Assembly (NCBI GenBank): GCA_015272515.1
Contig: JACYLN010000097.1
Location: 1-36,316, forward strand
Source of the DNA: Leptolyngbyaceae cyanobacterium C42_A2020_001
GTDB taxonomy: Bacteria; Cyanobacteriota; Cyanobacteriia; Leptolyngbyales; Leptolyngbyaceae
Direction of reading: 5' to 3'
Length of the DNA: 36,316 nucleotides
Part shown: piece after piece, positions 1 through 36,316 of the stretch
Layout: every line of letters begins with the position of its first letter
Position numbering within the stretch: the stretch's first letter is position 1
The notes under the pieces: generated by a model
What the model was told of the DNA's origin: nothing
What the model saw: the letters and a program-made list of their open reading frames with translations, nothing else
Database searches by the model: none
Made by a program: the position numbers and the translations under genes

Positions 1-793
1 TTCCCTACCGACTAACATTCTCAGGGAAGGGCTGAAGGGTGTGCTGTATGCGATTAGCACGGATGAAACTAAGCGCATTTTGACAGGTGTTTATATTCAG
101 ATTGGGCAAAATGCCCTGAAATTCATTGCAACAGATGGTCATCGAGTGGCAATTGCAGAAATATCAACCGAGGGTATTGGTAGAAAACAGCGTAAGCGAT
201 CGGGAGCCGATGAACATACCCAGTTTCCGATTTCCGGCAAAGCGCTGAAGGAACTGACTCGTAACCTGGCTGATTCGGTTGACTCGATTCAACTGCTGTA
301 CGACGCGGAGGCAACCCGCGCTAGTTTTGCATGGCAAGACGTTATTTTGAGCTGCCAGTGCCTTGAAGGGCAATATCCAGACTGTGAGCAACTGTTGGCA
401 CGCTACAGTTTTGACCAAGAAGTGGTGCTGGAGAAATCAGGACTACTCAAAGCGTTGGAACGGTTATCGGTGTTGACTGACAAGAAAGAGAGAGGGATTC
501 AGTTTCGCTTTGATGGAACGACCCAACAAATTCACCTTTCGATCGAGCGAGAGTTTGGCAAGGGTGATGAAACAATCAGTGCTCATATCCCTACAGATAT
601 GACATTAGATATCCAATTCAACCTTAAATATCTGGGAGAAGCGGTTAAAGCGATTCCTAGTTCTGGGATCAAGATGCATTTGAAGCAACCGGACTATCCA
701 GCCATGTTGGTTCCTGCTAGGGATTTTAACAATCCAGAATTAGAGATGGAAATGCGTCACTTTCTCTTTCCCGTTTATAAGCAGCCGGAGTAA
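1..793 (+). CDS. dnaN: DNA polymerase III beta subunit (sliding clamp), 5'-truncated
   Basis: Processivity clamp that holds DNA polymerase on its template. The frame is open from base 2, so the gene begins outside the window; the GTG at 41 is internal, because the residues before it (LREGLKG) already read as the start of clamp domain 2. About 263 residues are present against a usual 365-390, covering domains 2 and 3. The hallmark FIATDGHRVA follows a typical ETKRILTGV segment, and a CLEGQYPDCEQLL stretch matches the conserved EGxFPxY region. The C-terminus ends in HFLFPVYKQPE rather than the usual MPMRL-type tail, so this may be a diverged second clamp. It is alone on the plus strand and followed by a hairpin. 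Confidence 0.85.
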   Translation, partial: SLPTNILREGLKGVLYAISTDETKRILTGVYIQIGQNALKFIATDGHRVAIAEISTEGIGRKQRKRSGADEHTQFPISGKALKELTRNLADSVDSIQLLYDAEATRASFAWQDVILSCQCLEGQYPDCEQLLARYSFDQEVVLEKSGLLKALERLSVLTDKKERGIQFRFDGTTQQIHLSIEREFGKGDETISAHIPTDMTLDIQFNLKYLGEAVKAIPSSGIKMHLKQPDYPAMLVPARDFNNPELEMEMRHFLFPVYKQPE

Positions 794-811
794 GCTGTTG
801 TATCGATTATG

Positions 812-839
812 CTCATTCTGGGGATCTTCTCAGAATGAG
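812..839 (+). terminator. hairpin after dnaN, possible terminator
   Basis: A perfect 9-bp stem (CTCATTCTG pairing with CAGAATGAG) with a 10-base loop lies 18 bases after the dnaN stop. The following bases are only moderately T-rich, so termination is plausible but unproven. Confidence 0.45.
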
Positions 840-876
840 TAACTTTCTTGGCTACTCAGAATATACCCTGCTTCAA

Positions 877-941
877 CCAACTAAGCCCAGCAGATGCTGA
901 TGACGGTCAAATTTACCAGATATGGCTTTTGGCTTAGTTGG
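877..941. repeat. 11-bp perfect inverted repeat with nested hairpin
   Basis: CCAACTAAGCC at 877-887 is exactly complementary to GGCTTAGTTGG at 931-941. The 43-base interior contains a smaller CAGCA/TGCTG hairpin at 888-899. It lies between convergent dnaN and the CAP gene and may be a bidirectional terminator or a remnant of a small element. Confidence 0.45.
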
Positions 942-962
942 ATTTGATTCGGTCATGAGTTT

Positions 963-1019
963 TTATGTCCTTAAGGTTCCGAAGTAAACGAGGTTATTGG
1001 GTTCTTTGGGCAGGGTTGA
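963..1019 (-). pseudogene. relic of the 3' end of a GNAT acetyltransferase gene
   Basis: Read on the minus strand this stretch gives PKEPNNLVYFGTLRT followed by a stop. The intact acetyltransferase at 6610-7107 ends PEEPDNLVYFETLRIDDP. Bases 981-1006 match 6637-6662 at 25 of 26 positions. Upstream the frame is closed by TGA at 1020-1022, so only about 18 codons survive. It is a fossil of a second copy or of a rearrangement. Confidence 0.7.
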
Positions 1020-1039
1020 TCACTACTTGAGTCGATCCT

Positions 1040-2836
1040 TCAATTTTTCTCTAGAAACCCTCCAGCGTAGGTGATAACACACATCGAACGAAGATATCCG
1101 TGCTGACCACAAGCTACACCCGTAACTTGAAAATCTGGATTAAAAAAGTTATCTCGATCTCCTGCTTTACGAAGACCATCATCAATAATAAGTGCTTCCA
1201 TAACTGCAACCCTTGCTGGAGAAACTGATCCTTCAGCTTTAGAAGAATCAAAATAAGAAATACTTTCACCCTCATTACAACCAACAGATCCATGCTTACG
1301 CAGTCTGTCCCAATAACCGTTACCACTGTTACCAGTATGTCCAAAATTTTTACCACTTTTTCCTTGATCATTTACGTGATCTCGACTAGCGTTAGACATA
1401 CCTACAGAGACACTAAGGGGAGGTAACGGCTGTTTTGAACGAACGAAAGCTATGGCTTCATCTACAGCACGAACTCTTTTATTAGGATCGAGCGTTTCAC
1501 CTCGAAGCCTTAACCAGTTCCTATAAAAATATTGCTTTTGTGCATCAAGATAATCGGCGTAAGCACTAGGATTAGTACGCATAATATTTATTTCCTTAAT
1601 AACACCTTTCTCCAAGGTTGAGAGATTAGTAGGAGGGCGACCTGATACTCCTAAAGCTTGTCGATGTTGTTTCAATTGTTCAGCTATGCTGTCAGAAATC
1701 GATTTTGGAGTTTCAGGAGATGACCAGTATGCGGCATTTAAAAATTTCAGCATTTCGCAAGAGTTAGCCTCTTTCCCAACGTTTATGGGTTCTACTTTTC
1801 CGCCTGGGTAAGAAAATTTCTGCCCCTCCTTAACTTGTGCTCCTTTTGGGTTCTCTTTTGACTTCACTAAAATGTCGCCTTCAAAGGCTTCGACACTTAC
1901 ATTTTCGACTACGACCTGATCCCATTTACACGTTGCTATCCACGGATACTTTGATCCAGGTGGCTCATCTCTTAAAGTACATCTGTATTTACGAACGTAA
2001 CTGTCATCTATATTTTCACTGACGCTGAAATTTGAATTCCATACGCATTCGCGTACATTTCCAGATGGAGTGTTCTTAGTTGTACACCGCCATCTACATG
2101 TTTGTATAGGTTTAGAAGAGTTTTCGGTGGTGCATCCAAAATCATAATTATCAGGTTGGAAATCGCGATAATAACTAGAATCGGGATAATCGTTAGATAT
2201 ATTACTAGAAGTTCGGATCACTGTTTGTCCTTTTGCAGGATTGATTATCAAATTATCCTCTTGCTTGTCAGAGTTCTGCTTATTGCCAAGCCCAATGATA
2301 CTGGCTACTTTCTCAACAGGTTTTGGTAGCTGTGAGATAATTTTGTTTGGGGAACGCTGTATATTAATCCCGTCTTTACCCGCACCACAGGCTCTGCTTC
2401 CGCCACCCTTTCCACTCCAAGCAATTATGAAATGTCCTTCAACTTGGCAAGGAAAAGTATAGATACCTTTATTGTAGGTTTTAACTATAAGTCCATCATA
2501 TTTTTGATCTTGTGTTACAAAACCAAAAGATGCCCAGTAATTTTCAGATGGAACAGCTAGAGAACCCCCAGTCCTCATCTCTACACCTTTTTTCACAGCA
2601 CTTGTGTCCCTGGCTCTTGCTACTTGGCGTATCCAAAAATCACTTCCACTACCGTTAAAATTAATAACGTGGGCTGCTGAGGGTATATCAGCCAGACTTT
2701 GAACATTCGCTAGGACTAGCAGTACTGCTACAAGGAATGTAGCAGTACTCAATTTCCAAAAATAAGAGAAACAAAATTGTTCAGCGCAATGCTTGCAAGA
2801 CAGTATAACAACCTTCAAAAGGTTAGTGGGTCTCAT
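1040..2836 (-). CDS. secreted or membrane-anchored CAP (SCP/PR-1) domain protein
   Basis: 598 residues. A hydrophobic segment at about 31-47 ending in QSLA-D looks like a signal peptide or N-terminal anchor. The C-terminal third is a CAP domain: EINIMRTNPSAYADYL, then SRDHVNDQG, NFGHTG, NEGESISYF and CVITYAGG give the usual His/Glu cavity residues. The middle carries a Cys-rich stretch (residues about 235-310) and a FecR-like segment (VEAFEGDILVKSKENPKG). The N-terminal module is unrecognised. Its start overlaps the end of the upstream STAND gene by 14 bases, suggesting translational coupling and a shared job. Bacterial CAP proteins are extracellular; their activities are mostly unknown. The first 30 residues are unusually long for a signal peptide, so the start is uncertain. 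Confidence 0.75.
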   Translation of the reverse strand: MRPTNLLKVVILSCKHCAEQFCFSYFWKLSTATFLVAVLLVLANVQSLADIPSAAHVINFNGSGSDFWIRQVARARDTSAVKKGVEMRTGGSLAVPSENYWASFGFVTQDQKYDGLIVKTYNKGIYTFPCQVEGHFIIAWSGKGGGSRACGAGKDGINIQRSPNKIISQLPKPVEKVASIIGLGNKQNSDKQEDNLIINPAKGQTVIRTSSNISNDYPDSSYYRDFQPDNYDFGCTTENSSKPIQTCRWRCTTKNTPSGNVRECVWNSNFSVSENIDDSYVRKYRCTLRDEPPGSKYPWIATCKWDQVVVENVSVEAFEGDILVKSKENPKGAQVKEGQKFSYPGGKVEPINVGKEANSCEMLKFLNAAYWSSPETPKSISDSIAEQLKQHRQALGVSGRPPTNLSTLEKGVIKEINIMRTNPSAYADYLDAQKQYFYRNWLRLRGETLDPNKRVRAVDEAIAFVRSKQPLPPLSVSVGMSNASRDHVNDQGKSGKNFGHTGNSGNGYWDRLRKHGSVGCNEGESISYFDSSKAEGSVSPARVAVMEALIIDDGLRKAGDRDNFFNPDFQVTGVACGQHGYLRSMCVITYAGGFLEKN

Positions 2837-4046
2837 TAGTTACCTCCTCAATCTTGCAGTTTTTAAGCCGACCAATAGCATCATCAATAGGACGTGGAAA
2901 TATTTGGTCTGTAAGCGTCATGTGTGAAAGCTCTCTACAGTTTTGCGCTATATAGTACTTTTCTCCTGATTTATCTTTATTGTGTTGGTCGTAAAAGCCA
3001 CAACGCCAACCGGTAGCACGACGCCACAACAACTCAATTTCTTGCAGTGTTTTACAAGGTAGGTAAATTTTCTCGGTCGAATCTAGAAATCCATTCTTGT
3101 TTAAGTCTGCTTCTAAACCAGGTTTTCGCATGAGAATTCTATATGTAGTCTTTAAAGCACCATCCGTGTACTGATCCTCGAAATCAGTCACCTTGACATT
3201 TTTTCTTAAGGAACCAAATTGATGATTATCTAATTGCTTTTGTAACTGTGAAAAATATTTATCTCTAATAATCTTTGACAGAAAATTTTCGGCATTATCT
3301 TGAATTTCAAGAACTTGTTTTATATCCTTTTCTTGAAACTTTTCTGTTTCTTTTAATGCAGCATTTACAAAGTTTTGAGTTGCTGTAATAACAGCTTTAT
3401 AAGATTCAATTCCTTCGTCAATATGATTGCTGTAAACTTGTCGATTTGCTATCTCTAGTGCTTTAGGTAAAATAGGTAGCAGTTCTGGCTTTGCTGAACC
3501 TCCAATAAGAACAGACATGAGTTTATCTTGGAACTGACGCTCTGAAAATTGCTGTAGAGCAAATATTGATAAAGTGGCAAAGATAATTCCCAAGGTGGTT
3601 AATCCGTATTGATTAAGTCTTTCCCTCTGCTTACTTTTCTGAATAAACCTTTTTTCTGGAAGGGTGATGGCACTAGATCTTTTCTCTAGCCAGCCCTTAG
3701 CTTCTACTAAGAGATTTCCTCTTAACAAGACTTCTCTATCTCGGTTGCTTTTTTCCCAAGTGCTGATCGAAGCTCTTAGAGACTCTTGCCAGGTACGGAA
3801 ATGACGATCAGCAGATACCCAAGCCTGAAGATCTTTCCATTCTCGGATCAATGCTTCATGAACGACCTCAACTGTATTTTCATTTGTTACCTTGTTCCAC
3901 CCTGTTACAACCAGCCTTGCTTTGTAGCTGGCTAAATAAGTAACCAAATCCCAATTTTTATCTCCTACTTCCGCTTGGGTTGCTAATCTGCGGGTATCTT
4001 CTGTGCCTTCCCCTGGGCGCACCAACTGGACAAAGATATGTTGCGC
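2823..4046 (-). CDS. nSTAND NTPase, C-terminal part downstream of an in-frame amber codon
   Basis: Continues the nSTAND gene in the same frame after a TAG at 4047-4049. The codons after the stop read AQHIFVQLVRPGEGTED, the normal continuation of the family's sensor region; an independent start (TTG at 4025) would fall inside it. Counting from that TTG, it holds the family stretch VVHEALIREW (about 54-63), a transmembrane helix at about 140-158, a long helical region, and a canonical EF-hand loop at 307-318 (D, N, N, G, D and E in the right places) followed by a Cys-containing tail. The transmembrane helix and calcium loop suggest a membrane-tethered sensor part. It overlaps the start of the CAP gene. 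If TAG is not read through, the product is a non-functional fragment. Confidence 0.6.
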   Translation of the reverse strand, partial: AQHIFVQLVRPGEGTEDTRRLATQAEVGDKNWDLVTYLASYKARLVVTGWNKVTNENTVEVVHEALIREWKDLQAWVSADRHFRTWQESLRASISTWEKSNRDREVLLRGNLLVEAKGWLEKRSSAITLPEKRFIQKSKQRERLNQYGLTTLGIIFATLSIFALQQFSERQFQDKLMSVLIGGSAKPELLPILPKALEIANRQVYSNHIDEGIESYKAVITATQNFVNAALKETEKFQEKDIKQVLEIQDNAENFLSKIIRDKYFSQLQKQLDNHQFGSLRKNVKVTDFEDQYTDGALKTTYRILMRKPGLEADLNKNGFLDSTEKIYLPCKTLQEIELLWRRATGWRCGFYDQHNKDKSGEKYYIAQNCRELSHMTLTDQIFPRPIDDAIGRLKNCKIEEVTNETH

Positions 4047-4970
4047 CTACTTCTGTTGTGTCTCACTGAGTTGACTGTAGATTTCTTCTGCATGATTCGC
4101 TAGGGCTTGTTTGACACCACCAATTTCGTCATAAGTACTATGAGTTAGCTTTCTATTCTGTTTCTTTTTCCATAAGCGAGTTAAGGCAAACTCCAGTAAA
4201 GGTAAGTTCCCAGGTTCTCTACCTACATCGTCTAAAATTCTCTGAATTAGTTTTGCCTCTAGTGACACACTCAACCTTTCAAGAGGCTTTTCTATAACAA
4301 ATTGTAGTTCTTCTCGATTCATTGAACTAAGAAGTTGTGGTGTAAACTGCTGTAATGCATCCCGTAGCCGACGATTAGAAAGAACGTAACCGTAAAAATC
4401 TGCTCGTAAGGTCAGTACAAGCGTCAAGTTATCTTGGTTAATAGCATCTAGTAATATGCCAATGAACTGATATTGCTCCTCATCTGAACAAAGAGTATAG
4501 ATTTCCTCAAATTGGTCAACTACTAGCAGCATCCGTTTTCCGAAGTTGCGTTCTAGAATATTTGATGTAACCTGTAGCAGAGTTAACTTTCCTTGCATCA
4601 AGTCTGTCCCTAGTTCCGCCGATCGCTTGATCTGTTGAATTTCGTCTAACCCAGGCTTAAGCAGTCGAACTAGAGCAGAGGCAAGTCCATAAAACGGTTG
4701 ATTTTGAGGGCGGAAGCTATCAATTAGCCAATTTCCCTCTGCTCGTAGCTGAGGAATCAATCCAGCAAAGACGACGGAAGATTTGCCACTACCAGATGGA
4801 CCAATTACAGCTACCAATGGTTGTGTTTGAACTGCTTTAACCAGCCCAGTTTTGGATTGTTCATCACCAAAAAGGAATCGATCTCGCCCAAAGAAGAGGT
4901 CTGCATCCTGTTCAAGGAAAGGTAACAACCCCCGATACGGACAATCTACATCGGGGTCAACTACTTTTTT
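4047..4970 (-). CDS. nSTAND-family NTPase, nucleotide-binding part, lacking its own start
   Basis: STAND ATPases are signal-integrating NTPases often found in bacterial conflict systems. The frame reads DCPYRGLLPFLEQDADLFFG at its beginning, the family's conserved entry motif, then Walker A GPSGSGKSS and Walker B RMLLVVDQFEE about 95 residues later. No ATG, GTG or TTG exists between the upstream in-frame stop (4971-4973) and the conserved CPYRG; the only candidate, TTG at 4928, lies after it. The frame is joined to the upstream coiled-coil gene by an A7 tract in the -1 frame, so the natural product is probably a fusion. It ends at an amber codon after SETQQK, where relatives continue. Confidence 0.65.
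   Translation of the reverse strand, partial: KKVVDPDVDCPYRGLLPFLEQDADLFFGRDRFLFGDEQSKTGLVKAVQTQPLVAVIGPSGSGKSSVVFAGLIPQLRAEGNWLIDSFRPQNQPFYGLASALVRLLKPGLDEIQQIKRSAELGTDLMQGKLTLLQVTSNILERNFGKRMLLVVDQFEEIYTLCSDEEQYQFIGILLDAINQDNLTLVLTLRADFYGYVLSNRRLRDALQQFTPQLLSSMNREELQFVIEKPLERLSVSLEAKLIQRILDDVGREPGNLPLLEFALTRLWKKKQNRKLTHSTYDEIGGVKQALANHAEEIYSQLSETQQK
4930..4970 (-). promoter_or_regulatory. candidate -1 ribosomal frameshift site
   Basis: On the minus strand the coiled-coil gene ends GAA AAA AAG TAG. A AAA AAG (4970-4964) is the classic bacterial slippery heptamer in the correct phase. A 7-base spacer (4963-4957) follows, then a hairpin: CCCCGAT at 4956-4950 pairs perfectly with ATCGGGG at 4936-4930 around a 13-base loop. 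A -1 slip would bypass the TAG and enter the nSTAND frame exactly before its conserved entry motif. No strong upstream Shine-Dalgarno-like stimulator is seen. A plain frameshift mutation or a homopolymer sequencing error would look similar except for the hairpin. Confidence 0.5.
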
Positions 4971-5458
4971 TCAACTTTCTTAAGAAGTCGGCTAAAGGTC
5001 GGAAACATACGCCGCAGGACACCTTCCGTTTCAAGCTCCACTTCGTAGGAAATGAAAGGTGGTAACAGTGGAAGTGCTGTTTTTAGCTTGGCACTAGAAG
5101 ATTTTCCTGGCTCGTTCAACTTATTTCGGATTTCAGTCAGTAGTTGAATCACCTGATCAGGATATTGATTGGCATTATTTTGCTCAATTATCTCAACCGT
5201 TTGAATAACTTCAGTAATTGCACTACTAGCATCAACTTCATCGATTAAAAGCGAATCTACTTCTTGAGCTAAAAGTTGCCAGTATTCTACTTCATTTTGC
5301 TGAATTTGTGGTCTGATTTCCTCTCGAATTCGTTGCTCAATAGAAATTTTTGCTTCTGCATCATAAGCCATGATACGACTTCGTTCCATGGCTCCTAGTT
5401 TCTGGTACAGCAACTCCAAATTCTTTTCCAGATCTGCGAGTCTCGTACTTAAAAGCAT
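4961..5458 (-). CDS. coiled-coil protein, probable N-terminal module of the nSTAND protein
   Basis: 165 residues, strongly helical. The first 60 residues (DLEKNLELLYQKLGAMER and a following charged stretch) look like a coiled coil; YWQLLAQEVD is a conserved-looking core. No catalytic motif is visible. ATG at 5458 is preceded by AGGAG about 10 bases upstream. It ends on TAG within the candidate frameshift site, so it may exist both as a short protein and as the front of a fused NTPase. Small helical modules of this sort commonly head cyanobacterial STAND proteins; I infer an interaction or adaptor role and do not recognise a named family. Confidence 0.6.
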   Translation of the reverse strand: MLLSTRLADLEKNLELLYQKLGAMERSRIMAYDAEAKISIEQRIREEIRPQIQQNEVEYWQLLAQEVDSLLIDEVDASSAITEVIQTVEIIEQNNANQYPDQVIQLLTEIRNKLNEPGKSSSAKLKTALPLLPPFISYEVELETEGVLRRMFPTFSRLLKKVEKK

Positions 5459-5474
5459 TCTTGTGAAGCTCCTA

Positions 5475-5944
5475 TGACAGCGATTTGTGTTATACTCTCC
5501 AAATGTCGGATTTTCGTAACATCAGCCTTTCTCATTAGTTTTTGTAGCTTAAACTACATTTCTGAGAAAACTAGCTCAAATATGTACGGCTTCCCAACAA
5601 GAAGATTTTAAGGTATTTTCGTGGCTATGGAATAAGCGTCATAGCTTGTAACCTGAATGCCTAGATGTTTAGGTCGAGATAGCGTCCTCTCAATGCTTTT
5701 TAGATTGGTGTGGCTTGATCGGCTTTATAGTCAGTGTGATCACTAATCGCTTAGGTTGGGTTGACCAAGGAAAACCAACAACCTTTTGTTCAGTTACTTC
5801 TGCTACTTAAGCGAGCACAAGCTAGCCCGTACGTGCATTATGCACTGAGTGAACAGGTAATCTTTAAGTTTGTTTCACTGGAATCTGTCGCTAGAAACAC
5901 TCGTTGTTAGGCTTATCCTAAATAATTCTCTTAAACTGAGAACG
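5475..5944. other. intergenic region, about 470 bases
   Basis: No convincing gene. A TATAAC sequence on the minus strand (5494-5489) could be the -10 element for the coiled-coil/STAND/CAP cluster, without a clear -35. A 13-base palindrome lies at 5833-5845 (GTGCAT, one base, ATGCAC). Nothing else recognisable. Confidence 0.4.
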
Positions 5945-6613
5945 TTATAACAAAGTTATGTCTAGAGAGATCACCTGATCGGGTGCCAAAACGCCTCCGA
6001 CTGTGATGACTTCCAATTTTTCTGTTTCTTGAGGATGCTGAGTCTTGACTTTGGCGATCGCCGCTTCGATTCCTGTTTCCTGAACGATGTAAATCTGTGT
6101 TTCACCTCGCAGTACCCATATAGGTTTAGACCATGTGTGTCGAGGTTGGAGTACTGCTTTGTGAATAATCTGATGGCTCAACTGAATCAGTTGTTCTAAA
6201 GTATCTTCAGAGCAAAAATCAGCAATCTGGGATTGAAATAGTTCTCTGAGTTCTGCTGTTGGAATATGCTTTGTGACATTTGTTGAATCCAACAATGGTG
6301 CAGGACTCGAAGAACTATCTAGGGATTGCACAACTAAAGATTCAAGCTGACGTTGAATCTGGGTTGTAATGGAATCAAAGTCCGGCTCCATCAGAATGTG
6401 CCCTAAGTGCTCTCGCAACAGGCTCTTCAATTGCTCATCGTCAAGAGCAACCCCGCGAGTACTGAAATGCTCTGAAAGCCCCTTTCCTAAATCCCGTCCA
6501 CAACCTACTTCGCCATTAGCAGCGTCCTCGGCTTCAACCAGTTCCATCAGACGCTGATGACGAGCCGCTTTGTCATAGGTAACTTTTGACTGGGCAGGGA
6601 TCGATTGAGTCAT
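5945..6613 (-). CDS. conserved-looking hypothetical protein paired with a GNAT protein
   Basis: 222 residues, soluble and acidic, no signal peptide or membrane segment. The N-terminal half is helical (MELVEAEDAANGEVGCGRD, then LKSLLREHLGHIL). The C-terminal half looks alpha/beta (KPIWVLRGETQIYIVQETG, then KLEVITVGGVLAPDQVISL). I do not recognise the family. Its ATG overlaps the stop of the upstream acetyltransferase by 4 bases (ATGA), so the two are translated as a unit and probably act together. A substrate or regulator of the acetyltransferase is possible, but nothing in the sequence proves it. Confidence 0.6.
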   Translation of the reverse strand: MTQSIPAQSKVTYDKAARHQRLMELVEAEDAANGEVGCGRDLGKGLSEHFSTRGVALDDEQLKSLLREHLGHILMEPDFDSITTQIQRQLESLVVQSLDSSSSPAPLLDSTNVTKHIPTAELRELFQSQIADFCSEDTLEQLIQLSHQIIHKAVLQPRHTWSKPIWVLRGETQIYIVQETGIEAAIAKVKTQHPQETEKLEVITVGGVLAPDQVISLDITLL

Positions 6614-7107
6614 GGGTCGTCTATCCTCAGCGTCTCGAAGTAAACGAGGTTATCGGGTTCTTCAGGATCAGGACCGCAATTGAGCAGCCCAATTCTCAGC
6701 TTTCTATAGAATCCTAGCGCACCTGGAAGAGCATGTAACCCGATTCTCCCTTGATAACCCAGTTCGTGGCTGCGGGCGATCGCAAAATCCACCAGGTTGC
6801 CCCCAACACCTTTGTAAGTTGGAGGGTTCGTGATGACAGGTCGATTCCAGGGGGCGGTTGCCAAAGCACTAATGTATACCAACCGTCGTCGCAACTGAGA
6901 TTCAATCTGGCAACGTTTCTTCAAGACATCGAGCATCATCAGTCCCTGAGTGATCCCCTCGCACTCGATCGCGTACAGCTCATCCCCTGGGAGCAACTTC
7001 GATCGGCGGCTCTTGCCTACCCAGTTCCAATACTCATCGTCTTGACCGCTTCCTTCCAAGATCGGCTCCCAAAGCGTTTTGGCATCCTCAAGGTGCTTAT
7101 CAGTCAC
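6610..7107 (-). CDS. GNAT-family N-acetyltransferase
   Basis: 165 residues, the usual size of a single GNAT domain. YKGVGGNLVDFAIARSHELG matches the acetyl-CoA pyrophosphate-binding motif A (a G-x-G loop followed by a helix), and IGLHALPGALGFYRK is the motif B region. YISALATAPWNRP upstream is the beta-4 strand region. The substrate is unknown. The promoter region faces lexA and contains a LexA box about 68 bases upstream of this start, so damage induction is possible. It is co-translated with the 222-residue protein downstream. A relic of the same gene's 3' end lies near position 980. Confidence 0.65.
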   Translation of the reverse strand: MTDKHLEDAKTLWEPILEGSGQDDEYWNWVGKSRRSKLLPGDELYAIECEGITQGLMMLDVLKKRCQIESQLRRRLVYISALATAPWNRPVITNPPTYKGVGGNLVDFAIARSHELGYQGRIGLHALPGALGFYRKLRIGLLNCGPDPEEPDNLVYFETLRIDDP

Positions 7108-7174
7108 CTCTGTCAGGATGGCATCGACGACCTGTTGGTCTTAGCCTATTTTTATACCGACTTGCCTAAAATTT

Positions 7175-7188
7175 AGAACAATTGTACT
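7175..7188. promoter_or_regulatory. LexA box in the lexA/GNAT divergent promoter
   Basis: Read on the minus strand the site is AGTACAATTGTTCT. This fits the cyanobacterial LexA consensus RGTAC-NNN-D-GTWC-B at every position. It lies 28 bases before lexA and 67 bases before the GNAT gene. Autoregulation of lexA is expected; control of the GNAT pair is inference. Confidence 0.7.
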
Positions 7189-7216
7189 ATTAAATCAACA
7201 TAGCAACTCTTATCAA

Positions 7217-7822
7217 ATGCAGCGTTCGTCCCCGCATCTAAAACTTCTTGCATATCTGGAAGATTACATTCAACTTCACGGCTACTCTCCGGTGATTGAT
7301 GAAATGATGGCGGCAATGGGGAAGCCGCGCGGTGCAATCCAAAACAGTCTCAAATATTTGGAACGAGAGGGCTATATTGAACGGCGCTATGGAAAAGCCC
7401 GTGCTATCCGAATTCTTAAATCAAACCGAGGTGGTATTCCAATTTGGGGGACGATCGCCGCAGGCTATCTCAGCGAAGTATTCACCGATAGCCAGGATGT
7501 GCTGTCAATTTCCAGTCCGAAGCTAAAACCTGGGGATTTTGCACTCCAAGTGGCTGGAGACAGTATGATTGGCGATCACATTCCGGATGGTTCATTTGTG
7601 ATTATGCGTCCTGTCTCTGATCTTGCTGCATTAAAGGATGGAGGGATTGTGGCAGCGTGGGTAGAAGGTAGAGGTACAACGTTGAAGCACTTTTATCGTG
7701 AAGGCAAGCACATTTCATTGATCGCATCTAATCCTAACTATCCACCCATCACAGTTGATGCAGAAGAATGTCGAGTAGAGGTGCAAGGTGCTTTGTTATG
7801 GGTTTTGCGGGAGTATGGATAA
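7217..7822 (+). CDS. lexA: LexA repressor
   Basis: 201 residues, full length. An N-terminal winged helix (residues about 5-65; PVIDEMMAAMGKPRGAIQNS is the recognition region) is followed by an S24 peptidase domain. The self-cleavage pair Ala82-Gly83 (TIAAGYL), the nucleophile Ser116 (AGDSM) and the general base Lys157 (GTTLKHFY) are all present. It should therefore be capable of RecA-stimulated autocleavage, unlike some cyanobacterial LexA proteins that have lost these residues. The DNA-binding half is diverged from enterobacterial LexA. Start ATG is chosen because the LexA box sits just upstream. In cyanobacteria LexA can control carbon or redox genes as well as DNA repair. Confidence 0.88.
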   Translation: MQRSSPHLKLLAYLEDYIQLHGYSPVIDEMMAAMGKPRGAIQNSLKYLEREGYIERRYGKARAIRILKSNRGGIPIWGTIAAGYLSEVFTDSQDVLSISSPKLKPGDFALQVAGDSMIGDHIPDGSFVIMRPVSDLAALKDGGIVAAWVEGRGTTLKHFYREGKHISLIASNPNYPPITVDAEECRVEVQGALLWVLREYG

Positions 7823-7850
7823 ATTTGTTGACTAAATTTGTCTACGGGTT

Positions 7851-9101
7851 CTAATGGGCTGGAAACGCTAAGCTAGCTTTTGTTAACGCTGGAACAATGC
7901 GATCGCTCACTGCCCTTGCACCGGATAAATTGCGCGCCGTTGGACCCGTGCGTAATGCGGCTAACCCACCCATGATAAATAGCTCACAGTCTCGCCAGCA
8001 TAAGCCTTCATCCACGATCGGCAACCCATTCACAATATCGGTTGGATAAGCGTCTAAAACATCCTGCAACAACGGGTGCTTTGCCGCATCTAACTGGCTA
8101 CCTGTAGCACACCAGATGCGATTGATCGTTTGATGCTGAATATACTCATGCACCACTGAATTATCGCAAACCACCTGCCAGTGTTCTCCACTCCAGCGGG
8201 CTTGAGAGACCTGACACTGCTCATAAAATACAATCCGCCCCTCTCGCTGCAAACGACCCAACTGGGTCAGCATCGCCGGGGTCATTGAGCCACCGTTTCT
8301 AGCTTGTTGAATCATTTGCCAGCGAGTATACCAATTCGGTTCCGCCCAAAAGTCTTTGAGATATTTCGGACCCAGCCAACCGGGATCGGCATCGAACAAT
8401 TTCTCGTACAGGGTGCGTCGTGACATCAGTAAAACCTGTGCACCTCGTTGAATTGCCCCAACAGCCAGGTGTCCACTGGTTAATCCACCGCCGATGATCA
8501 GAATTCGTTCACCTCGGAGTTGCAATCCTCGTAGATCGATTTGATAGGAATGCAGGAGGCGATCGGGTGGATAACCCATGGGAATTTGACTGACCCACTG
8601 TGGCGTATGAGGGATGCCACCCCCATTGGCAATCACTACTCTGCGGGCGGTCACGGTTTGACCGGTGGATAATCCCAGACAAAACCGGGACTGACGCTGA
8701 TGGTTCAAGGGTTTGATCTGCACAACTTGAGCCGAATACACGCAATTCTCCAACTGCCAGCGCCGGATCACGTCCTGACAAAATTCTTGAAACAGTCGAG
8801 TTCCTGGTAAATCGTAAGGCGGATGCAACTCATCTGCCCGCGATTCAGCAAAGCGGCGCAGGGCAAACGAGTCGGGATCGGGGTGATGCACCGCAGGAGA
8901 TCTGAGATGGGGAATTTCCAACGCTGCAAACTGGTGATTCCAACGACTCATCCAGGTGCCGCTGGGGTCGAGGACGAGAAACCGTCCTCGTAGCGATTTC
9001 TTTTTCTGCAATAAGTGTGTCACCAGGGTTAGCGCATGGGGTCCAGCCCCAACGATCGCTAGGTCAATGGAATCTGGTAGGGGAGACGAGGCATCAGGCA
9101 T
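7851..9101 (-). CDS. FAD/NAD(P)-binding oxidoreductase resembling lysine/ornithine N-hydroxylases
   Basis: 416 residues. An N-terminal FAD dinucleotide fold (LAIVGAGPHALTLVTHLL, residues about 13-30) and a second, NAD(P) fold (ILIIGGGLTSGHLAVGAI, about 200-217) are followed by the ATG-type motif CATGSQLD near the C-terminus. This arrangement fits the flavin monooxygenase group that N-hydroxylates lysine or ornithine in siderophore synthesis, though a simple flavin oxidoreductase is also possible. It is divergent from the 9190-12656 operon across a Zur box only 22 bases before its start, so it is probably induced when zinc is scarce. No siderophore assembly genes are in the window. The 3' end faces lexA convergently. 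Confidence 0.65.
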   Translation of the reverse strand: MPDASSPLPDSIDLAIVGAGPHALTLVTHLLQKKKSLRGRFLVLDPSGTWMSRWNHQFAALEIPHLRSPAVHHPDPDSFALRRFAESRADELHPPYDLPGTRLFQEFCQDVIRRWQLENCVYSAQVVQIKPLNHQRQSRFCLGLSTGQTVTARRVVIANGGGIPHTPQWVSQIPMGYPPDRLLHSYQIDLRGLQLRGERILIIGGGLTSGHLAVGAIQRGAQVLLMSRRTLYEKLFDADPGWLGPKYLKDFWAEPNWYTRWQMIQQARNGGSMTPAMLTQLGRLQREGRIVFYEQCQVSQARWSGEHWQVVCDNSVVHEYIQHQTINRIWCATGSQLDAAKHPLLQDVLDAYPTDIVNGLPIVDEGLCWRDCELFIMGGLAALRTGPTARNLSGARAVSDRIVPALTKASLAFPAH

Positions 9102-9119
9102 GAATCAATGGCTAAATTG

Positions 9120-9138
9120 TGAGAATGATTATCATTTT
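9120..9138. promoter_or_regulatory. Zur-type box, bidirectional
   Basis: TGAGAATGATTATCATTTT contains a perfect 6-1-6 palindrome (AATGAT, T, ATCATT at 9124-9136). The same 19 bases recur exactly at 30058-30076. It lies between the flavoprotein gene and the 9190 operon, close to both starts. Zur with zinc should repress both directions. Confidence 0.75.
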
Positions 9139-9189
9139 AGTTGTATCATAGGGCGATGTTTTGCAGTGAATGAAGCATCAGGAGAAAAA

Positions 9190-9582
9190 ATGTCTCTAAA
9201 CGTCAGTGAAACCCTGGTTCAACAAGCAGCAGCAGGGGAAGTGGATGAGCCAGCTTTTGTCGAAACCATCCGGCAATCCCTGCCCTATGCCTGGGGCATC
9301 GTTGAGAAGCTAGCGCACAGCATTCATCAGGAGGGTGAAGAATGGGCAAATCATGCGGTGGCTCCCCCTAGTGAACAGGCACGAGCGCAATTGCTCCGCA
9401 TGGTGGGTGGAGACGCAATTCGAGGTGCGGTAGAGCGTCACTTTGATGTGAAGCTAGCGTTTCAGAACTGTCATAAGCTGGCAGTCTTTCGGCGCGATTG
9501 TTTAGATTCTGATGCGTACCGCAACTTCACGTCCATCCGCAATCAGATTCTCAACCAAACCCCTGAGCTTCAAGACTGTTAG
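9190..9582 (+). CDS. conserved hypothetical protein, first gene of a Zur-box operon
   Basis: 130 residues from ATG at 9190, chosen because of the GGAGAAAA ribosome site directly before it; longer reading frames would run through the Zur box. Soluble and helical. Features are SLPYAWGIVEKLAH, a PPSEQARAQLLRMVGGDAIRGAVERHF block and AFQNCHKLAVFRRD, where Cys-His could bind metal. I know no function for it. It sits 8 bases before the CobW-like NTPase gene, so a role together with that protein in zinc allocation is the reasonable guess. Confidence 0.65.
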   Translation: MSLNVSETLVQQAAAGEVDEPAFVETIRQSLPYAWGIVEKLAHSIHQEGEEWANHAVAPPSEQARAQLLRMVGGDAIRGAVERHFDVKLAFQNCHKLAVFRRDCLDSDAYRNFTSIRNQILNQTPELQDC

Positions 9583-9590
9583 AACTTCTG

Positions 9591-10364
9591 ATGCAACTGC
9601 TAAACATCACACTGGTAGCGGGTCCACCTGGTGCGGGAAAGACGACCTGGATACGGCAACAAATCAATTCCGCTGCTGAATCCTCCGTTTATCTGAGTCT
9701 GGGATCGGGAAATACCCCCATTGATGCAACGTACTTGGCAGCCGAGATTCCCGGACTCATAGTGTTAGCGGGCGAGCAGTTGACTGATTTTTTAGCACAC
9801 CCAATCGCTGGATGTGCCGTTTATCTTGAGCTAGGGTTTCATATTGATCTAGCCTCCCTGATTTTGCCTGACAAAATGGCGGACTGCCGTCGTGTTGCCG
9901 TATTACCGCCGGGAACTCGACAGACGGAATGGCATGGTTGGGCAGATCTGGTCGTGACGGGTGCTGAGATTGGTGCAGGGTTATCCCAACCCCATCTTTG
10001 GCGTTCGGCTCTGCCGGGACAGGTGCTTGACTCCGCTAGTCTGAACACCGTTTGGTATGAACTGACGCAGGGGGCGTATGGCACGGTTCAACGCGCCAAA
10101 GGCATTTTTGATGTTGCCGATGGGCGATCGCTTTATTTCGACTTTGTGGCTGGACTTGCCGAACCCACTTATCTGGAACTCGACCTACCCCGCTGGCTGA
10201 ATGGTAGACCCGATAGATTCAGCGGCATTGAAGTTGTCGGTGAAGCATTCGATCAGGAAACGCTTGCTCAAACGTTGAAAGATTGCTGTTTAGAGGAGCA
10301 AGCGATCGCTTACTATCAGCAACAAATTAGAGACTCATTGGAACCTGGAGATGAAGCAGTATGA
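9591..10364 (+). CDS. degenerate CobW-like (COG0523-related) P-loop NTPase
   Basis: 257 residues, shorter than the usual 320-400. Walker A is intact (LVAGPPGAGKTTW, residues 8-20). The C-terminal part (AKGIFDVADGRSLYFDFVAG, then GIEVVGEAFDQETLAQTLKDCC) matches the CobW C-terminal domain that clamps client proteins. Two hallmarks are missing: the CxCC metal-binding motif and the NKxD guanine-specificity motif (DLVVTGAE lies where it would be expected). It may therefore bind nucleotide but not carry metal in the standard way. Its stop overlaps the metallophosphoesterase start by 4 bases. It contrasts with the canonical COG0523 GTPase at 15474. Confidence 0.65.
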   Translation: MQLLNITLVAGPPGAGKTTWIRQQINSAAESSVYLSLGSGNTPIDATYLAAEIPGLIVLAGEQLTDFLAHPIAGCAVYLELGFHIDLASLILPDKMADCRRVAVLPPGTRQTEWHGWADLVVTGAEIGAGLSQPHLWRSALPGQVLDSASLNTVWYELTQGAYGTVQRAKGIFDVADGRSLYFDFVAGLAEPTYLELDLPRWLNGRPDRFSGIEVVGEAFDQETLAQTLKDCCLEEQAIAYYQQQIRDSLEPGDEAV

Positions 10365-11176
10365 AGCTTGCAGTGATGTCTTGCATTCATGGAAACTATG
10401 AAGCATTGAATGCGGTATTGTCTGACATTGATGACCAAAATGCAGACAAGATCTATTGTCTAGGTGATTTAGTGGGATATGGTCCCCATCCCAATGCTGT
10501 GGTGGAAATGATTCGTGCGCTCAATATTCCTACCTGTCAGGGCTGCTGGGATGAAGACATTGTGGAAGGGTTGAATTCTTGTGAATGCAGTTATCCATCC
10601 GTGCTGGCAGAGAGGCGTGGCAAGTTGGCACATGACTGGACAAATCAAGTCATTCACCCAGAAGTACGAGAGTTTTTAGCCCAATTACCGTTGAGCTTGC
10701 GTGATGACAACCTATGTTTTGTGCATGGTAGTCCGCATAATCAGCACGAATATTTGATGCCTGAAGTCGATGCGTTTGTAGCGATGGAAAGAGTGTTGGC
10801 AACGGGTGCTGATGTTTTGTTTTGTGGTCATACTCATGTGCCTTATGTGCGCTCGCTTGATGCGGGTCACTTGCAAATCCAGGTTAAATTGACAGGTAAA
10901 TCAGAACCCCAAGATACGAGTTTTTCTGCACCACTTAAGCGCATTGTGAATGCTGGATCGGTCGGTGAACCGCGTCATGGTAGACCCAATGCCACCTACG
11001 TGATCTATGACAATGATACGGATCAAATCACGTTACGAGAAGTGGAATACGACTATCAAAAAACTTGTGCTGCCATCCTTGAAAACGGTCTGCCTCCTAT
11101 CTTTGCCTGGCGTTTAGCCAGGGGAATGGAGTTTGCCGAACGAGCCGATGACCCAACTCATGTGTGTGAGCGATAG
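10361..11176 (+). CDS. metallophosphoesterase-fold protein with Cys at two metal-ligand positions
   Basis: 271 residues of the calcineurin-like phosphoesterase superfamily (YfcE/ApaH type). The usual motif SDIHGN reads SCIHGN, so the first metal-ligand Asp is Cys8. GNHD reads GCWD (61-64), so the bridging Asn is Cys62 and the catalytic His is Trp63. The other ligands remain: His10, Asp36 in LGDLVGYGP, His122 in VHGSP, and His157/His159 in CGHTHVP. More cysteines lie at 74 and 76. A two-Cys site would favour softer metals such as zinc, iron or cobalt, or act as a sensor instead of an enzyme. It is translationally coupled to the CobW-like gene. Confidence 0.75.
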   Translation: MKLAVMSCIHGNYEALNAVLSDIDDQNADKIYCLGDLVGYGPHPNAVVEMIRALNIPTCQGCWDEDIVEGLNSCECSYPSVLAERRGKLAHDWTNQVIHPEVREFLAQLPLSLRDDNLCFVHGSPHNQHEYLMPEVDAFVAMERVLATGADVLFCGHTHVPYVRSLDAGHLQIQVKLTGKSEPQDTSFSAPLKRIVNAGSVGEPRHGRPNATYVIYDNDTDQITLREVEYDYQKTCAAILENGLPPIFAWRLARGMEFAERADDPTHVCER

Positions 11177-11178
11177 CC

Positions 11179-11879
11179 ATGAGCAAAAACCCGTTTGATT
11201 TTGATCAGAATCCTAATTTGCCAACGACTGATTATGACATTGCAGTACGGCAAAGTATTCCGGGCTATGATGCGATGCTCATAATGCTGACGGCTTTATT
11301 CCAACTCTATTTACTGGACGATGCTCACATTCTTGTGGTTGGAGCAGGCGGCGGTAATGAGATCAGTACCTTGAGTCAAACCCATCCAAGCTGGCGATTT
11401 ACAGGTGTTGATCCTTCCGAAAAGATGCTCGCGGTGGCGCAGTCAAAGGTTGAGTCTCTAGGAATTGAGAATCGCGTCACTTTACATCAGGGCATTGTGC
11501 AAGACCTGCCGCAGTTTCCATTCAACGCAGCAACCAGCCTACTGGTGATGCATTTTTTACCGGATGATGGCACGAAGCTACCCGATTGCAGGCGATCGCG
11601 GTTCGTCTGCGATCGGGTAGCTCGTTCGTACTGGTGGATATGCAAGGCGATAAACAGTCTGAAGAATTTGAGCGATTAGTGGATGGATGGCAGACAAGAG
11701 CAAAAATGGCAGGGATGGAAGCAGAACGGCTTGCTGAATTGCGGCATAAAACACATCAACATCTTCTCTGTATTCCAGAATCGCGAACGTTAGATCTGTT
11801 AGAGCAAGCTGGTTTTAGAGAAGTAACTCGTTTTTATACTGGGTTTGTTTTCACAGGTTGGTTGGCGTTTTTGAAGTAG
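11179..11879 (+). pseudogene. class I SAM-dependent methyltransferase, frameshifted
   Basis: The N-terminal 133 residues hold the SAM-binding motif I (ILVVGAGGGNE, 51-61) and the acidic residue after strand 2 (FTGVDPS, Asp78). The protein continues in another frame from about 11586 (LQAIAVRLRSGSSFVLVDMQ) to a normal-looking end at 11879. Between Lys133 and that segment there are 8 bases where 9 would keep frame, so one base appears missing. The break lies at the foot of a 14-bp stem-loop. Uninterrupted, the product would be about 233 residues. The substrate is unknown. It starts 2 bases after the upstream stop, within the Zur-box operon. Confidence 0.65.
11578..11620. repeat. 14-bp stem-loop inside the methyltransferase gene
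   Basis: CTACCCGATTGCAG (11578-11591) pairs with CTGCGATCGGGTAG (11607-11620) with a single G-T wobble, around a 15-base loop containing a HIP1 octamer. It coincides with the frame break, so it may have caused a replication or sequencing deletion. Confidence 0.7.
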
Positions 11880-11915
11880 TTGTAAGTTGCTCAAGAAAAT
11901 TTTGGTGTAGAAACA

Positions 11916-12656
11916 ATGACCTGTTGGGCGATTTTGAGTGGAATTGAAGGTAACTTAGCTGCATATGAAGCGGTGTTAGCAGACATCAAACGGCAGCGAT
12001 CGCCAGTCGAAGAACTCTATATCTTGGGTGATGTGATTGCACCGACACCTGAAACTGAAAAAGTGATCGAACGAGTTAGATCGCCCCGTTCTAATGAACC
12101 TGTTCCCCAAATCTGTCAGGGTTGGTGGGAAGAACAGCTACTGATTTTGCACGGGCTGGGACGCACGGGTGAACCGACTGAACTGATTGAGCGCTATGGA
12201 ATCGAGATGGTGAAAACCTTGTGGGATGCGATGCCGCGAGAAACGGTGGAATGGGTGCGATCGCTCGACTTTGGTTTCTTTGAACTCGATTGCTTACTGA
12301 TTCACGGCAGTAGTGTCAGCGTGAGTGATGAGTTAACTCCAGATACACCTGCGATTCAAATGCTCGAGCGCCTGATGCGAATGGATGCAAACACGCTCTT
12401 CTGTGGGCGATCGGGATTAACGTTTCCATATGAGATTCAGCAGGGCAGTGTTAATTCCAGCCTCACAACCTTAGATCAGGCAACCTCACCGCAAGCTACC
12501 CTCGTTAAACCTCGGCAGGCGATTGGCGTGGGTAACGTCGGGCGCATTCCTGGACAGGCAACCTATACACTCTACAGTCCGAACACGAATCAAATAGAAT
12601 TTAGAACGGTTCGGTATGCCTCAGGGAAAGGCTTTCAGCCAGCTAAGGACAAATAA
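11916..12656 (+). CDS. degenerate metallophosphoesterase paralogue, probably non-catalytic
   Basis: 246 residues, clearly the same fold as the protein at 10361 (opening LSGIEGN, LGDVIAPTP, CQGWWEE, LLIHGSS, FCGRSG, ending in VGNVGRIPGQATY). Nearly every metal ligand is gone: the first Asp is Gly9, the following His is Glu11, GNHD is GWWE, and GHTH is GRSG. Only Asp39 and His130 remain. It cannot be a standard two-metal phosphatase. It keeps the cysteines of CQG and FCG. Being last in the Zur-box operon beside a Cys-substituted sister suggests a regulatory, scaffold or heterodimer role. This is inference. Confidence 0.65.
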   Translation: MTCWAILSGIEGNLAAYEAVLADIKRQRSPVEELYILGDVIAPTPETEKVIERVRSPRSNEPVPQICQGWWEEQLLILHGLGRTGEPTELIERYGIEMVKTLWDAMPRETVEWVRSLDFGFFELDCLLIHGSSVSVSDELTPDTPAIQMLERLMRMDANTLFCGRSGLTFPYEIQQGSVNSSLTTLDQATSPQATLVKPRQAIGVGNVGRIPGQATYTLYSPNTNQIEFRTVRYASGKGFQPAKDK

Positions 12657-12658
12657 GC

Positions 12659-13081
12659 TTACTGTGCTTGATGAGTACAGGGTTCACACACGCCAAAAAA
12701 TTCCAGCGTGTGATAGTAGATCGTGAACGCCTGCGATCGGCGTAACTGGTTTTCCATTGCTTGTAGCGGACAAAAATCCAGCGGCACTGAACTGCCACAT
12801 TGCAAACAGGTCAAATAGTGCTGGTCTTGTTGGATGGGACTGTAAAGCGCTTCCCCATCAGTTGTAGTGCGACTTTGCACCAATCCTTTTAGCTTCAGGA
12901 GATCCAGCGATCGGTAAACGGTGGCGAGTCCTAACGATTCTCCGTGCTGTCGCAGTTCTGCGTATAGTCGTTGAGCCGAAACCGCTTCCTGCAATCGTTC
13001 GAGCTGTGTGAGCACCGCTTGCTGCTTCGTTGTCAGGCGGGTGGGTGGGAGCGGTGAATGGAAAGAATGATCGAGCATCAC
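12659..13081 (-). CDS. zur: Fur-family zinc uptake regulator
   Basis: 140 residues. Winged helix (residues about 18-75; ESLGLATVYRSLDLL is the recognition helix) then a dimerisation domain. Two CxxC pairs, Cys92/Cys95 and Cys132/Cys135, form the structural zinc site; His88, Cys104 and His124 are candidates for the sensory site. The Zur assignment over Fur or PerR rests on the neighbours: the divergent hemB promoter has a Zur-type box, and znuABC and several zinc-related paralogues in the window share it. Autoregulation is likely because the box is 25 bases before its start. Confidence 0.8.
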   Translation of the reverse strand: MMLDHSFHSPLPPTRLTTKQQAVLTQLERLQEAVSAQRLYAELRQHGESLGLATVYRSLDLLKLKGLVQSRTTTDGEALYSPIQQDQHYLTCLQCGSSVPLDFCPLQAMENQLRRSQAFTIYYHTLEFFGVCEPCTHQAQ

Positions 13082-13102
13082 AGTCGTACCATCATGCTAT
13101 AA

Positions 13103-13121
13103 GATAATGATAATCATTCCC
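13103..13121. promoter_or_regulatory. Zur-type box between zur and hemB
   Basis: Contains a perfect 6-1-6 palindrome, AATGAT, A, ATCATT at 13106-13118. It ends about 20 bases before hemB and 25 before zur, so it should control both. Confidence 0.72.
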
Positions 13122-13128
13122 ATTTTAG

Positions 13129-14166
<1,038 letters not shown>

Positions 14167-14185
14167 AGTTTGTCTGGATGGCAAC

Positions 14186-14803
14186 TCAAGCTAATTGTAA
14201 TTCTCGCCAAGCTTGAGACAGCACCTTTCCGGCTGACTTCGCAAAGACAAAGGTGAGAAATAGTCCCACTATCAGATCTGGCAAGAAAGAGTGCGTTAAG
14301 ACAATTAGTCCAGCCGCAGCCAGTACAGAGGTGTTGGCGATGATGTCATTGCGAGAGCATAACCAAACGGATGCCATATTGATATTGTCATCTCGGTGTC
14401 TAGTGAGCAGAAAAAGGCACAACAAATTAGCCACCAGTGCAAGCAAGCCGACACCGCTCATAAGCTGAACTTCGAGTGTTGTTCCGACGAAAAGCTGATA
14501 GGTGGCTCTAGCAAAGACAGCGATCGCCATGACAAACATAATGATTCCTTTCAATAAAGCCGCTTTTGCTTGGGCTTTTCTACCGCGATGAATCACATAT
14601 AAACTGCTGCTGTAAACCAGGGCATCGCCTAACATATCAAGCGAATCGCCAGTTAGCGAGAGCGAGGCAGCCCGAATGCCACCCCCCAATTCCACCACAA
14701 ACATCACAGCATTGATCATCAGCACCATCCAGAGAACCTTGCTCTGCTCTTTCTTGAGCTTCTCTAGTTCACCCGCTTTGTTTTGACAACAGCGATCGCC
14801 CAT
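14186..14803 (-). CDS. short CDF-type cation transporter
   Basis: 205 residues with about six predicted membrane helices and no C-terminal cytoplasmic domain, unlike most cation diffusion facilitators (about 300 residues). The TM2 metal site appears as SLDMLGDALVY (Asp56 and Asp60). In TM5 the usual HxxxD is replaced by SRNDIIANTSV (Asp153 and Asn157), a variant seen in some CDF proteins. Probably exports a divalent metal (Zn, Co or Cd) from the cytoplasm. The N-terminus has paired cysteines (RCCQN). It lies just downstream of an ArsR-type sensor gene, and two tandem operators occupy its promoter region. The metal specificity cannot be read from sequence. Confidence 0.7.
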   Translation of the reverse strand: MGDRCCQNKAGELEKLKKEQSKVLWMVLMINAVMFVVELGGGIRAASLSLTGDSLDMLGDALVYSSSLYVIHRGRKAQAKAALLKGIIMFVMAIAVFARATYQLFVGTTLEVQLMSGVGLLALVANLLCLFLLTRHRDDNINMASVWLCSRNDIIANTSVLAAAGLIVLTHSFLPDLIVGLFLTFVFAKSAGKVLSQAWRELQLA

Positions 14804-14835
14804 TGTTCCACCACTCCAAGAACGTCATTTATCCA

Positions 14836-14861
14836 AACATTCAAATTAACGTTAGAATATT
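14836..14861. promoter_or_regulatory. ArsR/SmtB-type operator, proximal copy
   Basis: AACATTC and GAATATT flank a 12-base interior, one mismatch from perfect symmetry, in the 12-2-12 layout bound by SmtB-family repressors. It lies 33 bases before the CDF transporter start and is repeated 43 bases away. Confidence 0.6.
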
Positions 14862-14878
14862 GAACCATAAAACGCTAA

Positions 14879-14904
14879 AACATTCAAACCAACGTTAGAA
14901 TGTT
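14879..14904. promoter_or_regulatory. ArsR/SmtB-type operator, distal copy
   Basis: AACATTC and GAATGTT are exactly complementary; as a 12-2-12 element the arms agree at 10 of 12 positions. Sequence is nearly the same as the proximal copy. Located between the ArsR stop and the transporter start, so it governs the transporter. Confidence 0.62.
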
Positions 14905-14922
14905 CAGAGAAAAAAGCCGAAG

Positions 14923-15288
14923 CTACTCAGCAATTTGCTTGAGGGCGTAACTCAGAATCTCGGTGATGCGGGGATCTTTTAGAGAGTAGTAGGCAAGCTT
15001 GCCATCATTCCGGTGCTTCAGAATTTTAAGATCGCGCAATTTACGGAGGTGATGAGAGGCGACGGCTGAGGTTACTCCCAGTGTCGATGCGACATCACAA
15101 ACGCAAAGTTCCTGATTATGACTCAGCGCGTGCAGGATCTTTAGTCGAGATTTGTCTGCTAGAACCCCAAACAGGATCTGAGCCTCTTCCAATACGTTAT
15201 CTCCTGGTAGGGCTTCAGAGACTTGAGCCACCAGTTCTGTGTTGACACAGCGTACTTGACAAACATCAACGGGCTTAGGCTTCGTCAC
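14923..15288 (-). CDS. ArsR/SmtB-family metal-sensing repressor (alpha-3N site)
   Basis: 121 residues, winged helix. The ELCVCD motif (60-65) in the alpha-3 helix plus N-terminal Cys10 and Cys14 form an alpha-3N site like that of CadC, AztR or ZiaR, suited to Zn, Cd or Pb. The alpha-5 site is absent: the position of the DxH histidine is Arg107. It should dissociate from DNA on metal binding and release the adjacent CDF transporter gene. The start is GTG at 15288. Its own upstream region has no copy of the tandem operators, but a TTGGCA/TGCCAA palindrome is present. Confidence 0.75.
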   Translation of the reverse strand: MTKPKPVDVCQVRCVNTELVAQVSEALPGDNVLEEAQILFGVLADKSRLKILHALSHNQELCVCDVASTLGVTSAVASHHLRKLRDLKILKHRNDGKLAYYSLKDPRITEILSYALKQIAE

Positions 15289-15340
15289 AAATGCCTGGGG
15301 ATAGGAGGACTCACAAAATTATCTTCATAGTTTAGCGATT

Positions 15341-15356
15341 TTGGCAGTTGTGCCAA
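15341..15356. repeat. TTGGCA/TGCCAA palindrome upstream of the ArsR gene
   Basis: Perfect 6-bp arms with a 4-base spacer, 53 bases before the ArsR start and 77 before the Zur box of the COG0523 gene. Possibly an operator; the cognate regulator is unknown. Confidence 0.35.
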
Positions 15357-15432
15357 TCAAAATACTCTATCCAGAAACAGCATTAAGTTTTGCAAAGCAA
15401 TCGGCTTTCTCAGCCAGATAGCGAATTGTAGG

Positions 15433-15447
15433 CGATAATGATTATCG
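15433..15447. promoter_or_regulatory. Zur-type box upstream of the COG0523 GTPase
   Basis: CGATAAT, G, ATTATCG is a perfect 7-1-7 palindrome, 26 bases before the ATG of the GTPase gene. Confidence 0.72.
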
Positions 15448-15473
15448 TTCCTAATCTAGTGAGCCTCTAAATT

Positions 15474-16445
15474 ATGGTCAACACGGCAACAGCGGATTCA
15501 GTTCCTGTGACCCTGCTCACAGGCTACTTAGGCGCAGGCAAAACCACACTGCTGAATCGCATCCTCACCCACGAACACGGCAAAAAGGTCGCGGTCATCG
15601 TCAATGAGTTTGGCGACGTGGGCATTGATCACCAGCTCATTATCAACGCGGATGAAGAAATTTTTGAAATGAATAACGGCTGCATCTGTTGCACCGTGAG
15701 GGGTGATCTGATTCGCATCATTGGCAACTTGATGAAGCGGCGCGACAAGTTTGATCATTTAGTGATTGAAACAACGGGACTGGCTGATCCGGCTCCTGTA
15801 ATTCAAACTTTCTTCATGGATGAAGATGTACAGGCGCAAACCAATCTCGATTCAGTGGTAACGGTGGTAGATGCCAAACACATCTGGCAGCACTGGGACG
15901 CGGAAGAAGCGCAGGAGCAAATCGCCTTTGCTGATGTGGTGCTGCTCAACAAGACTGATTTGGTTACGCCAGCCGAGTTAGACGAATTGGAGCGGCGGAT
16001 TCGGAGCATGAACGCACTCGCCAAGATCTACCGCACCCGCAACGCGGAACTAGAGATGGATGCGCTTTTGGGCATTGGTGCCTTTGACTTGAATCGGGCG
16101 CTGGAGATTGACCCGGAGTTTCTAAACGAAACGGCACATGAGCATGACGAAACAGTTGGGTCGGTGGCGATCGTCGAAGCAGGCGAATTGGACGGCAACA
16201 AGCTCAACGAATGGCTCGGTCAGTTGTTGCAGACTCAGGGACCGGATATCTTTCGGATGAAAGGGATTCTGACGATCGCAGGCGAAGATCAGCGCTTCGT
16301 CTTTCAAGGCGTTCATATGTTGTTTGATGGCAGAGCCGACCGTCCCTGGAAGCCCGATGAGCGCCGCAAAAACGAACTGGTGTTTATCGGTCGCAACCTG
16401 GACGAAGCCCAACTGAGAGAGGATTTCCGGGCGTGTCTAGTTTAA
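15474..16445 (+). CDS. COG0523 (CobW-family) metal-chaperone GTPase
   Basis: 323 residues with all hallmarks: Walker A GYLGAGKTT (17-25), the metal-binding CxCC as GCICC (Cys70, 72, 73), ETTGLADP as switch region, and NKTD (159-162) for guanine specificity. AHEHDE (221-226) adds possible metal ligands. The C-terminal CobW domain begins near 228. Such GTPases deliver metal to client enzymes when it is scarce; the Zur box upstream makes this a zinc-allocation member (ZagA/ZNG1-like in role). The WD40 gene overlaps its end by 13 bases, so the two are coupled. Which client is served is unknown; a zinc enzyme encoded elsewhere is likely. Confidence 0.87.
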   Translation: MVNTATADSVPVTLLTGYLGAGKTTLLNRILTHEHGKKVAVIVNEFGDVGIDHQLIINADEEIFEMNNGCICCTVRGDLIRIIGNLMKRRDKFDHLVIETTGLADPAPVIQTFFMDEDVQAQTNLDSVVTVVDAKHIWQHWDAEEAQEQIAFADVVLLNKTDLVTPAELDELERRIRSMNALAKIYRTRNAELEMDALLGIGAFDLNRALEIDPEFLNETAHEHDETVGSVAIVEAGELDGNKLNEWLGQLLQTQGPDIFRMKGILTIAGEDQRFVFQGVHMLFDGRADRPWKPDERRKNELVFIGRNLDEAQLREDFRACLV

Positions 16446-17518
16446 AGACAAAGAAGCAGATTGGATTCGATCGCCACTGGCAGGGAACGTTATCGGACTA
16501 TGTGACGGCGATCGCCTGGTCGCCTGATGGCAAGATCTTGGCAGCAAGTTCGGCTGCGGGTGAAGTGGTTCTTTATCAAGGGACGGGAACGTTCCAAACA
16601 ACGCCCTTACAGGCAGTGGATGGGCACTCGGTTGACTGCCTCGCTTTTTCCCACGATGGACAATTGTTGGCGGCTGGTGGGCAAACCGGACAGGTCAGCA
16701 TCTGGCGGATGCAGTCAGACCTGCCTGCATTGATTGCCACAGTCAACAATTCTTCTACCTGGGTCGATCGCCTGGCGTGGAGTCCGACTCAAAATCTCCT
16801 GGCATTTAGCCTGGGAAAATATGTGCAGGTTTGGGATGCCAATTTGGGCGACGTTGCCGCGACCCTAAATTTCAACACATCCTCTGTCCTGGATCTTACC
16901 TGGCATCCCGATGGACAGCGGTTGAGCGTTAGCGGGTATCAGGGGGTAAAAATCTGGACGGCAGCAGACTGGGATGATGACCCGTATTTGCTGACGATCT
17001 CTTCGGCAAGTATGGCGATCGCCTGGTCGCCCGATGGAAAATACATTGCCTCTGGGAACCTCGATCGCACCATCACCGTATTGGAGTGGGATAATCCTCA
17101 TCCCTGGGTCATACGCGGCTTTCCTGGCAAAATCCATCAACTCGCCTGGTCAGATGTGCTGACGAAAGCGGGTGCATCGTTGCTAGCTTCCGCTAGTGCT
17201 GAAGGGATTATCGTTTGGGAAAAACAGGAAGATGAATCGTTGGGTTGGGAAGGTCGTGTGTTAGAAGGACACGAAGGTACGGTGCAATCCATTCACTTCC
17301 AGCCAGATGTCCTTTTGTTGGCTTCGGCGGCAGCAGACGGTTGGGTCTGTTTGTGGCATAAAGCCAAGCAGTTAGCCCAAGTGCTGAATGGTGCCCCCAA
17401 TGGGTTTTCTTGCCTTGCATGGCAGCCCAAAGGACAACAGCTTGCCGCAGGCGGACAGAATGGGGAAGTATTGGTTTGGTCGAAAGTGAGACGCGGACAG
17501 GGTTTTGGACAACGATAG
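16433..17518 (+). CDS. WD40-repeat beta-propeller protein coupled to the COG0523 GTPase
   Basis: 361 residues, essentially all WD40 repeats, about seven blades. Typical blade motifs are AIAWSPDGKILAASSAAGEV, CLAFSHDGQLLAAGG, LDLTWHPDGQRLSVSG, AIAWSPDGKYIASGN and CLAWQPKGQQLAAGG. No signal peptide, so cytoplasmic. GTG start at 16433 has GAGAGAGGA about 9 bases upstream and overlaps the GTPase stop. Propellers are protein-binding platforms; it probably scaffolds the GTPase with its client. A broken 3' copy of this gene lies at 22381-22502, showing past duplication or rearrangement. Confidence 0.82.
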   Translation: MSSLKTKKQIGFDRHWQGTLSDYVTAIAWSPDGKILAASSAAGEVVLYQGTGTFQTTPLQAVDGHSVDCLAFSHDGQLLAAGGQTGQVSIWRMQSDLPALIATVNNSSTWVDRLAWSPTQNLLAFSLGKYVQVWDANLGDVAATLNFNTSSVLDLTWHPDGQRLSVSGYQGVKIWTAADWDDDPYLLTISSASMAIAWSPDGKYIASGNLDRTITVLEWDNPHPWVIRGFPGKIHQLAWSDVLTKAGASLLASASAEGIIVWEKQEDESLGWEGRVLEGHEGTVQSIHFQPDVLLLASAAADGWVCLWHKAKQLAQVLNGAPNGFSCLAWQPKGQQLAAGGQNGEVLVWSKVRRGQGFGQR

Positions 17519-17738
17519 AAGACTGGAATCAGGAGCGACCTTTTGCGGTATCTACGGTGCCCCCAGCAGGTTTTCATCCTCCAAAACTCACGGGCGATAG
17601 CCGAACAACCCCAGTGCGGTCAGGGCAATCGTATCTCATCTGAGTTTCGATGACTCAGTAAGCGGAAATCTTTGGCTGAGATGTGGTTGGGATATTGTTG
17701 GTGAGATGCGATCGAATTGATCTGCCTTGAGATATTCT

Positions 17739-17758
17739 AATGAGAATTAATATCATCA
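17739..17758. promoter_or_regulatory. Fur-like box before the AraC-type regulator
   Basis: AATGAGAATTAATATCATC has AT-rich dyad character like a Fur box but is less symmetrical than the Zur boxes in the window. It lies about 22 bases before the AraC start. Given the siderophore context, Fur (iron) control is more likely than Zur. Confidence 0.4.
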
Positions 17759-17780
17759 ACAGTATGGTTACTCCACTTCA

Positions 17781-18752
17781 ATGACCTTAATTCTTCCACA
17801 ATCAGACTACTGGAATTTGATTGAACAAGCTGAACCAGTTCACCAGGACGGCTCCGATCGCTTAGATATTTCCCAAGCCTATCCAGCATTAGTGGGAGAG
17901 GGAAACTATCGCCAGATTCAACTACGGGACGGCTTGCACCTGGAAATTAATGATTGCAAGTTGCACCGGTCTGTGGTGATTGAAAGCCCTGATCGCGACC
18001 ATCCCTTGGAATTTGAATTTTTCATTCAGGTCGATCGCGATCAACCGAATATTGCAGTTAAGGCAGAGGAATTCGGCTTTCATGGTAGTGGCATGGCATC
18101 CGCAGGAATTTCTAATTGGGAAACTTCAGAGCCAAGCCGAGTGGTATCGGTGCATATGCAACCGGAAGTGTTTCGCTCGTTTGCAACGGCTGAATCAGGT
18201 GAATTACCTGGGGAATTGCGACACTTAATTCACCGCAGGGATCATCCCAATTACCAACGGTTTGGTACACCGACACCAGTCATGCAAATCGCGGTGCAGC
18301 AAATTCTTCAGTGCCCTTATCAGGGCTTGACCAAGCGCATGTATCTGGAAAGCAAAGTCTTGGAACTGATGGCGCTGCTGGTTGCCCAAGAAGTCGAGGT
18401 CAATCAAGGCAATTTTGAGCATTCATTACTGCGGCGATCGGAGATTGACCGAATTTATTCTGCAAAGGAGATTCTACTGCGGCGCTTAGATCATCCGCCG
18501 TCGCTGACGAAGTTGGCACGACTGGTGGGGCTAAACGATCGCAAACTCAAGCAAGGGTTTCAGCAAGTTTTTGGCACCACTGTGTTTGGGTGTCTGCATC
18601 ATTACCGGATGGAACTCGCCCGCAAGTTGCTGTTGGGTGGCAATATGACGGTGATGGAGGTAGCAGCTAGCGTTGGCTATGCCAGCCCAACCTCGTTTAG
18701 CACGGCATTTCGCAAAAAATTTGGTACTAGCCCCAAGTCTTACCGACGGTAA
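17781..18752 (+). CDS. AraC-family regulator of the PchR type
   Basis: 323 residues. The C-terminal 100 residues are a standard AraC double helix-turn-helix (SLTKLARLVGLNDRKLKQGF, then MTVMEVAASVGYASPTSFST, ending FRKKFGTSPKSYRR). The N-terminal region (FEFFIQVDRDQ, FGFHGSG, RVVSVHMQPEVF) resembles PchR-like sensors that bind a ferric siderophore and activate its receptor gene. The Fur-like box upstream and the TonB receptor downstream in the same direction fit this. ATG at 17781 is used because an upstream ATG at 17763 is followed within six codons by a stop. Confidence 0.8.
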   Translation: MTLILPQSDYWNLIEQAEPVHQDGSDRLDISQAYPALVGEGNYRQIQLRDGLHLEINDCKLHRSVVIESPDRDHPLEFEFFIQVDRDQPNIAVKAEEFGFHGSGMASAGISNWETSEPSRVVSVHMQPEVFRSFATAESGELPGELRHLIHRRDHPNYQRFGTPTPVMQIAVQQILQCPYQGLTKRMYLESKVLELMALLVAQEVEVNQGNFEHSLLRRSEIDRIYSAKEILLRRLDHPPSLTKLARLVGLNDRKLKQGFQQVFGTTVFGCLHHYRMELARKLLLGGNMTVMEVAASVGYASPTSFSTAFRKKFGTSPKSYRR

Positions 18753-18857
18753 CTGGCAAGTTCAGCTAGGATTCATAGTGGTATGGACACTTAACGGCTC
18801 AAATCAGCGGCGACAAGCAACCTCAAACGCAGCACTAGGGCTTTCGCTTTTGAATTG

Positions 18858-19241
18858 TTAGACCGCGCCAGGATCAGTAGCCTCAAACGGATTTAGAAGT
18901 TCGAGTTCAACAATCCAACGAAAATCATTTGTGTTTCTGGGTATCAGCGTTAACCCATACACTAAAGCAGTTCCAGCAATAATCGCATCACCTAAAGTCA
19001 TCCGCCTCTGTTGTCGCAGAGCTACCGCTTGGTTTAGCACGTCTTGCGCTACTGGTAGAACTTGGGCAACTTGGAAAAACTCCTCAAAATACTGGCGTTG
19101 CTGCTCAGTTAGCAGATGATAGCCCAACACCTCAAGACAACTGAGTGCTGATACCGCAGGTGCATGTTCAGCAATTAATTTTCTCAGATGGGAATATTCC
19201 GGTTGGGCAGAATAAATAATGATGTTGCTGTCCAGAAGCAC
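18858..19241 (-). CDS. PIN-domain ribonuclease toxin (VapC-like)
   Basis: 127 residues. The four acidic residues of the PIN active site are visible: Asp4 (LLDSNIIIY), Glu37 (SCLEVLG), Asp85 (LGDAIIAGTAL) and Asp106 (RNTNDFRW). It is a metal-dependent RNase that inhibits translation when free. The start is GTG at 19241, three bases after the antitoxin stop, the usual antitoxin-first order. It lies between two metal-related clusters and was probably acquired as a module. Confidence 0.8.
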   Translation of the reverse strand: MLLDSNIIIYSAQPEYSHLRKLIAEHAPAVSALSCLEVLGYHLLTEQQRQYFEEFFQVAQVLPVAQDVLNQAVALRQQRRMTLGDAIIAGTALVYGLTLIPRNTNDFRWIVELELLNPFEATDPGAV

Positions 19242-19244
19242 ACT

Positions 19245-19499
19245 TTACCGCCCTGGCAATAAACGGTCTTGACGAGTTTCTTGTTGCCATAAAACTGGAT
19301 CAATATCACTCAGAGTTTGAGTAGCAGCAAGATTTTCCAATATTTCAGCCATTCTACACCCGCGTGTCTTTGTGTCTGAAACCAGGCTGTCATCAAGAAA
19401 CGTAACGTGAACCTGGAGCATTTGCTCTCCAAATTCAGGTGCTTCACCAACCCACTCTAAACGGCTTTCTCTCAGCCAAGCCCTAAATGTTTTTAGCAT
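19245..19499 (-). CDS. antitoxin partner of the PIN toxin
   Basis: 84 residues, immediately upstream of the PIN-domain gene. The N-terminus (FRAWLRESRLEWVGEAPEF) and the C-terminus (SDIDPVLWQQETRQDRLLPG) resemble small antitoxins found with cyanobacterial PIN proteins; the C-terminal tail probably wraps the toxin. Not an obvious AbrB or RHH sequence. Assignment is mainly by position, size and organisation. Confidence 0.65.
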   Translation of the reverse strand: MLKTFRAWLRESRLEWVGEAPEFGEQMLQVHVTFLDDSLVSDTKTRGCRMAEILENLAATQTLSDIDPVLWQQETRQDRLLPGR

Positions 19500-19553
19500 T
19501 GCTGCACTAATTAACCCTAGCTTTATCCTATAACAGTCCCCCTTTTGAATATA

Positions 19554-19593
19554 AAAAGTCCGGCTCGAAGAGGAAAAGTCCGGCTCGAAGAGG
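19554..19593. repeat. two tandem copies of a 20-bp repeat
   Basis: AAAAGTCCGGCTCGAAGAGG occurs at 19554-19573 and again, identically, at 19574-19593. It is noncoding, between the antitoxin promoter and the TonB receptor. No function is evident. Confidence 0.8.
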
Positions 19594-19693
19594 ACACGAT
19601 CGCCCCAAAGATCCTATTCTCATGCCACTACTGAAAATATTTCCTAACAAACTGGAAGGGTTTCCACTGTTGGAATAGTGGGTGTGAGGAATT

Positions 19694-20023
19694 ATGCAGA
19701 AGCAGGTAATGGTGGCGATCGCAGGTATTGTGTCGATTGGATTAGCTCAGACTGTTCAAGCAACGGAAGTCAAAGAGTCTCAGGAACCAGCTATCTTAAG
19801 GGTGCGAGAGGTTCACCGTCCAGCAACGACGGTGAAGGACTGGGTTGCCCAAATGGAAGCGGCAAAGGGAGAAAGTGATGAGTTCTCAGTTTTGAGTTCT
19901 GAGTTGGGGAATTCAATTCAAAACTCAAAACTCTCTTGCACAAAACTCTCTTGCACAAAACTCTCTTGCACAAAACTCTCTTGCACAAATCTCTCCTGTG
20001 TCAGTGACGAATGTAAAGCTTGA
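19694..20023 (+). pseudogene. signal-peptide segment of the TonB receptor, out of frame with the barrel
   Basis: Begins MQKQVMVAIAGIVSIGLAQT and VQATEV, a clear signal peptide with cleavage likely after QA or ATA. HRPATTVKDWVAQMEAA is the linker usually found before the AMIN domain of cyanobacterial receptors. After about residue 60 the frame enters a repeat tract (KLSCT repeated) and stops at 20023, while the receptor proper runs in a different frame. The switch must occur between 19896 and 19926, because a TGA at 19893-19895 closes the receptor frame. Without correction the receptor has no export signal. Confidence 0.6.
19927..19986. repeat. four perfect 15-bp tandem repeats inside the TonB receptor gene
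   Basis: AAAACTCTCTTGCAC repeats four times, followed by a degenerate fifth unit. In the receptor frame the unit reads NSLAQ, in the signal-peptide frame KLSCT. Since 15 is a multiple of three, a change in copy number would not shift frame. Just upstream, 19880-19926 has self-complementary GAGTT/AACTC-rich sequence typical of short cyanobacterial intergenic repeats. Confidence 0.85.
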
Positions 20024-22337
20024 CCGCATGGATGCCGGACTGGACATTGTGCTGGAAACGGCAGATGGCAAACCGTTGCAAGTGGATGCGACCAAGTTTC
20101 GGTCAGTCGGCAATAGCCTGATTGCCGATATTCCCAATGCAGCACTGGCATTAACCAATGCTCAAGCGTTTAGTGCAGACAATCCAACCGGGGATATTGC
20201 CAATGTGCGGATAACGCAGGTGGATGCCAACACCATTCGAGTGAGCGTAACTGGAAACAATGCACTGCCCAAACAGGAAGTGACGCTGAAAACGGGTGGG
20301 TTAGCCTACAGCCTCAACCCAGAAGCCGATGAACCGGATGAGGAAATTGTGGTGACGGGCGATCGCAGTCGTTACGCCGTCCCCAATGCCTCCACTGCAA
20401 CTCGAACAGATACCCCCTTGCGAGATATTCCCCAATCGATTCAGGTGATTCCCCGGCAAGTACTGGAAGATCGACAGGTCTTTCGAGTGGGCGAGGCAGT
20501 GCGAAATGTTAGCGGTGTGCAACAAGGATTCTCGGCGGCAGGTGGCACAGAATCATTTGTGATTCGGGGGTTCTCAACCTTTACAAAGCTGCGAAATGGC
20601 TTTAGAGAGGAGGCAGCCATCATAGAAGAAACCTCCAATGTGGAAAGGGTAGAAGTTCTCAAAGGACCCGCTTCCGTACTTTACGGCAATTTAGATCCGG
20701 GTGGTGCTATCAATACGGTAACTAAGCTGCCTCTGAATCAGCCCTTCTATTCCATCGGATTCCAGGCAGGCAGCTTTGGGTTGATTCGCCCAACCATTGA
20801 TCTAACAGGTCCGTTAAATGCAGAAAAAACGGTTCTTTATCGCCTCAATGCTGCCTACGAGAAGGATGGCAACTTTCGCGACTTTACCCAAGGGGTTAAT
20901 CGCTTCTTCATTTCACCTGTTTTAACTTGGAAGATCAGCGATCGCACCTCAATCACGTTTGATCTGGAATACCTCAAAGATACACGTCCCTATGATCGAG
21001 GGCTGGTTGCGATCGACAACAGGGTTGCTGATATTCCTTTTGATCGGGTGCTGGGGGAACCCGATGATGTCTCTCGCCGAGAACGTGTGCGCACCGGATA
21101 CCGATTAGAGCATCAATTTAGCGACAACTGGACGCTTCGTAATGCCTTTAGTTTCTTCCATTACAACAATTCTGCACGGGGTGCAGATCAAGCATTTATT
21201 GGCGTTGATCAGCAAACCGGGGAGTTAGGCAGAGTTTGGTTAGATAATATCGAAAGTCAAAATTTTTATGGATTGCAAACCGATTTAATTGGCAAATTCA
21301 ACACAGGTTCGGTTAAACATACGCTGTTGTTTGGTGTCGATCTGTCACGCAATGTCGATGATTTTAACGGCAAATTCGATCTTGATAACCCCACCTTCAT
21401 CAATATTTTTAACCCCGTTTATGGACAAGTTCAGCGTCCCGCACGAGAGCAAATTTTGAGTGGAGGATTTGCCTCTGTCACCACCACCGATCGCCTGGGA
21501 ATTTATCTGCAAGATCAAATCACTTTGGCTGAAAATTGGAAATTGTTGATCGGCGGACGCTTTGATCTTGCCGATCAACGATCGATATCAGAGGGATCTG
21601 AAACCCAACAGCAAGATACGGCATTTACACCCCGTGTTGGCATTGTCTATCAACCGATTCCCCCCCTTTCGCTCTACGCCAGTTTCAGTCAGTCCTTCCA
21701 GCCCAATTCGGGTACACAGGTAAATGGTTCACTCTTGCCACCAGAGCGCGGTACGCAGTATGAAGTTGGGGTCAAAGGCGAATTTCTGAACGGCAAATTG
21801 GCTGCAACACTCGCTGCGTTTCAAATCACAAAAAGTAATGTTTCAGCGACCGATCCCAACAATCCAGACTTTAGCCTCCCAATTGGAGAACAGCGCAGTC
21901 GAGGAGTAGAGCTAGACATCATTGGGGAAATTCTCCCCGGTTGGAATATTGTTGCGAACTACGCCTACACCAATGCCACGGTGACCGGTAATAGTGACTC
22001 TACAATCATTGGCAATCGGCTCTATAGCGTGCCCTATCACTCTGCTAGTCTTTGGACGACCTATCAAATTCAAGCAGGTAGTTTAGAGGGATTCGGGTTC
22101 GGACTAGGTTTATTCTATGTCGGTGAACGGGAAGGAGATTTGTTTGCGCCTGGCTTGGTTCTACCTAGCTACCTGCGAACAGATGCCAGCATATTTTATC
22201 GGAAGAACAATTGGCGAATTGCAATCAATGTTCAAAACCTATTTGATGTTGCTTACATCAAAGAAACAAGCGATCGCGATCGAATCGCTCCCGGTGCCCC
22301 ATTCACCGTGGTGGGAAAGGTTTCATTTGAGTTTTGA
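19998..22337 (+). CDS. TonB-dependent siderophore receptor with N-terminal AMIN domain
   Basis: 779 residues from GTG at 19998; the same frame is open back to 19896. The first 100 residues (VTNVKLDRMDAGLDIVLETA and onward) form an AMIN domain. A TonB-box-like EEIVVTGDR then leads into the plug (PLRDIPQSIQVIPRQVLEDR, VRNVSGVQQG, FVIRGFS, VERVEVLKGPASVLYG, PGGAINTVTK). The 22-strand barrel follows and ends in Phe (VSFEF). It imports a ferric or other metal siderophore across the outer membrane using TonB energy. No Zur box precedes it; the AraC/PchR-type gene upstream is the probable regulator. The signal peptide is in another frame, so the gene may be inactive. Confidence 0.8.
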   Translation: MSVTNVKLDRMDAGLDIVLETADGKPLQVDATKFRSVGNSLIADIPNAALALTNAQAFSADNPTGDIANVRITQVDANTIRVSVTGNNALPKQEVTLKTGGLAYSLNPEADEPDEEIVVTGDRSRYAVPNASTATRTDTPLRDIPQSIQVIPRQVLEDRQVFRVGEAVRNVSGVQQGFSAAGGTESFVIRGFSTFTKLRNGFREEAAIIEETSNVERVEVLKGPASVLYGNLDPGGAINTVTKLPLNQPFYSIGFQAGSFGLIRPTIDLTGPLNAEKTVLYRLNAAYEKDGNFRDFTQGVNRFFISPVLTWKISDRTSITFDLEYLKDTRPYDRGLVAIDNRVADIPFDRVLGEPDDVSRRERVRTGYRLEHQFSDNWTLRNAFSFFHYNNSARGADQAFIGVDQQTGELGRVWLDNIESQNFYGLQTDLIGKFNTGSVKHTLLFGVDLSRNVDDFNGKFDLDNPTFINIFNPVYGQVQRPAREQILSGGFASVTTTDRLGIYLQDQITLAENWKLLIGGRFDLADQRSISEGSETQQQDTAFTPRVGIVYQPIPPLSLYASFSQSFQPNSGTQVNGSLLPPERGTQYEVGVKGEFLNGKLAATLAAFQITKSNVSATDPNNPDFSLPIGEQRSRGVELDIIGEILPGWNIVANYAYTNATVTGNSDSTIIGNRLYSVPYHSASLWTTYQIQAGSLEGFGFGLGLFYVGEREGDLFAPGLVLPSYLRTDASIFYRKNNWRIAINVQNLFDVAYIKETSDRDRIAPGAPFTVVGKVSFEF

Positions 22338-22380
22338 TGTTCATCCGTTAGAGTCTCTGTCTTTGAGCGATTGAGAATGC

Positions 22381-22502
22381 GATCGTCTGATCGCCCGATG
22401 GCAACATCGCCTCTGAAAACCTCGTTGCAGCAGGCGGACAGAACCGGGAGCTATTGATTTAGTCAAAAGTGGGGCGTGGACAGGGTTTTGGACAACGTTA
22501 GC
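22381..22502 (+). pseudogene. relic of the WD40 gene 3' end
   Basis: Reads PDGNIASENLVAAGGQNRELLI, a TAG, then SKVGRGQGFGQR and a stop. The intact WD40 protein has PDGKYIASGNL in an inner blade and LAAGGQNGEVLVWSKVRRG at its end. Bases 22478-22497 are identical to 17495-17514. The relic fuses two blades by an internal deletion, and a Trp codon has become TAG. It shows that a second GTPase/WD40-type locus, or a rearrangement of the first, once lay next to the TonB gene. Confidence 0.75.
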
Positions 22503-22521
22503 TCGAGACTTGGATCACTCA

Positions 22522-22788
22522 TTATGCGATTGATTCATCCAAATGTTCGATCACTGCCTGGTAGAAATCGAGGACATGACGATCGTGCAGGCGATAGAAA
22601 ACGTGCCGTCCCTGCTTGCGGAAGCTGACTAAACGAATGGCGCGGAGTGTCCGTAGCTGATGCGACACGGCTGATTCATTCATCTCTAGGGCGATCGCTA
22701 AATCACCAACGCACATCTCCTTGTCCGCCAGTATGGAAAGGATGCGTAACCGATTGGTATCAGCGAGAAAGCCAAGCAACTCTGACAT
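22522..22788 (-). CDS. SmtB/CzrA-type zinc-sensing repressor (alpha-5 site)
   Basis: 88 residues, compact winged helix with recognition segment [16 protein letters not shown]. The C-terminal helix carries Asp69-x-His71-x10-His82-x2-Glu85, exactly the alpha-5 zinc/cobalt motif of SmtB and CzrA. The alpha-3 CVC motif is absent (MCVGD only). Zinc should release it from DNA. Targets are probably itself and the divergent small secreted protein gene, or another exporter elsewhere. It is a different sensor type from the alpha-3N ArsR at 14923, so the region monitors metal excess in two ways. Confidence 0.78.
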
Positions 22789-22877
22789 GCGTTGTGCCTT
22801 TTCAACCGTCAGCGTTTCGGTTATAGACGAGTCGGAATTTTATACGGTTTTTAGGGATAGGCACTGTGTGTGAGGGA

Positions 22878-22897
22878 TTCGTCGTTATCGTGACGAA
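22878..22897. promoter_or_regulatory. possible operator between the SmtB-type gene and a small secreted protein gene
   Basis: TTCGTC and GACGAA are exactly complementary with an 8-base spacer. Located in the divergent promoter region, but the arms are shorter than a standard 12-2-12 SmtB site. Confidence 0.3.
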
Positions 22898-22951
22898 AGC
22901 ATCCAGACAGGTTAGAGTGGCTGATCATAGTCAATAATCGGTAACTAGCAT

Positions 22952-23212
22952 ATGAATCTTGCGAAGCTTGTCCTGTTTGCCTGCCCCATTGTTCTCATGT
23001 CGATGTTGATGGGATCTGCTCCCGTTCATGCGGTTGAGACTGCCACTGTTTTGCAGGTGCCGAAAGTGAATGTGGTGCAAATGGCTTTTGATGACTCAGA
23101 CTTAGCGGTTTCAAGTCTCAGGGATGATCAGCCGCTGATTCCAACAGGTTGTGGCTGCGCCCGATGCATCAAAGCAGAGCAACTTCTACAAGGTCGTTTA
23201 CCTGGATTCTAG
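22952..23212 (+). CDS. small secreted protein with a CGCARC motif
   Basis: 86 residues. A clear signal peptide (hydrophobic 5-22, cleavage probably after VHA at 27) leaves a mature peptide of about 59 residues. Near the C-terminus lies TGCGCARCIKAEQLL, with Cys67, Cys69 and Cys72. Three closely spaced cysteines in a periplasmic peptide suggest metal binding or a redox role. I do not recognise the family. It sits between a zinc-sensing repressor (divergent) and znuB, which supports a metal link; no Zur box is seen before it. Confidence 0.6.
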   Translation: MNLAKLVLFACPIVLMSMLMGSAPVHAVETATVLQVPKVNVVQMAFDDSDLAVSSLRDDQPLIPTGCGCARCIKAEQLLQGRLPGF

Positions 23213-23278
23213 GAAAACTGCTTTGACTAGGCGATCGCCCCTTTCCATGCAAGCGGTAAGCAACCAAAGCGATCGCGC

Positions 23279-24166
23279 TTAATCGTGGCGTTTGAGGAAC
23301 TTAAAGCGATTCATGAAGCGGGTGGCTGGCTCTAGCTGAGGAGAGCGAGTCAAGATCCCCTGAGACGGGCTGAAGAGCAATGCCAGCAAAAATAAACTAG
23401 AGGACACCAGCACGATCGCTGGCCCCGAAGGCAAGTTCTGGTAGTAGCTGAGGTAGACACCGGCGATGCTGGCGATCGCCCCCAGAATAGCTCCCACAAT
23501 CATCATCTGATGCAGTTCTTTTGTCAGCAGATAGGCGGTCAACGCCGGACCCACCAGTAGAGAAATCACCAGAATCACTCCTACTGCCTGCATACTGGCA
23601 ATGATGGTGAGCGTGATGGCTGCCATGAAGCCAAAGTAGAGGGTGTTGATGGGTAAGCCGATCGCCTGCGCCCCCGTTTTATCAAAGGTGTAGAACAATA
23701 ATTCCTTGTAGAACAGTTTGACTACTAGCAGAATCAAAGCAGCAATTACAAAGGTGCGCTGAATGTCGTGGGGTGTCACGCCCAGAATATCGCCGAATAG
23801 AAAACTATCCAGATCGAGCTTGTTCTTCAATACGGTAATCAGCGTGACTCCCAGTGCGAAAAAAGTTGAAAAGGTCAGCGCCATCGCAGCATCAACTTTG
23901 ACTCGGGTTTGAGAACGAATCCAGGCGATGAGCAACGCGCCCAGAATGCCAGAGCCAAAGGCACCGATCAAAATATCGATGCCCAAAAAGAACGAGATGG
24001 ATAACCCTGGTAGAACGCAGTGAGCGATCACATCTCCCAGTAACGCCATGCGTTGCACAATTAGGTAACTGCCGACCACTGGACAAAGAATGCCAACCAG
24101 TACGCCGATCGCGATCGCGTTTCGCATGAATTCATAGCCAAGCGGTTCCAGGAGCAAGTTGAGCAT
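23279..24166 (-). CDS. znuB: zinc ABC transporter permease
   Basis: 295 residues with about eight membrane helices, standard for the metal ABC permease family. Landmarks are AIGVLVGILCPVVGSYLIVQ at the start, RMALLGDVIAHCVLPGLS (the ATPase coupling region), a GITLG-like loop, and AVGVILVISLLVGPALTAYL. It forms the inner-membrane channel of the zinc importer. It lies 28 bases after znuC and is transcribed with it from the Zur-box promoter. The family also includes manganese permeases; zinc is chosen from the His-rich ZnuA and the Zur box. Confidence 0.88.
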   Translation of the reverse strand: MLNLLLEPLGYEFMRNAIAIGVLVGILCPVVGSYLIVQRMALLGDVIAHCVLPGLSISFFLGIDILIGAFGSGILGALLIAWIRSQTRVKVDAAMALTFSTFFALGVTLITVLKNKLDLDSFLFGDILGVTPHDIQRTFVIAALILLVVKLFYKELLFYTFDKTGAQAIGLPINTLYFGFMAAITLTIIASMQAVGVILVISLLVGPALTAYLLTKELHQMMIVGAILGAIASIAGVYLSYYQNLPSGPAIVLVSSSLFLLALLFSPSQGILTRSPQLEPATRFMNRFKFLKRHD

Positions 24167-24194
24167 AGGGAATGGAGAATGGAGAGTGGAGCAT

Positions 24195-24941
24195 TCAGCA
24201 GAAAAATGATGTTTCCAAATCCTGATGCAATGGCTTTCCCAAATGGGTTCCGTAAGCTTGACGCAAATTTTCAGGAGTCATCACTTGTTGCGGTGAACCA
24301 TCGGCAATCAGACATTGATTGAGTAATAGCAAGCGATCAAGCTGATTGAGTGACTGACCCCATTCGTGAGTGCTGAGCAAAAGAATTTTGCCCTGCGATC
24401 GCAACTCCTCAAACACTTCCAGCATGATGGCTTCAGCTTTCTTATCGACCCCTGTAAAGGGTTCATCAAACAGGAATAGATCCGCTTGTTGCGCCAAAGC
24501 ACGGGCGAGAAACACCCGCTGCTGTTGTCCGCCGGAAAGCTCTCCAATGCGGCGATCTCGCAGATCGATCATCTCGACTCGTGCCAATGCCGCTTTAACG
24601 ATTTCCTTTGCTGCTCGCCCAGGGCTGCGAAACCACCCCAGTTGGCGAGTTCGCGCCATCATCACGACGTTCCAAACCGTGATCGGATAATCCCAATCAA
24701 TCTGCGATCGCTGCGGAATGTATGCCACTCGCTCTAACTGCTGGTGCAGCGGACAGGTGCAATAGTGAACGACCCCGCCCGAAGCAGGCACCAAGCCTAG
24801 CAACGCTTTAAGCAGCGTACTTTTGCCCGCCCCGTTGGGTCCAATGATGCCCACCAGTTGACCTGGACTCACCTGGAAACTGACCGGATCAAGTCCGCGC
24901 ACGCCCCGATAATTGACAGCAAGCTGCTGAACCTCTAACAT
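24195..24941 (-). CDS. znuC: zinc ABC transporter ATP-binding protein
   Basis: 248 residues with the full ABC set: Walker A GPNGAGKST (34-42), Q-loop YIPQRSQIDWDYP, signature LSGGQQQRVFLARAL, Walker B DLFLFDEPF, and the switch His in LLSTHEWG. It powers zinc import with ZnuB. The ATG is 16 bases from the Zur box it shares with divergent znuA. Confidence 0.9.
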   Translation of the reverse strand: MLEVQQLAVNYRGVRGLDPVSFQVSPGQLVGIIGPNGAGKSTLLKALLGLVPASGGVVHYCTCPLHQQLERVAYIPQRSQIDWDYPITVWNVVMMARTRQLGWFRSPGRAAKEIVKAALARVEMIDLRDRRIGELSGGQQQRVFLARALAQQADLFLFDEPFTGVDKKAEAIMLEVFEELRSQGKILLLSTHEWGQSLNQLDRLLLLNQCLIADGSPQQVMTPENLRQAYGTHLGKPLHQDLETSFFC

Positions 24942-24953
24942 GAAAACCTGAAC

Positions 24954-24972
24954 TGAGAACGATTATCATTAT
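24954..24972. promoter_or_regulatory. Zur-type box between znuCB and znuA
   Basis: AACGAT, T, ATCATT at 24958-24970 is the same 6-1-6 palindrome as the other boxes with one mismatch. It lies 16 bases before znuC and 36 before znuA. Confidence 0.75.
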
Positions 24973-25006
24973 AAGCTTTCAAGTAGACTTCAGAGATTAC
25001 AGCATT

Positions 25007-26068
25007 ATGCCGCTTCAACGCAATCACATTTTGAGAAGCACCCTGCTAGCGCTCACCGTTAGCATCCTCGGTGCCTGTGCTCCATCCACGCCAACTAGCC
25101 AAACTAGCCCAGCGACTTCTACTAATACCGCTGCTACTAACCCAAATTTGAAAGTCGTTGCCACTAGCAGCGTTCTGTGTGATTTAGCCAAAACGGTTGC
25201 TGCTAATACGATCGATCTGACTTGCCTGGTCAAAGCGGGCACTGACCCCCACGTTTATGAGCCAACTCCAGAAGACCGCAAGGCGATCGAGGATGCCCAA
25301 CTGGTGCTTTACTCTGGCTACGACTTTGAACCGAGCTTGATCAAGTTAATCAAAGCTTCCTCTAGTCCCGCCACCAAAGTTGCCGTCGGTGAAGTAGCGG
25401 TGCCTAAGCCGCTGATGGGTGAACATGAGCATGGACATGAGCATGGACATGAGGAAGAACAGGCAGCGGGGGAGAAGTCTGCTGAGTCAGAACCCCATGC
25501 TGAAGGAGAAGAACCTGACCCTCACGTTTGGCACAATGCCCAAAATGGGATTCAGATGGTGAAGGTGATTCAAGACAATCTGACGAAAGCGGCTCCAGCA
25601 AACGCAGATCTCTATGCTAAAAATGCCCAGGCTCTGACCGCAGAACTGACTCAGGTTGATGGCTGGATTAAAGCTCAAATCGCCACCATTCCAACTGCCT
25701 CACGCAAGCTCGTGACCACTCACGACGCTCTAGGATATTACTCTGAGGCTTACAGCATTCCGGTTGAAGGGGCATTGCAGGGCATTAGCACCGAGGAGAA
25801 ACCTACTGCGGCAAGGGTGAAGGAATTGACGGAGGAGATTAAAGCCGATCGGGTGCCCACCATTTTTGCTGAAATTACTGAAAGCACAAAACTCCTCGAA
25901 ACGGTTGCGAAAGAGGCAAACGTCAAAATTTCTGAGCAAGAACTGTTTGCTGATGGTCTGGGAGAACCAGGTTCTGCGGGCGATACCTATCCTAAAATGC
26001 TGATTGCTAATACGAAGGCGATCGTCGAAGGATTGGGGGGGCAGTACACTGCCTTTCAGCCGAAGTAG
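25007..26068 (+). CDS. znuA: zinc-binding periplasmic lipoprotein of the Znu transporter
   Basis: 353 residues. A lipoprotein signal ends at LGAC (Cys24). Metal ligands of the cluster A-I binding-protein family are His82 (DPHVYEP), His173 (DPHVWHN), His239 (TTHDALGYY) and Asp316 (LFADGLGEPGS). An acidic His-rich loop (about 140-164, with repeated EHGH) lies between the first two; such loops are a mark of zinc rather than manganese carriers and are thought to collect or sense zinc. Divergent from znuCB across the Zur box. Confidence 0.88.
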   Translation: MPLQRNHILRSTLLALTVSILGACAPSTPTSQTSPATSTNTAATNPNLKVVATSSVLCDLAKTVAANTIDLTCLVKAGTDPHVYEPTPEDRKAIEDAQLVLYSGYDFEPSLIKLIKASSSPATKVAVGEVAVPKPLMGEHEHGHEHGHEEEQAAGEKSAESEPHAEGEEPDPHVWHNAQNGIQMVKVIQDNLTKAAPANADLYAKNAQALTAELTQVDGWIKAQIATIPTASRKLVTTHDALGYYSEAYSIPVEGALQGISTEEKPTAARVKELTEEIKADRVPTIFAEITESTKLLETVAKEANVKISEQELFADGLGEPGSAGDTYPKMLIANTKAIVEGLGGQYTAFQPK

Positions 26069-26069
26069 A

Positions 26070-27176
26070 TTACTTGCTTAGGTAACAGTGGCAATCTGGC
26101 TTCTCGATGAGCGATTCCAATAGTGCATTAAGCGCAGTAGCAGCGAGTAACCCACCCCCTAACGTGCCTTCCACAGTGATAAAAGGAATGCTGGATGCCA
26201 TCAGTTGACGCTTCGCAGCCGGGGCATGGCTGAAGCCGATCGGCATTCCAATCACTAACGCAGGTTGTAGAATACCCTGGTGAATGGCTTCACAGACTGC
26301 CAGTAGCACGGATGGCGCATAGCCGATCGCAATCACGCACCCAGTTGGCAGTTGTTGCAAGCGGTCTTTCCAGGCAGGATTTTGCCAGAAGGCTTGTTCC
26401 GCTTCAGCCGCACTGGTGATATGAGGATTGTCAATTAGCGTTTGCATTTGGCAACCCAGGTGAGCCAGTCGGGTTTGATCGATCGCCCCACTCACCGTCG
26501 GCACATCCACCACCACCTGACAACTCGAACTGAAAGCAGCGCGACTAGCCGCGATCGCCCGATTGCCCAGCTTCACGAAGGGAACTAGACTCACATCTCC
26601 ACAGGCAAGCACTAGCTTAGAGAGCAAATCCACCTCAATTTCTGAGCGATTGGACAAGTCAGGCATCAACCGCTGAAGCGATTCTTGAAATGCCTCTGGA
26701 TGAGCATGAACTTGAGCGTCCAATCCACACCAGAGTTTTTCCAGTCCGCCCAACCCCGTCTGCGTTTCAACTTCTAGCAGCTTGAGTTGGGCAAGGACTT
26801 CGGCTTGGGTTGTTTGACAATGGCGATCGCGCCCCAATAGTCCTTCTAATGCCGCTGCCGTCTGCCGCAGTTGCGTCATCTGCCCAACGATGGTGCGGTA
26901 CTGCTGCTGAAGTTGCGCCATCAATGTGGCTGGTTCCGTTTCCGGCTCTGCGTCCAATAGCTTGTGAATGTGAGACAACTGAAAGCCCTGCTGTTTCAGC
27001 GCCACAATCCGTTGTAGCCGTTGTACATCTTGGTCGCGGTAGAGGCGGTAGTTTCCGGGCGATCGCTCTGGCTGCGGCATCAATCCTAACTGGTGATAGT
27101 GCCGCACCATGCGGGGGGTAATGTCACTGCCAACTGCATCAGTCAGCTCTTTGATAGTTAAACCTTGACCCATCAT
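26070..27176 (-). CDS. coaR: cobalt-responsive MerR-family activator with precorrin isomerase-like domain
   Basis: The frame could start at 27221, but that would lie in the operator; the Met codons at 27176 or 27173 (MMGQGLTIKEL) are preferred, giving about 368 residues. The N-terminus is a MerR winged helix (GLTIKELTDAVG, then RMVRHYHQLGL) followed by a dimerisation coiled coil. The C-terminal 200 residues match precorrin-8x methylmutase (CbiC/CobH), but the segment that normally carries the catalytic His reads SKLVLACGDVS, apparently with Leu instead. It ends CHCYLSK, the Cys-His-Cys tail known for cobalt sensing in Synechocystis CoaR. It activates the divergent coaT when cobalt is in excess. 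Confidence 0.88.
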   Translation of the reverse strand: MMGQGLTIKELTDAVGSDITPRMVRHYHQLGLMPQPERSPGNYRLYRDQDVQRLQRIVALKQQGFQLSHIHKLLDAEPETEPATLMAQLQQQYRTIVGQMTQLRQTAAALEGLLGRDRHCQTTQAEVLAQLKLLEVETQTGLGGLEKLWCGLDAQVHAHPEAFQESLQRLMPDLSNRSEIEVDLLSKLVLACGDVSLVPFVKLGNRAIAASRAAFSSSCQVVVDVPTVSGAIDQTRLAHLGCQMQTLIDNPHITSAAEAEQAFWQNPAWKDRLQQLPTGCVIAIGYAPSVLLAVCEAIHQGILQPALVIGMPIGFSHAPAAKRQLMASSIPFITVEGTLGGGLLAATALNALLESLIEKPDCHCYLSK

Positions 27177-27198
27177 CTCAAGTCCCAAAAGCCGATTA

Positions 27199-27222
27199 CT
27201 TGACATTAACACTAATGTCAAG
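27199..27222. promoter_or_regulatory. CoaR operator in the coaR/coaT promoter
   Basis: Perfect 10-bp arms, CTTGACATTA and TAATGTCAAG, with a 4-base centre. TTGACA at 27200-27205 serves as -35 for coaT with about 20 bases to a TAGGGT -10, the stretched spacing typical of MerR activation. On the other strand TTGACA is 17 bases from TAATCG, a normal promoter for coaR. Confidence 0.75.
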
Positions 27223-27256
27223 GTTTAGGGTTAGGAAGTTCCCTCATTCACGGCTC

Positions 27257-29167
27257 ATGCTCCACCCATCGCGGCTACCTCAACTGACAGAAAAACACTC
27301 AGAAGCTTTTGCGGCGCTCCTCTGTGGCTGCTTACTCCTGCTTGGGTGGCTCGCGCTACATCTTGGCTGGATTGGACTGGCGTTGCTAATTCTACCTGCT
27401 GCTTACGTTGCTGGTGGCTATGAGAGCGCTCGTGAAGGTCTGACTACCCTCTTCAAAGAACAAGAACTAGATGTTGATCTGCTGATGATTGTTGCCGCCC
27501 TGGGAGCCGCAGGACTGGGTTTGTGGCGACAGGAATATTATCTGCTGATTGATGGAGCCGCGTTGATTTTGATCTTTGCAATTAGCGGCGCATTGGAAAA
27601 TTATGCGATGCAGCGTACTGATCGCAGCATTCGCAGCTTGATGAGTCTGACTTCTGATACGGCACAAGTGTTGCGATCGGGCAGAGAAACATCAGTGCCG
27701 ATTGACCAATTAGAGTTGGGCGATCAAATTGTGGTGAAGCCAGGAGAGTTAGTTCCAACCGATGGCTTGATCTTGGAAGGATTGAGTACGTTGAATCAAG
27801 CCGCGATTACCGGGGAATCGATTCCGGTTGAAAAGACCGTTGGGGATGAGGTCTTTGCTGGAACGCTCAATGGTAATGGCGCTTTAAAACTCAAGGTTCA
27901 TCAACCGCCAGAGAGTAGCCTGCTGCGGCGTGTGATTCGCTTAGTGGAGCAGGCACAAAGGTCGGCACCCCCCTCCCAACAGTTCATTGAACGCTTTGAA
28001 CATGGCTATGCTCGCGTCATTGTCGTTGCTGGACTATTGCTAGCAGTGTTGCCGCCCTTTCTGTTGCACTGGAGTTGGGAAACGACGATTTATCGGGCAT
28101 TGATTTTTCTCGTTGTCGCGTCGCCCTGTGCGCTCATGGCGGCAATTATGCCGACGTTGCTATCGGGCATTGCCAACGGTGCAAGACAGGGAATTTTGTT
28201 CAAAAACGGTGCCCAGTTGGAGCAGATTGGTAAAGTCCGGGCGATCGCCCTTGACAAAACAGGGACGCTCACCACCGGACAACTGCAAGTTTGCCAAGTC
28301 ATTCCGGCAACAGGCTTTGACGCAGCAGCAGTCTTGCAAGTTGCCGCTGCCTTGGAGTCTGGTTCAGAGCATCCGATTGGGGCTGCGATCGTTCAAGCTG
28401 CCCAAGAGCTAGACTGGTCACGCGCCACAGAAGTACAGGCATATCCCGGTCAAGGCATTGCAGGCAGTTGGCAGCAGCGATCGGTGTTCGTGGGCACGGC
28501 TAATTTTGTGCATCAATTCGTTACTCATCTGCCGATTGAATTGGTGCAGTGTGTGGATTTGCTGGAGCAAGATGGCAAAACGGTTGTCTGGGTGGCTCAA
28601 GCGCAACGGGCGATCGGGGTGATTGCGATCGCTGATCAAGTGCGACCCGAAGCGGCACGGGCGATCGCTCAACTTAAAAAGCTGGGCATTGAACAAATCA
28701 TCATGCTGACTGGCGATAATCAGCGTACAGCACACAGCATTGCTCAGGCGATCGGAGTCGATCAGGTTTATGCTGAACTGTTGCCAGAAGACAAGTTGCA
28801 CCTCATTCGCAAACTGCAAACCCAATACAAGACGGTGGCAATGGTGGGAGATGGCATCAACGATGCGCCCGCGCTGGCTCAAGCATCTGTGGGCATCGCC
28901 ATGGGTGTGGCTGGCAGCGATGTGGCTCTGGAAACGGCTGACATTGTATTGGTGGCAGATCGGTTAGAGAAAATTGCCGCAGCCGTCAAATTGGGGCGGC
29001 GATCGCACCGCGTGGTGCAGCAAAATATTGTGTTTGCGATCAGCTTTATTGTGTTGCTGATTGCAGTCAATTTTGCAGGCAATATCACTCTACCCGTCGG
29101 TGTCGTAGGACATGAAGGCTCGACGGTATTGGTCATTTTGAGTGGGTTACGATTGCTTAGAAATTAG
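27257..29167 (+). CDS. coaT: cobalt-exporting P-type ATPase (P1B-4 type)
   Basis: About 636 residues from ATG at 27257; upstream in-frame starts (27200, 27215) lie in the operator or promoter. Shows TGES (actuator), SPCAL in the ion-path helix (SPC in place of CPC), DKTGT (phosphorylated Asp), GDGINDAPALA, and HEGST in the last membrane helix. SPC with HEGST and no N-terminal metal-binding domain define the cobalt-type P1B-4 group. It pumps excess cobalt out of the cytoplasm. The gene partner CoaR fixes the assignment. Confidence 0.9.
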   Translation: MLHPSRLPQLTEKHSEAFAALLCGCLLLLGWLALHLGWIGLALLILPAAYVAGGYESAREGLTTLFKEQELDVDLLMIVAALGAAGLGLWRQEYYLLIDGAALILIFAISGALENYAMQRTDRSIRSLMSLTSDTAQVLRSGRETSVPIDQLELGDQIVVKPGELVPTDGLILEGLSTLNQAAITGESIPVEKTVGDEVFAGTLNGNGALKLKVHQPPESSLLRRVIRLVEQAQRSAPPSQQFIERFEHGYARVIVVAGLLLAVLPPFLLHWSWETTIYRALIFLVVASPCALMAAIMPTLLSGIANGARQGILFKNGAQLEQIGKVRAIALDKTGTLTTGQLQVCQVIPATGFDAAAVLQVAAALESGSEHPIGAAIVQAAQELDWSRATEVQAYPGQGIAGSWQQRSVFVGTANFVHQFVTHLPIELVQCVDLLEQDGKTVVWVAQAQRAIGVIAIADQVRPEAARAIAQLKKLGIEQIIMLTGDNQRTAHSIAQAIGVDQVYAELLPEDKLHLIRKLQTQYKTVAMVGDGINDAPALAQASVGIAMGVAGSDVALETADIVLVADRLEKIAAAVKLGRRSHRVVQQNIVFAISFIVLLIAVNFAGNITLPVGVVGHEGSTVLVILSGLRLLRN

Positions 29168-29232
29168 TCGATCGAACGGCTAAAATTGATGGTCTGCGGT
29201 GGTCTGAAATGAACTGTAATCGCCCGTCTGAT

Positions 29233-30033
29233 TCACTGGCGGTCAGAGCGTTGAAGATAGCCGAGAATACCTTGCCCGATCGCCTGTGCCATTTGCGTTC
29301 GAGTCGCTGGATCGCTGAGTCGAAGCGCATCCTCTTGTCCAGTCACAAAGCCCACTTCCACCAAAACCGCAGGCATAGCAGTGTGAACTAAGACATAGAA
29401 GCGGGCACGTTTTACACCGCGATCGCCCATTCTCGTAATGCTCACGAGTTGCTGCTGAATACCCGCCGCCAACTGCTCTCCCTCCACACTTCCGGCAACG
29501 TGGAAGGTTTCGATCCCGTTCACCTCTGGTCGATCCATACTGATGGCGTTGGCATGAATGCTGACAAAGAGGGCGGCACGGGCACGGTTAGCGATCGCAA
29601 CACGGGGCTGTAATCCCAAATCTACATCGGTCTGTCGGGTCAGAATCGCCTGGATTCCTTGCGTCTCTAGCAGACTTGCGAGCTGCAAACTAATGTCTAG
29701 CACAATATCTTTTTCATAAATGCCGCCGATACTCACAGCACCGGGATCGGGACCGCCATGTCCCGGATCAATCACAACGACTGGGCGTTGTCCGGGTAAA
29801 GAACGAGGAGAGTTGCTTGGGTTTGGCGAAGGAACTGGAGCAACTGGCATTACAGGCTCTACTGTTTCCAATGGCGATATTTGCTGTGCCGGAGCCACTA
29901 CCTGGTTTGGCGGCGGGGAGACGGGTTGGGCGATTGCCGCTGCTGTTTGCAGATAGATCAACCCAAAGCAGCCAGAGAGTAGGTAATAGAATTTCACAAA
30001 TTGGAGTCCAGATAGTCGAGGAAGTGAATTCAT
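29233..30033 (-). CDS. N-acetylmuramoyl-L-alanine amidase (amidase_3), zinc enzyme
   Basis: 266 residues. Signal peptide (hydrophobic 15-35), a Pro-rich linker (about 38-80), then an Amidase_3 catalytic domain. Zinc ligands are His in VIDPGHGGPD, Glu in YEKDIVLD and His in SIHANA; the catalytic Glu is in LVEVGFVTG. It cleaves the peptide from peptidoglycan in the periplasm and is the AmiC type involved in septal cell-wall remodelling. The N-terminal AMIN domain of housekeeping AmiC is missing, so this is a short paralogue. The Zur box 28 bases before its start, shared with divergent thrS, marks it as a zinc-starvation copy. A longer, unrelated start cannot be excluded. Confidence 0.85.
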   Translation of the reverse strand: MNSLPRLSGLQFVKFYYLLSGCFGLIYLQTAAAIAQPVSPPPNQVVAPAQQISPLETVEPVMPVAPVPSPNPSNSPRSLPGQRPVVVIDPGHGGPDPGAVSIGGIYEKDIVLDISLQLASLLETQGIQAILTRQTDVDLGLQPRVAIANRARAALFVSIHANAISMDRPEVNGIETFHVAGSVEGEQLAAGIQQQLVSITRMGDRGVKRARFYVLVHTAMPAVLVEVGFVTGQEDALRLSDPATRTQMAQAIGQGILGYLQRSDRQ

Positions 30034-30057
30034 GCGTTAAACTGAACTATCATAACA

Positions 30058-30076
30058 TGAGAATGATTATCATTTT
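30058..30076. promoter_or_regulatory. Zur-type box between amidase and thrS
   Basis: TGAGAATGATTATCATTTT is identical over 19 bases to the box at 9120-9138, with a perfect 6-1-6 palindrome at 30062-30074. It lies 28 bases before the amidase start and only 10 before thrS. Confidence 0.78.
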
Positions 30077-30084
30077 TACTCGCT

Positions 30085-31948
30085 ATGGTCAGTTCTGTCC
30101 TTCAATCCCATTCCAGTCAAACCAGCGCTGAAGTGCTGCTGCGAATTCGTCACACTTGCGCTCATGTGCTGGCAATGGCGGTACAGACGCTGTTTCCAGA
30201 AACGAAAGTGACGATCGTACCCTGGACAGACACTGGCTTCTACTATGACTTCGATCGTAGAGTCGCCTTTGCCCCAGATGACTTGATCCGGATCGAAGCA
30301 GAAATGCGGCGGATTATTAAAGCCAATCTACCGATCATTCAGGAAGAAGTAGACCGAGAGCAAATTCGGGCAGAAATTGAGCAACTTAACGAACCCTACA
30401 AGCTGGAAATTCTCGACAGCATCCCTGCCGATGAACCGATTACTCGCTACTTCATCGGCTGCGTCGATGTTCTGCACGGAGTGTCAGAGGGTTCCTTATT
30501 TCACATCTCTCCTGACAATCTGGCGCAGAAAAAGATGGGCAAAAACTGTTGGTGGGACTTGTGTGCGGGTCCTCATCTCAAGTACACGGGCGAAATTAAC
30601 CCCGCTGCTTTTGTCCTGGAAAGCGTGGCTGGAGCCTACTGGCGCGGTGATGAAACCAAACCGCAATTGCAACGTATTTATGGAACAGCTTGGGAAACAG
30701 CCGAACAGCTTCAGGCATATTTGACTCAAAAAAAAGGAAGCAAAACGACGCGACCATCGTAAGTTAGGGCAAGAGTTGGATCTCTTCAGTATCCAGGAGG
30801 ATGCAGGCGGGGGACTGGTCTTCTGGCATCCTAAAGGGGCACGGATGCGGCTATTGATTGAAGACTACTGGCGCAAAGCGCATTTAGATGCAGGGTATGA
30901 ACTGCTCTACACTCCGCACATTGCCAACCTGGACCTGTGGAAAACATCGGGTCACTTCGACTTCTATCGCGAGAATATGTTCGACCAGATGGAAATTGAA
31001 ACACAGCAGTATCAACTAAAGCCGATGAACTGTCCGTTTCATGTGCTGACCTACCAGAGTCATTTGCATTCTTATCGGGAACTGCCAATTCGCTGGGCAG
31101 AGTTGGGTACGGTTTACCGCTACGAGCGATCGGGCGTGTTGCATGGTTTGATGCGAGTGCGCGGCTTCACTCAAGATGATGCTCACATTTTCTGTTTGCC
31201 CGAACAGGTCGCGAATGAGATTTTGGGCGTATTAAATCTGACCGAGCAGATTCTGTCAGATTTTGGCTTCACCCAATACGAAGTGTACCTTTCCACTCGC
31301 CCTGGCAAATCTGTGGGTACGGATAATATCTGGGAATTAGCCACTGATGCGCTCGTGCAAGCCTTAGACACAAAGGGTTGGAATTATGTGACGGATGAGG
31401 GCGGTGGTGCATTTTATGGTCCCAAAATTGACATTAAAATCAAAGATGCGATCGGGCGTTTGTGGCAATGTTCTACGATTCAAGTCGATTTCAACTTGCC
31501 GGAACGATTTCAGATGGAATACGTGGCAGTAGACGGAACTCGGCAGCGACCCATCATGATTCACCGGGCAATTTTTGGTTCTCTAGAACGGTTTTTCGGC
31601 ATTTTGGTGGAAAACTATGCGGGGGACTTTCCCCTGTGGCTGGCTCCAGTGCAGGTAAGGCTGTTGCCTGTCAGCGATGATCAGCGCAATTATGCAGACG
31701 CGATCGCTCAGCAACTCAAACAACTGGGTTATCGAGTTGAGGTCGATCACAGTGGCGATCGCCTGGGTAAACAGATTCGCACCGCAGAACGGTCAAAAAT
31801 TCCTGTTGTTGCAGTCATCGGTAAACGGGAAGTGGAAAAGCAAACCTTGAGCGTGCGAACCCGTCAATTAGGAGAACTCGGATCGTTAACGCTGTCAGAA
31901 CTTCAGGAAAAAATGCAGCAAACAATGATGAGCAAACAACAAATTTAA
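30085..31948 (+). pseudogene. thrS: second threonyl-tRNA synthetase, frameshifted at an A8 tract
   Basis: Charges tRNA-Thr. The N-terminal TGS domain is absent; the protein opens with the editing domain (His23 and His27 in HTCAH, Cys160 and His164 in CAGPH). Translation stops at 30762 after an A8 run (30728-30735); deleting one A gives [20 protein letters not shown], the normal family sequence, and joins the class II catalytic core (30776-31948) with zinc ligands Cys (MNCPFH), His (DDAHIF) and His ([13 protein letters not shown]). Corrected length is about 620. So the enzyme itself still needs zinc. ATG at 30085 leaves only 10 bases after the Zur box. Downstream genes are closely spaced. Zur-controlled second ThrRS copies are known in cyanobacteria. 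Confidence 0.82.
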
Positions 31949-31962
31949 GGCAGGAGGAACAA

Positions 31963-32544
31963 ATGCAAGAGTCTGTTACGCCAACAATTCCTCAGTCGAG
32001 TCAATGGGCAGTCACATGGAACTGGGTTGCCAGCGATCGCCTCTGGACATTCCTACTGGTTGCGATTGGCGCTTTCAGCAGTGTGATTTATCCCCATCCA
32101 CCGTTCGTGGCATTTGGAGCAATCGCCGGAACCACGCTCAAACCGAAACGAGCCATCCCTGTTGCTCTATCAATTTGGTTGATGAATCAGATTTATGGCT
32201 ACACCATGCGGCAGTATCCTTGGTCGGCGGATTCTCTGCTCTGGGGATCAATGCTGGGCTTGGGAACTTTGATCGTCACAGCATTGGCGTTACTCCGTCC
32301 AACTTTTAGTCAAAAGACATTGAGAGGACACTGTCTGTGGATTGGTGCGATCGTCCTGGTTGGCTTTGCTGTGTTTGAAAGTCTCATCCTAACTGTTGAC
32401 TGGCTGCTGACAGGTAGCCATATGCTGACCTGGGCGATCGCTCGCAGCATCTTGATCAATACAACCATTTGGACGATCACTCTGGCTCTGATTCATCTCG
32501 TTTTTGCTCGATTTACAACTCGCTCTCATCAACCCATTGCATGA
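31963..32544 (+). CDS. membrane protein in the thrS operon, possibly ECF S-component-like
   Basis: 193 residues with about five membrane helices. A motif YPHPPFVAFGAIAGTTLKPK near the start resembles DUF6580/ECF S-component-like proteins, which recognise small molecules or metals. AGGAGG at 31952-31957 is a strong ribosome site for the ATG, 15 bases after thrS, so it is co-expressed under the Zur box. It overlaps the next gene by 4 bases. Uptake of a metal, cofactor or metal complex under zinc limitation would fit, but no dedicated EcfA or EcfT is in the window. Family assignment is tentative. Confidence 0.6.
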   Translation: MQESVTPTIPQSSQWAVTWNWVASDRLWTFLLVAIGAFSSVIYPHPPFVAFGAIAGTTLKPKRAIPVALSIWLMNQIYGYTMRQYPWSADSLLWGSMLGLGTLIVTALALLRPTFSQKTLRGHCLWIGAIVLVGFAVFESLILTVDWLLTGSHMLTWAIARSILINTTIWTITLALIHLVFARFTTRSHQPIA

Positions 32545-32789
32545 ATCTATTTTCCCAAAACAAACCCAAAGCTGATCCAAAGCAAATACGGCAGATTAAA
32601 AACTGGGTCTACCGCGTTTTAGAAGTGGACAGCAGTATTCCGATTTCCATTAGTCAGCTTGCCTGTAAAGAACCAGGATGTCCACCGATTGAGACAGTGA
32701 TTGCAGTAATGACAACTCCAATCAAGCAATACAAGATTCATAAAGCGGTAAATGATATTGATGAATTAGACATTTGCGGCTTGAGCTAA
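32541..32789 (+). CDS. small conserved Cys protein of the zinc operon
   Basis: 82 residues from ATG at 32541, which overlaps the preceding stop (ATGA); a longer frame upstream would run back into the membrane protein gene. The core SQLACKEPGCPPIETVIAVM, with Cys42 and Cys47, is a motif I have seen in small proteins next to COG0523 GTPases in diverse bacteria; another Cys is at 79. The segment KIHKAVNDIDELD follows. Function unknown; a metal-binding or GTPase-partner role is suggested by the pair of cysteines and the operon. Confidence 0.65.
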   Translation: MNLFSQNKPKADPKQIRQIKNWVYRVLEVDSSIPISISQLACKEPGCPPIETVIAVMTTPIKQYKIHKAVNDIDELDICGLS

Positions 32790-32868
32790 GGAATGAGTGA
32801 CACGTTTTAATGATCGCGGACATTAAACCCATTGAGTGATCGAAAATGCTTTCAACAAGTCAATCACA

Positions 32869-33240
32869 ATGACAAAACACACGTTGTTTGTTTGCAAATC
32901 CTGTGCCTATTCATCGACACAGCGAGACTACATGGGTCAGCGGGGTGGTTACCATCTTCTGAATCATCTGCTACGTCTCCAGCCGCAGTGGAACTTAGCA
33001 GAGGAATACGCGATCGCACCCGTTGAATGTCTTAGCGCCTGTAACCGTCCCTGGGTGGTTGCTTACGCTGCGCCGAACAAAACAACGTTGATGTTTGGCG
33101 ATCTATCACCCTTGCAGAGTGCCTCATCTATTCTGCAACTGGCAGAACAGTACCATGCTAGTGCAGATGGACTGATTCCCCGTCAAGAACGTCCCGATAT
33201 TCTCAAGAAGAGTATTCTGGCACGGATTCCCCCCTGCTAA
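32869..33240 (+). CDS. DUF1636 family, thioredoxin-like ferredoxin-type protein
   Basis: 123 residues from ATG at 32869 (MTKHTLFVCKSC); the longer frame from 32836 lacks support. Cys9-x2-Cys12 near the start and Cys54-x3-Cys58 (VECLSACNRPW) form the four-Cys pattern of thioredoxin-like [2Fe-2S] ferredoxins. The C-terminal part (LMFGDLSPLQSASSILQLAEQY, then SADGLIPRQERPDILKKSIL) is typical DUF1636. Members are often linked to cobalamin or CobW genes, so a metal role is likely. It is 79 bases after the preceding gene, probably in the same transcript. Confidence 0.75.
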   Translation: MTKHTLFVCKSCAYSSTQRDYMGQRGGYHLLNHLLRLQPQWNLAEEYAIAPVECLSACNRPWVVAYAAPNKTTLMFGDLSPLQSASSILQLAEQYHASADGLIPRQERPDILKKSILARIPPC

Positions 33241-33319
33241 TCTAAAAACTCTGGTATTGCTTGTAATTAACAAAATTGGCTATGGGACATTGTTGTGTCA
33301 TGTTATGATCACTTGAAGT

Positions 33320-33340
33320 TAATGAGAATATTTGTCATTA
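33320..33340. promoter_or_regulatory. Fur/Zur-like dyad before a small Cys protein gene
   Basis: TAATGA and TCATTA are exactly complementary, with a 9-base spacer. The half-sites match those of the Zur boxes but the spacing is wider (9 against 3 between the AATGA and TCATT parts), so the binding protein is uncertain. Confidence 0.4.
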
Positions 33341-33424
33341 GGTTCAGGTAGCCTGTTCGAGCGTTCTATGAGAGGTCAACACTGTCATCCACCTCCAGTT
33401 GAGCTAGAAAAGTAGGAAGACCTC

Positions 33425-33613
33425 ATGAATGATTGCATTTGCTGTACTGGAAACCTGTTACGTCATGTTCGTAGCTCTGGTGTCTACTGGTTTTGCCCAA
33501 ATTGTCGTCAGGAAATGCCAAATCTGGCGACTGCCACTGTAGGTCAACTCATGTGCCTTGGGCGATCGGGCGATGCTCAGGCTGAGCGATCTCTCAAAGG
33601 GCACACTTCGTGA
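33425..33613 (+). CDS. small zinc-ribbon-like protein with CICC and CPNC
   Basis: 62 residues. Cys4, Cys6 and Cys7 (NDCICCTGN) and Cys24/Cys27 (WFCPNCRQEMP) give two Cys knuckles as in a four-Cys zinc ribbon; CICC also looks like the metal motif of COG0523 proteins. The rest is unstructured-looking. AGGAAG lies about 10 bases before the ATG. A metal-responsive-looking dyad is 85 bases upstream. It could be a small zinc store, sensor or a nucleic-acid-binding ribbon. It is followed in the same direction by a Crp-family gene. Confidence 0.6.
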   Translation: MNDCICCTGNLLRHVRSSGVYWFCPNCRQEMPNLATATVGQLMCLGRSGDAQAERSLKGHTS

Positions 33614-33697
33614 CGGAACGCGCACCAAGTCATACAAGCGTTGCAAAACACTATCACCCATCATGACCAATCTTTAGATATCCTAAGCAATTGATCA

Positions 33698-34249
33698 ATG
33701 GCTAATTCCGCTCTAATCGCGCCAAAGTTAGAGGTACGCACATTTAAGCGTCGAGAGCATCTTCCGCTGCGTGAAAATGCCCTCTGGCAAATTGAAGCTG
33801 GAGCAGTGCGTACTTACACGCTAACTGAAGATGGCACCGTCATCGCTCTCGGATTTTGGAGCCTGGGAGACACCGTAGGGCAACCCCTCGCTTGCATTCA
33901 GCCTTATGAAATAGAGTGCTTAACCGATGTGATGGTTCATGCGCTTCAATTTGATCAATGTGGACTGAATCAAGTGCTATTGTCTCATCTCCACCAGACT
34001 CAAACCTTGCTGCGGCTTCGCAGCGGACAGATTTACCAGCGATTACAGCAGTTATTAGACTGGCTGGCTAATAAATTTGGTCATGAGTCAGAACAGGGTC
34101 AACTGATTCAGCTACGTCTCACGCATCAGGATATTGCAGATGTTTTAGGTACTACACGAGTCACAGTAACTCGGTTGCTGAGTCAGTTTGAGCAGGAAGG
34201 TCGGATTGGTTGGGCTGGGCAACAGTTACTCTTAATTCGAGATCCTTAG
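33698..34249 (+). CDS. Crp/Fnr-family transcription regulator
   Basis: 183 residues, somewhat shorter than the usual 210-230. The N-terminal cyclic-nucleotide-binding-like fold is abbreviated (WQIEAGAVRTYTLTEDGTVIALGFWSLGDTVG). The C-terminal winged helix is clear: IQLRLTHQDIADVLGTTRVTVTRLLSQFEQEGRI. No Cys ligand pattern for FNR iron-sulfur sensing. Its effector and targets are unknown. It is 84 bases after the small zinc-ribbon-like gene in the same orientation, and could be co-transcribed. Confidence 0.75.
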   Translation: MANSALIAPKLEVRTFKRREHLPLRENALWQIEAGAVRTYTLTEDGTVIALGFWSLGDTVGQPLACIQPYEIECLTDVMVHALQFDQCGLNQVLLSHLHQTQTLLRLRSGQIYQRLQQLLDWLANKFGHESEQGQLIQLRLTHQDIADVLGTTRVTVTRLLSQFEQEGRIGWAGQQLLLIRDP

Positions 34250-34363
34250 CTGTATTGATACTCAGAAGCATTTTTACGGTTAGCCGACCTTCCGGTTCGG
34301 AGAACACGAAAAGTTTTTCATGTCAAGACTATTGCAATATTTGTTCACACTAGGATACACTTT

Positions 34364-34381
34364 GTTACATAAGATTAAGAA
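34364..34381 (+). promoter_or_regulatory. possible HLR1 element upstream of the hli gene
   Basis: GTTACATA, two bases, then ATTAAGAA. The first half matches the HLR1 half-site bound by RpaB in high-light genes; the second half is weak (5 of 8). Located 16 bases before the start codon of the Hli gene. Confidence 0.35.
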
Positions 34382-34396
34382 AGAGGAAGCAACGTC

Positions 34397-34606
34397 ATGG
34401 TTCGTGGACAGGTAATCGAAGAAGGCGGACGCGCCAATGTTTATGCGGTTGAACCCAAGATGTATGTGGATGATACCCAAAAGTTTGGATTCAACGAATA
34501 TGCGGAAAAGCTGAATGGACGGCTGGCAATGATTGGGTTTGTTTCGGCTTTAGTCCTGGAAGCTGTTACCGGACATGGTGTGATTGGCTGGTTGACAGGG
34601 CTGTAG
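34397..34606 (+). CDS. high-light-inducible protein (Hli/Scp), chlorophyll-binding
   Basis: 69 residues with a single membrane helix (about 43-65). The chlorophyll-binding motif ExxNGRxAMxGF is complete (EKLNGRLAMIGF, 37-48). Hlips bind chlorophyll a and carotenoid near photosystem II and protect during high light and assembly. Preceded by AGAGGAAG. A second, shorter Hli-like gene follows 60 bases later, probably in one transcript. Confidence 0.88.
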   Translation: MVRGQVIEEGGRANVYAVEPKMYVDDTQKFGFNEYAEKLNGRLAMIGFVSALVLEAVTGHGVIGWLTGL

Positions 34607-34666
34607 GCTTTTCCCTCCAGGTAAGTTTTGGATCAGTAAACGTAATCTATTTTGGAGATGACTCCC

Positions 34667-34909
34667 ATGAAAACTGACTTCGATTTCCCTAACAAGTATC
34701 TGATCGGTCCTGTTGTGTTCAGACCTGACTTTAACGCCCAGTCTGAAGTAATCAGTTCAAACCAGGCATGGTCACTGTTTTTCACCGCAGGTCAGGAAGA
34801 TAAGGTGTTTGGCTTTAATGCGGAGACAGGTCGCTTCTTGACAAATCTGCTGCTGGCTGTAGGTGCTGCTGGAGTTCTGTGGGCAGTATTATTTAACAGT
34901 GTGGCATAG
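34667..34909 (+). CDS. divergent Hli-like small membrane protein
   Basis: 80 residues from ATG at 34667, chosen for the GGAG 9 bases upstream; earlier in-frame starts overlap that ribosome site. One C-terminal membrane helix (about 58-76). FGFNAETGRFLTNLLLAV recalls the Hlip motif FGFxxxAExxNGRxAMxGF with the Asn and Met lost, so chlorophyll binding may be weaker. A partner for the Hlip upstream is plausible since Hlips work as dimers. Confidence 0.65.
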   Translation: MKTDFDFPNKYLIGPVVFRPDFNAQSEVISSNQAWSLFFTAGQEDKVFGFNAETGRFLTNLLLAVGAAGVLWAVLFNSVA

Positions 34910-34948
34910 GCGAGCGTGACTGTTGCAGTCTAGTCGAATCAAGCAGAC

Positions 34949-34982
34949 AGAGTCCTGGCTGAACCTTCAGACAGGCTCTTTT
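34949..34982 (+). terminator. intrinsic terminator after the hli pair
   Basis: AGAG and CCTG (34949-34957, one bulged T) pair with CAGG and CTCT (34972-34979) and are followed by a short T run. It ends the rightward hli transcript, 40 bases after the last stop. Confidence 0.6.
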
Positions 34983-34988
34983 GAAGTG

Positions 34989-35594
34989 TTAACGGATCAC
35001 TTCTACAGAAAATAGAGTTGTGTCTGGCGCATTCATGACCGCATCGTAGCGTTGTTGCCCGGTGGTGTTCTGATTCCAGGCATCTAATTGGGCTTTTGCG
35101 GCGGCTGGTATCGAGTAGCGCAGCATTTTGCCCGTTTTAGGATCGCGGACTTCAGCCACACCAAAAGTTCCCTCTGGGCTGGAAGTCGTGGCAACTCGCA
35201 GCAAGTTTTGTCCGGGTGTTGAAGTGGTTGCAATCATGATGCCATCTATAACGCAGGGACAGGGTGAGATCGCGCCACTGTAGTAGGTAACATCCAGGGT
35301 GCGGGGTGTTGCGTTCAATCGTTGCATGGCATCCAAACCGATGCGAATTCCCAGAGCGATGTAGGAGCCAAAACCACCATGCACTCGCCGTCCCAGTTCT
35401 ACCCACTGATCGGGAGTTTCGGTCGAACGAGTTTGCTGAAGCGCAAGTTGTTGATAGTCATTTAGTAAAGTGAATTTGTCTTGGGCGGAATTGCGCAGCA
35501 TGCCATTTGCAGCAGTAGCGATCTGACTTCCATCAAATCCCAAAATCCCACACAGTATTGCGACCCAACCTAGAGTATGCATGCTCTTAATCAT
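34989..35594 (-). CDS. secreted FmdE-like protein
   Basis: 201 residues with an N-terminal signal peptide (hydrophobic 8-20; cleavage near TAA at 27-29). VHGGFGSYIALGIRIGLDAM followed by YYSGAISPCPCVIDGIMIAT is the FmdE domain pattern: His72, a Gly-rich helix, then Cys112, Cys114 and Asp117. FmdE is named for a formylmethanofuran dehydrogenase subunit but is widespread in proteins without that pathway, where the His/Cys/Asp cluster binds metal. Periplasmic location suggests a metal-related or unknown role. It faces the hli terminator and has no obvious operon partner. Confidence 0.65.
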   Translation of the reverse strand: MIKSMHTLGWVAILCGILGFDGSQIATAANGMLRNSAQDKFTLLNDYQQLALQQTRSTETPDQWVELGRRVHGGFGSYIALGIRIGLDAMQRLNATPRTLDVTYYSGAISPCPCVIDGIMIATTSTPGQNLLRVATTSSPEGTFGVAEVRDPKTGKMLRYSIPAAAKAQLDAWNQNTTGQQRYDAVMNAPDTTLFSVEVIR

Positions 35595-35698
35595 TTCGTA
35601 ATCCTCAGATGCCCCTTGCTGGGATAGTCAAGTCGGATGTTGTCTGTTAGATTATGCCGAAGTGCAAAACTACAAGCAATCTGGTTGAACAATCCCAC

Positions 35699-36154
35699 AT
35701 GAGAGCAGACGAACTTCTACGGCACTATCAGCGGGGAGAGCGTGACTTTCGAGGAGTCAATCTGCGTGGTATTTATCTTAGAGATGTCCGGTTGCAAGGC
35801 GTTAATTTAAGCTGTGCAGATTTGCGTGGTGCATCTTTGATGAGTGTTGATTTCACGGGTGCGAACTTGCATCGCGCTGATCTAAGCAGGTCATTCTTAA
35901 TTCACGCTAATCTCAGCCGCACGAATCTGACTCAAGCCAATTTGACAAAGGCATTTCTGATTTTGGCAAACTTGCACCAAAGTTGTTTAACTGAGGCAAA
36001 TCTGAGTCAAGCCAATTTGACGAAAGCGAATCTTTTTAAGGTGACTGGTTTTGCTGAAGCCTTTTTGGATCAGACTATTTTGACGAGAGCGTCACTGCCA
36101 CCGAGATCGCACCATTTGTCAATTGGAGAAAATTGTGGCAGATCAGAAGTTTAG
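35699..36154 (+). CDS. pentapeptide-repeat protein
   Basis: 151 residues from ATG at 35699 (MRADELLRHYQRGERDFRGV, a common start in cyanobacterial members); an upstream ATG at 35654 would add 15 residues of no clear character. About 18 A(D/N)LXX-type repeats form a right-handed quadrilateral beta-helix (ADLRGASLMSVDFTGANLHR and onward). No signal peptide. Function is unknown; such proteins are abundant in cyanobacteria and mediate protein interactions. No gene is seen in the remaining 160 bases of the window. Confidence 0.82.
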   Translation: MRADELLRHYQRGERDFRGVNLRGIYLRDVRLQGVNLSCADLRGASLMSVDFTGANLHRADLSRSFLIHANLSRTNLTQANLTKAFLILANLHQSCLTEANLSQANLTKANLFKVTGFAEAFLDQTILTRASLPPRSHHLSIGENCGRSEV

Positions 36155-36316
36155 AAGAACTGATGCTCTTGAACAAAGTCAGTAACTCAGAACAATGGGT
36201 AAACCTGAAGCTGGAAAATAAGCTTAAGAGGAGTTAGATAGCTCCCTCTGAATGCATTCCCTTTAGAGCGCATTTCTAAAAAAAAGTTGAAATGAGAGAC
36301 AAGTGAACGCTATTGA

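Follow-up and report, generated by a model that had tools for sequence, protein, structure and literature searches.

On the minus strand of a 36,316-nucleotide stretch of DNA from Leptolyngbyaceae cyanobacterium C42_A2020_001 (contig JACYLN010000097.1; the whole stretch is called the window here), a short open reading frame stops where a second one, shifted by -1 and encoding an NTPase, begins. Is this one gene broken by mutation or sequencing error, or are the two frames joined in expression? A preliminary description of the locus had favoured a -1 ribosomal frameshift that would fuse a coiled-coil module to an nSTAND NTPase.

Head, slippery site and stem in the window

The first frame, called the head below, ends with GTT GAA AAA AAG TAG. 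The heptamer, its phase, the stop codon, the 7-nt spacer and the stem that the preliminary description had reported on the minus strand (4970-4930) were all found at these positions (Table 1), the 3' arm of the stem-loop being formed by the YRG codons of the CPYRGL motif. The product of the -1 frame, called the tail, matches nSTAND1 (PF20703) with 269.8 bits, well above the curated cut-off of 27.1, which confirms it as an nSTAND NTPase. It is also true that no start codon precedes CPYRGL in the window, the first ATG, GTG or TTG being a TTG at codon 12, after CPYRG.

Table 1 Features of the head-tail locus in the window
Feature	Position	Strand	Remarks
Head (ORF1)	5458-4961	minus	165 aa, all-helical, adaptor-like; N-terminal helical hairpin and conserved C-terminal module
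Slippery heptamer A AAA AAG	4970-4964	minus	zero phase; kept in Tildeniella nuda
Zero-frame stop TAG	4963-4961	minus	immediately 3' of the heptamer
Spacer	4963-4957	minus	7 nt, counted from the heptamer
Stem-loop	4956-4930	minus	arms CCCCGATG/TATCGGGG, 4956-4949 with 4937-4930, 7 bp and one G-U
-1 frame, first part of the nSTAND1 NTPase	4964-4050	minus	305 codons, begins VVDPDVDCPYRGL
In-frame TAG inside the NTPase	4049-4047	minus	in the window only, compared with T. nuda, which is open there; the family match reads through one TAG
Remaining tail, same frame	4046-2823	minus	last nSTAND1 part and a less conserved C-terminal region

For the stem, the window locus gives weaker evidence when considered by itself. 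Its 7-nt spacer falls within the 5-8 nt at which a stimulatory structure is expected downstream of a programmed -1 site. Against dinucleotide shuffles the isolated 27-nt hairpin stands out (z -2.61; 1 shuffle in 200 equally good), but longer folding windows at the locus are unexceptional (z -0.37; z -1.36 with 24 of 200 as good). The stem scores 19 against 17 for an in-frame nSTAND1 gene of the same genome, a small margin. The pattern AAAAAAGTAR occurs at 40 sites in this genome and the reversed control pattern at 43, so there is no excess; among the 29 sites evaluated (30 of the 40 were taken for this context test), only that in the window joins at least 60 open zero-frame codons to at least 100 open -1 codons. 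Transposase or phage genes, looked for by Pfam in the head and in the scanned tails, gave no match at the frameshift. The A run consists of seven A, below the threshold of about nine or more identical bases for transcriptional slippage. UUU is the sole tRNA-Lys anticodon in the tRNA list of the genome, a list that lacks Ile, Asp, Gln, His and Trp.

The preliminary description overlooked a second break of the NTPase frame, the in-frame TAG at 4047-4049, because of which the window copy is unable to make the full fusion as the sequence stands. The ORF called behind it (4025-2823) matches PF20703 with 65.2 bits. Two other full-length nSTAND1 matches in the same genome are in frame, with heads that look caspase-like by eye and without the signal.

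Directly behind the tail lies a gene for a 598-aa protein with a CAP (cysteine-rich secretory protein) domain (1040-2836, minus strand), and the block from this gene to approximately 7142 is collinear with T. nuda. A LexA-like protein with LexA DNA-binding and S24 peptidase matches (7217-7822, plus strand) is encoded just outside the shared block. Further along, an ORF at 8956-9582 (plus strand) matches PF20704, 'NucS shadow ORF', with 196.9 bits and overlaps the start of a minus-strand gene (9101-7851); the contig edge carries a DNA polymerase III beta-clamp fragment (2-793, plus strand).

Structure of the head

An AF2 model built from two sequences contains helices only (mean pLDDT 75, with low confidence near the C-terminus). 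It gave no match in the PDB at E ≤ 0.001, and the head sequence gave none in Pfam. The consensus of the C-terminal module reads LxEIRxKLNEPGxxAAAKLKxALPLxPPFxSYExELDTE...FPTF...KK. Membership of EAD9 (PF19962) was considered and rejected: the window head does not match the profile, one of 13 heads matches at E 0.038, and the hairpin downstream of the L039 head reaches 15.8 bits against a cut-off of 25. Since the profile cut-off was failed, we do not file the head under EAD9 and speak of an 'EAD9-like' resemblance only. One head, on a plasmid of Calothrix sp. PCC 7716 (L121, 2734-3327), carries EAD1 (E 1e-22) in place of the N-terminal hairpin, together with the same C-terminal module and the heptamer G GGA AAG.

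Comparison with Tildeniella nuda

Tildeniella nuda, the sole relative confirmed by a contig scan (head identity 96%), was also the best foreign match in the genome search. It retains the heptamer, the stop, the spacer and the stem; its tail gene is open at the site of the window TAG and is 729 codons long, and its -1 frame has a GTG at codon 5, before the CPYRG motif. Window and T. nuda agree at 94.7% of nucleotides in the head and at 89.2% over the 305 codons of the -1 frame, with dN/dS values of 0.075 and 0.117, respectively. Judged by these ratios, both frames are under purifying selection in this pair. The zero frame past the stop is riddled with stop codons in both (26 and 29 per 290 codons). 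Extra nucleotide conservation at the junction relative to its surroundings was tested in this pair and was not significant.

Beyond the window TAG, dN/dS is 0.149 in the first 110 codons and 0.268 in the rest. As purifying selection is thus still visible there, the TAG probably arose recently, or is an error of assembly.

Survey of the head family

A profile of 13 heads found matches in 44 of 388 genomes of the class, and a profile of the C-terminal module in 50 of 388. Searches at the level of orders (9 of 42, 3 of 36 and 4 of 38 genomes) returned only genomes that had already been found; the head is absent from both other genomes of the genus. A tblastn search with the window head hit 3 of 72,556 plasmid records, and the layout is repeated on these three complete plasmids. 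Counting the window, the survey comprises 58 head loci whose 3' end is complete; 45 belong to a short type (about 165 aa) and the other 13 to a long one. Dropped before counting were sequences running off the sequence end (L042 and the second hits in L016, L026 and L039), truncated heads (L053, L055), hairpin-only WD40 proteins (second hits in L033 and L037) and hits below threshold; the four heads with internal stops (L040, L041, L045, L054) were retained in the counts. The loci are related by descent, and the counts are consequently not independent.

An in-phase heptamer of the X XXY YYZ kind lies within the last 45 nt of the head in 41 of the 58 loci: A AAA AAG in 32, G GGA AAG in five and A AAA AAA in four. 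Within this 45-nt stretch A AAA AAG occurs 33 times in phase 0 and 3 times in the other phases. Of 44 heads examined for the codon preceding AAA AAG, 30 have A AAA AAG; across these 30 that codon has A as its third base without exception and specifies ten amino acids. The heads were picked by the motif, which makes any probabilities post hoc. In 26 of the 41 loci the heptamer is followed at once by a stop, and in 10 more a single codon intervenes. Of the 41 heptamer loci, 38 have a -1 frame without a stop over 150 codons or more, or as far as the available sequence reaches; the short ones are L026 (13 codons), L043 (32) and L045 (99). A Shine-Dalgarno-like upstream stimulator was seen in only 13 of the 41. 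With a stimulator present, the top three heptamers for efficiency in E. coli include both A AAA AAG and G GGA AAG (PMC4066793).

The preliminary description had held that close homologues fused in frame without the hairpin would point to a simple mutation. No such homologue turned up: heptamer and hairpin are kept in T. nuda, and not one of the 58 heads continues in frame into a tail.

Stems behind the heptamers

Folding was computed in a window of 52 nt starting 4 nt past the heptamer. Downstream of 38 junctions the mean z was -1.84, with 45% of values below -2, as compared with a mean of -0.13 and 4.8% in 334 control windows from the same loci (p 4e-10). Uninterrupted stems were found behind 22 of 37 non-A7 heptamers and at 12 of 492 control positions, and they start 4-7 nt past the heptamer in 19 of the 22 stem-bearing loci. 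None of the four A AAA AAA heptamers is followed by an uninterrupted stem, and neither are 15 of the 37 non-A7 junctions, the Nostoc and Crinalium plasmid copies (two of the three plasmids) among them. In tails of the CPYRGL type the YRG codons form the 3' arm and the upstream linker the 5' arm; the stem scores of this type are 27 in T. nuda, 29 in L121, 21 in L044 and 19 in the window. The two in-frame nSTAND1 genes of the window genome reach 11 and 17.

Tails and their exchange

A Pfam scan covered 30 of 36 tails, plus the window tail, and left out L009, L037, L040, L045 and L059. Matches above cut-off were obtained for 28 of the 30 (one had a match below cut-off only, one had none) and fall into eight Pfam classes, unrelated or distantly related: NB-ARC (17), nSTAND_NTPase4 (3), NACHT (2), nSTAND1 (2) and, once each, AAA_35, CHASE2, VMAP-C and caspase. 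The three plasmid tails carry the annotations FGE-like enzyme, WD40 protein (this one beginning with CPYRGL) and NACHT protein, all three genes being annotated as starting inside the -1 frame, N-terminally shortened, behind a 'hypothetical' head. A tree of 45 heads requires 19 changes between the 14 tail labels, 13 being the minimum and 25.1 the mean after shuffling, where the labels of L009, L025, L037, L040, L045, L120, L121 and L122 were given by eye, homology or annotation. As reconstructed on this tree, the tails are partly clustered, yet they have been swapped repeatedly while the junction persisted. PADLOC, run on nine proteins, returned nothing for the head or the T. nuda tail; it matched the L057 tail to PDC-S60, L062 to a caspase model, L007 to mad8, and four others to TPR or HEAT models.

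Loci without the heptamer

The heptamer is absent from 17 of the 58 heads, and in 13 of these a head-like hairpin opens a frame within 700 nt downstream (hairpins were counted at ≥10 bits and start codons judged by eye; read-through of the stop is also conceivable). Twelve of the 13 frames are in the zero frame past the stop, that of L028 is in another frame, and that of L058 lies past an intervening open frame. Among the 38 heptamer loci whose -1 frame extends over 90 codons or more, no downstream hairpin was found, the best score being 1.7 bits. L026, with its heptamer and 13-codon -1 frame, adjoins a hairpin gene (50 bits). The heptamer-less exceptions without a downstream hairpin are L025, which has a +1-frame tail after nine A, L029, in which no tail was seen, L060 and L067. 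In L029 (G189), the head sits at the C-terminal end of a 662-codon frame that ends GCG AAA AAG TGA, heptamer and tail both being absent.

Among these related loci the pattern reads as a rule: an effector is supplied with its hairpin by the head through frameshifting, or else carries a copy itself, as would be expected from the coupling idea proposed for EADs (PMC7159879). The heptamer-less relatives further suggest that the point of the signal is to hand the effector the hairpin of the head, rather than to hold a dangerous NTPase at a low level; the latter, proposed in the preliminary description, is one among several conceivable dosage ideas.

Proposed mechanism and its alternatives

From these results, it is very probable that a signal for programmed -1 ribosomal frameshifting lies at the end of the head and would yield a free adaptor and an adaptor-effector fusion. 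The majority of ribosomes would terminate at the TAG and release the free helical adaptor, and some, paused by the stem, would let two tRNAs slip one base back on A AAA AAG (on G GGA AAG in some relatives) and read on into the tail, giving an adaptor-NTPase fusion. In the window strain this fusion would end early, at the TAG at 4047-4049. We infer that slippage occurs, and at a certain rate, and that the free adaptor and the fusion assemble through the hairpin they share; one gene would thereby set the adaptor-to-effector ratio of an NLR-like conflict system, and surplus free adaptor could act as a partner, a scaffold or a brake. Frameshifting by the ribosome is the best supported reading because of the phase of the heptamer, the swap between two efficient heptamers and the spaced stems. 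Conservation in T. nuda and the signal in 41 of 58 loci give good support to the frameshift reading of the preliminary description, except that the full NTPase fusion it predicted is blocked in the window copy.

That the locus is a decaying gene, its frame broken by ordinary mutation or by a sequencing error in the A run, might be argued from the second lesion in the window copy and from the draft state of its assembly (149 contigs). We nevertheless regard decay as highly improbable: the identical break and signal are present in T. nuda, the heptamer recurs in 41 of 58 loci, complete plasmids carry the layout, purifying selection is seen on both sides of the break, and a head-tail form in frame was not found. 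For the family as a whole, simple mutation or sequencing error was ruled out by T. nuda, the dN/dS values and the 41 loci, and the in-frame fusion was rejected as the normal form when none appeared among the 58 heads. As a like signal recurs before many unrelated partners, it appears to be a reusable switch rather than a broken gene.

Two other routes to a tail product deserve more weight, each of them still unlikely. RNA polymerase could gain or lose an A in the run, which would bring some transcripts into frame, and six loci with nine-A runs (L025, L031, L036, L049, L057, L120) fit such slippage: no uninterrupted stem was found in the five tested (all but L025), the L025 tail is in the +1 frame, which template slippage could serve equally well, and four of the six have nSTAND_NTPase4-like tails (L025 by eye). 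The run is only six or seven A in most loci, however, the five G GGA AAG loci have no long homopolymer, and stems at ribosomal spacing are over-represented; as a general explanation transcriptional slippage is therefore improbable. The nine-A loci themselves may use it, in which case the family has two routes to one end. Slightly less probable again is termination followed by re-initiation, with the tail a separate protein restarted at a nearby ATG, GTG or TTG. Such a codon lies upstream of the P-loop in 24 of 25 P-loop tails (an ATG in 12), T. nuda offers the GTG at codon 5, and in four short-head relatives the downstream gene is indeed a separate one; against this, 29 of 34 tails lack an ATG in the first 20 codons, 13 of 25 lack one before the P-loop, and the first start in the window falls after CPYRG. 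Restarting would also leave unexplained both the in-phase heptamers and their absence beside hairpin-bearing downstream genes.

Beyond the -1 frameshift itself, we lean slightly towards a wider reading, namely a portable recoding cassette, in which one adaptor family with a -1 signal would have been joined repeatedly to unrelated NLR-like, caspase-like and signalling tails. The cassette would replace a second gene with its own adaptor copy, and the ratio of the two products would set the threshold at which a complex for cell death or defence is activated.

Relation to known systems and significance

The known cases of programmed frameshifting in bacteria belong for the most part to mobile elements and to a small set of individual genes. 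In dnaX, A AAA AAG is followed by a downstream hairpin, and lambda G/GT uses G GGA AAG; in both, a single start gives rise to a short product and a longer one. The heptamers of the cyanobacterial heads are alike, whereas here the signal is found at the end of an adaptor-like head, which it would link to tails of many unrelated kinds. A conserved programmed frameshift in chlD was reportedly also found by comparison. A -1 frameshift in cyanobacteria has been described for CsoS2 (PMC5009743), which, as presented there, is likewise a cellular, non-mobile bacterial case but concerns a single carboxysome gene without exchangeable tails. The first 300,000 characters of this review mention neither NB-ARC nor NACHT. 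The GeneTack survey found conserved prokaryotic frame transitions by comparison (PMC3711429); in its main text the terms NB-ARC, NACHT, ATPase, coiled and caspase are absent.

A further parallel is offered by EAD conflict systems, where small helical adaptors are common to core proteins and to NLR-like, caspase and FGE effectors (PMC7159879, PMC8195603). Shared helical adaptors are found in both cases, and one Calothrix head of the present family carries EAD1; the adaptor copies described in those papers, in contrast, are separate in-frame domains, and the word 'frameshift' is absent from both main texts. Among the papers listed in a search of the openly accessible literature, none describes, by its title or the start of its abstract, frameshift-made fusions of NACHT, NB-ARC, STAND, EAD, NLR or phage-defence proteins.

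In the three plasmid records, genes of the head-tail kind are annotated as a 'hypothetical' head and an N-terminally shortened tail. A frameshift serving as a reusable joint across NLR-like and other effector proteins would add a new rule to how prokaryotic immune or apoptosis-like systems are expressed, and the adaptor-to-effector ratio would become directly testable through a change of one heptamer.
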